DNA from: Pseudofrankia coriaricola
GTDB lineage: Bacteria > Actinomycetota > Actinomycetes > Frankiales > Frankiaceae
NCBI RefSeq assembly: GCF_001854805.1
Contig: NZ_MBLO01000239.1
Location: 62,001 to 126,000, forward strand
DNA: 64,000 nucleotides
Direction: 5' to 3'
Positions within the stretch are counted from its first letter, which is position 1; every line of letters begins with the position of its first letter. The translations under genes were made by a program, and so were the position numbers. The notes below the pieces were generated by a model that ran no database searches, was not told the origin of the DNA, and saw only the letters and a program-made list of their open reading frames with translations. Below, piece after piece: positions 1 through 64,000 of this stretch.

Positions 1-222
1 GCGCAGGTCGGGCGCCACCACCCGGTAGCCGGCTGCGGCCAGCGTCACCAGCTGGTGGCGCCACGCCCACCAGAACTGCGGGAAGCCGTGCAACAGCAGC
101 ACCAGCGGGCCCTGGCCCAGCTCGGCGACGTGCAGCCGGGTGCCGTTCGCGGAGACGTCGCGATGCCGCCACGGCCCGTCGATCAGCACGCTGGCGGGCT
201 CCGACGCGAACACCTCTCCCAC
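1..222 (-). CDS. Alpha/beta hydrolase (epoxide hydrolase-like), N-terminal fragment
   Basis: Only the first 74 codons are inside the window; the gene runs off the left edge. The translation contains [17 protein letters not shown] followed by [13 protein letters not shown]. This is the HGFP oxyanion-hole motif and the strand after it in alpha/beta hydrolases of the epoxide hydrolase/haloalkane dehalogenase branch. The start is taken as GTG at 222, with a second GTG at 213; an in-frame stop lies just upstream at 241-243. The catalytic nucleophile and acid/histidine lie outside the window, so substrate cannot be guessed. Confidence 0.75.
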
Positions 223-400
223 CGATCGGCTCCCGAAGGTTCAGCGCCCACCCGCACGTTCGGCGGCCCCCCGGGTGACAACCACGTTCGCGGGCCCAGC
301 CCTAAAGACGTCGCTCACAGGCTAGCCGGGCGCAAGGCGGGGCCGGTCGGTGCGCACAGCCGAGAGCGGTCCTGGGCCCGCGCCGAGGAGGCGGTCAGCC

Positions 401-922
401 TCACGGCTCGCGCCTGCCGGGACGGCCTGGTTGACCACCCTCCCGCGACGGCGGGATCGCCGGGGCCGCGCCGACCGGCGCGCTGGCACCCCCGGCACGG
501 CCCGCCGCGCTGGTCCCGACGGGGTGCCGCAGCAGGGCCACGTCCTCGCGGACAGAGGAGATCGTCCGTCGCGGCGGCCGCAGCTTGCGCAGCCGCATCG
601 CGCCGACCAGCACGAGCAGCCCGGCGAGCGCCAACAGCAGCACCGCCGTGATCAGGAAGGACCAGAACCGCTCGAGCCCAGCCCAGGTGAACAGCTCACC
701 AAGGAAAATCGTCAGCGCGATCAGCGCGCCGAGCCCCAGCCCGGCGGCGGCACCGATCAACCCGGCGCCGACGGCGGCCGACGCCGCCTGACGGCCAAGC
801 TCCGCCTTCGCGAGATCGATCTCCTGGCGGACGAGCATGGACATATCCCTGGTCGCGATCGCGACCAGCTCGCCCAGCGAGGCTTCCTTCCCCGCGCGGC
901 GATCCCCGTTCTCGAACGTCAC
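401..922 (-). CDS. Phage holin family / DUF1469-type membrane protein
   Basis: This 173-aa protein has a cytoplasmic amphipathic start (about 1-48) with the family-typical stretch LVRQEIDLAKAELGRQA. Two hydrophobic segments follow (about 50-78 and 88-108), then a basic, Pro/Gly/Ala-rich tail. This matches the putative actinobacterial holin-X/DUF1469 family, small membrane proteins of unknown role that are usually chromosomal housekeeping genes rather than phage genes. The GTG start is preceded by GGGAGGG about 6 nt upstream. It is transcribed toward the hydrolase fragment, after a 178-bp gap. A lysis function should not be assumed. Confidence 0.75.
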   Translation of the reverse strand: MTFENGDRRAGKEASLGELVAIATRDMSMLVRQEIDLAKAELGRQAASAAVGAGLIGAAAGLGLGALIALTIFLGELFTWAGLERFWSFLITAVLLLALAGLLVLVGAMRLRKLRPPRRTISSVREDVALLRHPVGTSAAGRAGGASAPVGAAPAIPPSREGGQPGRPGRREP

Positions 923-1242
923 CGAAGTCCCTCCCCATCCCCCGGCTCCGGGAAGGCATATGCCGGCCGGTCACCGCCAGCCTGCTCACGCCCGTGGGGC
1001 CGCGCTCGCGGGCGACCGACCCGCCCCCTCGCCCGGTCCGCTCCCCGGTCCCCTGCCTTCAGTCTGACGCCCTGGGCACGCGCACGGGGGCCGTAGCGAC
1101 GAGTGGGCGGGCGTGTGGCCCGGATTACCACTTTCCCCCCGATTGGCGGGACCTCGCGGAAGCCACGGAGCGGACGCCGGCCGGTCGGGGCGGAGCAGGC
1201 GCGGAACGCGGGTCACCCAGCTGGACGGGTAGCGTCGGCCGC
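923..1242. promoter_or_regulatory. Divergent intergenic region
   Basis: These 320 bases separate the left-facing holin-family gene and the right-facing Fic-like gene, so both promoters should lie here. Codon-like frames run through it but have no ribosome binding site and poor composition. I see no clear operator or terminator. Confidence 0.4.
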
Positions 1243-2169
1243 GTGTCGACAGCGCCCAGCCCACACGCCGGTATCGAGGCTGACCCGTTCGCCAGGGTCG
1301 CGGCACTTCCCGGTGTGGACGAGGCGGTGGCGGCCGCCCGCTCGGCGGTCGACGCCCTGCTGCGCCACCGGGTGCTGCGGCGGCGCAGCGCTGAGGTCAC
1401 GGCCGAGGCGTCGCTGCGCTCCGCCCGGGCGAGCGCGGCGCTTGAGGGCCACGGCGTCGCGATGGAGACGCTGCGGGAGCGCCTCACCGCCGGGGAGGAC
1501 GGGGACAGCCACGACGACGCCCCCACAGCGGTCGGCCGGCCACCCGCTCCCGCCGACGATGACCTCGCGGCGACCCTGGGGGCGGTCCGGCTGTACGCCG
1601 AGCTGGGCGGCCTCAGCGCGGCCTGGGAGCGGGCCCCCCGCCAGGCGCTCGCCCGGATGCACACCCTGCTCGGCCGGGGCATCGTCCCGGACAGCGAACT
1701 TGGCCGGCCGCGCGCGGGCGCGGCCGTTGCCGGCCTGCTCGGGCTCGGCCCGGCTCCGGGTCCGGCCGAGGTGTCCGCCCGGCTGGACGGGCTCGTCGGC
1801 CTGCTCGTCGGGCGAACGGCGGCACCGGCGATCGTGGTCAGCGCCATCGTGCACGGCGAGCTGCTCGCGCTGCGCCCCTTCGGGAGCCTGGACGGGATGG
1901 TCGCGCGGGCGGCCGCCCGGCTGGTCCTCGTCGGACGCGGCCTGGACCCCAAGGCGGTGACGGCGAGCGACGTGGGCCATCTGGAGGCCGCGCTCGGCGA
2001 CGGAGATGCCGGCTCCGCCGCGCCGGACGCCGCCTACCGGACCGCCGCCGCGGGCTACGCGCACGGCGGGGCGGATGGCGTGCGCGTCTGGCTGCTGCAC
2101 TGCGCCCGCGCCGTCGAGCTCGGCGCCCGCGACTCACTCGCCGTCTGCGAGGCCCTCAGCAGGTCATGA
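1243..2169 (+). CDS. Degenerate Fic-family protein beside the tad cluster
   Basis: About 308 aa from GTG 1243; longer in-frame starts back to 994 have non-coding-like composition. Near residue 64 is SAALEG, which fits the class II Fic inhibitory motif [S/T]-x3-E-[G/N]. Near residue 210 is RPFGSLDGMVARAAARL, which aligns with the Fic active-site motif HxFxxGNGRxxR. The catalytic His is Arg and the GNGR core is altered. The fold looks conserved but AMP-transfer is probably lost. Proteins of this type occur upstream of actinobacterial tad clusters. A role in that system is inference. Confidence 0.6.
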   Translation: MSTAPSPHAGIEADPFARVAALPGVDEAVAAARSAVDALLRHRVLRRRSAEVTAEASLRSARASAALEGHGVAMETLRERLTAGEDGDSHDDAPTAVGRPPAPADDDLAATLGAVRLYAELGGLSAAWERAPRQALARMHTLLGRGIVPDSELGRPRAGAAVAGLLGLGPAPGPAEVSARLDGLVGLLVGRTAAPAIVVSAIVHGELLALRPFGSLDGMVARAAARLVLVGRGLDPKAVTASDVGHLEAALGDGDAGSAAPDAAYRTAAAGYAHGGADGVRVWLLHCARAVELGARDSLAVCEALSRS

Positions 2170-2309
2170 GGGACGCCCCGGGCACCCCTCGGCGGAGGCC
2201 CGGGCCCGGCCGGCTGAGCCCGGTAGGCATCCCGCAGGGCCCGTTCCCGGTCCGGTGTGGACGACGTGGGACGGGCACGGGCAACCCTCCTTCGTACCGC
2301 GCCGGATGG

Positions 2310-2334
2310 CCTGTGGATGACGCTCATCCACAGG
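2310..2334. promoter_or_regulatory. Perfect inverted repeat upstream of tadA
   Basis: CCTGTGGATGA at 2310-2320 pairs perfectly with TCATCCACAGG at 2324-2334 across a 3-base centre. It lies between the Fic-like gene and the tad genes. The core CCTGTGGAT/ATCCACAGG recurs at 5572-5600 inside the same cluster, suggesting an operator or a hairpin shared by the locus rather than chance. Confidence 0.5.
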
Positions 2335-2395
2335 TGCTCCGGCGGGGCACGGTGGTGCGCGACCGAACCGTCCGCTCCGAAGGGACCAGGGCGCC

Positions 2396-2575
2396 ATGGC
2401 CACCGGCCCACCGATCATCCTCGTCGCACCCACCGCCGCTCCGCCGGGTATCGCCGCTCCACCGGGTATCGCCACTCCACCTGCCCGCCGGGCCGCGCCC
2501 GCGGCCGGCCGGTGCTGGCGACCGGCCGGCCTGGCGGCGTCACCGGCGCCGGTGGCCGGCGAGCTGGTCCGATGA
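2396..2575 (+). CDS. Hypothetical 59-aa peptide translationally coupled to tadA
   Basis: A short frame from ATG 2396 with AGGGACCAGGG upstream. Its TGA overlaps the tadA ATG in an ATGA junction, which argues that it is translated. It begins MATGPPIILVAP and then becomes Ala/Pro-rich, with a duplicated PPGIA block encoded by a short DNA repeat. In other actinobacteria this position holds a CpaE/Ssd-type ATPase of about 350-400 aa. This could be a decayed remnant of that gene or an unrelated leader peptide. No homology is recognised with confidence. Confidence 0.3.
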   Translation: MATGPPIILVAPTAAPPGIAAPPGIATPPARRAAPAAGRCWRPAGLAASPAPVAGELVR

Positions 2576-3918
2576 CGGCCCCCGTCCGTGGCGTCCCAGC
2601 GGCGACGATCGACGGGGTGCGCGACCGACTGGCCGACGTGGTCCACCCGCCTACTCGGGCGGACGTGGCCCGGGCGCTCGCCGAGGTCGCCGGGCCGCTG
2701 CGTGAGGAAGATCGGGAGGCGACCCGGCGGGTGGTCACCGCCGAGCTGCTCGGCGCCGGCCCGCTGGACGAGTTGCTCGCCGATCCGGCCGTGACCGACG
2801 TGCTGGTGAACGGCCCGGCCGAGGTTTGGGCCGACCGAGGCGGGGGGCTGGAACGCGCGGACGTCTGGTTCGCCGACGACGACACGGTGCGCCGGCTCGC
2901 GACCCGGCTCGCGGCCAGCGGCGGGCGGCGACTGGACGCGGCGGCGCCCTTCGCGGACGCGCGGCTTCCGGACGGCACCCGGCTGCACGCGGTGCTCACG
3001 CCGGTGGCGATCGGTGGCACCTGCCTGTCGCTACGCCGACCGCGCCGGGTGCCGATCGGCCTCGCCGAGTTCGTCACGGGTGACGCCGGGGACGCCACCG
3101 GAACGCCTCCCCGGCGATCCGCCGGCACGGAGTCCCCGGAGGCCCACGCGGCGACAACGAAGCCCAGCGCGGCCGGAGGCCGGTCCGCCGGCATCGCCGC
3201 GAGGCGTGACGGAGAGACGCTCGTCGACGTACTGCGCGCGCTCGTCGACGCCCGGCTCGCGATCGCGGTCACCGGCGGCACAGGCACCGGCAAGACGACG
3301 CTTCTCGCCGCGCTCCTCGGCTGCGTGAGCCCGGCCGAACGTGTCGTGATCGTGGAGGACACAACCGAGCTGGCACTGGAGCGCGACAACCTCGTCCGAC
3401 TGCAGGGCCGGCCGCCCAACATCGAGGGCGCGGGCGCCATCACCCAGCGCGACCTCGTCCGGCAGGCGTTGCGGATGCGCCCTGACCGGCTGGTCGTCGG
3501 CGAGGTCAGGGGACCTGAGGTGCTGGACCTGCTGGTCGCCTTCAACACCGGCCACGAGGGCGGCCTGACGACCGTCCACGGGAACGCGCCCGGCGCGCTG
3601 CCGGCCAGGATGGAGGCGCTGGGGGCGCTCGCGGGCCTGTCCCGGCCCGCCCTGCACAGCCTGCTGGCGGCCGCCGTGCAGGTCACCGTCCACCTGCGCA
3701 GGGATGACGCCGGCCGGCGCGTTGTCGCCGCCGTGGGCGTGCTGCGCCAGGACCCGGGCGGGCTCGTGCGGGTCCGCCCCGCGCTGGTCGCGACGCCGCC
3801 CGCACCGCCCGAAGCGCCCGGCGGGCGCATGCTCCCGGCGGACGGCCTGCCGTGGCTGCGCGACCTGCTGCGTGATCGCGGCGTCGCCCTTCCGCCACCG
3901 TTCGGGTCACGGCCATGA
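2572..3918 (+). CDS. tadA: TadA/CpaF secretion ATPase of the tad/Flp pilus system
   Basis: 448 aa from ATG 2572. It is the type II/IV secretion ATPase that powers Flp pilus assembly or export at the membrane. An N-terminal CpaF-like region with LLADPAVTDVLVNGP leads into the RecA-like domain. Walker A GGTGTGKTT lies near residue 238. The Asp box VIVEDTTEL, the Walker B/His-box region RPDRLVVGEVRG and GHEGGLTTVHGN are intact. An unusual 45-residue low-complexity insert (about 175-220) interrupts the usual N-domain/ATPase linker. It overlaps the next gene by ATGA, so the two are coupled. Confidence 0.93.
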   Translation: MTAPVRGVPAATIDGVRDRLADVVHPPTRADVARALAEVAGPLREEDREATRRVVTAELLGAGPLDELLADPAVTDVLVNGPAEVWADRGGGLERADVWFADDDTVRRLATRLAASGGRRLDAAAPFADARLPDGTRLHAVLTPVAIGGTCLSLRRPRRVPIGLAEFVTGDAGDATGTPPRRSAGTESPEAHAATTKPSAAGGRSAGIAARRDGETLVDVLRALVDARLAIAVTGGTGTGKTTLLAALLGCVSPAERVVIVEDTTELALERDNLVRLQGRPPNIEGAGAITQRDLVRQALRMRPDRLVVGEVRGPEVLDLLVAFNTGHEGGLTTVHGNAPGALPARMEALGALAGLSRPALHSLLAAAVQVTVHLRRDDAGRRVVAAVGVLRQDPGGLVRVRPALVATPPAPPEAPGGRMLPADGLPWLRDLLRDRGVALPPPFGSRP

Positions 3919-5564
3919 GCACCACAGCGAGCGTGCCACGGCTGGCCGCCCGGCTGGTCGGGGTGACGGCCGTCGCCGGGACCGTGCTCGGGGCCGCCAT
4001 GGTCGCGGGGCGGGCCGGCGCCATCGTCGCCGCGCTGGTCACCGTGGTCACCGCGACCGCCGCCCGGGCGGGGCGGCGGGCGGCGGCACAGCGCCGGACG
4101 ACGGCGGCAAGAGCGGCCGCGGAGGACCTGTTGGCCGCGTTCGCGGCCGAGCTCGACGCGGGTGCCGACCCGGACGCGGCCCTGCGAGCGGCCGCGGCCG
4201 CCGCCGGGCGACAGCCGTCCGGCGACGCGAATGGCGACATCCGGGAAGTCCTGGACGGGACAAGCGGTACCGCCGGCGACGCGGACGGCCATGCCGCGGG
4301 CGCGGGTGAGCTGGTGTGGCTCTCAGCCGGGCTGGCGGCCGGCGAGGACCCGGCCCGGCTGCTCGCCGGCTGCCGGACGCCGGCGCTACGCCAGCTCGGC
4401 GCGGCCCTGTGGGTCTGCCGGACCGGCGGAGCCCGGCTGGTGCCGGTCGCGATGACGCTCGCCGCGCAGGCGCGGGCAGATACCCGGCGAGCCGGCGAAC
4501 TCGCCGCCGCGCTGGCCGGCCCGCGTTCATCCGGGCGGTTGGTCGCGGGCCTGCCGGTCGTCGGCATCGTGTTCGCGGGCTTGCTCGGTGCCCGTCCGGC
4601 CCACGTGCTGCTCGCCACGCCGACGGGCTCGGCGTGCCTCGCCGCCGGGGTCGCACTCGATCTGCTCGGCCTGCGCTGGCTGCGGTGGATCGGCGACCGA
4701 GTGGTCCGAGACGTCGAGTCGGTGGCGCCCCGGGACGCACACGTGGACGAGCACGCGCGCCGGCCGCGGGCCGGCCCGGCGAGGCGCCCGGGGTTCCTGC
4801 CGGATCGGCGATCCGGGAGATCGGCGATCCGGGAGATCGGCGATCCGGTAGGCCGGCGATCTGGGAGGTCTGCTGGCAGGTCTGTCGGGCGGCCGGCACT
4901 CGGGGCCGTCCTGACCAGCGCGATGGGGGCTTGCGCCGGAGTGCTCCTCGCTCACGGCCAGCGCGGGCCCGGAGCCATCGCCACGGTGGGGGCGGCGGCG
5001 CTGCTGGTCGGCGCGGCGTTGCCCGCCGACCCAGGCCGGGCGCGGCGGGCGCGGCTGTTGGCCGACCTCCCGCTCGCGCTCGACCTGATCGCCGCCTGCC
5101 TCGCCGCGGGCGCGACCGTGCCAGCGGCGCTGGAGGCCACGGCCGCCGGAGTGGCCGGCCCACTGGGCGTCGAGCTCAGGGCAACCGCCCGCGGGCTCCG
5201 TCTGGGGGCGACGGCGGCAGGGGCGACGGCCCGACTGGTCGCGGCTGGCACGGGACCGACCAGCCTCCTCGACGCGCTGCGACGGCGAGTCGGCGCAGGT
5301 CAGCGCGCAAGTTCCGCGCGCCCGCTGATGGCGGCGGCCCAGGCGCTCGGACGGGTCGAGACCAGTGGGGCGCGACTCGCCGACGGGCTCACCAGAATCG
5401 CCGCGCGCGCCAGGGCTCAGGCCCACGACGAGGCGATCGGCGCCGCGCGGCGGGCGGGCGTCGCCGCGGCCGCGCCGCTCGGGTTGTGCTTCCTGCCCGC
5501 GTTCCTCCTCCTGGGCGTGGTCCCGACCATTCTCGGCTCACTGCCCGGCGCGCTGCCGGCCTGA
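3915..5564 (+). CDS. TadB–TadC fusion, inner-membrane platform of the tad system
   Basis: 549 aa. Residues 1-270 form a TadB-like GspF domain with membrane segments near the N-terminus and at 210-255. Residues about 330-549 form a second GspF domain typical of TadC (LPLALDLIAACLAAGATVPAAL and a C-terminal membrane helix ending LGVVPTILGSLPG). Actinobacteria usually encode these as two genes. The two halves are joined by a linker encoded partly by a 16-bp tandem repeat (4804-4867). Together they form the inner-membrane platform on which TadA acts. The fused reading frame is continuous in this sequence. Confidence 0.85.
   Translation: MSTTASVPRLAARLVGVTAVAGTVLGAAMVAGRAGAIVAALVTVVTATAARAGRRAAAQRRTTAARAAAEDLLAAFAAELDAGADPDAALRAAAAAAGRQPSGDANGDIREVLDGTSGTAGDADGHAAGAGELVWLSAGLAAGEDPARLLAGCRTPALRQLGAALWVCRTGGARLVPVAMTLAAQARADTRRAGELAAALAGPRSSGRLVAGLPVVGIVFAGLLGARPAHVLLATPTGSACLAAGVALDLLGLRWLRWIGDRVVRDVESVAPRDAHVDEHARRPRAGPARRPGFLPDRRSGRSAIREIGDPVGRRSGRSAGRSVGRPALGAVLTSAMGACAGVLLAHGQRGPGAIATVGAAALLVGAALPADPGRARRARLLADLPLALDLIAACLAAGATVPAALEATAAGVAGPLGVELRATARGLRLGATAAGATARLVAAGTGPTSLLDALRRRVGAGQRASSARPLMAAAQALGRVETSGARLADGLTRIAARARAQAHDEAIGAARRAGVAAAAPLGLCFLPAFLLLGVVPTILGSLPGALPA
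4804..4867 (+). repeat. 16-bp tandem repeat, four units, inside tadB–tadC
   Basis: Units at 4804, 4820, 4836 and 4852; the first two are identical (ATCGGCGATCCGGGAG) and the last two diverge. Because 16 is not a multiple of three, the units are read in different frames. Loss or gain of one unit would break the fusion. Confidence 0.85.
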
Positions 5565-5571
5565 TCCACCG

Positions 5572-5600
5572 CCTGTGGATACATCGGCTATATCCACAGG
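5572..5600. promoter_or_regulatory. Perfect inverted repeat between tadB–tadC and the pilin gene
   Basis: CCTGTGGATA at 5572-5581 pairs with TATCCACAGG at 5591-5600 across nine bases, starting 7 bases after the tadB–tadC stop. It shares its core with the repeat at 2310-2334. It may be an attenuator, a terminator without a U-tract, or a protein binding site. Confidence 0.5.
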
Positions 5601-5765
5601 TCGCGGGCGAGCCATGACATCGGCGCCAGTCCCACGCACGATCACGATGCTCCTCGCGCTCCCAGGTCTCGGCCCGCCGGCTACCACCAGCCCATCACGG
5701 GCCGCGACCGGCGCACCCACCCCACGCGTTCGCTCCTCGCATCCCACCCATGGAGGTGTCAGCCG

Positions 5766-6050
5766 GTGTCTCCGCTGTCGGTTCTGTTCCTGCTGCCCGC
5801 GTTGCTCGCTGGCTGCGCTCTGCTGGCCCACGGGCTCGCCCACCGCCCTGACGACACCCGTGCCCGGCCCGAGGACACGGCGCACCGGGACGCGGTGGGC
5901 CGCGACTCGGGCATGTCGACCGCCGAGTACGCCGTGGGCACCGTCGCCGCGGTCGCGTTCGCGGGCGTGCTCTACGCCGTCGTCAGCAGTTCGGCCACCC
6001 AGGAGATGATCATGTCGGTCGTACGACGCGCGCTGACGCTGCCCTTCTGA
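5766..6050 (+). CDS. DUF4244 / Flp pilin-like small membrane protein
   Basis: 94 aa from GTG 5766, preceded by GGAGGTG. After an N-terminal hydrophobic stretch and a charged linker comes GMSTAEYAVGTVAAVAFAGV. This resembles the processing site and hydrophobic stem of Flp pilins: Gly, then a short segment with Glu-Tyr at the fifth and sixth positions, then a transmembrane helix. It is the probable major subunit or pseudopilin of the tad apparatus. A TadV-type prepilin peptidase is not seen nearby. It is 17 bp ahead of tadE. Confidence 0.8.
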   Translation: MSPLSVLFLLPALLAGCALLAHGLAHRPDDTRARPEDTAHRDAVGRDSGMSTAEYAVGTVAAVAFAGVLYAVVSSSATQEMIMSVVRRALTLPF

Positions 6051-6066
6051 CGGCCGGAGGTACCCG

Positions 6067-6750
6067 ATGACACGTTTCCGCGTCTGTCGGCCGATGGCCG
6101 TCCGTACCGCTCCACGTCGCCGTAGCCGCGGCTGGCTCGGCGGAGCCTCATCGCACGGGGCACGCTCCACCAGGTCCCGGCCCGGCCAGCCATGGTTCGA
6201 ACCAGGCGGCGCCGTACCGGCCCGGTCTGGGTCGGCCAGCCGCGTGGCGGCCCGCTCGGGTCCTCCCGGATCCACGCCGGCGCCAGCCAGGCGCGCGCGG
6301 CTGGCTCGGCGGCCGGACGGCGGGCAGGCGACCGCCGAGCTGGCGCTCGGCCTGCCGACCCTCGGCGCCGTCGTCCTGCTAGCGCTCTGGCTGCTCGCCG
6401 CGGCCGGCGCGCAGGCCCGCGCCCAGGAGGCGGCCAGGATCGGAGCTCGGGCCGCCGCGAGGGGTGACGACGACCGCCAGGTCGCGGCTTGGGCACATCT
6501 GGCCGCCCCGGCGGGCGCCACGGTCACGATCTCCCGGCAGGCCGGCGAGGTCACGGTGACGGTTCAGATCCGGCTGTCCGTAGCGGGCTCCCCGCTGCCA
6601 CCGGCCCACATCGCGGCCAGCGCCGTCGCCCCGACGGAACCTGCCGCGGCCGGCGCGAGCACCGCCGGCCCAGCCGCGGCCGGCTCTGGCGGCCAGGTGG
6701 CCGGTGGCGACCCCGAGGCTGGCGAGCGAGACGAGGAGGCTCCCGGATGA
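6067..6750 (+). CDS. tadE: TadE-like pilus assembly protein
   Basis: 227 aa from ATG 6067 with a good GGAGG site. A long Arg/Pro-rich N-terminus (1-88) precedes GGQATAELALGLPTLGAVVLLALWLLAA. This is the TadE signature, in which a Glu five residues after Gly marks a pseudopilin-like helix. A periplasmic-type domain and an Ala/Gly-rich tail follow. The basic N-terminal extension is longer than usual, so a later start is possible. Overlaps the next gene by ATGA. Confidence 0.8.
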   Translation: MTRFRVCRPMAVRTAPRRRSRGWLGGASSHGARSTRSRPGQPWFEPGGAVPARSGSASRVAARSGPPGSTPAPARRARLARRPDGGQATAELALGLPTLGAVVLLALWLLAAAGAQARAQEAARIGARAAARGDDDRQVAAWAHLAAPAGATVTISRQAGEVTVTVQIRLSVAGSPLPPAHIAASAVAPTEPAAAGASTAGPAAAGSGGQVAGGDPEAGERDEEAPG

Positions 6751-7157
6751 ACCCGGCGGCCAAGCGGTCAGCCTGGCGCGGCGCCGATCGCGGGTCGGCG
6801 ACGGTGCTACTGCTGGGCTGGCTGATGGTCCTCGCGATGTCGGCCGGGATCCTGCTCGCGGTCAGCGCGGTCTCGCTCACCCGGCGTCAGGCGGCCACGG
6901 GTGCGGACCTCGCGGCACTCGCGGCCGCCTCGGACCGGACCGGCGACCCGGCGGCGGCCTGCGGCCGAGCGCGAATCCTCGCCATCCGCAACGGCGCCGA
7001 GCTGGTCGTCTGCCGGGCCACCGGCGACGCGATCGAGGTGGTCGCACAGGTACACCCGCCGCCTGCCCTGCGGCTGCTCGGCCCGCTGGCCGCCACCTCC
7101 CGCGCTGGTCCCTGGATCGGCGCGACCGGCCAGACCGAGACGGGACCCAGCGGATGA
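6747..7157 (+). CDS. TadE/TadG-like protein, helicase/secretion neighbourhood family
   Basis: 136 aa from ATG 6747. RGSATVLLLGWLMVLAMSAG begins a single N-terminal membrane helix, followed by RRQAATGADLAALAAA, the TadG-type 'TADxAALA' segment. A short extracytoplasmic domain with two Cys residues follows. The family is known for sitting between tadE and a divergent or convergent DEAD-box helicase, as it does here. It completes the pilin-like part of the operon. Confidence 0.8.
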   Translation: MNPAAKRSAWRGADRGSATVLLLGWLMVLAMSAGILLAVSAVSLTRRQAATGADLAALAAASDRTGDPAAACGRARILAIRNGAELVVCRATGDAIEVVAQVHPPPALRLLGPLAATSRAGPWIGATGQTETGPSG

Positions 7158-7278
7158 TCACGACTGGGTCACCGTCGATCGAAGCCCTCGCCGAACCCGC
7201 CAGGACCATTGCCAGCCACCCAGCACCCCCTTGAGAAGCCAGACGGGACGGCCAAGGCCGCCGCCGGTGCCCGGTGGG

Positions 7279-9846
7279 TCACGGTCCGTCCAGCCTCCCG
7301 AGGATCGTGGTGAGAAGCCGGACCGCGGCGGCCTTGTCGAGTGGCTCGTTGCCATTGCCGCATTTCGGTGACTGCACGCACGACGGGCACCCGGCCGGGC
7401 ACTCGCAGGCGGACACGGCGTCGCGGGTCGCCGTCAGCCAGGTGCCAAAGCGCCCGTAGCCGCGCTCGGCGAAGCCGGCGCCACCCGGATGACCGTCGTA
7501 GACGAACACGGTCGTCTGCTCGGTGTCCGGATGCAGCGCGGTCGACACACCGCCGATGTCCCAACGGTCGCAGGTGGCGAACAGCGGGAGCAGCCCGATC
7601 GCGGCGTGCTCGGCGGCGTGTACCGCGCCGGGCACGTCGGCCGGCTCGACGCCGGCGTCCTCCAGCAGCCGGTCCGAGACCACGTACCAGACCCCTCGGG
7701 TACGCAGGTGGCGCGGCGGCAGGTCGAGCGGGACGTCCCCGAGCACCTCACCGGTGGTGATGAGCCGCCGCTGGTAGCCGACCACCTGGCTGGTCACCTC
7801 GACGGTGCCGAAGTACACGGCCAGGTCACGGTCGACGACCCGTGCCCGGGTCTGCCCGACGATCCGGATGTCGGTGTGGTCGCGGGCCGTCGTCGTCCAG
7901 TCCGGCGCGGCATGGACGACGAAGGCGACCGACTCCTCCAGGTCGAGCTCCTCGACGACAAAGCTCACGCCCTGGTGCAGATAGACGGCGCCGGGGTGAA
8001 CGGTCGAGTGCGAGGTCGCCGCGTCCACCGTGCCGAGCAGCCGCCCCGTGCCGGACTCGACGATGCGCACCGGCGGGCCGCCGACGCCCCGGATGTCGAC
8101 GTCGGGCCGACCACGCTGGGTCCAGTACCAGCCGGCCGGTCGCCGACGCAGCCGGCCGCGCCGGACAAGGTCATCGAGCACCGGTCGCGAGGCGGCCCCG
8201 AACAGTTCCAGGTCGCTCTCGGTGATGGGCAGCTCCGCGGCGGCGCACTCCAGCTGCGGGCCGAGCACGTAGGGATTGTCGGGATCGAACACGGTCGCCT
8301 CGACGGGCCTGCCGAACACCGCCTCGGGGTGATGCACCAGGTAGGTGTCAAGCGGGTCGTCCCTGGCGACCAGCACGGCGAGCGCTCCCTGCCCCGACCG
8401 GCCGGCGCGGCCGGCCTGCTGGCGCAACGAGGCCAGCGTCCCCGGATAGCCCGCGATCACGGTGGCGTCCAGGCCGCTGATGTCGACACCGAGCTCAAGC
8501 GCCGAGGTCGCGGCGACGCCGAGCAGATCACCGGAGCGCAGCCGGGCCTCCAGGTCACGGCGCTCCTCGGCCAGGTAGCCGGCCCGATAGGCCGCGACCC
8601 GCTCGCCGAGCTCGGGCGCCACCAGGCCCAGGGCCCGGCGGGCCGAGTTCGCGACCACCTCGGCCGCCCGCCGCGAACGGACGAAGACCAGCGTGCGCAC
8701 GCCGTCGGCCACCAGGTCCGCCAACAGGTCCGCCGACTCGGCGGTGGCCGAGCGCCTCACCGGCGCCCCGTTCTCGCCGGCGCCCGGGCCGTCGTCGCCC
8801 TCCGTGCCCTCAGCCGCCGTGGCCACGCCACCACCAGCGCCGGCCCTGGTCGGGTGGTCCCCCCCAACCGATGCGCCCCTTCCAGCCACACCGGCCACGC
8901 CAGCCATACCGACAGCCCCGGCGACCCCGGCGACCCCGGCGACCCCGGCGAGCTTGCCCGCGCCGGTCAGCCTGCCAGCCCCGCCAGGTCCGGGGCCGGC
9001 GGCGGCCAGCCGCCCGCCCGCGGCGGCGTCCGGCTGGCGCCGGCCGGCCGTGAGGAACAGTGGCGGCTCGTACAGGACGAAGTCGGTCGCCCCGCGCGGG
9101 GAGCCGTCCTCATCAACCACGTCGACGTCGAGGCCCGTCAGCCGGGCCGCCGCGACCCCGGGGTCGGCGACGGTGGCCGATGCGAGCACGAAGACCGGGT
9201 CCGACCCGTAGCGGGCACAGACCCGCCGCAGCCGGCGCAGCACCTGCGCCACGTGCGCGCCGAACACCCCGCGGTAACCGTGGCACTCGTCGATCACGAC
9301 GTAGCGCAGGCCGCGCAGGAACGGCCCGAACCGGCGATGGCCCGGCAGGATCCCCCGGTGCAGCATGTCCGGGTTGGTCAGGACGAAGGTGGCATGCGCG
9401 CGCACCCACTCCCGCTCGCCGGCGGGCGTGTCGCCGTCGTAGCTGGCCGCGCGGACGGCCGTCAGCGCCAGCGAGCGCACCGCGCGAAGCTGGTCGTGGG
9501 CCAGCGCCTTGGTGGGAGCCAGATAGAGGGCCCGCGCCGACGGGTCGGCGAGCAGCGTGGTGAGCACCGGGAGCAGGTAGCCGAGCGACTTGCCGGACGC
9601 CGTTCCGGTCGCGAGCACGACGCTTCGGCCGGCGAACGCCGCCCCCGCCGCCGCGGCCTGATGGCTCCACGGTGCCGTGACGCCGGCGGAGCGCAGCCGC
9701 CCGAGCAGCAGCGGGTCCGCCCACTCCGGCCAGTCCACCGCCGTTCCAGCCCGCGCGGGAACCCGCTCGACGTGGGTCACGCACCGGTCCCGCCGGCGGT
9801 CGGCCCGCAGCCGGGACAGGATCTCGGACCCGCGGTCGTCACCCAC
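7279..9846 (-). CDS. DEAD/DEAH-box helicase of the MrfA/YprA type with DUF1998 domain
   Basis: About 855 aa from GTG 9846 (GGGAG upstream); a TTG at 9888 is an alternative. N-terminal helicase lobe: ATGTASGKS (motif I), APTKALAHDQL (Ia), IDECHGYRG (DExH). Second lobe: VFVRSRRAAEVV and AGYPGTLASLRQQAGRAGRSGQ (motif VI). The C-terminal DUF1998 domain carries CECPAGCPSCVQSPKCG, the four-Cys metal site of MrfA, a B. subtilis mitomycin-repair helicase. DNA repair is therefore likely. A Gly/Val/Ala tandem-repeat insert of about 90 aa lies between the lobes. It converges on the tad operon. Confidence 0.9.
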   Translation of the reverse strand: MGDDRGSEILSRLRADRRRDRCVTHVERVPARAGTAVDWPEWADPLLLGRLRSAGVTAPWSHQAAAAGAAFAGRSVVLATGTASGKSLGYLLPVLTTLLADPSARALYLAPTKALAHDQLRAVRSLALTAVRAASYDGDTPAGEREWVRAHATFVLTNPDMLHRGILPGHRRFGPFLRGLRYVVIDECHGYRGVFGAHVAQVLRRLRRVCARYGSDPVFVLASATVADPGVAAARLTGLDVDVVDEDGSPRGATDFVLYEPPLFLTAGRRQPDAAAGGRLAAAGPGPGGAGRLTGAGKLAGVAGVAGVAGAVGMAGVAGVAGRGASVGGDHPTRAGAGGGVATAAEGTEGDDGPGAGENGAPVRRSATAESADLLADLVADGVRTLVFVRSRRAAEVVANSARRALGLVAPELGERVAAYRAGYLAEERRDLEARLRSGDLLGVAATSALELGVDISGLDATVIAGYPGTLASLRQQAGRAGRSGQGALAVLVARDDPLDTYLVHHPEAVFGRPVEATVFDPDNPYVLGPQLECAAAELPITESDLELFGAASRPVLDDLVRRGRLRRRPAGWYWTQRGRPDVDIRGVGGPPVRIVESGTGRLLGTVDAATSHSTVHPGAVYLHQGVSFVVEELDLEESVAFVVHAAPDWTTTARDHTDIRIVGQTRARVVDRDLAVYFGTVEVTSQVVGYQRRLITTGEVLGDVPLDLPPRHLRTRGVWYVVSDRLLEDAGVEPADVPGAVHAAEHAAIGLLPLFATCDRWDIGGVSTALHPDTEQTTVFVYDGHPGGAGFAERGYGRFGTWLTATRDAVSACECPAGCPSCVQSPKCGNGNEPLDKAAAVRLLTTILGRLDGP

Positions 9847-9888
9847 CTCGGACTCCCGTCTCCCGCGCTCGCCGGCGCGCGTGGTCAA

Positions 9889-10437
9889 TCGGCCGAACCT
9901 CCCGGACCGTTCCTGCCAGCCCTGCCAGTCCCGTCAGCTCACGCCTGGTGGCTTGTCGGCACGAGCGGGCCCAGCACCGGCTCCCGTGGTCCTCGGATGC
10001 CCCAGGCGTTCTCAAGAGTAGGCAAGCCGCACTATGCCGCACTGTCCTGGCCGTTCGCCGCGCGCGACCGGCGCCGCCCGCGGCCCCCGGACCAGCGGCG
10101 CGCCGCCGACGCCGAACCGGCCGAAAAGCCGCATTGGCGTCTTTCGGCCAGACCCCACCGACAGGTCACCGAGAGTGGCAGACGGCAACGGAAGATCCGG
10201 CGTAGATTTCCGGTGGCGTCGGTACGCGTCAGGTCCGGCGCGTCGGGCCATTCCGGCGCACTAGGACCATGATGGTGTGGGGTCATGCCAGCCCGTGGAG
10301 CCATCTGCTCGGCTGTGTGATGCAGCGGTCGGATTGGCCCTCCACGCCGCGGGGTAGTGGCGCCTGCAGTCGGGTCACTCAGACCCGAACGCCCCATGCG
10401 CCTGACCGACAAGTCGACGTAGTACGCAGGAGGATCC
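9889..10437. promoter_or_regulatory. Intergenic region upstream of bldG with an inverted repeat
   Basis: About 550 bases divide the helicase and bldG, which are divergent. GGCCGAAA at 10119-10126 pairs with TTTCGGCC at 10142-10149, with a smaller inner stem, giving a hairpin or operator. No convincing gene is present. bldG promoters are expected in the right half. Confidence 0.4.
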
Positions 10438-10779
10438 GTGGACCTGTCCCTCACGACCCGCCAGGAAGGCGACCACACGGTCGTCGTCGTGGGCGGCGAG
10501 ATCGACGTCTACACCGCGCCGAAGCTGCGTGAGCAGCTCATCGACCTCGTCTCAGCCGGTTCCTACCACCTGGTCGTCGACATGGAGGGCGTCGAGTTCC
10601 TCGACTCCACCGGTCTCGGCGTCCTCGTCGGTGGCCTCAAGCGGGTCCGGGCACACGACGGCTCGCTGCGCCTCGTCTGCACACAGGAGCGCATCCTCAA
10701 GATCTTCCGGATCACGGGCCTGACCAAGGTCTTCCCGATCCACGCCTCTGTAGAGGAAGCACTCTCCGCCAGCGACTGA
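10438..10779 (+). CDS. bldG: Anti-sigma factor antagonist BldG (STAS domain)
   Basis: 113 aa with GTG start and AGGAGG just upstream. A complete STAS domain contains [14 protein letters not shown] and [19 protein letters not shown]. The phosphorylatable serine falls at residue 57, the same position as in Streptomyces BldG. Phosphorylation by an RsbW-type kinase would block its binding to the kinase; the dephosphorylated form frees a sigma factor. The linked anti-sigma gene downstream and the helicase/tad genes upstream reproduce the known BldG neighbourhood. Confidence 0.95.
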
Positions 10780-11070
10780 GGCGCCTGGCTGGCCACCCGG
10801 CCCACCGTCCCCGTGACGGTGGTGTACACGGGGTGGCCCACCAAGGACGTCGCGCCGGGGTCCCGCCCCGGCCGCTCTGGGACCTTGGTCGAGCATCGCC
10901 CGACGGGGCGGGACCGATCGGCCTCACCGGCCGGCGCGGGTTCCCGACGAGGCTCGAGGCACCCGCGCGCCGCCTCGCCGGCACTGGCCAGGCACGGCCG
11001 CTCGGCGATGAGATGGTCGGGGCCGCCCCAGAGACGATGCTCACCAACAGGACAGAACCCCGGAGGCCAC

Positions 11071-11637
11071 ATGTCCACCGTCGAGTTGCGCTTCGCCGCC
11101 CTGCCGGGGCACGTCCGCACCGCCCGCAGGATCGCGATGGCGGTCGCGCGCCGCGCCGGGGTACCGACCGGCGTGCTCGACGAGATCGGGATCGCCGTCG
11201 GCGAGGCCTGCCTGCGCGCGGTGAACGTGAACCGCCGCCGCGCGCCCGAGAACCTGGTCGAGGTCCAGATGACGGGCGTCGACGGCACCTTCACCGTCGC
11301 GGTCGCCGACTCGGGTGAGCCGGGCGACGACGTGGCGCCGGGCCCGGACGGCGGCCTGCTCGGCGCCCCGGCGCTGCTCGACCTGGGCACCGGCGACGCC
11401 CGGCCCGCCGGCGACCCGCTGACGGCTCTCCCCGGCGACCAGGAGCCCGGGGCGGCCGGTTCGGCTCTGCCGCCGGGCATCGGCCTCGCCCTCATCGAGG
11501 GGCTGGTCGACGACGTCCAGATCCGCCGCCGCCCAGACGGCGTCGGCACGGTGGTGACGATGACCTGGGACACCGCCACCTTCGTCGGCAGCGGCCTGGA
11601 GGGCGACATGGCGACGGCGGGCAACCCCGCCCACTAG
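11071..11637 (+). CDS. RsbW-like anti-sigma factor serine kinase (HATPase_c_2)
   Basis: 188 aa from ATG 11071 with CGGAGG upstream; earlier in-frame starts lack coding character. It starts with VELRFAALPGHVRTARRIA and has the N-box-like segment EIGIAVGEACLRAVN, in which the usual catalytic Asn region is EACLRAVN. A PGIGLALIEGLVDDV G-box-like motif follows. An acidic, Gly/Pro-rich insert (about 90-130) sits before that box. Probable partner of BldG: it would bind a sigma factor and phosphorylate BldG. The gap to bldG is about 290 bp, so they may share a transcript. Confidence 0.85.
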   Translation: MSTVELRFAALPGHVRTARRIAMAVARRAGVPTGVLDEIGIAVGEACLRAVNVNRRRAPENLVEVQMTGVDGTFTVAVADSGEPGDDVAPGPDGGLLGAPALLDLGTGDARPAGDPLTALPGDQEPGAAGSALPPGIGLALIEGLVDDVQIRRRPDGVGTVVTMTWDTATFVGSGLEGDMATAGNPAH

Positions 11638-12149
11638 AGGGCCGGCGGCCATTGTCCCAGGATCACTGACGGCGAAACCCGCCGGCCGGCCCCGCGGGAT
11701 CCCGGAGGCACGTCGCTCGCGACATGTGCCCCTACGGACCCGCAGAGGGCGGTCGGCGGCAAAAACGAGCGCACGCCGCAGACGTGTGGATAGACTCCGC
11801 CGCATCTCACAGACGGTGTAGCTGGCCGTCCGTGACCGGAATTGGTGCTCCTGGTGGAGCGCGGTGGAGGTGGGGCAGGGACCTTCCGCGAGACGGCAAC
11901 GCAGGCGCCGAGTCAGCCGGCAGGCGTGGTACTCCCCGAGCAAAGGGCGCCACGACGCCGGTCGATGTTACCTGCGCGCCGCCAGCCACGGTTTGACCCG
12001 CGAACCCACGACATCCCCGACTAGCCACCCGCGGCGTCGTCCGATGCGACGCTCTGCTGTGACCGTTGGGCCTGCGCGCACCGTCGAGCCACGACGGCGT
12101 GCGGACGCCCGACCGTCCAGGGGACAAATAGTGCAGACCGGGAGGAGCC
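11638..12149. other. Intergenic leader region of hppA
   Basis: About 510 bases without a supported gene. TGTGGATAGACT near 11784-11795 could contain a -10-like element. The ribosome binding site GGGAGGAG lies right before hppA. I see no riboswitch that I can name. Confidence 0.3.
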
Positions 12150-14555
12150 ATGTCCCCGATCCAAGCCGCGGAGTCACCCGCGGCCGCTGGGATCGACCTT
12201 ACTGGCGGGCAACTGGGATTGGTCGCCGGTGTGGCGTTCATCGCAGCGTTGGCCCTGCTCGTGGCCGCTTTTCTGGTCCGCGAGGTACTCGCGGCCAGCC
12301 AGGGCGGACCCAAGATGATCGAGGTCGGCGCCGCGGTACAGCAGGGCGCCGCCGCCTATCTGCGCCGGCAGTTCAAGACCCTGGCCGGGTTCGTCGTCGT
12401 CATCCCGTTCGTCCTCCTGGCGCTGCCGGCGGACGACACCGGCGCCAGAGTCGGCCGCTCGGTGTTCTTCGTCGTCGGCGCGGTCTTCTCCGCGCTCGTC
12501 GGCTTCGTCGGCATGTCGCTGGCGACCAGGGCTAACACCAGGACAGCGGCGGCGGCCAACGAGCGCGGCGAGAAGGCCGCGCTTCGACTGGCGTTCCGCA
12601 CCGGCGGCGTCGTCGGCATGTTCACCGTCGGGCTCGGCCTGCTCGGCGCCGCCGTCGTGGTGCTCGTCTTCCGGGACACCGCGCCGCAGGTGCTGGAGGG
12701 ATTCGGTTTCGGCGCCGCGCTGCTCGCGATGTTCATGCGGGTCGGCGGCGGCATCTTCACCAAGGCCGCCGACGTGGGCGCCGACCTGGTCGGCAAGGTA
12801 GAGAAGGGCATCCCCGAGGACGACCCGCGCAACGCCGCGACCATCGCGGACAACGTCGGCGACAACGTCGGCGACTGCGCCGGGATGGCGGCGGACCTGT
12901 TCGAGTCGTACGCGGTCACCCTGGTGGCCGCGCTGATCCTCGGCGTCGGGGTGTTCGGCGCGCACGGGCTCGTGTTCCCGCTGCTGATCCCGGCTGTCGG
13001 CGTCATCACTGCCGTGATCGGCATCTTCGCGGTCAGCCCACGCGCCAAGGACCGCAACGGGATGGCCGCGATCAACCGCGGGTTCTTCATCTCGGCCGTG
13101 ATCTCCGCGATCGGCGTCGTCATCGTCGCGTTCGTCTACCTGCCGACCAGCTTCGCCGACTTCCCCGGCATGGCGGGCAGCACCCAGGACGGCAACCCAC
13201 GAGTAATCGCGATCAGCGCCGTGCTGATCGGAATCGTGCTCGCCGCGGCGATCCAGCTGCTTACCGGCTACTTCACCGAGACGGCCCGCAAGCCGGTCCG
13301 GAGCGTCGTCGAAGCCTCCACCACCGGCCCGGCTACCAACATCCTCGCCGGCATTGGCGTGGGCCTCGAATCGGCGGTCTACTCGGCGGTGCTGATCGGC
13401 GCGGCGGTGTTCGGCGCCTATCTGCTCGGCTCGGGCAGCATCACGGTCGCGCTGTTCGCGGTGGCGCTCGCCGGCACGGGGCTGCTCACCACGGTCGGCG
13501 TGATCGTGTCGATGGACACGTTCGGCCCGGTGAGCGACAACGCCCAGGGCATCGCGGAGATGTCCGGCGAGGTCACCGCGGAGGGCGCGGCGATCCTGAC
13601 CTCGCTCGACGCGATCGGCAACACCACCAAGGCCATCACCAAGGGCATCGCGATCGCGACAGCGGTGTTCGCCGCGACCGCGCTGTTCGGCTCGTTCACC
13701 GACACGATCGTCGAGGCGCTAGGCAAGGCGGGAGTCAGCGGCGACGCGGCCCGCGGCCTCGGCGGCCTCAACGTGGCCTACCCGGACGCGCTGGTCGGCC
13801 TGATTCTCGGGGCGGCGGTCGTGTTCCTGTTCTCGGGGCTCGCGATCAACGCGGTCGGCCGAGCCGCCGGCCGGGTCGTCTGGGAGGTGCGCGCCCAGTT
13901 CCGCGACCATCCGGGGATCATGGAGGGCACCGAGAAGCCGGACTACAAGGCCGTGGTCGACATCTGCACCCGCGACTCGTTGCGCGAGCTCATCACGCCG
14001 GGAACCCTCGCCGTGATGGCTCCGATCGCGGTCGGGTTCGGCCTCGGCTACCCGCCGCTGGGCTCGTTCCTGGCCGGCGCGATCGCCGGCGGCGTGCTGA
14101 TGGCCGTCTTCCTCGCCAACTCGGGCGGTGCCTGGGACAACGCGAAGAAGCTGGTCGAGGACGGCGCACACGGCGGGAAGGGATCCGAGGTCCACGCCGC
14201 GACGGTCATCGGCGACACCGTGGGTGACCCGTTCAAGGACACCGCGGGCCCGGCGATCAACCCGCTGATCAAGGTGATGAACCTGGTCAGCCTGCTGATC
14301 GCGCCGACCGTGGTGAAGTTCTCGGTGGGCGAGGACAAGAACACCTGGCTGCGGATCGTCATCGCCGTCGCGGCCGTCGCGGTGATCGCCGCGGTGATCG
14401 TGATCTCCAAGCGGCGCGGCTCGGCACTGGACGCGGCACCGTCCTCCTCGGGTGCTCCGGCGGTGGCGGACTCGTCCAATGTCACGGTCACGGGCACCGA
14501 CTCGACCGCGGCGGTGTCCCCGGACCAGACGACCGCCAACCAGGTGAACGTCTAG
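12150..14555 (+). CDS. hppA: K+-insensitive proton-translocating membrane pyrophosphatase
   Basis: 801 aa, about 15-16 membrane helices. It couples hydrolysis of pyrophosphate to proton export at the plasma membrane. The substrate-binding loop DVGADLVGKVE (about 209-219) and DNVGDNVGDCAGMAAD are intact. GNTTKAITKG at 490-499 has Lys and Thr at the two positions that mark K+-independent enzymes. The C-terminal 50 residues are Ser/Thr/Ala-rich and unusual. ATG start has GGGAGGAG upstream. It is monocistronic. A soluble pyrophosphatase is encoded at 28.2-28.7 kb. Confidence 0.96.
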   Translation: MSPIQAAESPAAAGIDLTGGQLGLVAGVAFIAALALLVAAFLVREVLAASQGGPKMIEVGAAVQQGAAAYLRRQFKTLAGFVVVIPFVLLALPADDTGARVGRSVFFVVGAVFSALVGFVGMSLATRANTRTAAAANERGEKAALRLAFRTGGVVGMFTVGLGLLGAAVVVLVFRDTAPQVLEGFGFGAALLAMFMRVGGGIFTKAADVGADLVGKVEKGIPEDDPRNAATIADNVGDNVGDCAGMAADLFESYAVTLVAALILGVGVFGAHGLVFPLLIPAVGVITAVIGIFAVSPRAKDRNGMAAINRGFFISAVISAIGVVIVAFVYLPTSFADFPGMAGSTQDGNPRVIAISAVLIGIVLAAAIQLLTGYFTETARKPVRSVVEASTTGPATNILAGIGVGLESAVYSAVLIGAAVFGAYLLGSGSITVALFAVALAGTGLLTTVGVIVSMDTFGPVSDNAQGIAEMSGEVTAEGAAILTSLDAIGNTTKAITKGIAIATAVFAATALFGSFTDTIVEALGKAGVSGDAARGLGGLNVAYPDALVGLILGAAVVFLFSGLAINAVGRAAGRVVWEVRAQFRDHPGIMEGTEKPDYKAVVDICTRDSLRELITPGTLAVMAPIAVGFGLGYPPLGSFLAGAIAGGVLMAVFLANSGGAWDNAKKLVEDGAHGGKGSEVHAATVIGDTVGDPFKDTAGPAINPLIKVMNLVSLLIAPTVVKFSVGEDKNTWLRIVIAVAAVAVIAAVIVISKRRGSALDAAPSSSGAPAVADSSNVTVTGTDSTAAVSPDQTTANQVNV

Positions 14556-15503
14556 GCCGGGCGGCTTCCCGTCGATTCGCGCCACGCCGGTCCGGAGACT
14601 CGGCCCTGGCCTGGAGCGAATCGGCGGGGATCCACACCCGGGGGCTCCGACCCGGCAGTGCCTCTGAGGACTCGGCCGCTTGACCGGGGCCAGCCGCCCG
14701 GACTCCCCGGGCCGGGACTCCCCGGGCCGGGACTCCCCGGGCCGGGAGTCCCCGCCCGTACCGGCCCGATCAGGGCAGGATTCCGACCGCCCGCAGCCGG
14801 CGCACCGGCGGCGGGCGGTCGCTGCCGTTAGGCGGCCCGCCATGAGGGCACCTCCCCGGCATGGGGAGGTCGGTCACGTGACGCGCTCAGGGGATGGCGT
14901 ACCGGCACCGTGAGCCCTTACCGTGGCGGCGGTGTCCACCCCACCGGGCCGCCGTGGTCCGGCGCGGCCAGGCCGTCTCCACCCGCCCCGCCGGGCACGC
15001 GGGCGTGGGCGAGGCCGGCGGCTGGGTGCGCCAGGGCCATGACGGTCCGGTGGGACCTGGACAGGCACGGGCTGTGATGGCGGCCGGGCATCGCCGCTGT
15101 CGGGGCTGAGGGGCCGCGGCGCGGTGACCGTGGCACGGTGATAAGGAAGGTGAAGTCTGACCGGGGGGCCGGGCGCGTCCCCCCGGCGCACCTGCGTGCC
15201 ACCATCGAACCTCGCCCGGCCGTCTCGGACGGGCGGCGAGAAGCCGGCTGGGACGGCGCGGCGTACCGTGCAGCACGACACGTGCACCGGTTGCGGTGAC
15301 GGCTCACCGGTTGGGGTGGGGTGGGGCCCGGTGTGGGCGCGAGCGAGCGCCCTGCCGGTCATCCGGCCCACGGCGTCCGGTCACCGCGGTGGCCGGCGGC
15401 CAGCCAGCCGGGCACGTGCCAGCCCTCGACGTCGCCAGCCAGCGACGCCGCCAGCCATGAGACCGCCGACAGCGACACGAGAACAGCAGTACCGAGGAGA
15501 CCA
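14556..15503. other. Long intergenic region before topA
   Basis: About 950 bases between hppA and topA. It contains the 15-bp repeat at 14701-14753. The frames crossing it are rich in Arg, His and Pro and have no ribosome binding sites, so I call no gene. The topA promoter, which is supercoiling-sensitive in other actinomycetes, should lie in the right part. Confidence 0.4.
14701..14753. repeat. 15-bp GC-rich tandem repeat, 3.5 units
   Basis: GACTCCCCGGGCCGG starts at 14701, 14716 and 14731, with a partial variant at 14746. Each unit holds CCCGGG, so the array can form alternative hairpins. It lies downstream of hppA. Confidence 0.85.
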
Positions 15504-18500
15504 GTGCCACCGCGCGCGAAGACGACGGCCCGGACCCCGTCCCGGTCGTCCACCCCGCTAGCCGAGCCGCTCGACGTCGACGAGGACGTCCTGGATGCGG
15601 CCGAGCAGGTCGACGAGGCCGAGACGCCGTCCGGCACCGCCCGCGGCGGCGTCGGACGACGGCGGTCCACCGCCGGCGGCACGGGCACCCGGCTGGTGAT
15701 CGTCGAGTCGCCGGCGAAGGCGAAGACGATCGCGGGCTACCTCGGGCCTGGCTGGCAGGTCGAGTCGAGCATCGGCCACATCCGCGACCTGCCACGCAGC
15801 GCCGCGGACGTGCCGGCGGCGCACAAGGGCAAGCCGTGGGCCCGGCTTGGGGTGGACGTCGACAACGGCTTCGAGCCCCTCTACATCGTCACCCCGGACA
15901 AGCGCCAGCAGGTCACCAAGCTCAAGGAGCTGGTCAAGGACGCGAGCGAGCTCTACCTCGCGACGGACGAGGACCGCGAGGGCGAGGCGATCGCCTGGCA
16001 CCTGCTGCAGACGCTCAAGCCGACCGTGCCGGTCAAGCGGATGGTCTTCCACGAGATCACCCCGCAGGCGATCCGCCGGGCCGTCGAGAGCCCGCGCGAG
16101 ATCGACGAGAACCTCGTCAACGCCCAGGAGACCCGGCGCATCCTGGACCGTCTCTACGGCTACGAGGTCTCCCCCGTGCTGTGGAAGAAGGTCATGCCGC
16201 GCCTGTCCGCGGGCCGGGTGCAGAGCGTCGCGACGCGCATCCTGGTCGAGCGGGAGCGGGCGCGGATGCGTTTCCGCTCGGCGGACTACTGGAACATCGA
16301 GGGCCGGTTCGCCGCCACCGTCGGCCACGACGGCAAGGCGCCCGACCCGACCGCGCTGCCCGCGACCCTGGTGGCGCTCGACGGCCGCCGCCTCGCCACC
16401 GGCCGCGACTTCGACGCCGCGGGCAGGCTCACGTCGGCCGAGGTCGTCCGCCTCGACGAGGCGGGCGCGACCGGCCTCGCCGAGCGGCTGGCCGCCACCG
16501 TCTTCGCCGTCCGCTCGGTGGAGACCAAGCCGTACCGGCGCTCGCCCTACGCGCCGTTCATGACGTCGACGCTGCAGCAGGAGGCGGGCCGCAAGCTGCG
16601 GTTCTCCAGCCAGCGCACCATGCAGATCGCGCAGAAGCTGTACGAGAACGGCTACATCACCTACATGCGGACCGACTCGACGAACCTGTCCGAGACGGCG
16701 CTGGCCGCCGCCCGCGAGCAGGCCCGCCAGCTCTACGGCCCGGAGTACGTGCCGGACAAGCCGCGTGTGTACACGAAGAAGGTCAAGAACGCCCAGGAGG
16801 CGCACGAGGCGATCCGCCCCGCCGGCGACACCTTCCGCACCCCCGGCGAGGTGCGCGCCGGGCTCGACGCCGACGGCTTCCGCCTCTACGAGCTGATCTG
16901 GCGGCGCACCGTGGCGAGCCAGATGGCCGACGCCCGCGGAACCAGCGCCACGGTCCGCATCGGTGGCAGGTCCAGCGCGGGTGAGGACGCCGAGTTCGCC
17001 GCCAGCGGCAAGGTCATCACCTTCCCCGGCTTCCTGCGTGCCTACGTCGAGGGTGCCGACGACCCGGACGCCGAGCTTGAGGACCGCGAGACGCGGCTGC
17101 CGGATGTCCGCCAGGGCGATCCGCTGACCACCCGGCAGCTCACCCCGCGCGGCCACTCCACCAGCCCGCCGCCCCGGTTCACCGAGGCGAGCCTGGTCAA
17201 GACGCTGGAGGAGCTGGGCATCGGCCGGCCGTCTACCTACGCGTCGATCATCGGCACGATCCAGGACCGCGGCTATGTGTGGAAGAAGGGCACCGCGCTG
17301 GTGCCGAGCTTCATCGCGTTCGCCGTCGTGGGCCTGCTCGAGGACCACTTCACCCGGCTGGTCGACTACCGGTTCACCGCGTCGATGGAGGACGACCTCG
17401 ACGACATCGCTGCCGGCACGGCGGGCTCGACAGACTGGCTGACCCGCTTCTACTTCGGCGACGGCACCCCCGCCGAGGCCGGCGGGGAAAACGGCACCGC
17501 GGTCGGCGGCAGCGGTGCCAACGGCAAGGTGGCCGGCGGTGGCAACGGCAAGGTGGCCGCCGACGCGGGGCTCAAGCACCTGGTCAGCGAGCGGCTCGGT
17601 GAGATCGACGCCCGCGAGGTCAACTCGATCCCGCTCGGCGAGGCCGACGACGGCGTGTCGGTGGTGGTCCGAGTCGGCCGCTACGGCCCGTACGTCCAGT
17701 ACGGCGAGCGGCGCGCCAGCGTGCCGGAGGATCTGCCGCCGGACGAGCTGACGATCCCGAAGGCGCTCGAACTGCTGGAGGCGCCGTCGGATGACCGGGT
17801 TCTCGGCGCCGATCCCGAGACCGGGGCGACCATCACCGCGAAGGCGGGCCGCTACGGCCCGTACGTGACCACCGACACCGACCCGCCGCGGACCGCGAGC
17901 CTGCTGTCGACCATGGCACTGGAGACGGTCACGCTCGACGACGCCCGCAAGCTGCTCACGCTGCCAAGGTTGCTCGGCGCGGGCGAGGACGGCGAGGAGA
18001 TCACCGCCCAGAACGGCCGTTACGGCCCCTACGTGAAGAAGGGGACGCAGAGCCGCTCCCTGGAGTCCGAGGAGCAGCTGTTCACGGTGACCCTCGAGCA
18101 GGCGCTCGCGCTGCTGGCGCAGCCGAAGACGCGCGGGCGGCGCAGCGCGGCCGAGACCCCGCCGCTGCGTGAGCTCGGGCCCGACCCGGCGAGCGGCAAG
18201 CCAGTCGTGCTCAAGGAGGGCCGCTTCGGCCCGTACGTGACCGATGGCGAGACCAACGCGAGCCTGCGCAAGGGCGACGAGATCGCGACCCTGACGATCG
18301 AGCGTGCCGCCGAGCTGCTCGCGGACAGGCGCGCCCGCGGTCCCGCCACCCCGCGCCGCGCGTCCAGCCGGTCGGCCACGGGAACCGGCGCCAAGGCCGC
18401 CAAGCCCGCGGCGGGCGCGGCCAAGGCGAAGTCCACCGCGAAGGGCAAGACGACGGCGAAGGCGGGCACGGGAACGCGCGCCGCCACCAAGCGGTCGGCC

Positions 18501-18530
18501 GGATCCGGCGGCACCAGCGAGGCTGGCTGA
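15504..18530 (+). CDS. topA: DNA topoisomerase I, actinobacterial type
   Basis: 1008 aa from GTG 15504 (GAGGAGA upstream). A 60-residue disordered start precedes the TOPRIM domain (RLVIVESPAKAKT near 63-75; LATDEDREGEAIAWHL). The catalytic tyrosine is Tyr387 in YITYMRTDST. In place of zinc fingers there are four C-terminal repeats, each with G-R-[YF]-G-P-Y-V (near 730, 785, 840, 910). A Lys/Ala-rich tail ends the protein, as in mycobacterial and Streptomyces TopA, where it gives processivity. It relaxes negative supercoils. The stop overlaps the next start (TGATG). Confidence 0.97.
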   Translation: MPPRAKTTARTPSRSSTPLAEPLDVDEDVLDAAEQVDEAETPSGTARGGVGRRRSTAGGTGTRLVIVESPAKAKTIAGYLGPGWQVESSIGHIRDLPRSAADVPAAHKGKPWARLGVDVDNGFEPLYIVTPDKRQQVTKLKELVKDASELYLATDEDREGEAIAWHLLQTLKPTVPVKRMVFHEITPQAIRRAVESPREIDENLVNAQETRRILDRLYGYEVSPVLWKKVMPRLSAGRVQSVATRILVERERARMRFRSADYWNIEGRFAATVGHDGKAPDPTALPATLVALDGRRLATGRDFDAAGRLTSAEVVRLDEAGATGLAERLAATVFAVRSVETKPYRRSPYAPFMTSTLQQEAGRKLRFSSQRTMQIAQKLYENGYITYMRTDSTNLSETALAAAREQARQLYGPEYVPDKPRVYTKKVKNAQEAHEAIRPAGDTFRTPGEVRAGLDADGFRLYELIWRRTVASQMADARGTSATVRIGGRSSAGEDAEFAASGKVITFPGFLRAYVEGADDPDAELEDRETRLPDVRQGDPLTTRQLTPRGHSTSPPPRFTEASLVKTLEELGIGRPSTYASIIGTIQDRGYVWKKGTALVPSFIAFAVVGLLEDHFTRLVDYRFTASMEDDLDDIAAGTAGSTDWLTRFYFGDGTPAEAGGENGTAVGGSGANGKVAGGGNGKVAADAGLKHLVSERLGEIDAREVNSIPLGEADDGVSVVVRVGRYGPYVQYGERRASVPEDLPPDELTIPKALELLEAPSDDRVLGADPETGATITAKAGRYGPYVTTDTDPPRTASLLSTMALETVTLDDARKLLTLPRLLGAGEDGEEITAQNGRYGPYVKKGTQSRSLESEEQLFTVTLEQALALLAQPKTRGRRSAAETPPLRELGPDPASGKPVVLKEGRFGPYVTDGETNASLRKGDEIATLTIERAAELLADRRARGPATPRRASSRSATGTGAKAAKPAAGAAKAKSTAKGKTTAKAGTGTRAATKRSAGSGGTSEAG

Positions 18531-21037
18531 TGGTCCCCGACTACGGGGACGAGAAGGACACTCGGGCCACGGCGGGCCTGATGCCCGAGCCAGGCCACAC
18601 GGGCGGCCTGGATGGGCCGCCCGTGGACGATGTGGCCGCGGAGGGGGACGCGCCAGCCCGGCCCGTCGGCAACCCGAGCGGCGAGTTAACGCCGCGCCGT
18701 CCGCGGCGCGCCGGCTGGGCCGTCAAGACAGTCGGCCAGCATCCGGTCACCAGCGTGCCGGAGCCACCGGAACGGCGTGCGCCAGCGAGCTCCGACGAGG
18801 GTGACGTGCGCGCGGTGCTGCGCATCCCGGAGTTCCGCCGGCTGTGGATCCAGCTGGGGCTGTCCAGCCTCGGCGACTGGATGGGCCTGCTCGCGACCAC
18901 CGCGATGGTCACCCAGCTGCAGCACGGCTTCTCCGGCCAGGCGTACGCGCTCGGCTCCCTGCTGATCATCCGGCTGGCGCCGGCGCTGATCTTCGGCCCG
19001 CTGGCCGGCGCGGTCGCCGACAAGCTCGACCGCCGGCTGACCATGGTGGTCACCGACCTGCTGCGCTTCGTCCTGTTCCTGTCGATCCCGATCGTCGGCA
19101 CGCTGACCTGGCTGCTGATCGCGTCGTTCCTGATCGAGTGCGTGACCCTGCTGTGGGCGCCGGCCAAGGAGGCGAGCGTCCCGCATCTCGTACCGAAGGA
19201 GCGGCTGGCGGCGGCCAACACACTCAGCCTGCTCACCACCTACGGCAGCGCGCCGGTAGCGGCGGCGATCTTCGCCCTGCTGGCGACCCTCTCGCGCAGC
19301 CTCGCGCCGGGGCACCCGTACTTCCGGGATTCGTCCGTCGACATCGCGCTCTACTTCAACGCCGTGACCTTCCTGCTGTCGGCGCTGGTGATCTGGGGGC
19401 TCAAGTCGATCGGCAAGGCGGCACGCCCGGAGCACGGCCCGGAGCCGGGCTTCTTCGCCTCCATCACCGAGGGCTGGAAGTTCGTCGGCAACGACCGGCT
19501 GGTGCGGGGCCTGGTCATCGGCATCCTCGGCGGATTCGCCGGCGCCGGCTGTGTCATCGCGCTGGGCAAGCTCTACGTCCAGATCCTCGGCGGAGGGGAC
19601 GCCGCCTACGGCGTACTGTTCGCGGCCGTGTTCATCGGCCTCGCGACCGGGATGGCGATCGGGCCGAAACTGCTCGGCGACTACAGCCGCACCCGCCTGT
19701 TCGGGGTCTGCGTCACCGGCGCCGGCATCACCCTGGTGTTCGTCGCGATCATCCCGAACCTGGTGCTGGCCTGCATTCTCGTCGTCCTGGTGGGCATGTT
19801 CGCCGGGGTGGCATGGGTGACCGGCAACACCCTCCTGCAGGCCGAGGTGGCCGATGAGCTGCGCGGGCGCACCTTCGCGCTCGTGCAGTCGCTGGTCCGC
19901 ATCGACCTGCTGCTGGTGCTGGCCGCCGCGCCGGCGCTGGTCGGCCTGATCGGCTCGCACAGCGTGCACTTGTGGGGCGACGTCAACGTCCGGGCCGACG
20001 GCGTGACCTTCGTGCTGCTCGGCGGCGGTGTCCTCGCCATAGTCGTGGGCCTGTTCGCCTACCGGCAGATGGACGACCACTCCGGGGTGCCCGTCCTCCC
20101 GGAGCTGTGGAACGCGCTGCGCGGCCGTAGGCAGAACCGCCGACCGCGCCATGCCGGCCTGTTCGTCGCGATCGAGGGAGCGGACGCCGCCGTGAGGGCC
20201 AGCCAGCTCGAGGCGCTGCGCTCGTGGCTCACCGAGACCGGGCGCGAGGTGGTAGTCGCCTCGGACGCGGTGATCGCCGCCCCCCTGGAGGCGTCGCTGC
20301 GCCAGCTGCAGGCGGACCCGTCGGCGGCGCTGCACCCCCGGACCGAGGCCCTGCTCGCGGCGGCGGCCAGGGCCGAGCACGTCGCCAGGGTGATCGAACC
20401 GGCGCTCGCGCGCGGCGCCGTGGTCCTCACCGACCACTACGTCGACTCGACGGTCGCGCACCAGAGCGCCGCGAGCTGCGCCGGCCTGGACGAGCTGACC
20501 GTGCTGGCCCAGTGGGCCACCATGTCGCTGCTCCCCGACGTCACGGTCCTGCTGGACACCGAGACGTCCGCGGACGCCGACGCCGGCACGACGGCGACGG
20601 ACACGGACACGGACGTGCCTGGCTCCCCTGCCCCCGGGTTCCTGAACGGCTCGGCGGCAGGCCACGCCCCGACGTTCGGCGAGGAGGTCCGCGCCGCCTA
20701 CCTGCGGCTCGCGGACGAGGAGTCGCATCGGTACCTGGTGCTCGACTGCGCCGCGCCGGCGGGCGAGCTGCACGCCCGGATCCGCCGGGTGGTCGCCCGC
20801 CGACTCGGGGACGCCACCCTCAGCGACATCGGCGACACGGACGGCCCCACTGTGACGGCCGCCGCCGCCGGCGGCCCGGAGCTGACGGCCGTCGCCGCTG
20901 GCGGAACCGGACCGGGCCGTCCGCCGGGCACCGGGCGCGGCGACGAACCCGACCGGCGCGGCGGCGTCGACCGGCGCAGCCCGATCATGGATACCGGAGC
21001 GCCCGACTCCACGCGGTTCCCCGAGGGCTCGGCGTGA
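18530..21037 (+). CDS. MFS transporter fused to a degenerate thymidylate kinase domain
   Basis: 835 aa. Residues 1-85 look disordered. About 86-540 are a 12-helix MFS permease (FRRLWIQLGLSSLGDWMGL; GPLAGAVADKLDRR). About 543-770 align with thymidylate kinase beginning LFVAIEGADAAVRASQ. The Tmk P-loop GxGKS/T is replaced by AAVRAS and the DRY motif by DHY, so kinase activity is doubtful. Tmk genes with an MFS domain between topA and holB are known in actinobacteria. The tail (about 775-835) is Gly/Ala-rich. It overlaps both neighbours, suggesting one operon topA–tmk–holB. Confidence 0.85.
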   Translation: MVPDYGDEKDTRATAGLMPEPGHTGGLDGPPVDDVAAEGDAPARPVGNPSGELTPRRPRRAGWAVKTVGQHPVTSVPEPPERRAPASSDEGDVRAVLRIPEFRRLWIQLGLSSLGDWMGLLATTAMVTQLQHGFSGQAYALGSLLIIRLAPALIFGPLAGAVADKLDRRLTMVVTDLLRFVLFLSIPIVGTLTWLLIASFLIECVTLLWAPAKEASVPHLVPKERLAAANTLSLLTTYGSAPVAAAIFALLATLSRSLAPGHPYFRDSSVDIALYFNAVTFLLSALVIWGLKSIGKAARPEHGPEPGFFASITEGWKFVGNDRLVRGLVIGILGGFAGAGCVIALGKLYVQILGGGDAAYGVLFAAVFIGLATGMAIGPKLLGDYSRTRLFGVCVTGAGITLVFVAIIPNLVLACILVVLVGMFAGVAWVTGNTLLQAEVADELRGRTFALVQSLVRIDLLLVLAAAPALVGLIGSHSVHLWGDVNVRADGVTFVLLGGGVLAIVVGLFAYRQMDDHSGVPVLPELWNALRGRRQNRRPRHAGLFVAIEGADAAVRASQLEALRSWLTETGREVVVASDAVIAAPLEASLRQLQADPSAALHPRTEALLAAAARAEHVARVIEPALARGAVVLTDHYVDSTVAHQSAASCAGLDELTVLAQWATMSLLPDVTVLLDTETSADADAGTTATDTDTDVPGSPAPGFLNGSAAGHAPTFGEEVRAAYLRLADEESHRYLVLDCAAPAGELHARIRRVVARRLGDATLSDIGDTDGPTVTAAAAGGPELTAVAAGGTGPGRPPGTGRGDEPDRRGGVDRRSPIMDTGAPDSTRFPEGSA

Positions 21038-22326
21038 GCGTCTGGGAGTCGCTCACCGGCCAGGACGCGGTCGTCGACACCCTCTCCACGGCCGCCAAGG
21101 CGGCCGCGCTCATCGGTGGCCCGGACGGCGCCATCGCCGCCGCCAGGGCAGGGATGACCCATTCCTGGCTGTTCACCGGCCCCTCCGGCGCCGGCCGCGT
21201 CGACGCCGCCAGGACCTTCGCCGCCGCGCTGAGCTGCGAGCGCGCCTCGGCGGCCAGAGCGGCGGGGGCGGCGGGGGCGTCCGGCGAGCCGGCGGGCCCA
21301 CCTGGCTGTGGCGAGTGCGTCGGCTGCCACACCGTCCTCACCAACACGGCGGCCGACCTGCGCACGGTGCGCGCGGAGGGGCTCTCGCTCGGCGTGCAGG
21401 ACGTGCGGGCGCTGGTCAGGGACGCGGCGAGTGCCCCGACCAGTGGCCGCTACCGGATCCTGCTCATCGAGGAGGCGGACCGGCTCACGGACTCCGCTGC
21501 CAACGCCCTGCTCAAGGCGCTGGAGGAACCGGCTGAGCGGTCCGTGTTCCTGCTGTGCGCGCCCTCGGTGGACGACGTGATTCCCACGATCCGGTCTCGA
21601 TGCCGGGTGGTGGCGCTGCGGCTGCCGTCCGTCGACGACATCGCCAACGCGCTGCTGCGCGACGGCGTCGACGAGCGGACGGCACAGGTCGCCGCGAGGG
21701 CGTCGCAGGGCCACCTTGGCCGGGCCCGCCTGCTCGCCGTCGACGAGCGGGCCAGGGCGGGGCGTGCCCAGGTGCTGGCGGTGCCTGGCCGGCTCGGCCG
21801 CGCGGCCGACTGCCTGGGCGCCGCCGCCGACCTCGTGGCCGCGGCGAACGCGGACGCCGACACGGCGAACACCGAGCGGGACGAGGCGGAGGCGGAGGCC
21901 CTGCGCACGGCGCTCGGCGTCGGGGCGACCTCGTCCGGCGCCGCGGGACGCTCGAAACGGGCGACGAAGACGGCGCCAAAAGCCAAAACGATGATGATCC
22001 GCGGCGCCGCCGGGGCGCTCAAGGACCTGGAGAAGTCGCAGAAGAGCCGCGGCCGGCGCACGGTGCTCGACTCGCTCGACCGGACGTTGCTGGACCTCGC
22101 GGGTCTCTACCGGGACGTGCTCGCCCACCAGCTCGGCGCGACCGTCGACCCGGTCAACCCCGACGCCGCCGCCGAGATCAGCCGGCTCGCCGCCGCGGCG
22201 ACCCCGGAGCGCACCCTGCGTCGACTGGAGGCAGTCCTGGCGACCAGGGACGCGCTCGCCGCCAACCCGGGCCTGGTCGCCCAGCTTGCCGTCGAGTCCC
22301 TCACCCTGACTCTCCGGGACGCCTGA
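21034..22326 (+). CDS. holB: DNA polymerase III delta-prime subunit
   Basis: 430 aa from GTG 21034, overlapping the previous stop (GTGA). AAA+ clamp-loader subunit. HSWLFTGPSGAGRVDAA is the P-loop with Arg instead of Lys, normal for delta-prime, which does not hydrolyse ATP. CGECVGCHTVL plus an upstream Cys form the zinc site. IEEADRLTDSAANALLKALEEP and IRSRCRVV are the Walker B and sensor/arginine-finger (SRC) regions. An Ala/Lys-rich insert (about 285-330) is longer than in E. coli. It acts in loading the beta clamp. Confidence 0.93.
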   Translation: MSVWESLTGQDAVVDTLSTAAKAAALIGGPDGAIAAARAGMTHSWLFTGPSGAGRVDAARTFAAALSCERASAARAAGAAGASGEPAGPPGCGECVGCHTVLTNTAADLRTVRAEGLSLGVQDVRALVRDAASAPTSGRYRILLIEEADRLTDSAANALLKALEEPAERSVFLLCAPSVDDVIPTIRSRCRVVALRLPSVDDIANALLRDGVDERTAQVAARASQGHLGRARLLAVDERARAGRAQVLAVPGRLGRAADCLGAAADLVAAANADADTANTERDEAEAEALRTALGVGATSSGAAGRSKRATKTAPKAKTMMIRGAAGALKDLEKSQKSRGRRTVLDSLDRTLLDLAGLYRDVLAHQLGATVDPVNPDAAAEISRLAAAATPERTLRRLEAVLATRDALAANPGLVAQLAVESLTLTLRDA

Positions 22327-22765
22327 ACCGAAGGCGGCCGGCCGGGCACGGGAGCGCCCTCCCTCCCACTCCCTCTCATGAGCCGCTGACCGATCCGCGA
22401 AGCACTGGGTTCTGCCAGCAAGCCGGATCGGCCGCCGAGTGGGCAGGTAACGAGCTCACAGGCCGGGGCCGATTCCTCGACGGGTCAGTCGACGGGAAAG
22501 TCGCGGTCGACGGCGGCGGAAGGGCGCATTCAGGGTCCCGTTCCCCGACGAACCGGGTGCTTCGGTGAGAACGCGGACGTACGCTCAGGGCGAACGGCGA
22601 CTTCCGCCACATTCGGTCAGGTCAGAGTGACCTGGTCGGATGTACGGCCAGGTCCCACGTGGCCGGGATGGCTGGCATGGCCGGCCGGTGCCGGTGCCGG
22701 GCCACTCCGCGGTGCCTCGCGGCGGACACGACAGGACGGCGGACACGACAGGACGGCGGGCACGC
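22327..22765. other. Intergenic region with short direct repeat
   Basis: About 440 bases between holB and the PSP1 gene. A short tract GGACACGACAGGACGGC occurs twice in tandem at about 22727-22760, just ahead of the PSP1 start. No gene is supported here. No terminator hairpin is obvious. Confidence 0.35.
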
Positions 22766-23848
22766 ATGTCGATGATGTGCGCGGTGGCCTTCTCGCCCCG
22801 CGGGAAGCTGTACTACGCCGACCCAGGGCAGCTGGCGCCCCGTGTCGGCGACCGGGTGCTCGTCCCCACCGACGACGGCCCGGCGGTCGCGACCTGCATG
22901 TGGGCGCCGCAGTGGGTGAGCGAGGACGTCGGCCACCTGCCGGTCCTCGCCGGGTTCGCGGCCGACGACGACGTCGAGCGGGACCAGGTGTCCCGGCGGC
23001 GGCGCGCCCAGGCGAGGGTCGCGGCCAAGCGGCTGGTCCGGGAGCACGGCCTGCCCATGAAGATCGTCGGGGTGGACCACGTCGACACGTCGGACACCTT
23101 CACGATCTACTTCACCGCCGACGGACGGGTTGACTTCCGTTCCCTCGTCCGCGAGCTGAACCGGACGCTGGACACTCGGGTTCTCCTACGCCAGCTGTCC
23201 GCCAGGGACAGCGCAAAGCTGCAGGGCGGCATCGGGTCCTGCGGCAGGGAGCTGTGCTGCTCCACGTTTCTGACCGACTTCGAGCCGGTGAGCATCCGGA
23301 TGGCCAAGGACCAGAACCTGGCGCTCAATCCGCTGAAGATCAGCGGGGCCTGCGGCCGGCTGATGTGCTGCCTGCGCTACGAGCATCCGCTGTACGAGGA
23401 GTTCGCCGCCGCGGTCCCCGCCGTGGGCTCCCGGGCGAGCACTCCCGACGGCCCCGGCAGGGTGATCGGCCACGATGTGCCCCGCCAGCAGGTGACGGTG
23501 GCGCTCGACGCGGGCGGGCGGCGGGCCTGCGATCGGGCCGACGTCTGCTCCTCCCGCAAGACCCACGAGGCCGCCTATCCGACCGCCGCGGGCTCCGGAT
23601 GCGGTTCCGTCAGTCTTCCCGAGGATGGGAGCCGGAACGGTGCCCAGGCTGACGCCCCGGATCAGAACGGGGAGGAGAGCTCCGTCGCACACCAAAGCGC
23701 GGCCGCGCCGGACGCCGCCATCCGGGAGGCTGCCGTGCCCGCGGTCGTTTCACAGCCGGACGAGGCAAGCCAGGAACCGCCGGCCAGCGACGGTGGGCAC
23801 CGCCGGATCCGCCGACGTGCACGCTCCCGCCGCTCCGACTCGGACTGA
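22766..23848 (+). CDS. PSP1-domain protein, RicT/YaaT-like
   Basis: 360 aa from ATG 22766; a second ATG at 22772 is also possible. The PSP1 domain (about 20-215) carries the family's Cys pattern GSCGRELCCSTFL and GACGRLMCCLRYEHPLYEE, which in B. subtilis RicT helps hold Fe-S clusters in the RicAFT complex that acts with RNase Y. RicA and RicF are absent in this window. Residues after about 250 are low-complexity, ending in an Arg/Ser-rich RRIRRRARSRRS tail that could bind nucleic acid. It follows holB, a conserved arrangement. Confidence 0.88.
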   Translation: MSMMCAVAFSPRGKLYYADPGQLAPRVGDRVLVPTDDGPAVATCMWAPQWVSEDVGHLPVLAGFAADDDVERDQVSRRRRAQARVAAKRLVREHGLPMKIVGVDHVDTSDTFTIYFTADGRVDFRSLVRELNRTLDTRVLLRQLSARDSAKLQGGIGSCGRELCCSTFLTDFEPVSIRMAKDQNLALNPLKISGACGRLMCCLRYEHPLYEEFAAAVPAVGSRASTPDGPGRVIGHDVPRQQVTVALDAGGRRACDRADVCSSRKTHEAAYPTAAGSGCGSVSLPEDGSRNGAQADAPDQNGEESSVAHQSAAAPDAAIREAAVPAVVSQPDEASQEPPASDGGHRRIRRRARSRRSDSD

Positions 23849-23868
23849 GACGGGGATCCAGCTATGAC

Positions 23869-23911
23869 CCGGTGGAGTCCCCGGCCTTCTGGGCACGGAG
23901 AACTCCACCGG
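23869..23911. terminator. Hairpin between convergent PSP1 and response-regulator genes
   Basis: CCGGTGGAGT at 23869-23878 pairs with ACTCCACCGG at 23902-23911. The two flanking genes converge here, so it can serve both strands. The loop is 23 bases and there is no U-tract. Confidence 0.55.
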
Positions 23912-23934
23912 ATCACGGAATCACGGAGCTGGGC

Positions 23935-24660
23935 TCACGGGTCGAAGCGGTAACCCATGCCGCGCAGGGTGGTGACCAGCCGGCGCTGCGGCGGCCGGCC
24001 CTCGACCTTGGTCCGGACCCGCCGGACGTGCTCCGTCACGGTCGCGGGGTCCTGGAACCGCGTGCCCCAGACCTGCTCGAGCAGTTCCTCCCGGCTGAAC
24101 ACCCTGCGCGGATGACGGGCCAGGAAGGCGAGCAGCTCGTACTCACGGGCGGTCAGGTCGATCCGCTCACCGGCGACCGCGACCTCGCGGGCACGCAGGT
24201 CGATCGACACGTCGCCGTAGATCAGCGGCTCGTTGCCGTCCCCGCTGCGCTGGGGCGGCGCCTCCACCGGCCGGCGGCGCAGCCGGGCGCGAACCCTGGC
24301 CACCAGCTCGCGCAGCGAGTAGGGCTTGACGACGTAGTCGTCGGCCCCGAGCTCCAGGCCGACCACCCGGTCGACCTCCTCAGCCCGACCGGTTAGCATG
24401 ATCACCGGCACCTCGCTCGTCTGCCGCAGCCGACTGAGCACGGCGAAGCCGTCCATCCGTGGCATTGCTACATCGAGTACAACCAGGTCAATCTCCGTCG
24501 TCTGAAACAGGCGGAGTGCGGTCTCGCCGTCGGCCGCCTCCAGCACGCGGTACCCGAATCGCTCAAGACTGCGCGCGAGTGCGACGCGCGATGCTTCATC
24601 ATCTTCCGCGACGAGCAGCGAGGCCCCTCGCGTCGTCGTCGCAGTTGCTTCCCCGGTCAT
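23935..24660 (-). CDS. OmpR/PhoB-family response regulator, orphan
   Basis: 241 aa. Receiver domain 14-125 has acidic pair Asp20/Asp21, phosphoacceptor Asp63 (VVLDVAMPRMDG), Thr90 and Lys112, all intact. The winged-helix DNA-binding domain (about 148-240) has LTAREYELLAFLARHPRRVFSREELL and the final RGMGYRF. No histidine kinase is nearby, so the partner must be elsewhere. A 13-bp palindrome at 24772-24784, about 110 bp upstream, is a candidate autoregulatory site. Confidence 0.92.
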   Translation of the reverse strand: MTGEATATTTRGASLLVAEDDEASRVALARSLERFGYRVLEAADGETALRLFQTTEIDLVVLDVAMPRMDGFAVLSRLRQTSEVPVIMLTGRAEEVDRVVGLELGADDYVVKPYSLRELVARVRARLRRRPVEAPPQRSGDGNEPLIYGDVSIDLRAREVAVAGERIDLTAREYELLAFLARHPRRVFSREELLEQVWGTRFQDPATVTEHVRRVRTKVEGRPPQRRLVTTLRGMGYRFDP

Positions 24661-25107
24661 GGCGAAACCCTACGCAACCTCTCCAGCGCCACTGCGAGCG
24701 GGGTCGCATTTGACGAATTTCGGTCGACTGGCGACACCATGCTGACACATACATGTGACCACGCCAAAGCTTTCCGTAACGGAACCCCTACCCAAATCCC
24801 AGGGCGCACATCAACCCGTCACCAGACGATCCGGACACCCACCATCACATCCAACCCACCGCCATCAGACGAGACGACCAGCGCCGCCAGCCCGGCGCTC
24901 GCCCCCACATCCGCCGTCGGCGACCGAGATCGAAGATCGAGGCCGAGGTCGTCCGTGCGACGGCGGACCGCCAGCGATGCACCCACCCGAGCCGCGAACC
25001 AGAGCCATCCGCCAGTCGCAAGATCGCAAAAACGCGGCCGGGCCACACACGTCGGCCTCGTCATCCCATCTGGCATACTCGGAGCCGCGCCAGCCTCGCT
25101 GGACCAA
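24661..25107. promoter_or_regulatory. Regulatory region between response regulator and tRNA-Thr
   Basis: About 450 bases. TTCCGT-A-ACGGAA (24772-24784) is a perfect palindrome, and CACATACATGTG lies about 25 bases to its left. The sequence has less G+C than its surroundings. A long frame crosses the right part but is Arg/Ser/Thr-rich with no ribosome binding site and runs through the tRNA, so I do not call it. Confidence 0.4.
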
Positions 25108-25179
25108 GCCGAAGTAGCTCAGTGGCAGAGCAATCGCCTCGTAAGCGATAGGTCGCGGGTTCAATCCCCGCCTTCGGCT
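25108..25179 (+). tRNA. tRNA-Thr (anticodon CGT)
   Basis: A full cloverleaf: acceptor GCCGAAG/CTTCGGC, D-stem GCTC/GAGC, anticodon stem ATCGC/GCGAT with loop CTCGTAA, variable AGGTC, T-stem GCGGG/CCCGC with loop TTCAATC, discriminator T. Anticodon CGT reads ACG. The CCA end is not encoded. Confidence 0.97.
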
Positions 25180-25190
25180 CGCGCCGGGGT

Positions 25191-25489
25191 CGCCTGCTCG
25201 CAGCCCTGACGGGCCGCTTCGCCATGGGCCGTCATGTTGCCCCGGGGCCGAGCCCCGGACCCCACGCCAAGGGGCTCCGCCCCCTGGACCCCCACCCGGG
25301 TCGCCTGCTCGCAGCCCTGACGGGCCGCTTCGCCAAAGGCCGTCATGTTGCCCCGGGGCCGAGCCCCGGACCCCACGCCAAGGGGCTCCGCCCCCTGGAC
25401 CCCCACCCGGGTCGCCTGCTCGCAGCCCTGACGGGCCGCTTCGCCAAAGGCCGTCATGTCGCCCCAGGGCCGAGCCCCGGACCCCACGG
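25191..25489. repeat. 111-bp tandem repeat, 2.7 units
   Basis: The unit starts at 25191, 25302 and 25413, with only a few differences. Each unit includes GC-rich inverted segments (CCCCGGGGCCGAGCCCCGG and GGGGCTCCGCCCC). Since 111 is divisible by three, both strands stay open across it, which gives false 100-aa frames. It starts 12 bases after tRNA-Thr. Confidence 0.92.
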
Positions 25490-25892
25490 CCCCGGCTCGC
25501 CGTTCATGCTCGACCTCGGGCGATGACCACGCGGCATCCCGCCTCGCAGCCCGACTCCCCCGAGGTCCGAGAGTCTGGCCCTTATAGCCGGGGCAGACAT
25601 GATCGCTCTTTTCCTCTCCCCTTTTGGGAGCTGGCCGGGGGTTCGGGGGTGGAATTCATTTCCCGGCCGGATCCGCTCGTGGCGGGTGGGATCGACCACC
25701 GGAAAGAGAGTGATTGACGGACCATGCTCAGGGTGCTGAACCGAGGATGAACCGATCGGTGGCAGGCTGATGGTGGTCGGTCGCAAGTAGTTATAGAAGA
25801 ATGACCAGGTCGGCGGACTGAACGTCGGCTGGTTTTGCTGCTCGGCCGGCCGAAACCGAAAGGTGACATCACCACCAGACGGAGGAACCGCC
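25490..25892 (+). promoter_or_regulatory. Upstream region of first Gly/Trp-rich precursor gene
   Basis: About 400 bases. The part at 25738-25790 resembles 26216-26268 upstream of the second precursor, so the promoter region was duplicated with the gene. The palindrome GGTGACATCACC is at 25862-25873. The first part (25490-25730) shows no gene. Confidence 0.6.
25862..25873 (+). promoter_or_regulatory. Palindrome GGTGACATCACC ahead of precursor 1
   Basis: A 12-base inverted repeat 19 bases before the ATG and just before the GGAGGA ribosome binding site. The identical sequence precedes precursor 2. It may be an operator or a small 5'-UTR hairpin. Confidence 0.6.
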
Positions 25893-26048
25893 ATGAAGAC
25901 TGCATACCACGCACCGACCCTCCACGACGCCGGATCCTTCCACGAGCGCACCGGATGGGGCGGCGGCGGATGGGGCTGGGGCGGCGGCTGGGGCGGCGGA
26001 TGGGGCTGGGGCGGCGGCTGGGGTGGCGGCTGGGGCTGGGGCTGGTAG
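25893..26048 (+). CDS. Gly/Trp-rich RiPP precursor peptide 1 with lasso-type leader
   Basis: 51 aa from ATG 25893, with GGAGGA 8 nt upstream. The leader (1-20) has Tyr5, Pro8, Leu10, Gly14, Phe16 and Thr20, exactly the YxxPxLxxxGxFxxxT pattern recognised by the RRE protein of lasso-peptide systems. The remaining 31 residues are only Gly (21) and Trp (10). With no Asp or Glu the core cannot form a lasso isopeptide ring. No B or C lasso enzymes are nearby. It is a member of a duplicated pair. The next enzyme gene is a FAD hydroxylase. That it is modified on Trp is inference. Confidence 0.82.
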   Translation: MKTAYHAPTLHDAGSFHERTGWGGGGWGWGGGWGGGWGWGGGWGGGWGWGW

Positions 26049-26086
26049 GCCCACCCACTCGCAACCGCGTCGTCCTGACGCATCCC

Positions 26087-26114
26087 GTGGCGGTGGCCCG
26101 TCGGCCACCGCCAC
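26087..26114 (+). terminator. Hairpin after precursor 1
   Basis: GTGGCGGTGGCC (26087-26098) pairs perfectly with GGCCACCGCCAC (26103-26114) over a 4-base loop. There is no U-tract. The same stem follows precursor 2. Confidence 0.7.
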
Positions 26115-26332
26115 CCCCATCTCCGCGGCCCTGGCCCAGGGACCTGCCGTTCGGGTTGCCCCCTGAGGAAATTCACCGGTCCCTATAGGTCTGAGGCAGT
26201 TATGCGAAGCGTAGTGAACCCTCGGTGAACCGAGGGGTGGAAGGCTACTAATGGTCGGTTACAAGTGGCGCGACTAGCCGATTAGAACCGGTGGGTTGTT
26301 ACCCAGATTTGTACGCGGATGGCCCGCCGAAT

Positions 26333-26344
26333 GGTGACATCACC
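26333..26344 (+). promoter_or_regulatory. Palindrome GGTGACATCACC ahead of precursor 2
   Basis: Identical to the element before precursor 1 and placed 18 bases before this ATG, directly upstream of GGGAGGA. Conservation while the flanks have diverged argues for function. Confidence 0.6.
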
Positions 26345-26362
26345 ATAGAGGGAGGAACCGCC

Positions 26363-26539
26363 ATGAAGGCTATGTATCGGGCGCCGGCCCTCCAGGACGT
26401 GGGGTCCTTCCGCGAGCGAACCCACGGCTTTAGCTTTGGCGGCTTCGGCGGCTTCGGCGGCTGGGGCTGGGGCTGGGGCTGGGGACGCGGCTGGGGCTGG
26501 GGACACGGCTGGGGCTGGGGACGCGGCTGGGGCTGGTAA
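26363..26539 (+). CDS. Gly/Trp-rich RiPP precursor peptide 2 with lasso-type leader
   Basis: 58 aa from ATG 26363. The leader again has Tyr5, Pro8, Leu10, Gly14, Phe16, Thr20 (MYRAPALQDVGSFRERT). The core has four Phe in GGF-type units, then W-G repeats broken by single Arg or His residues. It also contains exactly ten Trp and no Asp or Glu. It is a paralogue of precursor 1; the leader is better conserved than the core, as expected for a shared recognition enzyme. The hairpin at 26580-26607 and the FAD hydroxylase follow. Confidence 0.82.
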   Translation: MKAMYRAPALQDVGSFRERTHGFSFGGFGGFGGWGWGWGWGRGWGWGHGWGWGRGWGW

Positions 26540-26579
26540 GCCCACCCATCCCGCAACCGCGTCGTCCTGAAGCATCCCT

Positions 26580-26607
26580 GTGGCGGTGGCCTGTCGGCCA
26601 CCGCCAC
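26580..26607 (+). terminator. Hairpin/attenuator between precursor 2 and the hydroxylase gene
   Basis: GTGGCGGTGGCC (26580-26591) pairs with GGCCACCGCCAC (26596-26607), loop TGTC. It ends 23 bases before the hydroxylase ATG, so partial read-through could give many precursor transcripts and few enzyme transcripts. Confidence 0.65.
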
Positions 26608-26630
26608 CTCTATCTCCGAGGTTCCTTCCT

Positions 26631-27896
26631 ATGAAGATCGTCTGCGTTGGCGGTGGCCCGGCGGGGCTGTACTTCGCGATCCGCGCAAAGCTGCGGGATT
26701 CCAGCCACGACATCGCCGTGCTCGAGCGCGACCGGCCGGGGGCCACCCACGGCTGGGGGGTCGTCTACTGGGAACCGCTACTAGGCAGCTTGTTCCGCGC
26801 TGACCCGGTCAGCGCGCGCGAGCTGCGGGCGGCGTCGACCCTGTGGCGGGGCCAGCACGTCAGCGTCGGCGGTCCACGACCCGCCTACCTGCCTGGCTAC
26901 GGGTACAGCATCCAGCGCGCGACCCTGCTCGACGTGCTCGCGCGCAGGGCGGTCGAGCTGGGAGTCGACGTGCGGTACCGCCGGCATGTGGCCGACGCCG
27001 ACGACCTGAGCGCGCTTATGGCGGAATCCGATCTGGTGGTCGCGGCTGATGGGGCGAACAGCCAGGTACGACGGCTCGCCGGCTTGGATGCCTTCGGCAC
27101 CCAGCTCGAGGTCGGCGCCAACCAGTACATCTGGCTGGGCACGGACCGGCGATTCGAGAACTTCATGTTCGCGTTCGAGCGCACGGAACCCGGTTGGATC
27201 TGGTTCCACGCCTATCCGTCGGCCGCCGACATCAGCACTTGCATCGTCGAGTGCGCCCCCCAGACCTGGACCGGTCTGGGTCTCGACCGGCTGAGCGACG
27301 CGGATGGCTGTCGGCTCCTGGAAGGCATCTTCGACGGGCCGCTCGGCGGCCATCGGCTGATCAGCGACTGCCACGGCCGGCCGGCACGCTGGCAACATTT
27401 CACCCACGTCACCAATCGCACCTGGCAGCACGAGAACGTCGTGCTGCTGGGCGACGCCGCGCATACCACCCATTTCACCCTGGGCTCGGGCACGGCGCTC
27501 GCGATCATGGACGCGATCATGCTCGAACGGTTCCTCCACGGACGCGCGGACGTCACCACGGCGCTGCGGGACTTCGACCGGTCCGGCCACGCGGCGCTGG
27601 GGCCGCTGCAGAACCGGGCTCGGATCAGCATGTCGTGGTTCGAGGGTGTCGACGGCCAGCTCGACCGCCTGTGCGACGCCACCCAGCCCGCGGAACGCGG
27701 GCGCCCGCCCGTCGACGAGGCACCGGACCCTCTGGCGTTCGCGTTCAGGATGGCCACCCGACAGGGCGACGAGACGCCCCTGCGCTACCAGATTCTGCGA
27801 GCGGCCCAGCTGCCGGCGGTACAGGCCATCGACCAGCAGGCGGGCCGCGGCACACGCTGGCTGCTCGACAAGCGCCGCGCGCTGGTCACCCGGTAG
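26631..27896 (+). CDS. VioD-like FAD-dependent aromatic hydroxylase
   Basis: 421 aa from ATG 26631. The N-terminal FAD site MKIVCVGGGPAGLYFAI and the second FAD motif LLGDAAHTTHF (near 272-282) are intact. NQYIWLGT, the HAYPSAADISTCIVEC segment and PLGGHRLISD resemble the tryptophan/indole hydroxylase VioD. The same family includes salicylyl-CoA and anthraniloyl-CoA hydroxylases, so an acyl-CoA substrate is the alternative. Its start lies 23 bp after the precursor-2 hairpin. The peptide next door offers many indole rings, hence the inferred role as a RiPP-tailoring monooxygenase. It is cytoplasmic, with no transporter or protease nearby. Confidence 0.8.
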   Translation: MKIVCVGGGPAGLYFAIRAKLRDSSHDIAVLERDRPGATHGWGVVYWEPLLGSLFRADPVSARELRAASTLWRGQHVSVGGPRPAYLPGYGYSIQRATLLDVLARRAVELGVDVRYRRHVADADDLSALMAESDLVVAADGANSQVRRLAGLDAFGTQLEVGANQYIWLGTDRRFENFMFAFERTEPGWIWFHAYPSAADISTCIVECAPQTWTGLGLDRLSDADGCRLLEGIFDGPLGGHRLISDCHGRPARWQHFTHVTNRTWQHENVVLLGDAAHTTHFTLGSGTALAIMDAIMLERFLHGRADVTTALRDFDRSGHAALGPLQNRARISMSWFEGVDGQLDRLCDATQPAERGRPPVDEAPDPLAFAFRMATRQGDETPLRYQILRAAQLPAVQAIDQQAGRGTRWLLDKRRALVTR

Positions 27897-28197
27897 CTCT
27901 CACGGCCGTGGCCACCCGGCCCGGCCTGGCAGCCCGGCGGCAACACCGACGCCGGGAGGGCGGAGGGTGCGGTCACCCGGCGCCGGTGTACTGGCAGTTG
28001 GCCGGTCCGGCACATCGCGGCTGGCCGTGGCAAGTCCGGCGCCGAGGAGGCAAGCCGCCCAGGCGACGAGACCGCGGCCTGCGCGCGATGACGACGGAAT
28101 GGACGCGATGACGACGGAATGGAGATGACAACGGAATGGAAAGGCCCCGGTGGTTCGAAGAACCAGCCGGGGCCTCGCGATACGGGGTGGCGACGAG
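27897..28197. other. Convergent intergenic region with small repeats
   Basis: About 300 bases between the hydroxylase and ppa. A short repeat around GATGACGACGGAATGGA occurs two and a half times at about 28085-28138, followed by the hairpin at 28142-28175. No gene. Confidence 0.5.
28142..28175. terminator. Bidirectional terminator hairpin
   Basis: AGGCCCCGGTGGTTC (28142-28156) pairs with GAACCAGCCGGGGCCT (28160-28175) with one bulged base and a 3-base loop. It lies between the convergent hydroxylase and ppa genes. Confidence 0.75.
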
Positions 28198-28740
28198 TCA
28201 GGCGGACTGGGCCTCGTCGACGACCGGCTCCGCCGGTTCCGCGTGCTCGTCCGCCTCGGTCTCCATCCGCTTGACCGAGGCGAGGATCTCGCGCTCGGCG
28301 TCGGCGCGGCCGACCCAGCTCGCACCCTCGACCGACTTCCCGGGCTCCAGGTCCTTGTAGACCTCGAAGAAGTGCTGGATCTCCAGCCGGTCGAACTCCG
28401 GCAGGTGACGGATGTCACGCAGGTGCTCCTGGCGGACGTCGGCCACCGGCACGCAGAGGACCTTGTCGTCCGGGCCCTTCTCATCGGTCATCTGGAACAT
28501 GCCGATCGTCCGGCAGCGCACCAGGCAGCCCGGGAAGGTGGGCTCCTCGAGCAGCACCAGCGCGTCCAACGGGTCGCCGTCGCGGCCGAGAGTGCCCTCG
28601 ATGAACCCGTAGTCGGACGGGTAGTGGGTGGAGGTGAACAGCATCCGGTCGAGCCGGATCCGCCCCGTGTGGTGATCCATCTCGTACTTGTTGCGCTGCC
28701 CCTTGGGGATCTCGATGGTCACGTCGAACTCGAGGTCCAC
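28198..28740 (-). CDS. ppa: Inorganic pyrophosphatase, soluble family I
   Basis: 180 aa from GTG 28740 with AGGGAG upstream; longer starts are poor. It hydrolyses pyrophosphate to phosphate in the cytoplasm. [42 protein letters not shown] and [12 protein letters not shown] carry the metal- and substrate-binding Glu, Lys, Tyr and Asp residues of the family. An extra acidic C-terminus of about 20 residues ([19 protein letters not shown]) is present. Together with HppA the genome has both soluble and membrane enzymes. Confidence 0.96.
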
Positions 28741-29329
28741 GCCGCTCCCTGTCTCCTTCTTCTTCGGTGGCTCGGCCCTGGCGGGCCGGCTCGTCTTCCA
28801 TCGTCCCGGCCCAGGCCTCGCGACCGGTACCGGCTTCCCGCGCGGACCGGCCCTGGGGCCGGCCGATGTCCATGGCGACCCGCCACACAGCGCGGCTGGT
28901 CGCTCAGGTTCGTGAAACCGCGCCTTCGTCCAGTGTCGGCGGACTTCCCACAGGCCGCAGCTCCGGCAATGTGGCCTATCCCACCCGCCGGGCCCTCGCC
29001 GGCGCGTGCCAGTTGTGCGGGTAGCCCCGACGCCGCCCAACCGCCAACGCTGACCCTGAAGTCGCTACCTGACCACTCCCCCGAACGCGTCGCCCCCACG
29101 CGGTCACCCGTGCGGGCCGAGTACCGAAATTCTCTCTCCAGTTCCACCCTGCCCTGGCGATCGACCGCGCCCTCCACCGATCTGCGGCGCCCTGCCGGTT
29201 GTCCGCCCCCCGTCGAGCAAAGCCCGACATTGGGGGTCTGGGGGTCGTCCCCGGAGCAATATCGCGAACCCTGGGAAGCTGACCACGTTCAGCGAACACA
29301 CCTCGCCGCCGGCGCCTTAAGCTCGCCCA
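28741..29329. promoter_or_regulatory. Divergent intergenic region between ppa and PBP4 gene
   Basis: About 590 bases with both promoters presumably inside. Frames in this stretch lack ribosome binding sites and show shadow-like composition, so none is called. I see no strong hairpin. Confidence 0.35.
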
Positions 29330-30835
29330 ATGACGGGTGCTCGGGCTGGCGGCCTGACGGCGCTGACCGGCGCGTTGCTCGCCGGGTCCCTGTCCATATC
29401 GTCCACGCCGGGCGAGGCGCCGACACCGACGGTACCGCGCGTCACCGCGCCCGCCTTGGCCGGGCCGCGGGCGGACGGCCCTATGCCCGACCAGGCCACA
29501 CTGGCCGCCCGGCTCACCGGGCCGCTGAGCAATCCGGCACTGGGCAGCCCGGCTGGGATCGTCGTCGACGCACTGTCCGGCAAGGTGCTGTTCGACGTCA
29601 GGTCCACCGTACCGACCGCGCCGGCATCGACGTTGAAGACCGCCGTCGCCACAGCCGCTTTGCGAACCTTCGCCCCGGACGCCCGGCTGACCACGCGGGT
29701 CGTCTACCTTCCGCCCGCCGGCACGTCCACGGGTGCCGCCGGCGCGCCGGGCCCCGCGACGCCGGCCGACAAGGCCTCGGCTGGCGGCACGCTCTGGCTC
29801 GTGGGCGCCGGCGACCCGACGCTGACCGCCGCGGCCGACCCCACCGGCTACCCCGCGAGCGCCAGCGCCCGCCTGTCGACCCTCGCGGCCCAGGTGCACG
29901 CCGCCGGGATCACGTCGGTGGACCAGGTGATCGGGGACGGCAGCCTGTTCTCCGGACCGGGGACGGCCGCCGGCTGGAACGACACCTACGTCACCGAAGG
30001 CGATGTCACCCCCGTCTCCGCGCTGGAGGTCGACGCCGGCCGCTCCCAGCCCGGCTCAGTCGGGCCCCGCAGCCCGGCCCCGGACGCGGCCGCGGCGGCC
30101 GCGTTCGCCACCGCGCTGCGAGGCGCAGGCGTGTCGGTCGGTTCAACAGGGACCGGAACCGCCGACAGGGCGGCGAGGTCGGTCGCCACAGCCGACAGCC
30201 CGCCCATCCCGATGCTGGTGGAGCGGATGCTGACCGACTCGGACAACGACCTGGCCGAGTGCCTAGGCCGGCTGGTCGCGCACGCCCGCGGCCTGCCGAC
30301 GACATTCACCGGCGCGACGGCCGCTGTCGGCAAGGTGCTGGCCGGCCTCGGGATCGACACCACCGGGATGTCGCTGGCCGACGTGAGCGGGCTGTCCGTC
30401 AACAATCTGATCCCGCCGCGCACGGTGGTCGAGATCCTTCGGACCGCGACGCTGCCGAACCACCCCGAGCTGCGAACCCTGCTCACCGGCCTGCCGGTGG
30501 CGGGCTTCTCCGGGACGCTCGGAGACCGCTACGGCGGCGCGGACACCGCGGCGGCCGCCGGCGACGTCCGGGCCAAGACCGGCAGCCTCCGGATCGTCAC
30601 CAGTCTGGCCGGGGAGCTCGTCGACGCGGACGGCCGGCTCCTCCTGTTCGGCTTCTTCGCGCCCGTCCAGGAGTCCCCCGCGGCCAAGGCGAGCCTCGAC
30701 CGGGCCGCGGCGGCGCTCGCGTCCTGTTGCGCATCCGCCGGCGCCGACGGAGCCGACGGAAAGCCCGCCTCCGACGCGGGACCGCCGCCCACCAGGGAGG
30801 CCATCGGAGCGTCCAGCCCGCCGCCGGCCGGATAG
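29330..30835 (+). CDS. D-Ala-D-Ala carboxypeptidase/endopeptidase, PBP4 (DacB) family
   Basis: 501 aa with a short N-terminal secretion signal (1-30). Class C penicillin-binding protein acting on peptidoglycan outside the membrane. The active-site motif S-T-L-K is at 100-103, S-D-N at 304-306 and K-T-G at 416-418, all intact. The large insert between the first two motifs that defines PBP4 is present. The last 50 residues are Ala/Pro/Gly-rich. It precedes the metalloprotease and tilS–hpt–ftsH–folE, a conserved actinobacterial order. Confidence 0.93.
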   Translation: MTGARAGGLTALTGALLAGSLSISSTPGEAPTPTVPRVTAPALAGPRADGPMPDQATLAARLTGPLSNPALGSPAGIVVDALSGKVLFDVRSTVPTAPASTLKTAVATAALRTFAPDARLTTRVVYLPPAGTSTGAAGAPGPATPADKASAGGTLWLVGAGDPTLTAAADPTGYPASASARLSTLAAQVHAAGITSVDQVIGDGSLFSGPGTAAGWNDTYVTEGDVTPVSALEVDAGRSQPGSVGPRSPAPDAAAAAAFATALRGAGVSVGSTGTGTADRAARSVATADSPPIPMLVERMLTDSDNDLAECLGRLVAHARGLPTTFTGATAAVGKVLAGLGIDTTGMSLADVSGLSVNNLIPPRTVVEILRTATLPNHPELRTLLTGLPVAGFSGTLGDRYGGADTAAAAGDVRAKTGSLRIVTSLAGELVDADGRLLLFGFFAPVQESPAAKASLDRAAAALASCCASAGADGADGKPASDAGPPPTREAIGASSPPPAG

Positions 30836-31099
30836 CCGGACAGCCAGTCGGCCGGGTCCAAACAGGGCCAGGTCCGGACAGGGCTGTCTGGATAGGCCCA
30901 GGCCGGGATAGCCAGTTGGCCCGGCAAGGCCCGCTATCCACCTTTGGTCCACCCTTGGTGGACGGACTCGGATATGCATCGACGATTTTTGCCAGCGGAC
31001 CGTCGAGGGATACCCAGGCGGGGCATCCAGTTGGTACCCATGGGTGGAGAACGGGTCAGGAAGCATGATCGGATAGCGCTCACCGGGTACCCTTGCCCT

Positions 31100-32257
31100 G
31101 TGGATGCGCAGCCGGTGGACAGGCAGCCCGTCGACTGGGACCTGGCGGTGGCGACAGCACGCAAGCTCGTCCGCCCGGGCCCGCAGCTGACGCGGGCCGA
31201 GGCCGACGAGGTCGTGACCGAGCTGCGCAGGCTGGCCGTCGAGGCCGAGCGGCACGTCGAGGACTACACACATCTAAGCCCGCCGGCCGCCGCGGTCACA
31301 CCCATCGCCGTGGTCGACCGGCCCGAGTGGGCCCGGTCGAACGTCGCCGGCCTACGCATGATCACGACGCCGTTGCTGGAGCGCATCACCGACGCGAGCC
31401 GCGGGTCGCTGTCGACAGCGGTCGGCCGCCGGGTGACCGGCGTGCAGCTCGGCTCGGCACTCGCGTACCTCGCGGGCAAGGTCCTCGGCCAGTACGAGGT
31501 GTTCCTCCCACCCGAGGAATACGGGCCGACGCCCACCGTCGCCGCGGCTCATGACGGCGTCATCGCGGCCGACGGCACCGGACCGGTGGGCCGGCTGAGC
31601 CTGGTCGCGCCGAACATCGCGCACGCCGAGCGGCAGCTGTCCGTCGTCCCCCGCGACTTCCGGCTGTGGGTGTGCCTGCACGAGCAGACGCACCGCAGCC
31701 AGTTCACCGCGGTGCCGTGGCTACGGGCCCACCTCGAATCCGAGATCGGCGACTTCATCGAGGCGACCGACCTGGATCCCGACGTGCTCGCCGACCGGAT
31801 GCGCTCGGCCGTGGCGGCGCTGCGCGGCGCCGTGCGCGACCGCGGCCAGGATGTCCCAAGCGTCGTCGAGGCGCTGCAGACCCCGGCTCAGCGCGCCGTG
31901 CTCGACCGCCTTCAGGCGCTGATGACCCTCCTCGAGGGGCACGCCGACCAGGTGATGGACGCCGTCGGGCCCAAGGTGGTGCCGACCGTCACCGACATCC
32001 GGGCGAAGTTCGACACCCGCCGCTCCGGCGGGTCACCGCTCGACCGGTTCGTCCGCCGGCTGCTCGGCCTGGACATGAAACTGCGCCAGTACCGGCAGGG
32101 CGGCGCCTTCGTGCGGGCCGTGGTCGCCGAGGCCGGCGTCGACGGGTTCAACCTTGTCTGGCAGTCACCCGCCACGTTGCCCAGTCAGGCCGAGATCGCC
32201 GATCCGGGTGCCTGGATGGCGCGCGTGCTCGGCAGCCGGCCGTCCATCTCGGCGTAG
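31100..32257 (+). CDS. Zinc-dependent metalloprotease of the DUF2342/F420-associated family
   Basis: 385 aa from GTG 31100; an ATG at 31040 in the same frame is possible but gives a poor extension. LWVCLHEQTHRSQF has the HExxH zinc motif at 194-198, with further conserved residues in EIGDFIEATDLD and the C-terminal EAGVDGFNLVWQSP. The family (zincin-like type 2) is restricted to actinobacteria and some of its members sit with coenzyme F420 genes. The substrate is unknown. Its fixed place between PBP4 and tilS is typical. Confidence 0.88.
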   Translation: MDAQPVDRQPVDWDLAVATARKLVRPGPQLTRAEADEVVTELRRLAVEAERHVEDYTHLSPPAAAVTPIAVVDRPEWARSNVAGLRMITTPLLERITDASRGSLSTAVGRRVTGVQLGSALAYLAGKVLGQYEVFLPPEEYGPTPTVAAAHDGVIAADGTGPVGRLSLVAPNIAHAERQLSVVPRDFRLWVCLHEQTHRSQFTAVPWLRAHLESEIGDFIEATDLDPDVLADRMRSAVAALRGAVRDRGQDVPSVVEALQTPAQRAVLDRLQALMTLLEGHADQVMDAVGPKVVPTVTDIRAKFDTRRSGGSPLDRFVRRLLGLDMKLRQYRQGGAFVRAVVAEAGVDGFNLVWQSPATLPSQAEIADPGAWMARVLGSRPSISA

Positions 32258-32357
32258 GCCCCGTAGTCTGGCCTCGATCGACGACGCCCTGGGCCTAGTC
32301 CCGCTTGGCTCGGAGTGGTCTCGGAGTGGTCAATGCCAGACGTGAGCGACGGGGGCT

Positions 32358-34247
32358 GTGGTAACCAGCTCGGAACAGCGGATGTACCCAACCGGATCGC
32401 CCGCGCCGGCGGTGGCGGCGGTGCGGCTGGCGGTGCGGCATGCCGTCGCGGACCTGCCGCCGGGCGCGCTGGTGCTCGTCGCCTGCTCGGGCGGCCCTGA
32501 CTCGTTGGCGCTCGCGGCCGCGACGGCGTTCGTCGCGCCGCGACGGGCGCTGCGCGCCGGCCTGCTGACCGTCGACCATGGCTGGGATCCGGCGTCGGCC
32601 GCCCGGGCCGAGGAGGTCGCGCGGCAGGGCAGGGCGTTACGGCTCGACCCGGTGGAGGTGCTGACCGCGCACTCCGCACGCTCGGAGGGCGCGGCGCGCG
32701 ATGCCCGCAGGGCGGCGCTGTTCGCCGCCACCGAACGGCTGGGTGGCGCCGCGTTGCTGCTCGGCCACACTCTCGACGACCAGGCCGAGACCGTACTGCT
32801 GCGGCTCGCCCGCGGTTCCGGCGCCCGAACGCTCGGGGCGATGAGCCCGCGCGACGGGCTGGTGCGCCGGCCGCTCCTGGGCCTGCGCAGGGACCACACC
32901 AGGACGGCCTGCCGCGCCGAGGCCTTCGAGCCATGGGACGACCCGACAAACGCCGACGAGGCGTTCGCGCGCGCCCGGGTCCGGCACAGCCTGCTGCCGG
33001 CGCTGGAGGAGCAGCTGGGGCCGGGCATCGCCGAGGCGCTGGCGCGCAGCGCCGACCTGCTGCGCGCGGACGCCGAGGCGCTGGACGCGCTCGCCGACGA
33101 CGCCTACGCCCAGCTCACCGGCATCGCGGACGTCCCGCCCGGCGCCGGTCTCCCGGCCGGTCTCGATCTCGACGTCAACACGCTCGGCGCGCTGCCGAGC
33201 GCGCTGCGCACCCGGGTGCTGCGGCGGGCCGCGCTGACGCTCGGGGCGTCCGCGTCGGCGTTGCGCGCCGAGCACGTCTGGGCGATGGAGGCGCTGGTGA
33301 CGCGTTGGCGTGGTCAGCAGCCTGTGCCACTCCCGTCGGGCGTCACCGCCCGCCGCCGAGGTGACAGGATTGCCTTGGTCGGACCTGGTAGGACCGGGTC
33401 CGGGCGCCGCGGGACGGCGGATGGGGACTCGCGAGGCGCCGGCCCCACGCCGGCGGATCCGCGGTCATCGCCGCGCCGGCGCGGCGCCGGCCGGCCAGAC
33501 GCCGAGGAGGGCCCGCAGGTGAGCCACGCTGGGGTGAGCATGCCCGACTTCGACAACGCCCGCCTTGGCCAAAGGGTGCGCGATGATGCTTCTCCGTCGC
33601 GCGCCCGGAGGCCTGAAGAGACCCTGGGCGAGGGCGACGGGGAGGTCACATCGATCCAGGCGACCGTGACGACGATGCCGGGGGTCGCGCCCGCGCTCGC
33701 CGGCGACATCGGTGAGGTGCTGGTCAGCGCCGACGAGATCGCGCAGCGCATTGACGCGCTCGCGGCCCGGGTCGACGCGGACTACGCCGGCCGAGAGCTG
33801 CTGCTTGTCGGGGTGCTCAAGGGCGCCGTGATGGTGATGGCCGACCTGTCACGCGCGCTGCGTACTCCCGTGACCATGGAGTTCATGGCCGTGTCGTCCT
33901 ATGGCTCGGCGACGTCGTCAAGCGGCGTCGTTCGCATCCTCAAGGACCTCGACCGCTCGATCGAGGGCCGGGACGTGCTCGTCGTCGAGGACATCATCGA
34001 CTCGGGGCTGACACTGTCCTGGCTGCTGAAGAACCTGCGGTCGCGGCACCCGGCGTCACTCGAGGTGCTCGCGTTGTTCCGTAAGCCGGAAGCCATCACG
34101 GTCGACGTCGATGTCCGCTATGTCGGTTTCGACATCCCGAGTGCCTTTGTGGTCGGCTATGGCCTCGACTATGGCGAGCACTACCGGACCCTGCCGTTCG
34201 TGGGAACCCTCACCCCAGAAGCCATCGCTCGCGGCCCCCGCATCTGA
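32358..34247 (+). CDS. tRNA(Ile)-lysidine synthase fused to hypoxanthine phosphoribosyltransferase
   Basis: 629 aa read without interruption from GTG 32358. Residues 30-330 are TilS: PP-loop SGGPDS at 44-49 and [22 protein letters not shown]. TilS makes lysidine at the wobble base of tRNA-Ile. Residues about 460-629 are [20 protein letters not shown], the PRPP loop [13 protein letters not shown] near 540, and the C-terminal [19 protein letters not shown] disordered 120-residue linker joins them. Possible internal GTG/ATG starts at about 33523 and 33541 could give a separate hpt. Known TilS–HPRT fusions exist in other bacteria. Confidence 0.88.
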
Positions 34248-34487
34248 CGGCGAGCCAACTGCCCACTCCGTACCGTTACGCCTCACCACGTTGGACGACG
34301 TCGGACGACCAGGAGGCGGACCGGGGCGCCCAGCACCCCGGAACACGGTGGCGCGGCGAACCGTTGCTCACGTGTACGCACGAGTGAGAGGTGCGTGCCG
34401 GCGGTACCCTCGGCACAAGGGAATCCCCGATCGAGGGCAGAACACACGTCAGGAGGGCGGAGTGCGCGTGTCCCGCGCTCCAGGCAG

Positions 34488-36727
<2,240 letters not shown>

Positions 36728-36731
<4 letters not shown>

Positions 36732-37444
36732 CGTCCGAAACCGACCAGGCGGTCCTGTCCGCCCACCTCGACACGTCCGCTGAGCTGGCGGACGGGGTGG
36801 ACGGATCAGAGACGGAAACCAGGTCAGGTTCTGGCGCCGCCGTCGCGGCCTTCCGCGCCGGCAACGGCCGAGTACGCCCGTTCGACCACGCCAGGGTCGC
36901 CGCGGCCGTGCGTGAACTGCTGATCGGTATCGGGGAGGACCCGGACCGCGAAGGGCTACGTAAGACGCCGGACCGGGTCGCCCGGGCCTATGCCGAGGCG
37001 GTCGAGGGCCTGGGCCGGGACCCGGCCGACGTGCTGACCACGGTCTTCGACGAGGGCCACGACGAGATGGTGCTGGTACGCGACATCGACTTCTCGTCGC
37101 TGTGCGAGCACCACCTGGTCGTTTTCTCGGGCAAGGCGCATGTCGCCTACATCCCGAACGAGAACGGCCAGATCACCGGGCTGTCCAAGCTTGCCCGGCT
37201 CGTCGACCTGTTCGCGCGCCGCCCGCAGGTGCAGGAGCGTCTGACCTCGCAGGTCGCCGACGCGCTGGTCGACGTGCTCAAGCCACGCGGCGTGATGGTG
37301 ATCATCGAGGCGGAGCACCTGTGCATGTCCATGCGCGGTGTGCGCAAGCCGGGCGCCTGCACGGTGACATCCGCGGTCCGGGGGCAGTTCCTGAGCCCGG
37401 CGACCCGGAGCGAAGGCATGTCGCTCATCCTCAGCCACCGCTAG
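36728..37444 (+). CDS. folE: GTP cyclohydrolase I
   Basis: 238 aa from TTG 36728 overlapping the ftsH stop (TTGA), with AAAGGA upstream; the first 50 residues are a non-conserved extension. First step of folate synthesis: GTP to dihydroneopterin triphosphate. Zinc ligands Cys126 and His129 in SLCEHH and Cys199 in [14 protein letters not shown] are present, as is [23 protein letters not shown]. Other folate genes, usually next in the operon, are not in this place; hisG is convergent instead. Confidence 0.96.
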
Positions 37445-37462
37445 CGGCAGCTACCCGACCGA

Positions 37463-37504
37463 CGGCGGCGGGGCCCGGGGCGCTTGCCCCGGGCCCCGCC
37501 GCCG
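37463..37504. terminator. Strong bidirectional terminator hairpin
   Basis: A perfect 19-bp stem: 37463-37481 pairs with 37486-37504 across loop GCTT. It lies between convergent folE and hisG. Confidence 0.85.
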
Positions 37505-37561
37505 TTCTCGGCACGACGGCACGCCTGCACTCCGCCCAGGCGTCGCGACAGGCGGCAGTCG

Positions 37562-38407
37562 CTACAGGCGGCAGGCCTGGATGGCGGACACGAGAATGCC
37601 GCGGGCGCCCAGCTCCCACAGGTCATCCATCGTCCGGTTGACCTCGTCCTTCGGCACCATCGCCCGCACCGCGACCCACCCCTCGCGCTGCAGCGGCGAG
37701 ATCGTCGGCGACTCGTAGCCCGGCGTGATCTCGCAGGCCTTCTCGAGCACCACGACCGGCGCGTCGTAGTCCATCATCACGTACTGGCGGGCGACCAGGA
37801 CACCCTGCACACGGCGCAGCAGCTTCTCGTGCGACGGCGAGAGTTCCGTGCCCTGCTTGGCAATCATGATGGCCTGCGACTGCATCACCGACTCACCGAT
37901 GAGCTCGAGGCCCGCGGCGCGCAGCGTGCGGCCGGTCTCGACGACGTCGGCGATGGCATCGGCGACGCCCAGACGCACGGCTGTTTCGACCGCGCCGTCG
38001 AGGGTGACGACCTCGGCCCGCAGGCCGCGGGCCGCGAAGTCGGTGCGGACGAGCTCGGGGAACGAGGTCGCGATCCTGGCCCCATCCAACTGGGCCACGT
38101 CGGTGATGGCGCCCTTCGGCGCCGCGTAGTGAAACGACGAGTGCCCGAAGTCGAGCGCGACCAGCTCCAGCGCGGCGACGCCGCTGTCCTGCAGGAGGTC
38201 ACGGCCGGTAATACCGACATCCAGCCGCCCGGAGCCGACGTAGACGGCGATGTCGCGCGGCCGCAGGAAGAAGAACTCGATGTCGTTCTCAAGGTCGGCG
38301 ACGACAAGGTCGGCGCCCTCGCGCTTCGCCAGGTAACCGGCGTCGCAGAGCAGTTGGCTGGAGGCGGCGGAGAGCGCGCCCTTGTTCGGTACCGCGATAC
38401 GCAGCAT
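37562..38407 (-). CDS. hisG: ATP phosphoribosyltransferase, long form
   Basis: 281 aa from ATG 38407 (MLRIAVPNKGALS); an ATG at 38413 adds two residues. First and controlling enzyme of histidine synthesis. The catalytic domain includes the PRPP-binding segment DAIADVVETGRTLRAAGL. The C-terminal ACT-like regulatory domain (about 210-281) shows it is the long, histidine-inhibited form that works without HisZ. It lies downstream of hisE on the same strand, 161 bp apart. Confidence 0.95.
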   Translation of the reverse strand: MLRIAVPNKGALSAASSQLLCDAGYLAKREGADLVVADLENDIEFFFLRPRDIAVYVGSGRLDVGITGRDLLQDSGVAALELVALDFGHSSFHYAAPKGAITDVAQLDGARIATSFPELVRTDFAARGLRAEVVTLDGAVETAVRLGVADAIADVVETGRTLRAAGLELIGESVMQSQAIMIAKQGTELSPSHEKLLRRVQGVLVARQYVMMDYDAPVVVLEKACEITPGYESPTISPLQREGWVAVRAMVPKDEVNRTMDDLWELGARGILVSAIQACRL

Positions 38408-38568
38408 GATCATTCCATCGAGGCTGGCCGTGGCGGGGTCCGGAACTCACGGCGGGTCGGGCTCACAGCGGGTCGGGGGCTCACAGGGCTCTTCGAGGCG
38501 CGCGGCATCGTCCCGCGCACGGTCAACGCCCGCGCCGCTTCAAGGGCACGCGAGCCCCGAGGCGCGGG

Positions 38569-38832
38569 CTACAGATGGAAGTAGACGTCTGCCGGGGTGA
38601 GACCCCGCGAGATCATCATGAGCTGAATCCAGTAGACCAGCTGGGAGAGCTCCTCGGCGGCTCGCTCACGGCTCTCATGCTCCGCCGCCATCCAGCTCTC
38701 CGCGGCTTCCTCGACCAGCTTCTTGCCGATGTGGTGCACACCCGCCTCAAGGGCGGCCACGGACCCGGACCCCGGCACCTTCTGCTGCCACTTCGCGGAG
38801 AGCTCGCCGTACAGCTCGTCAAAGGTCTTCAC
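38569..38832 (-). CDS. hisE: Phosphoribosyl-ATP pyrophosphatase
   Basis: 87 aa from GTG 38832 ([11 protein letters not shown]). All-alpha MazG-like fold with metal-binding residues in [16 protein letters not shown] and [19 protein letters not shown]. Second step of histidine synthesis: PR-ATP to PR-AMP. Stand-alone HisE beside hisG is the normal actinobacterial arrangement. Confidence 0.95.
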
Positions 38833-39037
38833 GATGGGCGGACCCCTGGAATGGTCCTCGTGCCCGCGTGGCGGCACGCGCGCCGGCCTCGGGCGTCGAC
38901 AGACCTCATGAACCGCATGTTACCTGGCGACGCCCGGCCACTCGCCCGCCACGATCTCCGTACGCAGCGGCGTTATCCGGCCCGCGCGCGCCGGTCCGCC
39001 GCGCCGCGTCCATCCGATGACCCTGCCCTCCCTAACT

Positions 39038-39080
39038 ACGACCAAGGATGTTCTCCGGCACCGAAGGATGTTCTCCGGCA
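39038..39080. repeat. Short direct repeat downstream of the HNH gene
   Basis: AAGGATGTTCTCCGGCACC occurs twice in tandem, with a few bases between. It lies between hisE and the 3' end of the DUF222-HNH gene. No function evident. Confidence 0.7.
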
Positions 39081-39106
39081 CCGCTGGCTGTCCTCTCCCG
39101 CGGGCC

Positions 39107-40891
39107 TCATGTGTGATCTTCGATGCGGCGACGTCGCGAGCGAGTAGACCTCCGCGACCGCGGAACCAGGCGCCGCTGGTCGTGGTGGTCGAACGATGGC
39201 GCCGGCGGGCCCGTCGGCCCGACCGGCGAAGCCTCGGCCGGTCGGACGCAGCGCTTGTTCTCGTTGGTTCCGGCCGTGGACGGCGTACGGACGGTCTCCA
39301 CGGTCATCTGGCTCTGACCGACCTGGTTCCAGCGGTGTTGGGTAAGGACGAGCATCGAATCGGCGAGGTGAAGCCGGCCACCATGGCGGGTCGCGATCGC
39401 GGCCTCGCCGACATGGCCGGTCACTGCGGCCAGGGTCTCGACGGGCCGAGGGCCGGCGTCGACAGGCGGCGCGGGGCGCAGTACCCGGCCGTCGGCCAGG
39501 ATCGCGATGAGCACCCCGTCGACAGCACGCTCAAGGGTGATGCCTTCATCGTGGACCGCGTGGTGATGGGCCGTGCACAGCACGGTGAGCAGGTCGATGT
39601 CGGTCTCGCCCTGGTCAGCGACCCATTCCGCGAGATGATGGCATTGCAGCCAGCGGGTGTGCTCGCAGCCCGGGTACTGGCAGGTCGCGTGGTCGCGGGC
39701 ATAGACCGCATCGCGCAATCGCTGGTTGGGAAACCGGCGCCGCCGGCCCAGGTGCAGCGGATTGCCCTCGGCGTCGGACAGCAGGGCCCGCAGCATCCCG
39801 TCACAGCCCAGCCGGCGCAGCACCGGCGCGGCCAGGCCGACTCCCGGTTCAAGATCCGCCCGGAACAGCCCCCGCCGGACCCGGTCAGGCAGCTGGCCTG
39901 GTCCGGCTGGCTCGCCGTCAGTCTGGCACGCTCTGGCGGTGCGATCGGGACGGCCAGCCTCATCGGTGCCGACCGCCGCGTCCGTTCTCCTCGCTTCCTC
40001 GGGCGCGTTTGCTGCCTCGGACCCGCGGCGGTCTTCGGGGTCGGGCGTTCGTGCTCCCGCGGTGCCGGCATGGTCCGAAGCGCCGATGCCCGTCCCCGGC
40101 GGGCCAGCGCCCAGCAACGTCCCGACGTCCACGTGGACGGTGACTGTGTGCGGCAGCGACATCAGACCAGGCGCGGGCCTGTGCAGAAACCCGGCAGCCA
40201 GCGCAACCAGCGCATCCGCGTCCGATCGCCGGTCCCGCGGGGCCGCCATGATTTCCCCGTCCGCTGGCACCCGGTCCGGCTCATCTGGCCCGGGCACCGG
40301 TGTGGTGTCGTCCAGGCCGGCACGTGCCGCGTCGATCGCCGCGACCAACTGCGCGCCCTCGTCGGCCGGCAGGACGGCGGTTAGGCGCAACATCCCGTCC
40401 CGATCAGTCCGCCAGGACACCCGCCTACCGGCCCGCTGCCCCGCGTGATCTCCGGCCAGCCGCTCATAGGTCGCCGCCAGGCGTTCCAGCTGGGCTGCCG
40501 TGCAGCACAACGCGTGCTTCAGCCACGACGCCTCGCTCGCGGGCTCCGCTACCCTGGCCACCGCGCGGACCTTGGAATACGACAGCCGCCCCGCCTCGAA
40601 CGCGGTCCGTACTGCCGGGAGGCTCGCCAAGGCGTGCCCGACCGCCAGATGCTCTCGCGCCGTGCGCACCGCCAGCCCGCACCGCCAGGCCGCCCAGTGC
40701 GCGCAGGACGCGAATCCCTGTCCCCGCCACCCGTCCCGCCGGTCGAAAATCGCCAGCAACACCAACCAGTCACACGTCGCCGCTGCCAGCCGACCAGCCC
40801 AGGCGACGATCTCGCCTTCCAACACCGCGAGCGGCGCCTTCTCGGCGTCCACCGACGACGGGGACACAGCCTCGGACTCGACTACTGTCAT
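39107..40891 (-). CDS. DUF222–HNH endonuclease domain protein
   Basis: 594 aa from ATG 40891; a GTG at 40900 is the alternative. The DUF222 helical region spans about 20-230. The C-terminal HNH nuclease (about 400-470) has YARDHATCQYPGCEHTRWLQCHH and LLTVLCTAHHHAVHD, with two Cys-x4-Cys-like metal ligands and the HH catalytic pair. The middle (about 225-340) is low-complexity. Such proteins are multicopy in actinobacterial genomes and behave like mobile or selfish genes; the exact role is unknown. It marks the start of an accessory stretch. Confidence 0.88.
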   Translation of the reverse strand: MTVVESEAVSPSSVDAEKAPLAVLEGEIVAWAGRLAAATCDWLVLLAIFDRRDGWRGQGFASCAHWAAWRCGLAVRTAREHLAVGHALASLPAVRTAFEAGRLSYSKVRAVARVAEPASEASWLKHALCCTAAQLERLAATYERLAGDHAGQRAGRRVSWRTDRDGMLRLTAVLPADEGAQLVAAIDAARAGLDDTTPVPGPDEPDRVPADGEIMAAPRDRRSDADALVALAAGFLHRPAPGLMSLPHTVTVHVDVGTLLGAGPPGTGIGASDHAGTAGARTPDPEDRRGSEAANAPEEARRTDAAVGTDEAGRPDRTARACQTDGEPAGPGQLPDRVRRGLFRADLEPGVGLAAPVLRRLGCDGMLRALLSDAEGNPLHLGRRRRFPNQRLRDAVYARDHATCQYPGCEHTRWLQCHHLAEWVADQGETDIDLLTVLCTAHHHAVHDEGITLERAVDGVLIAILADGRVLRPAPPVDAGPRPVETLAAVTGHVGEAAIATRHGGRLHLADSMLVLTQHRWNQVGQSQMTVETVRTPSTAGTNENKRCVRPAEASPVGPTGPPAPSFDHHDQRRLVPRSRRSTRSRRRRIEDHT

Positions 40892-40970
40892 CGCGATCAC
40901 CAGCCAGGGGACAGTGGGCCAGAAACATCACGATCCTCGCACCCACGTCCGACAGTTTTCGGCATCGCCC

Positions 40971-41222
40971 CAGGCCACAGCCATGATCCATCGCGCGCCG
41001 GTGGATTCCGGTCTGGCTGGCGGACCCGCTCGACCGGGCGTGGGTCAGCCCAACGCCTGGCTCGTGGACACGCCGCGAAACGGACGGAGCCCATCCAGGC
41101 CACAGCCATGATCCATCGTGGCGCGCCGGTGGATTCCGGTCTGGTGGCGGACCCGCTCGACCGGGCGTGGGTCAGCCCAACGCCTGGCTCGTGGACACGC
41201 CGCGAAACGGACGGAGCCCATC
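40971..41222. repeat. Two tandem copies of a 125-bp sequence
   Basis: The unit beginning CAGGCCACAGCCATGATCC starts at 40971 and again at 41096. The copies are nearly identical apart from small indels. The unit length is not a multiple of three and it encodes nothing convincing. Confidence 0.9.
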
Positions 41223-41564
41223 CGCCGGGTGCGGGCCGCCAAGCGGCCGATCGCGACAACGGTTCCGCGGAACCAGCACCCGTCAGCTCCGCCGAGCCCG
41301 GCCGTCTGGCGCTCCCCTCCTCGGCGAGAACCTCCTGTTGCCTGATCGCGGCGGTCCGGCCGGCCGACCGACCAACCGACCAACCGCCGCGTCGCGCTCC
41401 ACCTCGCAGCCGCCGGCACGATCTCGTCGACCAGGACCTCAACGGCCCGGGAGATGCCCGCCGCGGCGCGGTCGTCCGTCGGGCATGACCAGCGGGGGCC
41501 CACCCAGCCGCGGAACCGCATCGGCCCAGTTGGGGCATGCGCGATTCGTTCACACACCGACTCA

Positions 41565-41587
41565 CAACCATAAAGATCTTGTGGTTG
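41565..41587. promoter_or_regulatory. 23-bp near-perfect palindrome upstream of HAD gene
   Basis: CAACCA and TGGTTG flank the self-complementary core AAGATCTT. It lies about 110 bases before the GTG of the HAD gene in a less GC-rich patch. A regulator site is plausible. Confidence 0.45.
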
Positions 41588-41697
41588 GACGAAGGCCACG
41601 AGTGATCCGCCTCGACGGCCCGATCGGTGTCGATCAGTGTCGGTGATCCGGCACCAGCCATGGTGCATGGGGCCTCGCACTGGTTGACTGGGTCGCT

Positions 41698-42486
41698 GTG
41701 TCCCCTCCCGCGATAGTTGCCACTGATCTGGATGGAACGCTGATCCGGTCGGACGGCACGGTGTCGGAGCGCACCCGCCGCGCGCTGCGCCGGGTCCGCG
41801 AGCATGGCGGGACGGTCGTGTTCGTGACGGGGCGGCCGATTCGGGTGATGGCGGACGTCGTCGCGCAGACCTCGGTCGCCGGCATCGCCGTCTGCGCGAA
41901 CGGGGCGCTCGTCTATGACCTCGACGCCGAGGTCATGATCGACCAGCGCGGACTGGACCCGGCCGCCGCCCTCCGGCTGGCGTTGGCGATCCGCGAGATC
42001 GTGCCGGAGGCAGCATTCGCTGTCGAAAGCGGGATCAAATTCGGGCGCGAACCGCTTTTCCGAACGATGTGGCCCGATCCGGACGAAGTCGTCGCCGACG
42101 TCGCCGAGCTGCTCCTCACGTTGCCCCCGGCCAAGTTGTTGGTGCGCCGCGGCGGAGAGTCGCTTGCCGATATGTACGAGAAGATTGTCGCCCTCGCCGG
42201 CACCGAGGCTATGGTCACGCGCTCGACCGAGACGTTGGTCGAGATTGCCGGCGCTGGTGTCTCCAAGGCGGTCGCGCTCGCCCAGGTCGCCGCCACCCGC
42301 GGCGTGACCGCCGCCGACGTCGTCGCCTTCGGCGACATGCTCAACGACCTGCCCATGCTCGCTTGGGCCGGTTACGCGGTCGCCGTCGCCAACGCCCACC
42401 CCGATGTCCTAGCCGCCGCCGACGAGATCACCGCCTCCAACGACAACGACGGCGTGGCCCTCGTCCTGGAACGACTGTTCCCCTAG
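41698..42486 (+). CDS. Cof-type HAD-IIB phosphatase
   Basis: 262 aa from GTG 41698. Motif I DLDGTLIRSDG (nucleophile and acid Asp), motif II VTGRP, the lysine SKAVAL and motif III FGDMLNDLPML are intact. The C2B cap lies between about 85 and 185. Substrates in this family are sugar phosphates, nucleotides or cofactors such as FMN; the sequence does not say which. It stands alone. Confidence 0.93.
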   Translation: MSPPAIVATDLDGTLIRSDGTVSERTRRALRRVREHGGTVVFVTGRPIRVMADVVAQTSVAGIAVCANGALVYDLDAEVMIDQRGLDPAAALRLALAIREIVPEAAFAVESGIKFGREPLFRTMWPDPDEVVADVAELLLTLPPAKLLVRRGGESLADMYEKIVALAGTEAMVTRSTETLVEIAGAGVSKAVALAQVAATRGVTAADVVAFGDMLNDLPMLAWAGYAVAVANAHPDVLAAADEITASNDNDGVALVLERLFP

Positions 42487-42650
42487 CCGGGTAGATCGAC
42501 ATATGCGGCGAAGGCGGTTTTCGGGTAAAATCACCCTCACCGAGAACTCATGGACATACGGTCCCCGGGCAAGGGTCGGCGTTCGGGTTGGCGCTACTGT
42601 AGAACCGGACGTCCCCTGGGCTGTTTCCAGCCCAGGGGCGCCCTACCTGG
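42487..42650. other. Intergenic region downstream of HAD gene
   Basis: It contains the hairpin at 42613-42638 and otherwise nothing recognisable. Confidence 0.5.
42613..42638. terminator. Perfect 10-bp hairpin between convergent genes
   Basis: CCCCTGGGCT (42613-42622) pairs with AGCCCAGGGG (42629-42638), loop GTTTCC. It lies between the HAD gene and the end of the small left-facing gene at 42651, so it can terminate both. Confidence 0.75.
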
Positions 42651-42836
42651 TCAGAAGCGCGGAGGCTGGCCTCGGAACCACTCCGGTGCAACGACCATGA
42701 GGCTGGCCGCGAGGAGGTCTGCCAAGACGGCAGCCTCCTCGTGGCCGGTCGACCGGACCACTGCGGCGGACAGCGTAAGCCAGGCGATGGAGTTAGCTAG
42801 TGCCTCCTCTGCCCGCCAACGCGGATTGGGCATCAC
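42651..42836 (-). CDS. Hypothetical 61-aa helical peptide
   Basis: Start is GTG 42836, or the ATG that follows directly (MPNPRWRAEEALANS). A strong GGGAGGTGAG precedes it and a perfect hairpin follows the stop. The sequence predicts helices (LANSIAWLTLSAAVVRST; EEAAVLADLLAASLMVV) and ends EWFRGQPPRF. Upstream is GGTGATGCCACC, one base different from the palindrome before the two RiPP precursors when read on the other strand. It follows the XRE regulator on the same strand after 190 bp. No family recognised. Confidence 0.5.
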   Translation of the reverse strand: MMPNPRWRAEEALANSIAWLTLSAAVVRSTGHEEAAVLADLLAASLMVVAPEWFRGQPPRF

Positions 42837-43026
42837 ATCTCACCTCCCTTCTCGCTCGGGTGGCATCACCACCGATCGAGCCCGAACCGGTGGGAATACC
42901 GAGTGATCTTGGGATGATGGCCAAAGCCACAGAATGCATGGCCGTTGGATGGATGCTTGTCGATTTATAGAGATTCTAGTGCCAGGGGCATGCGTCGCCC
43001 GCTGGGTGCCCTGTCCGCGACCGGCG

Positions 43027-43920
43027 TCAGTCGTCCTTCGGAAGCGCGAGCGAGGCGTACAGCGCCTTGTAGTGCTCGAGGATCGGCGTCAGGTCCGTAA
43101 CGGTGCGCTCGACGTAGGCGTTGTAGAAGTGCGTGTAGAACTCGACCGACCGACGATCACGGAAGATCGTCGAGTCGACCGCCTCCGTGATCACCATGTC
43201 GTCATCGAACAGCTGGAACCCGTGCAGTGGCGGGAGCCCGAGTTCCGCGGTCTGCGGGACGATCCGGATCGTCACGTTAGGCAGCCGGGAGACCTGCTCG
43301 ATCCGGTCGACCTGCGCAAGCATGGAACCGGGCGAGGCGAACCGGTTGGCGAGCACGGCCTCCATGAGCAGGAACTCGAAGGTCTTGCTCGGGTCGTACA
43401 ACCGTTCCTGTCGCTGGATCCGCAGCGACACCATCGTCGCGGTCTCGGCCCACAACGCGCTCGGATCGGTCGTCATGATGGCGTGGTAGCCGTTGATCAC
43501 GCGGCGGGCATATTCACTGATCTGGAGCAGGCCGGGTACCGCGATGGGCTGGAACTCACGGACGTGGGCCGCGGTCCCTTCCTCAGCGAAGACCTCTTGC
43601 TGGCTGGCGGTGCCGCGCCGGGTCGGCGCGCGCCTGTTCGCGCCATCCCCGTATGCCTGCTCGGCCCATTCGACCAGCTTGGCCACCAGATCGGCCGACG
43701 CGTCCAGCGCGGCCGCGATCTTTTCGGCGTCCTTTGGGGATGCTCGCAGCGCACCCCGTTCGATCTTGGAAATCTTCGCCTGGGAGAAGCCGACGAGCAG
43801 TCCCAGCGCCTCGCCGGTGATCCCCTTCTGGTGGCGCAGAGTAGCGAGCGCCGCGCCGACGTCCCCCGAGGGCTGGCTCAAGTCGAGAGCGTCCGGCCTG
43901 AAGCGAACGTCCTCCGTCAT
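43027..43920 (-). CDS. XRE-family regulator with DUF5753 domain (copy A)
   Basis: 297 aa. The helix-turn-helix lies at about 20-75 (LRHQKGITGEALGLLVGFSQAKISKIERG). DUF5753 follows from about 100 to 290, with the family hallmark PIAVPGLLQISEYAR and QRLY-like RIQRQERLYD, plus RIVPQTAELGLPPLHGFQLF. These regulators are abundant in morphologically complex actinomycetes, usually paired with a small DUF397 protein. Here the partner is instead the C-x4-C protein 50 bp upstream on the same strand, so the two are probably one operon. Confidence 0.92.
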   Translation of the reverse strand: MTEDVRFRPDALDLSQPSGDVGAALATLRHQKGITGEALGLLVGFSQAKISKIERGALRASPKDAEKIAAALDASADLVAKLVEWAEQAYGDGANRRAPTRRGTASQQEVFAEEGTAAHVREFQPIAVPGLLQISEYARRVINGYHAIMTTDPSALWAETATMVSLRIQRQERLYDPSKTFEFLLMEAVLANRFASPGSMLAQVDRIEQVSRLPNVTIRIVPQTAELGLPPLHGFQLFDDDMVITEAVDSTIFRDRRSVEFYTHFYNAYVERTVTDLTPILEHYKALYASLALPKDD

Positions 43921-43970
43921 AGCGCCCAGTCACCTCCGTTCGAGCCGACGCGGCATTCTCCGCCGGTCGG

Positions 43971-44168
43971 CTAGCTCCACTCCGGCAGCTCGCGCGCGGC
44001 CTGGAGCAGAAGCTCCCGAGGGATCCGCACCCGCGCCTCACCGGCTGGCACGTCCGCCTGCGCCGGCACGACGTATCCCTGCACGACCAGGGACCCGTCA
44101 GCGGCGCTGAACACGGTCGGGCAGTTGGCCGCGGCGCAGGCGGTCGCCGCCAGGGGTACGAGCTCCAT
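43971..44168 (-). CDS. Small C-x4-C-P-T-V-F protein (family member 1)
   Basis: 65 aa from ATG 44168. CAAANCPTVF near the N-terminus gives C-x4-C-P-x-V-F. LVVQGY and a terminal VRIPRELLLQAAREL helix follow. Three similar proteins lie at 44629, 46950 and 47582. It is immediately upstream of XRE-DUF5753 copy A and could be its ligand, antagonist or co-regulator. The paired Cys suggest metal or disulfide chemistry. Function not known. Confidence 0.75.
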   Translation of the reverse strand: MELVPLAATACAAANCPTVFSAADGSLVVQGYVVPAQADVPAGEARVRIPRELLLQAARELPEWS

Positions 44169-44628
44169 CGCTCCTACTTTCCTCTCCGGGCCGACCCCAC
44201 ATCAATTGGGCTCGCCCGGAATATGACAGATTGGATAATAGCGATCTTGAGGAGGCATGGTGATCGACCTCGGGGCTGAATACTAGCCGGACGCCGCCTG
44301 ACCAGCGCGTCGACCTCGGCTGGAGGGGCCGGGCGGAGCGGCCGTCCCCCACGGAACGCCCATACGGATCATCGATAAAAGGGGTTTCGGGTCGTGGTTG
44401 GCCCTCGATAGGGCGAACGGCCGGTCGATGACCGGATCGCGATGAGGTGTGGCGGGTCGATGACCGTCTCCCGTTGGCCGCCCAAACCATGGGGCGTTGA
44501 CGTCACGGTCATGTTCAAATGACGTAAAAGGTCCCGTCGGCCGGTGGGGCGACCCCCGACTGGCCGAGCCCGCCGGACGACGACGTGCGCGCAGGGGGTA
44601 CGGGGCACGCACAGAGAGGGTTGCCTCG
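44169..44628. promoter_or_regulatory. Divergent control region between two C-x4-C protein genes
   Basis: About 460 bases. An AT-richer patch at 44214-44250 contains GGAATATGACAG and GATAATAGCGATC, close upstream of the left-facing gene. Near 44500-44530 two ATGACG-type half-sites lie close together ahead of the right-facing gene. No gene is supported inside. Confidence 0.4.
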
Positions 44629-44835
44629 ATGCAGCTGACCCCAGCCACGCCGGCGTGTAATACCGGCGCCTGCCCCCAGGTGTACTTCACCGACCGCGGC
44701 ACCGTCGTCATCCAGGGATCCGGTCTCGACGCGGCCGAGGCAGGTGTACCGACCTCGGAGGGCGAGGTGCTGGTCGAGATCACCCGCGAGCTGTTCCTCG
44801 CGGCGGCCGCCGCGGACCGCGGCGAACCAGCCTGA
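44629..44835 (+). CDS. Small C-x4-C-P-Q-V-Y protein (family member 2)
   Basis: 68 aa from ATG 44629, GAGAGGG upstream. CNTGACPQVYF, then VVIQGS, then EVLVEITRELFLAAAAA match the other members in order and spacing. It is the one member with no XRE regulator directly beside it. The next gene on this strand is the hypothetical at 45149. Confidence 0.72.
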   Translation: MQLTPATPACNTGACPQVYFTDRGTVVIQGSGLDAAEAGVPTSEGEVLVEITRELFLAAAAADRGEPA

Positions 44836-45148
44836 GACACCACCCCGCACCCCGCCCAGGCCCACGCTGGTCCTGGCCCACCGTGCCGGGTCACGGTCTG
44901 TGCCCGTCCACGCCACCGCGACCACGGTCCTCATGACGTCGCTCCATCCATCCTGGCTCGTGCATCCAACCACCGAGCGGGCGATGACCCCTGGGAGACT
45001 AGAGTATTCCTACTAGCCCTCTATGATAGGGATCATGGACTAGATTCTCCTATAGGCCTTGTGAGAGCCTCCGCAGTCAGTTACCTTTTGCTCATGGCCT
45101 CACCGACCTACCGGTAGGTGGCCCTGCAAGCAGGAGGTGCGTCGGAAT
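44836..45148. promoter_or_regulatory. AT-rich palindromic region
   Basis: Around 44994-45055 the composition drops to about half A+T, with the inverted elements CTAGAGTATTCCTACTAG and CCTATAGG. It lies between the small C-x4-C gene and the gene at 45149. Candidate promoter with operator. Confidence 0.4.
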
Positions 45149-45754
45149 ATGTCGCGCGCGGGGGCTCTAACCACGGAATCCTTGGTAGTACACAAGCGGG
45201 GTACGGCCGCGCTGGCCGGCTCCACCAGCGCCTCGGCCGGGTCTCCCGGCAGCCAGCCGCCCGGCCAGCGAGGCCCGGCAGGACACAGTCGCCTACCTCG
45301 ACTGATCGACTTCTACGCCACCGCGACCGGAACCAACTCCCGACAATTGGAGTTCCGCCTGTGCTGGTGCGCCAGGGAGTATGTCCGGTCCGTCGCTCCG
45401 TGCCAGGGCCGGCCGCCCCGGCTGGACATCGGCTCGGAACAGGCGCACGAGATGGCGGCGGCGCTGCTGAACGCGGCCAACATTCTCCAGGAGCTGGGCC
45501 GGACGACTTCCAGGTCCGATCTCGTCAAAGCGGTGCGCCGCGTGGAGGAGCACTCGCAGGTCCTGTCCGACGACCTCCGACGGAAGACAATCGTCCGGGC
45601 GGACCTGCGTGCCGAGGAGCCCAAATGGCGGCCGGTCCACACCGCCCGGCGGCGGGACCTGCCCGCCCAGCGGACAGGTAGCCGGCGGTCGGCATCAGCG
45701 ACGACTGCCGTCCCGGTCAGTCTCGGCGACCAGGAGAGCAACCGCTACGGATAA
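45149..45754 (+). CDS. Hypothetical protein, 201 aa
   Basis: ATG 45149 with CAGGAGGTG about 9 nt upstream. The central part (about 50-140) looks ordered: LIDFYATATGTNSRQLEFRLCWCAREYVRS, then IGSEQAHEMAAALLNAANILQELG and a Lys/Arg-rich helix. The ends are low-complexity. I recognise no family. It lies inside the XRE/C-x4-C cluster and may belong to it. Confidence 0.55.
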   Translation: MSRAGALTTESLVVHKRGTAALAGSTSASAGSPGSQPPGQRGPAGHSRLPRLIDFYATATGTNSRQLEFRLCWCAREYVRSVAPCQGRPPRLDIGSEQAHEMAAALLNAANILQELGRTTSRSDLVKAVRRVEEHSQVLSDDLRRKTIVRADLRAEEPKWRPVHTARRRDLPAQRTGSRRSASATTAVPVSLGDQESNRYG

Positions 45755-45961
45755 CTGACCGCCCGGGAACGGACGGACAGCCGGGCCCGGCCGACGATGA
45801 AGACGGGCGGGCCCGGCCCCGACACCAGCCCATCAGGCCCGCGTGATCTCGTCAGGACACTCGGCTGATATTACTGCACAGTCAGGAGCACGCCTTCTGG
45901 CACAGTTGGCCCAGCTCCAGGGACCAATCGGGAGTCGACCTACCGGATACCCGCCTTCTCG

Positions 45962-46915
45962 TCACTGGTCGGAGTGGCCGGGCGCGCTCTGGTCAGACTC
46001 GAACCTGGCGACCTGAGCGCTCGCCTCCAGGTACTCCGCCTTGTACCGCTTGATGATCGGCAGCACGTCCTCGGTGCTGACCTCCCGGTACCTCTCGAAC
46101 ACCCGGGAGTACATGTCGATGTTCGACTGGTCGCGGTAGAGGAAACCGATCGTCGACTCGACCAGCACGGCCTCGTCGTCGAACACCTGGAACATGGCGA
46201 GCGGGGGGAACGGCAGGTCGGTGTCTCGCGGGATGACCCTGATCGAGACGTTTGGCAGGTCGCAGGCAGCCTCGATCCGCTGGAGCTGCGCGGCCATCGT
46301 CACCGGCCAGCTCGCCCGCCCGAAGCGGTACTCGAAGACCTGCTCCAAGATGATGAAGTCGAACTTCTTCGTGGTGTCGTAGAGCCGTTCCTGGCGCTGA
46401 AGCCGCGTGCCGACCATCGCGGCTGTGTCCGGCCAGACACGTTGGTCGTCGCCGAGGTACACGCCGAAGTATCGGTTGAGCACACGCCGGGCATATTCGC
46501 TGGTCTGCAGAAGCCCTGGCACGAGGACGGGCTCGAACGCCCGTACGGACCGGACACGGGCCTCGAGCTGGAAAAGGTCCTCCTGATGGATCTGCGGAGC
46601 CGGCGCGGGAGCGGTCCGGTGGGCGCCGCGGCGCCGACCGGACCGCTCCCTAACCGCGACAGTGTGCATGGAGCGCGCCCGCTCGACGAGGTCCGTCGCC
46701 TCCGTGCTCGGCAGCTCCAGCGCAGTAGCAAGCTTGCGGACGTCCGCGGGAGTCGGTGTCACCCGGGAGTTCTCAATCTTGGAAATCTGCCCCTGACTCA
46801 CGCCGGATCGTTTGGCGACCTCGACTCCTGTCAGGTCGCGCTCCCGGCGCAGCCGCGCGAGCGCCTCACCCAGCGTCTCCGGAGAGTCATGGCGGACACG
46901 TCGCTCGTCGTCCAT
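45962..46915 (-). CDS. XRE-family regulator with DUF5753 domain (copy B)
   Basis: 317 aa from ATG 46915, preceded by GGGAGGGGAG. HTH at about 15-70 (LGEALARLRRERDLTGVEVAKRSGVSQGQISKIENSR). DUF5753 domain with PVLVPGLLQTSEYARRVLNRYFG, RLQRQERLYD and RVIPRDTDLPFPPLAMFQVFDD. It is paralogous to copy A over the whole length. A small C-x4-C gene precedes it by 34 bp on the same strand, repeating the arrangement of copy A. Confidence 0.92.
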   Translation of the reverse strand: MDDERRVRHDSPETLGEALARLRRERDLTGVEVAKRSGVSQGQISKIENSRVTPTPADVRKLATALELPSTEATDLVERARSMHTVAVRERSGRRRGAHRTAPAPAPQIHQEDLFQLEARVRSVRAFEPVLVPGLLQTSEYARRVLNRYFGVYLGDDQRVWPDTAAMVGTRLQRQERLYDTTKKFDFIILEQVFEYRFGRASWPVTMAAQLQRIEAACDLPNVSIRVIPRDTDLPFPPLAMFQVFDDEAVLVESTIGFLYRDQSNIDMYSRVFERYREVSTEDVLPIIKRYKAEYLEASAQVARFESDQSAPGHSDQ

Positions 46916-46949
46916 GCTCCCCTCCCCGCTCGGGTCCGAGCTCGGGCCG

Positions 46950-47183
46950 CTACTGCTGCGCCACCGGCGGCTCGGACGCCGCGAGCAAACGACGCGCGGC
47001 CTCACCGAGCAGCTCCCGCGGGATGACGACTCGTCCCTCGCCCACCGGCACATCCATAGCGAGGTGCTGCGGCGGGATGTAGCCCTGCACGATCAGCGTG
47101 TCATCGTCCGTGTCATCGTCCGCCGCGTAGACGGTTGGGCAACTTCCGGATGAGCACACACTCACCACAGGCTTTAGCCGCAT
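46950..47183 (-). CDS. Small C-x4-C-P-T-V-Y protein (family member 3)
   Basis: 77 aa from ATG 47183. CSSGSCPTVYA, an acidic Asp-rich insert, then LIVQGY and VVIPRELLGEAARRLL. Same order of motifs as the other members. Operon partner of XRE-DUF5753 copy B. The Asp-rich insert is encoded by a short duplication (GTCATCGTCCGTGTCATCGTC region). Confidence 0.77.
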   Translation of the reverse strand: MRLKPVVSVCSSGSCPTVYAADDDTDDDTLIVQGYIPPQHLAMDVPVGEGRVVIPRELLGEAARRLLAASEPPVAQQ

Positions 47184-47581
47184 CGCACGTCCCTCTCACC
47201 TGGCTCGAAACCTACACCCGGACGCGCCAACCGGCAAATATGTCGGAATATCTCGGCGAATGGCGCGGGTCGGCGCGCCGAAGATCGCGAATAGTCTCAG
47301 TCGCGCGCGGGAAGCGTACCCGGTCGCTCGACGGGAGACGCGGGCCGGGGCGGTTTGTGGGCCAACGGCGTGTTCACCTGCCGTCAGCAGTCGACGGCAG
47401 GAGGTCCTGAGGCCAGGGGATATGACCGGAAGCTAGCCCGGGCGTTCGACCGTCGATCACGTTGCGTGCCCAGATTGGCCTTTATCTGTCACGGCCGACT
47501 CGGGCGTGACGAATATGCCGGAAGTTCATAAGGAAATCTGGCGGACGGACGAACGTGTTCGGCCGCGGGGCGCAGCCCGGG
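47184..47581. promoter_or_regulatory. Intergenic region with AATATGYCGG motifs
   Basis: About 400 bases. AAATATGTCGGAATATCTCGG lies at 47236-47256 and GAATATGCCGGAAG at 47511-47524. These AT-containing motifs stand out in this GC-rich DNA and lie close upstream of family member 3. No gene seen. Confidence 0.4.
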
Positions 47582-47956
47582 TCAGTCGTGACCGACGGCG
47601 TGCAGCGCCTCGAGCTGCCCAGGTGCGAGCCGGCGGACGATGATGGCGGCCTCATGCGCCGCGACCTGGATACTCGCCGGCGTTGTCATGACGGGATGGC
47701 CGGTGACGTAGGCGGCGTCAGCCCGCACCTCGGCTGGAAGCTCGTCCCCAGGACGACCGGCGGCAGACGCGGTGCGCAGTACAGCGGTCGCCTCGGCGTA
47801 GATGGGCAGCGAGACTCGCACGGTCGTGACGGCGAGCTCCCCGCGGGTGGGCTCCGAGGTCCGGTCGCCTACAACGTAAAGATCACCGGTCAGGGGATCA
47901 GCCCAGACCCCGTGACAGGAGCCCGTGCTACAGGACGCATGAGCCAGTACAAGCAT
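47582..47956 (-). CDS. Long C-x4-C-H-G-V-W protein (family member 4)
   Basis: 124 aa from ATG 47956, with AGAAAGAGAG upstream. CSTGSCHGVWA, LYVVGD and a VRVSLPIYAEATAVL helix align with the small proteins. A C-terminal extension of about 55 residues is unique to this member and ends in a helical HEAAIIVRRLAPGQLEALHAV. The Pro after the second Cys is His here. It has no adjacent XRE gene; its upstream region carries an ATATGCCGG motif at 48161. Confidence 0.65.
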   Translation of the reverse strand: MLVLAHASCSTGSCHGVWADPLTGDLYVVGDRTSEPTRGELAVTTVRVSLPIYAEATAVLRTASAAGRPGDELPAEVRADAAYVTGHPVMTTPASIQVAAHEAAIIVRRLAPGQLEALHAVGHD

Positions 47957-48442
47957 GCGGGGCTCTCTTTCTGTCTTGACCCGTAGCCGGCGCTGGACAC
48001 GGTCAGACGCTGCATGACGTCCCAGAGGGACGAAGACTGCCGATCCCACCATTGGAACACAGGAACCAGCCCGGACCGGACGTTCCGCGTGACATCGGGG
48101 CAATGAGCGGCATTCTTCCGGCAACAGGGCGGGTTCGGCGCACATTGCCGCTATCGACCTATATGCCGGCTTTGCCCGGACGATGCGTACCGCGCGTGCC
48201 GCAAGGGCGACCACCGATCGACTCGTTGACAAATATTCTTCCAACTTGTTGCAGCAAGGCGGAGTATGGCCCAGAATTTCTAACATCGAGCAACGACGGC
48301 GAGCCAACGGAGGCGCGGCAGACCTAGCCCAGCACCCCGCCATCGCGTGACATCGAGATCATCTCCGGCGTCAAGAAGATCTTGAGGTGAACCACCGGGG
48401 GCTGCGGAATCCGCGAGAACAGCGCGGTTGGAAGGAGAGTTC
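47957..48442. other. Intergenic region between divergent genes
   Basis: About 490 bases. It includes ATATGCCGG at 48161-48169 and a less GC-rich patch near 48225-48290. The frames here lack support. Promoters for both flanking genes are expected. Confidence 0.35.
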
Positions 48443-49378
48443 ATGCACGAGATGACCTTGTCGGGCCTCGGATCCGGCGTGTCCGCGAAGGACATGATCG
48501 TCACAGGCATCGGCCTGACCGCCCTGTCCGTCTGCCTTGGCCGCGCCAGAACGGCCCTATTCGTGGCTATTCCGACACTGATCCTGGCTGGCGCGGCCAA
48601 CGTGATCGCGTGGCTGACCGGCGCCGATGGGAACACGCCGGGCGGGACGGGCCCGGCATCCACGGCGCCTACCGGCGGCCTCAGCTCCAAGGCGGCCTCT
48701 GCCGCCAGCGCGGGGGCGCTGAACGCGGAATCCCAAGGATCGTCGCACCCGCTCCCCTGGGTCCTGGCTCTGCTGGCCGCGGCGCTGGTGGCGCTCCTCA
48801 TCGCCGGCATCGTGCGGCGGACCCGTGCCCGGACCGTCGAGGGCGCGGGTGCCTCCGACGATGACCCACCTCTGGCCGGGACCGACCCGTTGAACCGTGT
48901 CGCCCTCGGCGGTGACCAGTTGATGGCCGCGGATCCCTACCCGGACCTTCCACTCACCGAGAAGTCCGGATGGGACGTCGCCGACCACGGCGACGCGGAT
49001 GGCGACGGCGGCTGGAGCGGACAGCCCGACTCGGCCGGCTGGCGCCGCCGCCACCGGCCCAGCACCGACTCACGACCAGGAACCGACGCGGACCATTACT
49101 CGGCGCGGATGAACCGACTCGCGGTCGAGTTCGTCACCGGAGTCGTGCCTCGACCGGGCAGCGCGGCCCGGATCGACCTGCACGCGCCGACGACCCAGAG
49201 TTTCCTGACGGCTTTCACGAACGCGACCGACCTGTTCCTCGGCGCACCTCCGCGAGACCGGCGGCTGTTGCCGGAAGCCCTGAGCGAGGCCGAGCGCTGC
49301 TGGCTCCTGGCCAAACGCGGCCCAGGTGGCCACCGCCACGGCGACAACCCCGACAGCGGCCGCGCGGCGGGACCGTGA
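48443..49378 (+). CDS. Hypothetical membrane protein, 311 aa
   Basis: ATG 48443 with GGAAGGAGAG upstream. Two hydrophobic segments, about 37-60 (ALFVAIPTLILAGAANVIAWL) and 101-120 (LPWVLALLAAALVALLIAGIV), are separated by a Gly/Ser/Thr linker. A long Asp/Gly/Arg-rich cytoplasmic region follows. The last 90 residues, from about ARMNRLAVEFVTGVVP, look folded. I recognise no family. It closes the accessory cluster. Confidence 0.6.
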   Translation: MHEMTLSGLGSGVSAKDMIVTGIGLTALSVCLGRARTALFVAIPTLILAGAANVIAWLTGADGNTPGGTGPASTAPTGGLSSKAASAASAGALNAESQGSSHPLPWVLALLAAALVALLIAGIVRRTRARTVEGAGASDDDPPLAGTDPLNRVALGGDQLMAADPYPDLPLTEKSGWDVADHGDADGDGGWSGQPDSAGWRRRHRPSTDSRPGTDADHYSARMNRLAVEFVTGVVPRPGSAARIDLHAPTTQSFLTAFTNATDLFLGAPPRDRRLLPEALSEAERCWLLAKRGPGGHRHGDNPDSGRAAGP

Positions 49379-49924
49379 CGGCGATGGAGCCAGCCGCCTG
49401 AAATCGAGGGCTGACCAACCAACTTGGTGGGCTAACCGACAATCCTGCCCGGCCTGCACGAGGGGACGGCCGGAGGGAGACGCCGGAGCCGCCGCCGGTC
49501 GGCCACATGCCGACCGGCGGCACCGGCGAACCACCCAGTCCGCTGCTCAGAGCTCATCGAGATGACCGGTCGACCTGCTCCACGAATCAGAATCGGCGCC
49601 ACGAATACCAGTCTGGCGGCGGACCTGACACAGGTACCGCGAACAGGCGCCCCGGCTCGTCCGGTCATCGGGGGGCGGGCCGGGGTCCGCGGGGCGGGAC
49701 GGTGGGAGACCACCGCCCCGCCCCGCGGTCGTTTGTCCGCTGTCCGCCTCCTGGCACGGCGGCCCGCGCCGAGGCGGCCCGCAAACCCGCTGGCGCCTCC
49801 TACATCGTCGCCGGTTGCCCGTGCCGACGACATACGCGCGGTACTTCCACGCGCGGGCAAGGCCAGGTCCAGCAATCCGCGTCCCGACGCACGCGGCATG
49901 ACGTGCACGGTCCAGGATGGGGGC
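49379..49924. other. Intergenic region upstream of tldD
   Basis: About 545 bases, containing the hairpin at 49687-49728. No supported gene. Confidence 0.4.
49687..49728. terminator. 19-bp GC-rich hairpin
   Basis: 49687-49705 pairs with 49710-49728 with one mismatch over loop GAGA, followed by TCGTTTGT. Likely terminator for the membrane-protein transcript. Confidence 0.7.
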
Positions 49925-51490
49925 ATGTCGATTGCCGCCTCGCCGGGAGGGCCCGCGACGCCGCCCCACGACGTCGACCCCGAGTTTCTCGCCCTGCCAC
50001 GCGCGGCGCTCACCGACGCGGCCCTCCAGACGGCCCGCGACCTCGGCGCGAGCCACGCCGACATCCGCGTCGAGCGGCTGCGCGACGGGTCGCTGTCGTT
50101 CCGGGACGGCAATCTGGAGAGCAGCCACGACGGCTCCACCGTCGGCTTCGCGGTCCGGGTCGTGCACGAGGGGACCTGGGGCTTCGCCGCCGGCGTGGAC
50201 CTCACCGTCGACGAGGCCGTCCGCGTCGCCCGCGAAGCCGTCGAGATCGCCAAGGTCGCCCGGCCACTGAACTCGGAGCCGATCGAGCTCGCCGACGAGG
50301 CGGTGCACGCCGACGCCGCCTGGGTGTCCGCCTATGCGGTGAACCCGTTCGCGATCGACGCGCGGGAGAAGGTCGACCGGATCGGCGGGCTGTGCCGGAC
50401 GCTGCTCGGCTCCCCCAACGTCGACCATGTCGATGGCCACTTCAACGAGGTCCAAGAAAACAAGTACTACGCGGACCTGGCCGGCACCTCGACGGCGCAG
50501 CAGCGGGTACGGGTGATCTGCCAGCTGGAGGCGACCCGGGTCGATCCGGCTGGCGGTTTCGAGACCATGCGCACCATCGCTCCCCCGGCGGGCCGGGGCT
50601 GGGAGTGGCTGGTCTCGGGGCCGGCCGCCGGCTGCTGGGACTGGGACGCCGAGATCGAGACGGTCCCGGGCCTGCTGGCGGAGAAGGCGAAGGCGTCGTC
50701 GGTCGAGCCGGGACGCTATGACCTGGTGATCGACCCGTCGAACCTGTGGCTCACGATCCACGAGTCCGTCGGGCACGCCACCGAGCTCGACCGGGCGCTC
50801 GGCTACGAGGCCGCCTACGCCGGCACATCGTTCGCCACTCTGGACAAGCTGGGCGCCCTGCGCTACGGCTCGCAGCTGATGAACATCACCGGCGACCGGA
50901 CCGCCCCGCACGGCCTCGCGACCATCGGCTACGACGACGAGGGTGTGGCGACCAGCCGTTGGGACATCGTCCGTGCCGGCACGCTCGTCGGCTACCAGCT
51001 CGACCGGCGGATGGCGGCGGCGAACGCCGCCCGGCTCGGTGTCACCCGGTCCAACGGCTGCGCGTTCGCCGACTCGCCGGGGCACGTACCGATCCAGCGG
51101 ATGGCCAACGTCTCGCTCGCGCCGACGCCCGGCGGGCCCTCGACCGCGGAACTGATCGGCGGGGTCGACCGCGGGATCTACATCGTCGGCGACAAGAGCT
51201 GGTCGATCGACATGCAGCGCTACAACTTCCAGTTCACCGGGCAGCGCTTCTACGAGATCCGCAAGGGACGCATCGTCGGCCAGCTGCGCGACGTCGCCTA
51301 CCAGGCGACGACGACCGACTTCTGGGGCGCCCTGGACGGCCTCGGCGGTGAGCAGACCTACCAGCTCGGCGGGGCGTTCAACTGCGGCAAGGGCCAGCCC
51401 GGCCAGGTCGCCGCCGTCAGCCACGGCGCCCCGACGACGCTGTTCCGCGGCATCAACATCCTCAACACCCGCCACGAGGCTGGCCGGTGA
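49925..51490 (+). CDS. tldD: TldD metalloprotease subunit
   Basis: 521 aa from ATG 49925. IHESVGHATELD carries the zinc motif HExxxH (His279, Glu280, His284). TldD pairs with TldE to form a peptidase that degrades unfolded peptides; in enterobacteria it also removes leaders, as in microcin B17 maturation. The N-terminal strand ADIRVERLRDGSLSFRDGNLE and C-terminal FNCGKGQPGQVAAVSHGAP are family-typical. tldE follows 102 bp downstream. Confidence 0.96.
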   Translation: MSIAASPGGPATPPHDVDPEFLALPRAALTDAALQTARDLGASHADIRVERLRDGSLSFRDGNLESSHDGSTVGFAVRVVHEGTWGFAAGVDLTVDEAVRVAREAVEIAKVARPLNSEPIELADEAVHADAAWVSAYAVNPFAIDAREKVDRIGGLCRTLLGSPNVDHVDGHFNEVQENKYYADLAGTSTAQQRVRVICQLEATRVDPAGGFETMRTIAPPAGRGWEWLVSGPAAGCWDWDAEIETVPGLLAEKAKASSVEPGRYDLVIDPSNLWLTIHESVGHATELDRALGYEAAYAGTSFATLDKLGALRYGSQLMNITGDRTAPHGLATIGYDDEGVATSRWDIVRAGTLVGYQLDRRMAAANAARLGVTRSNGCAFADSPGHVPIQRMANVSLAPTPGGPSTAELIGGVDRGIYIVGDKSWSIDMQRYNFQFTGQRFYEIRKGRIVGQLRDVAYQATTTDFWGALDGLGGEQTYQLGGAFNCGKGQPGQVAAVSHGAPTTLFRGINILNTRHEAGR

Positions 51491-51592
51491 GCGACCCCCG
51501 CCATCCGCCGGTTCGCGCCCTGACGGTCGGTCGACGGGTGCCGCATTGACCCGGGCTCATCGCCCGCTGGGAACGTATACGGGAGGACTCTG

Positions 51593-53014
51593 GTGACCGA
51601 GGCGTCCCACGAGATCGTGGAGCGGGCGCTCGCCGCATCGCGGGCCGATGGCTGCGTGGTCATCGCCAGCGAGTCGAGCGACGTGAACCTGCGCTGGGCG
51701 AACAACACGCTGACGACCAACGGGGCCACCCGCGACCGCTCGGTCACCGTGATCAGCATCATCGGCCGCTCGTTCGGGGTGCGCTCGGTGAGCTCGATCG
51801 ACTCCGGCTCGGCCGAGGGCGTCGCCGTCGACAAACTCGCCGAACTCGTCCGGGCGTCGGAGGCCGCGGCGAAGGACTCCGACGAGGCGGAGGACTACGC
51901 GGAGCTGCTCGCCCCCGGCCGGCCGGGAGCCGCGATCGCCAGGCCGGGCGACGGCGCCTTCGACGAGCCCGCGCGGCACACGTCGACGGCGGTGTTCTCG
52001 GCGTTCGCCGCCGATCTCGGCGAGGCGCTGCGGGCGGCCCGGGGAGAGGGCCGAGCGCTCTACGGCTTCGCCGAGCACGACGTGACGACCACCTGGCTCG
52101 GCACGTCGACCGGGGTGCGGCTGCGGCACAGCCAGCCGACCGGCTCCGTCGAGTGGAACGCCAAGAACGGGCAGCCTGGCGGCTCGGTCTGGCATGGCCA
52201 GTCGACGCACGACTTCACGGACGTCGACGTCGCCGCGACCGATGCCGAGCTGCGCCGCCGCCTGGGCTGGTGTGGCCGCTCCATCGAGCTCCCCGCGGGC
52301 AGGTACGAGACGCTGCTGCCGCCGTCGGCCGTCTCGGACCTGATCCTCGACGCCTACTGGTCGGCCGCTGGACGGGACGCTGCCGAGGGACGAACAGTCT
52401 TCAGCCGTGCTGGCGGTGGCACCCGGCTCGGGGAGGCCTTCGGCCCGAGCGGGCTGCGGCTGTCCAGCGACCCGGCCGATCCCGACCTGTCCTGCGCGCC
52501 ATTTGTCTTTTCCGGCCACTCGTCGGCGACGTCGAGCGTGTTCGACAACGGGCTCGCGCTCGGGCGGACGGACTGGTTCGAGGACGGCAAGCTCGCCGCG
52601 CTAGTACATACCCGCGCCTCCGCCCGCGCCGCCAGCACGACCCCCACGCCGTTCGTCGACAACCTGACGATGGACGGCGGCGGCACGGCCACGCTGGACG
52701 AGATGGTCGCCTCGACCAGGCGCGGCCTGCTGCTCACCTGCCTGTGGTACATCCGGGAGGTGGATCCGGAGGTCCTTCTCCTGACCGGGCTGACCAGAGA
52801 CGGCGTCTACCTCGTCGAGAACGGCGAGGTCGTCGGGGTCGTGAACAACTTCCGGTTCAACGAGTCCCCGGTCAGCATGCTCGGCCGCATCGCCGAGATC
52901 GGTGCGACGACCCGCACCCTGGGCCGCGAATGGGCCGACTGGTTCAAGCTGAGCCGAATGCCGGCACTCCGCATCCCCGACTTCAACATGAGCTCTGTCA
53001 GCCCCGCCAGCTGA
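51593..53014 (+). CDS. tldE: TldE/PmbA protease partner subunit
   Basis: 473 aa from GTG 51593 with GGGAGGA upstream. Homologous to TldD but without the zinc HExxxH motif, as expected for the partner. [39 protein letters not shown] and the C-terminal [16 protein letters not shown] and [12 protein letters not shown] match. It forms a complex with TldD. The pair is an operon. Confidence 0.95.
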
Positions 53015-53210
53015 TGAGTCTGGACGCTGGACGCGCCAGCCTCGTGTCGGGCGCCTAGGGCGCCCTCCCGCCTGGATCCGGGGCTGAGGTGTATGGCCGG
53101 GGCCGCCGTGGGGCGGGGTCGGGATGTGGTCGGGTTGGCAGTGCGCCAATGCGCTGTCGCCAGCGGTGGCTGGGTCGCGGTGACAGCTCACCAGAAGACG
53201 GCCCGGTGGG

Positions 53211-53780
53211 CTAGAGGTAGGTGCCGCCGCCGAAGCCTTCCTCTCGGGGCTGGCCGCTGGGGAGGGCGCGGCGGCGCATCTCCTCGAGCTGGGCGCGCGC
53301 GGCCATCTGCTGCGCGAACAGCGCCGTCTGCAGGCCGTGGAACAGGCCCTCAAGCCAGCCGACCAGCTGGGCCTGCGCGATCCGCAGCTCGCCGTCGCTC
53401 GGGGTGTGGTTCTCCTCGAACGGCAGCGTGAGCCGGTCGAGCTCGTCCTTCAGCTCCGGCGCGAGCCCCTCGGACAGCTCGCGGATCGAGCTGCGGTGGA
53501 TCTCGCGCAGCCGCACTCGGCTGGCCTCGTCCAGCGGCGCGGCACGAACCTCCTCCAACAGCTGCTTGATCATGGTGCCGATCCGCATGACCTTGTCCGG
53601 CTGCGAGACCATCGAGGAGAGCGCGGAGCGGACGGACGCACCGTCGACGTTCTCCTCGTCGCCATCTCCCTGGCGTCCGCGGCCAGCTCCGGCCTGGAGC
53701 CCGTCCGGCGACTCATGCAGCTGGCCATCCGGCCCCACGATCACCACTCGCTGTTCCGGCTGATTTGTCATGTTCACCAT
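53211..53780 (-). CDS. bpa: Bacterial proteasome activator Bpa (DUF2587)
   Basis: 189 aa from ATG 53780; ATG 53771 is also possible. A disordered first 45 residues precede the four-helix bundle (MVSQPDKVMRIGTMIKQLLEEVR; LREIHRSSIRELSEGLAPEL; LRIAQAQLVGWLEGLFHGLQTALFAQQM). It ends GGGTYL, equivalent to the GQYL tail with which mycobacterial Bpa docks in the 20S proteasome. The ATP-independent ring feeds unfolded proteins to the proteasome. No proteasome genes are in this window. Confidence 0.93.
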   Translation of the reverse strand: MVNMTNQPEQRVVIVGPDGQLHESPDGLQAGAGRGRQGDGDEENVDGASVRSALSSMVSQPDKVMRIGTMIKQLLEEVRAAPLDEASRVRLREIHRSSIRELSEGLAPELKDELDRLTLPFEENHTPSDGELRIAQAQLVGWLEGLFHGLQTALFAQQMAARAQLEEMRRRALPSGQPREEGFGGGTYL

Positions 53781-53917
53781 CCTGCCCTCTCGACCCAGCC
53801 ATCCCACCTGTCGGCGGGTTCGGCTCCGATCCCGTTGAGCCTTACCGGTACGGCTCCGGGCTGTCCGACCGGGAGCCGGTTCCGCCTGGCCACCAGAGTC
53901 CCTGGGGGAACGCCTGG

Positions 53918-54913
53918 TCAGGCTGTCGGTGTGGTCAACAGGACCTTGCCGACGTGGCCGAGGGATTCGACGACGCGGTGAGCCTCGGCGGCGTCGGGCA
54001 AGGGAAGCACCCGGTCGATGACCGGGCGGACCGAACCCGCCGCGAACGCCGGCCACACCTCGGCGCGTACCCCGGCCACGATCGTCGCCTTCTGCTCCGC
54101 CGGCCGGTGTCGCAACGACATCGCATGGACGGCGCCCCGCTTGACCAGCAGGGCCGACAGGTTCAGCTCGGCCTTGATCCCGCCCTGCAGACCGATCACC
54201 ACCAGCCGGCCGTCGGGCGCGAGCACGTCGACGTTGCGGGCGAGGTACTTCGCGCCCATGTTGTCGAGGATGACGTCGGCACCGCGCCCACCGGTGGCGT
54301 CCTTCACCCGGGCGACGAAGTCGTCGTCCCGGTAGGAGATCGCGACGTCGGCGCCGAGCTCGCGGCAGCGCGCGAGCTTGTCCGGCGTACCGGCGGTGGT
54401 CGCGATGAACGCCTTTGGCCGCAGAGCCCGCACCGCCTGGATGGCGAACGTGCCGATCCCGGAAGCGCCGCCGTGCACCAGGAACGTCTCGCCGTCGGCG
54501 AGCGCCGCCCGCTGGAACACCGTCGAGTAGACGGTCGACGTGACCTCGGGCAGCCCGCCGGCCGTGACCAGGTCCACGCCGTCGGGCACCGGCAGCACCT
54601 GCCCGGCGGGCACGACGACCCTGGTCGCATACCCCCCGCCGGCGAGCAGAGCGCACACCTCGTCGCCGACCGCCCAGCCCTCGACGCCGGGCCCGAGGGC
54701 CGCGACCCGGCCGGAGCACTCGAGACCCAGAATGTCCGACGCGCCGGGTGGCGGCGCATAGAAGCCCTGTCGTTGAATCAGGTCAGCCCGGTTGACGGCG
54801 GTGGCGACCACCTCGATGGCGACCTCGCCCGGCCCAGGGCCGGCCGGGTCTTCCACCTCATGCCACTCGAGGACCTCGGGGCCGCCTGGGCTTTTCATCG
54901 TGACCGCATGCAC
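53918..54913 (-). CDS. NAD(P)H:quinone oxidoreductase, MDR family (PIG3-like)
   Basis: 331 aa from GTG 54913 (VHAVTMKSPGGPEVL); an ATG at 54970 adds 19 poor residues. The GroES-like domain has NRADLIQRQGFYAPPPG and LGLECSGRV. The Rossmann domain has LVHGGASGIGTFAIQ (NADPH site) and DVILDNMGAKYLARNV. It lacks zinc-binding Cys, typical of quinone oxidoreductases. It lies next to bpa on the same strand, separated by 137 bp. Confidence 0.93.
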   Translation of the reverse strand: MHAVTMKSPGGPEVLEWHEVEDPAGPGPGEVAIEVVATAVNRADLIQRQGFYAPPPGASDILGLECSGRVAALGPGVEGWAVGDEVCALLAGGGYATRVVVPAGQVLPVPDGVDLVTAGGLPEVTSTVYSTVFQRAALADGETFLVHGGASGIGTFAIQAVRALRPKAFIATTAGTPDKLARCRELGADVAISYRDDDFVARVKDATGGRGADVILDNMGAKYLARNVDVLAPDGRLVVIGLQGGIKAELNLSALLVKRGAVHAMSLRHRPAEQKATIVAGVRAEVWPAFAAGSVRPVIDRVLPLPDAAEAHRVVESLGHVGKVLLTTPTA

Positions 54914-55059
54914 CTGGCCACCGTAGAGCCAAGGCCGCTGGGTGGGCGAGCGGCCCAACAGGATGGTCAATCGGGCCTGGGGACGGAGGCTTGCTGGGAC
55001 AGGGTGTTCCCGGTGAGACTGGGTGTTTCAGCACCGATGCGACGGGTAGAGCGGATCTC

Positions 55060-55308
55060 ATGTGCGCGCAGGCGGAGACACGATTTCTCGCTCGGCCAGG
55101 CCGGCCGGACGTCCCGTGGGTCTCCCATCCGCGGACGGTCCGGCCGCGGCCGGACGCTCCGCCGCCGCCGTTGGACCCCGACATGCCCATCCCGGACGAT
55201 CCCGGTCCACTGCTGCCCGACGACCCGGATGACCTGCCGCCCGCCCCGCACGAGCCGTCCCCATACACGGAGCCCGCGCCAGGGACCCCCGAGCCTGAAC
55301 CGGTATAG
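55060..55308 (+). CDS. Hypothetical Pro/Asp-rich peptide, 82 aa
   Basis: From ATG 55060 (MCAQAETRFLARPG). The C-terminal half is almost only Pro, Asp, Glu and a few others (PIPDDPGPLLPDDPDDLPP). No ribosome binding site of note and no known family. It is listed because composition and lack of overlap are compatible with a real gene, but it could be chance. Confidence 0.3.
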   Translation: MCAQAETRFLARPGRPDVPWVSHPRTVRPRPDAPPPPLDPDMPIPDDPGPLLPDDPDDLPPAPHEPSPYTEPAPGTPEPEPV

Positions 55309-55542
55309 GGACGTTTCTCACGTCCGGATCGAGGCGCACCTCGGCCTCGTGACTCGTCAGCGTGGCGCAACCGCGTCCAGTGACAGCGTCTCGGCGCACC
55401 GCCGACGCGACCACCACCTCGAGTCCGTGCCACATCAGCCCCGGCCGTACAGGCCACCCCGAAGCCAGGCCAGGAGGGCGCCCTAGCGCCCGACAGGCGG
55501 ATCGGCGAGCGGTCGCGCCAGCGACCTCCGAGCCGATCCGCC

Positions 55543-57618
55543 TTATGCGGACGCCGGTCGGTAGAGGCGCGCGTAGGCACCGTCGTCGGCGAGCAGGGCG
55601 TCATGGGTGCCGTCCTCGACGACCTGGCCGTGGTCGAGGACGTAGATCCGGTCGGCGTCGCGCACCGTGGAGAGCCGGTGCGCGATGACCAGGGTGGTGC
55701 GACCGACCGACAGCGCCTCGAGGGCCTCGCGCACCGCCAGCTCGGAGACGCTGTCGAGCGCGGACGTCGCCTCGTCGAGGACCAGGACTTCCGGGGACTG
55801 AAGCAGCACCCTGGCGATTGCCAGCCGCTGGCGCTCGCCGCCGGAAAGCCGGTAGCCGCGCGCGCCCACCCTGGTGGCGAGTCCGTCGGGCAGCCGCTCG
55901 AGCAGCGTGCCGAGACAGGCTGCCTCCAACGCGGCGCGCAGTTCGTCGTCGGTCGCGTCCAGCCGGCCATAACGCAGGTTCGCGGCGATCGTTTCGTGGA
56001 ACAGGTGCGGGTCCTGCGGAACAACGCCGACGACGCGGTGCAGCTCGGTGGGAGCCAGATCGGCCAGCGGCACGCCGCCCAGGCGCACCGTGCCGCGTTG
56101 GGGCCGGTACAGGCCGGCGACCAGGTAGGTGATCGTCGTCTTCCCGGCGCCGCTGGCGCCGACGACGGCCGCCGTCGTGCCAGGGGCCACCCGCAGGCTG
56201 ACCCCCCGCAGGCTCCACTCCGGCTCACCGGCCCCAGCGCCGGTGCCGGTGCCGGTGCCGGTGCCGGCTTCCGCCGCGGGGCCAGGCGAGGTCCCGCGGC
56301 CGCGGGAGTCGGCGAGGTCGTAGGAGAACCAGGCGTCGTCCAGCGCGAGCTCGACGCCGCCGCCGAGGGCGAGCGCGACACCGCCGGACGGACGCGCGCC
56401 AGGCACGGCGGCCGGGGCCGGCGACAGCGGCCGGGAGGTCCGGGCCGTCGCGGGCCGTCGCGGGCCGCTGCCCGACGGAAGGTCGGTGGGGGTGTCCAGC
56501 AGGACGAAGATCCGGGTGAATGAGGCGCCGGCGCTGGCGAGCTCGGAACGCAGGCTGACGGCGGTCGACAGCGGCCCGAACGAGACCAGCAGGGCGCCGC
56601 CGAGCGCCGCGACCGTGCCGAGCGACGTCTGGCCGCTGGAGACGAGCGCCGCCCCGAGCGTGACGACCACCATCATCGTGGCGACCAGCCCGAGGTTCAC
56701 GAGGAGGCGGACGCGCGAGGTCAGCCGCGCCTCCTCCTCGGAGGCCGCGAGCACCTCCTCGGCCGCGGCGCCGAAGCGCTCCTCCTCGTAGCCAGCCCGG
56801 TCGAAGAGCCGGACGTGCAGCGCCCCGGAGACCGACGCCGTGTCGGCGGCCCGGGCCATCAGCGTGCCGTCGAGGTCGCGCCGGCGGGCGGACAGCGCGC
56901 CGAGCCGGCGCCGGCCACCCCGAATGATCAGGAGGGTGGCCGGGGCGAACACCATCACCGCGAGGCTCAGCCGCCAGTCCAGCGTGAAGATGACCACAAG
57001 GCCGACGACGATGTCCGCGGCTCGGCAGACCACCGCCTGGGTGGTGGCCGAGACGGCGTTCTGCGCGTCCACGACGTCGGTGGACAGCACGGTCATCACC
57101 TCGCCCTGCTGGGCGCGGGGGAAGAACGAGAATGGCAGTCGCTGCAGGTGGGAGTTCACCGCCTGCCTGATCCGCACCGTCAGCAGCCCGCCGAGCCGCG
57201 CGATCAGTTTCATCCGCGCCGCGAGCACCGCCGACTCGAACACCAACAGACCGCAGAGCATCAATACCGGCGGAACCAGGTCGCCGACCTTCCCGGTGGG
57301 CAGCGCGTCGTCGACGAGCCGCCGCACGATGAACGGCCCGGCAGCCACGGCCAGCGAGCCGGTCACCGAGAGAAGAAGCAGCACGGCGATCACCCGGCCC
57401 TGGTCGGCGAAGAACTGCTCGGCGCGGACGGCCGCCGGCGCCCCGGTGAGCCGCGCGACCGCCCGGGCGTGCCACCGGGTGACGGCACTCGACAGCCGCC
57501 GACCCAGCCCACTCAGCGGCCCCGAAGTCCCCGAATCCGAGGAATTGCCGGCTGGCGGGACGATCGGCGGCGCGGCCCGGCCCAAGGCTGGACGATCGAA
57601 AGTCACCGGCCTGCTCAC
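55543..57618 (-). CDS. ABC transporter, fused permease and ATPase (exporter half)
   Basis: 691 aa from GTG 57618 with GGGAGG upstream. Type I exporter: six helices in about 60-380 (AVLLLLSVTGSLAVAAGPFIVRRLVDD and others). The nucleotide-binding domain from about 440 has Walker A GASGAGKTT, Q-loop VVPQDPHLF, signature LSGGERQR and Walker B VLVLDEATSALD. A Gly/Thr-rich insert of about 60 residues separates permease and ATPase. It likely works as a homodimer; the substrate is unknown. It is divergent from the sigma-factor gene. Confidence 0.94.
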   Translation of the reverse strand: MSRPVTFDRPALGRAAPPIVPPAGNSSDSGTSGPLSGLGRRLSSAVTRWHARAVARLTGAPAAVRAEQFFADQGRVIAVLLLLSVTGSLAVAAGPFIVRRLVDDALPTGKVGDLVPPVLMLCGLLVFESAVLAARMKLIARLGGLLTVRIRQAVNSHLQRLPFSFFPRAQQGEVMTVLSTDVVDAQNAVSATTQAVVCRAADIVVGLVVIFTLDWRLSLAVMVFAPATLLIIRGGRRRLGALSARRRDLDGTLMARAADTASVSGALHVRLFDRAGYEEERFGAAAEEVLAASEEEARLTSRVRLLVNLGLVATMMVVVTLGAALVSSGQTSLGTVAALGGALLVSFGPLSTAVSLRSELASAGASFTRIFVLLDTPTDLPSGSGPRRPATARTSRPLSPAPAAVPGARPSGGVALALGGGVELALDDAWFSYDLADSRGRGTSPGPAAEAGTGTGTGTGAGAGEPEWSLRGVSLRVAPGTTAAVVGASGAGKTTITYLVAGLYRPQRGTVRLGGVPLADLAPTELHRVVGVVPQDPHLFHETIAANLRYGRLDATDDELRAALEAACLGTLLERLPDGLATRVGARGYRLSGGERQRLAIARVLLQSPEVLVLDEATSALDSVSELAVREALEALSVGRTTLVIAHRLSTVRDADRIYVLDHGQVVEDGTHDALLADDGAYARLYRPASA

Positions 57619-57956
57619 ACAACCCTCCCGCAACTGGCGATTGCCACCCCGGCTCAGGGTATTGCCGGCCGACCCGGGCGACCCGCACGGGCCAGGCCAC
57701 GACGGGGCCACTCCGGGCGATGACCGAACCATGCCCGGCACCGCGATGATCATATGATCGGCCTGACCGTCGCACAGCGCCGGCGCCACGGCGTCTGCAG
57801 ATCGCGGCGGTCATGTAAAGCTCCAGCAGCCCAGATTTTCACCGATATCTGATGAATTTCCGGGTCTATGACCGATAGGCGGCTCTGCCGGACTTCTGCG
57901 CGATGACCCGGACGGGGTAACGTGCGGCCAGCCCGACAAGCCGTGGGGAGCGTGCC
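57619..57956. promoter_or_regulatory. Divergent promoter region of ABC exporter and sigma factor genes
   Basis: About 340 bases. GATCATATGATC at 57748-57759 is a perfect 12-bp palindrome and could be an operator. A patch poorer in G+C lies at about 57830-57870. The GGGGAGC site serves the sigma gene. Confidence 0.5.
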
Positions 57957-58976
57957 GTGTACCTCGACAGCGTGAACCTCGACCACATTGGCCGCTCGCG
58001 CTATCGGTCGCCGTCGTCGGCGCCGGTCGCCGCGCAGCCGTACCGGACAAGGCAAACAGCGGGCCCGACAATCCTCTCGCCAATGCGGGCGGTTCCGGCG
58101 GTGCCAACGACGGGCACACCGCCGCCTGACGCCTTCCCGCCACCATCCCCGCCACCATCGGTCTCCACGCCCCCGCCCGTGAGTCTCGACGGCACCGGGA
58201 GCGTTCACGACACCGAGGATTCTCGCGACGCCGAGGACCCTCAGGACGCCGATGATCCCCAGATCTCCAGCGATCCCCAGGTCCCCCAGCACCTCCGGAC
58301 CTCCGAGCACCAGCGGACGGCCCAGGCCGCCTTCGAGGCCTTCTTCGAGGGCCATCACCGGGAGCTCGCCCGGCTCGCGTTCCTGCTCACGGGCAACAAG
58401 GAGGACGCCGAGGACATCACCGCCGACGCGCTGACCTCCGCCTGGATGCACTGGGACCGCGTCCAGGCCGCGGAGAACTCGCTGGCCTACGTCCGGCGCA
58501 GCGTCGCGAACCTCGCCGCCAGCCAGGTCCGCCGCCACATCCGGCAGCGCAACCTGCTCGCCAAGGTGGGCAGGCAGCCGGAGAACCCGGCCACGCGCGA
58601 GCCGGACGTGCCGCAGGCGCTGCTCCTGCAGTGGGCACTCGACCAGCTGCCGCACCGCAAGCGCCAGTGCGTCGTCCTGCGCTACGGGCTCGACCTGTCC
58701 GAGGCGGAGACGGCCGACTGGCTGGGAGTCTCGGTCGGCACGGTGAAGAGCCAGACCTCCAAGGCCGTGAGCGAGCTGGAGCGGCTGCTGACCGCCGGCG
58801 GCTCCGGCGCGGGCGCGCCGAGCGACGGCGGTGGGCGCCACCAGCGGCACCCGTCGCGCCCGGGCGGGCGTGGATCGTCCCGCAAGGTGGCCGGCCGCGG
58901 CCGGCAGGGCCGCGCGGGCGCACCCTCGGAGCCGACCCGCACCGCGTTCATGTGGCTGCGGGGAGGCGAGGCATGA
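57957..58976 (+). CDS. SigE-family ECF-type RNA polymerase sigma factor
   Basis: 339 aa from GTG 57957. A 115-residue Pro/Asp-rich N-terminal extension precedes region 2 (FEAFFEGHHRELARLAFLLTGNKEDAEDITADAL). Region 4 is LPHRKRQCVVLRYGLDLSEAETADWLGVSVGTVKSQTSKAVSELERLL. The final 70 residues are basic and low-complexity. Such a long N-terminus is unusual. Its stop overlaps the next start (ATGA), so it is coupled to the putative regulatory membrane partner. Confidence 0.9.
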   Translation: MYLDSVNLDHIGRSRYRSPSSAPVAAQPYRTRQTAGPTILSPMRAVPAVPTTGTPPPDAFPPPSPPPSVSTPPPVSLDGTGSVHDTEDSRDAEDPQDADDPQISSDPQVPQHLRTSEHQRTAQAAFEAFFEGHHRELARLAFLLTGNKEDAEDITADALTSAWMHWDRVQAAENSLAYVRRSVANLAASQVRRHIRQRNLLAKVGRQPENPATREPDVPQALLLQWALDQLPHRKRQCVVLRYGLDLSEAETADWLGVSVGTVKSQTSKAVSELERLLTAGGSGAGAPSDGGGRHQRHPSRPGGRGSSRKVAGRGRQGRAGAPSEPTRTAFMWLRGGEA

Positions 58977-60235
58977 TCCAAGGGCCTCGGCGGCGCAGGA
59001 TCGTCGTCACCCCCTCCGCCGGCGCCGGCTCGTCCGCGAACCATGGCGAGACCGCTGGGCCTGGTGGCCCCGACGGCCCCAACGGTTCTTCCGACCAGTG
59101 GGTGCGCGACCTGAAGGCGTCGCTGCACGAGGGCGATGTCAGCTCTGCCGCGATCAAGTCGAAGATGCTGACGCGGATGGGCACGCCGTCCTCGGCCGAG
59201 CGTCCCGGCGCGGCCGGTGCCTGGCCGCCGACGGCTGTTCCCGGACGGCGTCATGCGCGGCGGCGTGCCGCCGCGCCGGCCACCGCGCGTCGAGCCGGAG
59301 GGAGCGCGTCGACGCGGCCCGGCCAGTCCAGGCGCCGCCGGCCGCGGCTGGTGTCGGTCGGCGCGCTGGCGGCGGTGGCGAGCGTGATCGGCGCTACCGC
59401 CGTCATCGCGACCGTCGCTCACGATAATCAGCCGATCACGGTGAACGCGCCGACGGGCATGCCCGCGGAACTGATGGGAACGACGCCCTCCCCGGCCACA
59501 CCCACCCCGGTGCCCACGTCCGCCGCGTCAGTCGAGTCGGCCCCGGCCACGCCACCGTCCGTAACTGACGAGCCACCGGACACCGCTCCCGTCACGGCCC
59601 CGGCCAGTTCCAGGCCCAGCAATGGCGGCAGCCTGGACAGAGGAGACAACGGCTCGGAAAGGCCGGCCGGACAGAGCGGGCAGGTCAGCCAGAAGTATGC
59701 GGCGCGCGGCGCGGACGCGGACACGCTCCCCCGAGAGGCCCAGCTGGTCCTGCCCGGCAGGGGCGTCGCCGACTGGGTGGTCTTCGGGCCCGGCGACGGC
59801 GGCGTCACCAGCCGCGCCGCCATCTCCTTCCCGCTGATCGACGCCAGGCGCCTCGCCGGCGTCGGCTATGCGAGGGACGGCTACGACACCCGCGTGTCCT
59901 GGTCGGGGGGAACCCCACCGCGCAGCCACGGCACCCGGGTCGACGACCGGTTGAGCATTCCCAATGGCCGCTCGGCGGCGCTGACCGTCTACCGAGGCCC
60001 CTACACCGGCACGCTTCTCGTCTACCTCGGTGGATCCACGCGCCTCAGCGTGCGAGTAAGCGCCGCCGGAATGCTGAACAGCGACTACACGCTGAGGCTG
60101 TCTGGTTCCAATCCTTTCGGGGTCATCACCATCGACCTCGGTGACCTGCCGGACTGGACACCGGCCACGGTGACGGTGACCGGCACCAGCGGCGACAGGT
60201 CGTCACTCTCCCTGGCCGCCGCCGTCCTGCGCTGA
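58973..60235 (+). CDS. Single-pass membrane protein, candidate anti-sigma factor
   Basis: 420 aa from ATG 58973. About 1-120 are cytoplasmic and basic with one folded-looking segment (DQWVRDLKASLHEGDVSSAAIKSKML). A membrane helix at about 127-148 (LVSVGALAAVASVIGATAVIATVA) is followed by a Pro/Thr/Ser spacer and an extracytoplasmic domain (about 240-420). The coupling to the sigma gene and topology suggest an anti-sigma or signal-receiving role. No classical zinc anti-sigma HxxxCxxC motif is seen, so this is inference. Confidence 0.6.
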   Translation: MIQGPRRRRIVVTPSAGAGSSANHGETAGPGGPDGPNGSSDQWVRDLKASLHEGDVSSAAIKSKMLTRMGTPSSAERPGAAGAWPPTAVPGRRHARRRAAAPATARRAGGSASTRPGQSRRRRPRLVSVGALAAVASVIGATAVIATVAHDNQPITVNAPTGMPAELMGTTPSPATPTPVPTSAASVESAPATPPSVTDEPPDTAPVTAPASSRPSNGGSLDRGDNGSERPAGQSGQVSQKYAARGADADTLPREAQLVLPGRGVADWVVFGPGDGGVTSRAAISFPLIDARRLAGVGYARDGYDTRVSWSGGTPPRSHGTRVDDRLSIPNGRSAALTVYRGPYTGTLLVYLGGSTRLSVRVSAAGMLNSDYTLRLSGSNPFGVITIDLGDLPDWTPATVTVTGTSGDRSSLSLAAAVLR

Positions 60236-60493
60236 GATCCCGCGCCGACGTCGTCCGCTGTGGCGGCCGTCGGCGCGGTCCGCTGTCGACGTGCGGACGG
60301 GCTGCCCCCTCATCCCCGGCGAGCTGCTCCTGGACGGGGATGAGCGCGGGGCTGGCGAGTGCCTGGCGACGCCGCGAAATCGAGGGCGCGACGCCCCGGC
60401 GAAGAGAGGGCAGTGACCAGCGAATATAGTGAGCCACCCTGGGTGGGGCGACACGGAGCCGCGAGCCTCTGCGTGCCGCCCCCTCCCCGGGGG

Positions 60494-60539
60494 CACCTCT
60501 GCCGCCCGGGCGGGATTGGGGGGCCGGGCGGCAGAGGTG
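60494..60539. terminator. Perfect 16-bp hairpin
   Basis: 60494-60509 (CACCTCTGCCGCCCGG) pairs with 60524-60539. The 14-base loop reads CCCCCC at its start on the minus strand. It could end the sigma/anti-sigma transcript or be part of a small RNA. Confidence 0.65.
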
Positions 60540-60545
60540 GGGGAC

Positions 60546-60575
60546 GGAACGCCCGTCCTGCCAAACGGGCGTTCC
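60546..60575. terminator. Perfect 11-bp hairpin
   Basis: GGAACGCCCGT (60546-60556) pairs with ACGGGCGTTCC (60565-60575) over an 8-base loop. It immediately follows the larger hairpin. Confidence 0.65.
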
Positions 60576-60892
60576 GATCGCCGCTGAACGACGATTGCTG
60601 GCTTAGGTGGCCCGCCCGCCCGGCTGGGGGGGGTAAGCGGGGGAACAGACGGGCCAGAACACCGGGCCGGACCTCCTGGCGCGAACTCCGAATCGGCATT
60701 CACAGCTAGGTCGCCCGAGGCGGCCGCAAGGTTGCCGTCATCTTCAAGATTTTTTGGACCTGGCATCCGCACCACCCCGCGGAGCCGATCTGAGGGTCCG
60801 GATCACGCAAGCGACCTTCCCGCCAGCGCCGTCGCCTCGACGTGACGGACTGCCGGTCACCCCTGGGAAGGCATGGGGGTAGCGTCGGACGT

Positions 60893-61288
60893 GTGCGCAG
60901 GGTGCTGTTCTCACCGGGGTGGCTGCTACGCCACGCGCTGGCGCTGAGCCTGGTCGTCTTCTTCGTGTACATGGGTCGCTGGCAGTGGACGAAGGGCGAG
61001 TCCAGCCACGGCACCCTGCAGAACCTCTTCTACGGCATCGAGTGGTGGATCTTCACCGCGTTCGTGCTGTACCTGTGGGGCAAGATGATCATCGAGGAGA
61101 TCCGGCCGACCGCGCCCAAGCTGGCGGACGGTGACAGCGAGGCGGCGGCTGAGGTCGCCGAGCAGCCAACGAGCGTCGTTCTCGCTTCCTTGGCGGCTTC
61201 ACCCCCCGACGATGAAGATCCCGATGACGCGGAGCTTGCGGAATACAACCGCTACCTCGCCGCCCTCCGTGAGCGAGACCGGGTCTGA
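60893..61288 (+). CDS. Small conserved membrane protein, 131 aa
   Basis: From GTG 60893 (VRRVLFSPGWLLRHALALSLVVFFVYMGRWQW), with an upstream GGAAGG. Two hydrophobic helices (about 8-28 and 47-65) are separated by a short loop; the acidic C-terminus (PPDDEDPDDAELAEYNRYLAAL) is cytoplasmic. The N-terminus resembles proteins with SURF1-like starts that occur next to DUF3817 genes in actinobacteria. No enzymatic motif. Confidence 0.75.
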   Translation: MRRVLFSPGWLLRHALALSLVVFFVYMGRWQWTKGESSHGTLQNLFYGIEWWIFTAFVLYLWGKMIIEEIRPTAPKLADGDSEAAAEVAEQPTSVVLASLAASPPDDEDPDDAELAEYNRYLAALRERDRV

Positions 61289-61373
61289 AGGCGCCACGCG
61301 CCACGCGCCACGCCTTCCAGCCCCGCCCGTTGCCCGTCCCGACGGCCACGACGACGACGCCTGGAGACCACCG

Positions 61374-61805
61374 ATGACCCCACCCAGCCAGGACCAGGCC
61401 ACCGTCGCCGCCGCGGCCCCCTCTCCCGGCCCGGCCTCCGCGGCGGCGGCCAGGCCCATGGCCACGCCCGCCGCCATCGCGAAGGCACTTACGCGCTACC
61501 GGACGCTCGCCTACATCGTCGGTGTGGTGCTCGTCACGCTGGTGCTCGTCGCGGTGCCTCTGAAGTACGCCGCGGACACGCCGCAGCTCGTCCAGACGAT
61601 CGGCCCCATCCACGGTGTGCTGTACATCGTCTACCTGCTGGTGACCTTCGACCTGGCCACGAAGACGCGCCTGCCGTTCCGGCGCGCCGTCCTGGTGATG
61701 CTCGCCGGCACGATCCCGTTCGTCTCGTTCATCGCCGAGCGCTCGGTGACCCGTGAGGTGCGTGCCCGTCTGGCGGCGAGCACGGGCGCCGACGCTCAGG
61801 GCTGA
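61374..61805 (+). CDS. DUF3817-family membrane protein
   Basis: 143 aa from ATG 61374. After an Ala/Pro-rich first 40 residues come three helices (LAYIVGVVLVTLVLVAVPLKY; IGPIHGVLYIVYLLVTF; AVLVMLAGTIPFVSFIAE), with the family's GPIHGxLY and FVSFxAER motifs. Function unknown; usually small integral membrane proteins. It follows the previous gene on the same strand. Confidence 0.85.
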   Translation: MTPPSQDQATVAAAAPSPGPASAAAARPMATPAAIAKALTRYRTLAYIVGVVLVTLVLVAVPLKYAADTPQLVQTIGPIHGVLYIVYLLVTFDLATKTRLPFRRAVLVMLAGTIPFVSFIAERSVTREVRARLAASTGADAQG

Positions 61806-61886
61806 TCTCGGTCCGCGCCCACGCCCCGGCCTCCGTCCGTTGGCCGCGCGGGCAGTCGTGATCCGGAGAGTGGCCCGGTCACCGGA

Positions 61887-62927
61887 TCAGTCGCGCCGGG
61901 CGATGCCGGGCTCAGGCTCGGGCTCGGATGGCCGCGGGACGAGCCGCAGGCCGGCGCCTCCCGGCCCACGCCGGGCGGCGGCGACCGATATCGAGAAGAG
62001 ATCACCTGGGGCGAGCTGACGCGCCCGTCCCGACCTGCGTGGCCGCGCGGAGCCTCCGAGCTCCCGGCCGGCGGCGCTGGGCACGCCGCCGCCCCCTGGC
62101 CACGGCCGGGCGAGGGCGCCGCCGCCCGACGGGCCGGGAATGAGGCCGAAGAGTGGGGCACGGAAGGCGGCGAGAAGCTGCGCCGGCTCGGTACCGAACG
62201 CGATGTGCCGGCCGTCCGACCAGGTCAGCAGGTCCGCGGCGAGCCGGCCGGTACGGGCGACCAGAAGACGGCGGACCGCCGAGTCCCAGACGATGACCAG
62301 TTTGTCCGGGGCGAGCCCCCGCAGGCAGCTCTCGCCGACGGAACGGTAGGCGGCGGCTACCCGACAGGCGACCGCGCAGCCGGCGTGCCCACCGTCATCC
62401 AGCTCATCACGGTCCGGCTCATCACGGTCCGGCTCACCACCGCCCGGCCCGGCGTCCCCCGGCCTATCGCGGCCCGCACGTTTGCCGGCACCGCCGCCGG
62501 CACCGCCGCCGCCGGCACCGTTCGCATGATCGTGCCCGATTAGACCGGGCCAGGGCCGCACCCCCCGAACGGCGGCGAGAGCGCCTCGCCGAGCGGGCTC
62601 TGTGGGCCGCCTGCCGTGTTCCGCGCCGCCGCGGTCGAGGACGCCGCCCACCGGCCAGCCCGCCGGGCTCCCCGCCCCAGCGACGAGGCGCACGCGGGCG
62701 GGCCGGGCGGCCGTGACCACGACGACCGTGAGCCCGAGGTCGTCGACGGCGATCGGTGGGATGGGGTCACCCGCCGGGCCGGCGGCGGTGACGACGCCGA
62801 ACGGGCCATCCAGATGCACGCCACGCGCGGCCGGCAGGCCCAGCGATGACGAGGCGAGCATCGAGGTGAGGGTGGAGCGGCGGACATCGTCTCCGTCCAG
62901 CCGTAGCAGACCGCAGCACAGGGTCAC
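61887..62927 (-). CDS. Stand-alone AsnB-like class II glutaminase-fold protein
   Basis: 346 aa from GTG 62927 with GAGGAGG upstream. It begins TLCCGLLRLDGDDV, and near 215-260 has YRSVGESCLRGLAPDKLVIVWD followed by LLVARTGRLAADLLTWSDGRHIAFGTEPAQLLAAF. This aligns with the N-terminal domain of asparagine synthetase and lasso cyclases. The nucleophile Cys is not directly after the start (positions 4 and 5) and no synthetase domain follows. A Gly/Asp-Arg repeat insert (about 150-200) splits the domain. It is probably not a normal glutaminase. Confidence is moderate. Confidence 0.5.
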   Translation of the reverse strand: MTLCCGLLRLDGDDVRRSTLTSMLASSSLGLPAARGVHLDGPFGVVTAAGPAGDPIPPIAVDDLGLTVVVVTAARPARVRLVAGAGSPAGWPVGGVLDRGGAEHGRRPTEPARRGALAAVRGVRPWPGLIGHDHANGAGGGGAGGGAGKRAGRDRPGDAGPGGGEPDRDEPDRDELDDGGHAGCAVACRVAAAYRSVGESCLRGLAPDKLVIVWDSAVRRLLVARTGRLAADLLTWSDGRHIAFGTEPAQLLAAFRAPLFGLIPGPSGGGALARPWPGGGGVPSAAGRELGGSARPRRSGRARQLAPGDLFSISVAAARRGPGGAGLRLVPRPSEPEPEPGIARRD

Positions 62928-63342
62928 GCCCGCGCCTCCTCTCACCCGTCGTCCCATGCCACCGTCGTGCCCCTGTCGCCGTCTATGCGGCCGTTGCCGG
63001 GGGCACCGCTGGACGACGGAGGGCTCGGCTCCCGCCGCGCCGACGGTCATGCTCAGCGACGGAAAGTAGCAGGTAGACGGGTCTTCGACCGGGCCGTTGA
63101 CCGAATTGGGGTAAGCAGCCCTACTCGCCCGAGCCGAGCCCCTCTCGACAGGGGCCCGGCCCAATCGGGCCAGGAATCACCCGATCGAGGAACGTCACGC
63201 GGCTCAGGCGGAGCGTCTGTCACCCAGGTCCAGCGCCCGGCGCGGGGCGAATCAGTGCCTTTCGGTGGTCTTCCAGACCCCGACTCGCCAAAGTCACGAT
63301 AGGACACACAGTGACAACGACGTCACACGGCAAGGAACAGAC
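62928..63342. promoter_or_regulatory. Divergent intergenic region
   Basis: About 415 bases between the left-facing AsnB-like gene and the right-facing MHYT-like gene. No hairpin or gene stands out. AAGGAAC precedes the MHYT-like start. Confidence 0.35.
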
Positions 63343-64000
63343 ATGATCACTGCCGCCACCGTCTCACTATCGCGCCTGGCGTCACCCACCCCGGGGACGG
63401 CGGTGGCATCTCAGCTCTCCTCATCCTGCGGGCCGAGCATCGCGGCGTCCTGCCTCCTCGCGATCTTCGCGGCACTCGCGGCGCTTGCCTGCGCGGCCCG
63501 AATCAGGACCACCCCTAGAACCGGTCTCGCCCGCGGCGTCCGCGGCGTCCGCGGCGCCGGCTGGACCGGCGCCGCCGCCGTCGCCATGGGCATGGCCGTC
63601 TGGTCGACGCAGCTGGCCGGCGGTGTGTCCTGCGAGTACAGCGGCGCCGCGCTGTTCGACCTGCGGATGACGCTCCTGAGCGCGTTGGTCGTCCCCGTGG
63701 CGACGGGCATCGGACTCGGCATCGCCGCCGCCGACCCGAGGAGCGCCCGGCGGCTGCTCCTCGGCGGGGTGTTCAGCGGCGCCGGCTGGTCGGCGGCCAC
63801 CTTCATGAACATCGCCGCGGTGCGGTCGGCCCAGGTAGTCGTCAAATACGACATCCTGCTCGCCGTGCTGTCCGTCGTGATGAACGTGGGCACCGCGACC
63901 GTCCTGTGCTGGGTGGCATTCCGGCCCGGCGGCCGCTGGCACCAGGCTCTGGTGGCGGCATTCCTGCTGGGCGCCGCCACTCGCGGCGGGTACTACACGG
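63343..64000 (+). CDS. MHYT-like membrane sensor domain protein, degenerate, partial
   Basis: At least 219 aa from ATG 63343, continuing past the right edge. It has at least five hydrophobic helices. WSTQLAGGV, WSAATFMNIAAVR and RGGYYT fall where MHYT proteins have their repeated Met-His-Tyr/Phe motifs, but the His and Met copper or gas ligands are replaced. Actinobacterial MHYT proteins are often signalling receptors. The C-terminus, which may carry an output domain, is outside the window. Confidence 0.6.
   Translation, partial: MITAATVSLSRLASPTPGTAVASQLSSSCGPSIAASCLLAIFAALAALACAARIRTTPRTGLARGVRGVRGAGWTGAAAVAMGMAVWSTQLAGGVSCEYSGAALFDLRMTLLSALVVPVATGIGLGIAAADPRSARRLLLGGVFSGAGWSAATFMNIAAVRSAQVVVKYDILLAVLSVVMNVGTATVLCWVAFRPGGRWHQALVAAFLLGAATRGGYYT

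Follow-up and report, generated by a model that had tools for sequence, protein, structure and literature searches.

Two short genes for putative precursor peptides, followed by the gene of a FAD-dependent monooxygenase, lie within the 64-kb window, the whole stretch of DNA that was analysed. ORFs, translations and profile matches confirmed the arrangement given in a preliminary description of this DNA, namely two leaders with Tyr5, Pro8, Leu10, Gly14, Phe16 and Thr20, each preceding a core with ten Trp, and then the hydroxylase; the locus start placed there at 25738 lies upstream of gene 1, which begins at 25893. Residue counts of the two predicted cores (start at residue 22) also bore out that each holds ten Trp and neither Asp nor Glu. 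Their designation as Gly/Trp-only holds for core 1, whose 30 residues are 10 Trp and 20 Gly, but not for core 2, in which 10 Trp and 19 Gly make up 29 of 37 residues, the rest being Phe, Ser, Arg and His.

Table 1 Position of genes and sequence elements at the locus, in window coordinates.
Feature	Position	Strand	Remarks
13-bp 5'-UTR element GGTGACATCACCA	25862..25874	+	Directly 5' of the precursor 1 ribosome-binding site
Precursor peptide gene 1	25893..26048	+	51 aa; lasso-type leader and core of 10 W/20 G; orthologues in relatives
Hairpin 3' of precursor 1	26087..26114	+	12-bp perfect stem; z -2.8 vs shuffles
13-bp 5'-UTR element, second copy	26333..26345	+	Exact-copy search
Precursor peptide gene 2	26363..26539	+	58 aa; lasso-type leader and Gly/Trp/Phe-rich core, 10 Trp
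Hairpin between precursor 2 and hydroxylase	26580..26607	+	12-bp perfect stem; weak alone, z -1.8
VioD-like FAD-dependent monooxygenase, proposed peptidyl-Trp hydroxylase	26631..27896	+	421 aa; profile, fold, tree

The leader of precursor 1 matched PF19397 over the family cut-off (8.9e-7) and NF033521 (lasso_leader_L3) under it (0.0046), the reverse being found for precursor 2 (0.0022, under, and 4.8e-6, over, respectively). Positions Y5, P8, G14, F16 and T20 were invariant in an alignment of 18 hand-chosen leaders. With the core starting at residue 22, Y5, P8 and L10 fall at -17, -14 and -12 and Thr20 at -2, the spacing reported for lasso leaders (PMC10368454). The Trp/Gly precursors thus carry the YxxPxL motif and Thr at -2 of lasso leaders and, more generally, the genetically encoded leader and core of a RiPP precursor. 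Across the 38 rows of Frankiaceae Trp/Gly precursors, which represent 37 distinct genes, core positions 7-9 never carried an acid, so that the lasso route is closed to these cores, as had been proposed from the two cores of this locus. The Trp/Gly ORF pair is not a chance occurrence; a strict Trp/Gly rule returned these two ORFs and no others from the window, and a single ORF from 55 homologue loci (L086-L140, 690,940 bases), that of L088, a member of the clade that holds the window's own hydroxylase.

Exact copies of the 13-bp element were confined to the two precursors (two copies in the 11.2-Mb genome), hence a genome-wide regulon was not supported; variants of the element precede the precursors of genomes G005 and G006. 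The hairpin after precursor 1 is possibly a terminator or an attenuator. Folding energies of 23 regions 3' of Frankiaceae precursors were compared with those of shuffled sequences; z was -2 or lower for 17 of them, and the other six gave a weak signal (z -0.5 to -1.9). Similar inverted repeats were seen by eye after some unlinked precursor copies. A search for a plain sigma-70 promoter within 25500-28200 found none.

Pairing of Trp/Gly peptides with one hydroxylase clade

The hydroxylase was detected at 58-100% identity in 22 of 35 genomes of Frankiaceae, the family of the window, and adjoined a Trp/Gly core in all 22 (18 complete with leader, four damaged or cut by a contig end); G013 has one more hydroxylase, of 53% identity, without a precursor. 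In a neighbourhood comparison of 17 of these loci the hydroxylase was the sole family common to all, which gives no support to the cassette being part of one larger biosynthetic cluster. The next commonest neighbours, response regulators (10/17 loci), are paralogues between genera (34-37% identical). Ten of the 22 cassette genomes also have Trp/Gly precursors that carry the lasso-type leader but are unlinked to the cassette, and no hydroxylase, lasso-type RRE protein (B1), peptidase (B2) or cyclase was found in the 4-11 kb stretches around them; in the window's own genome the leader model matched only the two cassette leaders. A Trp/Gly precursor is also present in G030 (at a contig end), G032 and G033, in which a search for an orthologous hydroxylase found none.

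Among the NCBIfam models, the best match of the hydroxylase was salicylyl-CoA 5-hydroxylase (5.1e-98; 329 bits, below the equivalog cut-off of 1078), with residues 1-341 aligned to positions 1-343 of a 768-position profile that also covers a second, C-terminal part. This model outscored that of VioD (3.1e-54; 184 bits, below the equivalog cut-off of 620), and a small-molecule substrate is therefore possible. Among solved structures VioD came closest, at 4.3e-67 in the profile comparison (1.4e-23 for the next family) and at 3.1e-33 in the fold comparison (8.5e-23 for the next family; 27% identity across the Foldseek alignment), in line with the VioD-like enzyme first proposed. By these matches the protein is a member of the VioD superfamily and not VioD itself. 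No RRE was recognisable in it; to the extent that the predicted model (pLDDT 92) can show, a hidden one is rejected, because the C-terminal 80 residues form a helical extension.

A tree of 100 hydroxylases resolved one supported clade in which 37 of 44 members lie beside a Trp/Gly gene, versus none of 56 outside it within the stretches examined. The Trp/Gly label changes six times on the tree, whereas shuffled labels averaged 30 changes and none of 500 shuffles was as low. The tree was built by a quick method with SH-aLRT support only, from proteins cut to 430 residues, and omits long fusions (L035, L119, L132), duplicates of genomes already included (L061-L063, L068, L069, L073) and rows whose ORF the script did not find (L205, L208, L209). 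Thirty of the 37 labels follow from the strict rule and seven were set by hand (L016, L026, L030, L032, L065, L070, L085); that rule was applied to the out-of-clade rows L123, L124, L127, L128, L130, L134-L136, L139 and L140 in a separate pass, and for some rows, such as L033, L034, L102, L203, L204, L206 and L207, the stretches span about 3-4 kb, such that a distant Trp/Gly gene would escape. Among the seven in-clade rows without a linked Trp/Gly gene, contig ends cut the locus in L079, L080 and L082 (the L080 genome has a precursor elsewhere) and the genome of L092 holds a linked pair, whereas L076, L081 and L203 (a 4-kb stretch only) have no such explanation. The preliminary description counted a hydroxylase without the peptides in most relatives as refuting its proposal; this was not observed within the clade, in which the pairing is conserved and to which it is specific.

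The clade extends to Streptomycetaceae, Nocardia, Pseudonocardiales and Geodermatophilus. The Trp/Gly peptides beside clade enzymes in Streptomycetaceae and Nocardia have Sec-like N-termini, and L064, L084 and L085 show the order precursor, ABC exporter, hydroxylase, with overlapping stop and start codons and a short precursor leader. Because the same clade adjoins peptides with such N-termini or an ABC exporter in other families, the lasso leader, judged from these loci, is a Frankiaceae delivery variant and not the defining feature of the system. The initial proposal of a new RiPP class borrowing a lasso leader is thus supported in part, as to a conserved, clade-specific pairing but not as to the leader.

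Lasso-type processing genes at a second locus

In Frankiaceae, B1, B2 and the exporter D are encoded at a second locus, apart from the cassette. Both B1 (NF033530, 5.2e-31) and B2 (NF033537, 9.9e-34) are available from it in the window's own genome. The lasso B2 family scored over its cut-off in all 22 cassette genomes and also in nine of 13 other Frankiaceae, but common descent within the single family confounds this association. A lasso cyclase was found in 14 of the 22 cassette genomes, and the idea that the second-locus cluster is always cyclase-less was accordingly rejected. The macrolactam cyclase C was not found in the other eight, the window's own included, by a search that scored part of the candidates only (21/35 in G000); all eight keep B1 and B2. 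The lasso precursor of G000 appears to be missing its leader and ring part. These sequences suggest that the leader part of the lasso precursor and the cyclase have been lost from the window's genome, which keeps B1, B2 and the exporter; since B1-B2-D remain, complete loss of the machinery was rejected. In six cyclase-less Parafrankia, B2 is under purifying selection (median dN/dS 0.16, 15 pairs; tblastn-aligned stretches of 93-120 codons), and B1 is less constrained (median 0.35, over 71-77 aligned codons) than in cyclase-bearing Frankia (0.15). Given eight genomes with B1 and B2 but no detected cyclase, the Trp/Gly precursors are likely to be processed in trans, yielding linear peptides. The earlier suggestion that the leader system is perhaps used in trans fits the B1, B2 and exporter kept at a separate locus in the window's genome.

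Proposed function and relation to known systems

That the pairing recurs in several bacterial families suggests secreted, modified peptides of a kind not yet described, and the enzyme beside the peptide genes probably hydroxylates their tryptophans. The explanation that we favour, and consider reasonably probable, is a two-part module: a polypeptide of Trp/Gly repeats, and a FAD monooxygenase dedicated to it that would act in the cytoplasm and hydroxylate Trp indoles of the polypeptide, probably at many positions, before it is exported. By analogy with VioD, the hydroxyl would be expected at C5. Where the polypeptide bears the lasso-type leader, as it does in Frankiaceae, the discrete RRE B1 would bind YxxPxL and may also hand the peptide to the hydroxylase, B2 would cleave one residue past the conserved Thr, leaving it at -2, and the ABC protein D would export a linear hydroxytryptophan-rich peptide. 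The separate locus would in this way serve the genome's Trp/Gly precursors in trans, linked or unlinked. In other actinobacterial families a product of this kind would be made with a Sec-type signal or the neighbouring ABC exporter instead. At the surface or outside the cell the product may have a redox-active or cross-linking role, as for DOPA-proteins.

A modest chance remains with a coincidence of two substrates, in which secreted structural or metal-binding Trp/Gly peptides would later be bound or cross-linked by a small aromatic compound, the true substrate of the hydroxylase. The salicylyl-CoA 5-hydroxylase match and the lack of a Trp/Gly gene beside out-of-clade homologues are in line with it, but the comparison of 17 Frankiaceae loci showed no third gene that is always present with the pair, Trp is the feature common to peptides of families with unrelated N-termini, and VioD, the closest solved structure, is an indole enzyme. 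It is unlikely that the hydroxylase instead modifies the second-locus lasso precursor (core G-R-W-G-W-G-R-D...), with the Trp/Gly peptides acting as decoys or as regulators of the lasso RRE, or being degenerate duplicates. Frankia lasso cores with a GWGWG-like stretch do follow the same leader; yet the eight cassette genomes without a detected cyclase retain hydroxylase and cassette, G000 keeps them although it appears to have lost the leader and ring part of the precursor, and outside Frankiaceae the pair is found without a lasso leader.

Still less probable is attenuation, by which ribosomes stalling at the Trp codons would, with the hairpin, control the hydroxylase, the peptide having no role as a product. 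Trp-sensing leader peptides are known from trp operons, and a short Trp-rich ORF, a hairpin and a gene of an indole-hydroxylase family do follow one another here. Attenuation, however, needs no invariant N-terminal residues such as those of the 18 leaders, nor does it account for the Sec-like signals or intervening ABC exporter gene of other families or for an enrichment of Gly that in most cores exceeds that of Trp. Moreover, a regulated gene does not lie directly 3' of every Trp-rich ORF: in ten genomes there are unlinked copies around which 4-11 kb stretches showed no hydroxylase, and some of these copies still precede a similar inverted repeat (by eye). That the frames are a by-product of GC-rich TGGGGC repeats, the cores being DNA tandem repeats and several sitting at assembly breaks, is refuted for practical purposes by the conservation across species of the non-repetitive leader; the start and the upstream purine-rich stretch are conserved as well, and the strict rule yielded no such ORF in out-of-clade loci.

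Beyond the two-part module itself, we would tentatively suggest, by analogy with DOPA-rich adhesive proteins, an undescribed class of bacterial poly-hydroxytryptophans, that is, Trp/Gly repeats oxidised by dedicated VioD-family enzymes and exported by lineage-specific routes as redox-active or self-cross-linking extracellular material, in Frankiaceae through lasso leader machinery whose cyclase several lineages have lost. No such system was recognisable by title or abstract start among the matches listed from the open-licence PubMed Central literature, in which DUF5972 gave no match. If true, RiPP chemistry would gain peptidyl-Trp hydroxylation by a flavoenzyme, possibly at about ten residues per peptide, a single tailoring enzyme would have moved among export routes of three unrelated types, and the leader machinery of a lasso pathway would have persisted after the loss of the cyclase, acting on scattered linear substrates.

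The system shares with lasso peptides (A-C-B1-B2-D clusters, including the genuine second-locus cluster of Frankia) the YxxPxLxxxGxFxxxT leader, a discrete PqqD-like RRE B1, the B2 peptidase and the ABC exporter D. Unlike lasso peptides, it has Trp/Gly cores without a ring acid at 7-9 and often without Gly as residue 1, precursors unlinked to B1/B2, a dedicated FAD hydroxylase and, in eight of 22 genomes, no detected cyclase. VioD, the violacein indole hydroxylase (PDB 8gqr, 3c4a), is the nearest solved relative by profile and fold, but acts on a small bis-indole intermediate, whereas the genomic partner here is a peptide. The linear polyphosphorylated peptides of Bacillota resemble the present system in a YxxP-type leader with a discrete RRE and in a linear product, proposed here, made with no macrolactam cyclase; by their description they differ in phosphorylation, a SipW-like signal peptidase as leader peptidase and genes in one cluster, as opposed to the lasso-type B1/B2, Trp/Gly cores and VioD-like enzyme found here (PMC13381572). 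Canucin and RES-701 offer the closest chemical parallels: the Fe/2-OG enzyme CanE, aided by CanB1, hydroxylates Asp on a leader-bearing precursor, and RES-701-2/-4 are lasso peptides with 7-hydroxy-Trp, for which ResE is proposed to carry out the hydroxylation; as described, both belong to true lasso clusters with one residue modified each, which sets them apart from the Trp/Gly peptides (PMC9266682).

Conservation of the precursor–hydroxylase pair in Frankiaceae

The leaders of both window peptides carry Tyr5, Pro8, Leu10, Gly14, Phe16 and Thr20 and were matched by Pfam DUF5972 and NCBIfam lasso_leader_L3, each model scoring above its cut-off for one peptide of the two. Core 1 is composed of Trp and Gly only and core 2 adds Phe, Ser, Arg and His; neither contains an acidic residue. 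The two precursor genes share a 5′ region enclosing a 13-bp element, of which no further exact copy was found in the 11.2-Mb genome, and each is followed 3′ by a hairpin whose stem spans 12 bp. Upstream of this cassette of precursor and hydroxylase genes, directly 3′ of a tRNA-Thr gene, lies a 111-bp unit in 2.7 copies (97% match).

Features of the window and of compared loci
Feature	Stretch	Position	Length	Description
tRNA-Thr gene	window	25108-25180		
111-bp repeat	window	25187-25488		
Precursor gene 1	window	25893-26048	51 residues	lasso-type leader, core with ten Trp
Precursor gene 2	window	26363-26539	58 residues	lasso-type leader, core with ten Trp
FAD monooxygenase gene	window	26631-27896	421 residues	curated-model matches
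Trp/Gly peptide	L064	3820		N-terminus MKI(A/S)TIF, terminal Cys
Lasso-type cluster	L077, Nocardia elegans	9028-13179		
Lasso precursor	L153, Frankia	11797-11967		
Lasso precursor	L166, Frankia	5175		
Locus with lasso-leader peptide	L210 (G015)	6694-7330		no cyclase found
Locus with lasso-leader peptide	L211 (G018)	7473-8120		no cyclase found

The curated models closest to the monooxygenase were salicylyl-CoA 5-hydroxylase and VioD, both below cut-off. VioD entries ranked first in a profile search of solved structures (4.3e-67 vs 1.4e-23 for the next family) and in a Foldseek search (3.1e-33 vs 8.5e-23) with the AlphaFold2 model (pLDDT 92, 45 sequences in the alignment). The 80 C-terminal residues are modeled as helices, and no RRE-like winged helix was apparent there from the model's secondary structure.

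Among 58 genomes searched, 35 of them Frankiaceae, the hydroxylase was found at 58-100% identity in 22 Frankiaceae, 18 of which encode one or two complete leader-bearing Trp/Gly genes upstream. In the remaining four, the last part of a Trp/Gly core was recognized, in three at a contig end (L026, L030, L032) and in one in a damaged assembly (L016); precursor counts are lower bounds because the repeats break assemblies. G013 has a homologue at 53% identity with no Trp/Gly gene in the surrounding 4.2 kb, and G030, G032 and G033 contain a Trp/Gly precursor with no hydroxylase orthologue detected in the 58-genome search. The neighborhood comparison, which took in 17 of the 22 cassette loci, revealed the hydroxylase as the sole neighbor common to all 17; response regulators came second (10/17), but their near-identity is limited to the genus of the window, and identity to the Parafrankia regulators is 34-37%. 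In 393 genomes sampled across the class (E up to 1e-90), homologues with at least 53% identity occurred only in Frankiaceae, and 13 other matching genomes had homologues at 44-52%, with alignments reaching residue 340-375.

A hydroxylase clade extending beyond Frankiaceae

From a search across named genomes, the best 80 of at least 579 loci were taken. On a tree of 100 hydroxylases, a Trp/Gly gene lies within the locus in 37 of the 44 members of one clade (SH-aLRT 98), assigned by a strict composition rule in 30 cases and by hand in seven, and in none of the 56 hydroxylases outside it. Among the matches listed, 15 of these 37 are from outside Frankiaceae: five Streptomycetaceae, six Nocardia, a Pseudonocardiales MAG, Saccharopolyspora hirsuta, Pseudonocardia kujensis and Geodermatophilus ruber. 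The lasso leader motif is absent from the Trp/Gly peptides of all 15. In Streptomycetaceae and Nocardia, the Trp/Gly repeats are preceded by a hydrophobic N-terminus rich in Ala that by eye looks Sec-type, and the hydroxylase gene comes next; in L064, L084 and L085 the gene for a short Trp/Gly peptide is followed by that for an ABC exporter and then by the hydroxylase gene, with stop and start overlapping. Searches of Pfam and NCBIfam with the peptides of L064, L074 and L084 gave no match at E up to 0.01.

Seven clade members lack a linked Trp/Gly gene. Three loci are truncated by contig ends (L079, L080, L082), the genome of L080 encoding a precursor elsewhere (L246), and L092 belongs to the same species record as the linked pair L065; neither a contig end nor a precursor elsewhere accounts for L076, L081 and L203. 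The unit kept by selection is the enzyme-peptide pair, and the peptide N-terminus appears to follow the export route of the lineage.

The peptides of the unrelated loci L064 and L246 (Saccharopolyspora oryzae) have in common a short N-terminus, MKI(A/S)TIF, that is possibly a second leader type, and a terminal Cys. About 2 kb downstream of the pair in L077, and likewise in L078, one gene intervening, lies a lasso-type cluster that by eye comprises in L077 a leader-bearing precursor, a 612-aa cyclase-like protein, a PqqD-like protein and an ABC protein.

Lasso machinery at a second locus

All 22 cassette genomes, and 9 of the 13 other Frankiaceae, have a match above cut-off to the lasso leader peptidase (B2) family. 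Where B2 and the cassette share one chromosome-size contig, in six genomes (G001, G002, G006, G012, G016, G029), at least about 54 kb separate the two. Gene-by-gene reading gave the order SARP regulator, precursor (A), cyclase (C), RRE protein (B1), B2 and ABC exporter (D) in L153, L155 and L166, and the same order without A and C in L059 and L161. The window's genome retains SARP, B1 (NF033530), B2 (NF033537; both lasso models above cut-off) and D, with A reduced to a tail-like remnant lacking leader and ring. In G001, C gives a match to the asparagine-synthase family and one below cut-off to a macrolactam cyclase model.

The search for C, in which part of the candidates per genome were scored, left eight of the 22 cassette genomes without a hit: G000 (the window's own genome), G004 and each of the six Parafrankia examined. 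B1 and B2 are present in all of these; D was seen in seven, the eighth stretch stopping at a contig end. B2 is under purifying selection in Parafrankia (median dN/dS 0.16, 15 pairs, vs 0.20 in six cyclase-bearing Frankia). B1 is looser in Parafrankia (0.35) than in the same Frankia (0.15). G015 and G018 lack the cassette; each encodes B1, B2 and D together with a gene carrying the leader, and no cyclase was found among their partly scored candidates. Use of the lasso proteins in the absence of a cyclase is therefore not confined to Trp/Gly peptides. Their loci, from Frankiaceae genus g3, also include a SARP-like regulator; the G015 core contains Asp, and the Tyr/Arg/Gly-rich, acid-free core of G018 perhaps gives another linear product.

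None of the 37 distinct precursor genes counted (38 rows; a number of others, lying at contig ends, were left uncounted) has an acid at core positions 7-9. Searching the window's genome with the leader model returned the two cassette peptides only. Additional Trp/Gly precursors bearing the same leader lie outside the cassette in 10 of the 22 cassette genomes; the surrounding 4-11 kb contain no gene for the hydroxylase, B1, B2 or C, and one of these stretches includes an ABC transporter weakly like D. Frankia lasso cores, those of L153, L166 and other second-locus precursors, have GWGWG-like stretches and close with a VIII-Gly-rich tail similar to the beginning of Parafrankia Trp/Gly cores, a likeness which suggests an origin of the Trp/Gly precursors from the lasso precursor.

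Proposed route and comparison with known systems

A Trp attenuator might account for a single locus, yet it explains neither the invariant leader residues, nor the Sec-like signals and exporters, nor the unlinked precursor copies. Peptidyl Trp is most likely the target of the hydroxylase, a small-molecule substrate being the less probable alternative. Tailoring of a true lasso peptide fails in the genomes where no cyclase was found among the candidates scored. The Frankiaceae route would use the leader half of the lasso pathway, supplied in trans, with a predicted linear product. PMC10368454 places YxxPxL at -17 to -12 and gives Thr at -2 a role in recognition; the window leaders show both spacings. 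B1 might assist the hydroxylase, by analogy with CanB1, which helps CanE (PMC9266682). The Bacillota LPPs (PMC13381572) are a precedent for linear peptides with a lasso-like leader and no cyclase, but differ from the Frankiaceae case in their chemistry and in their peptidase.
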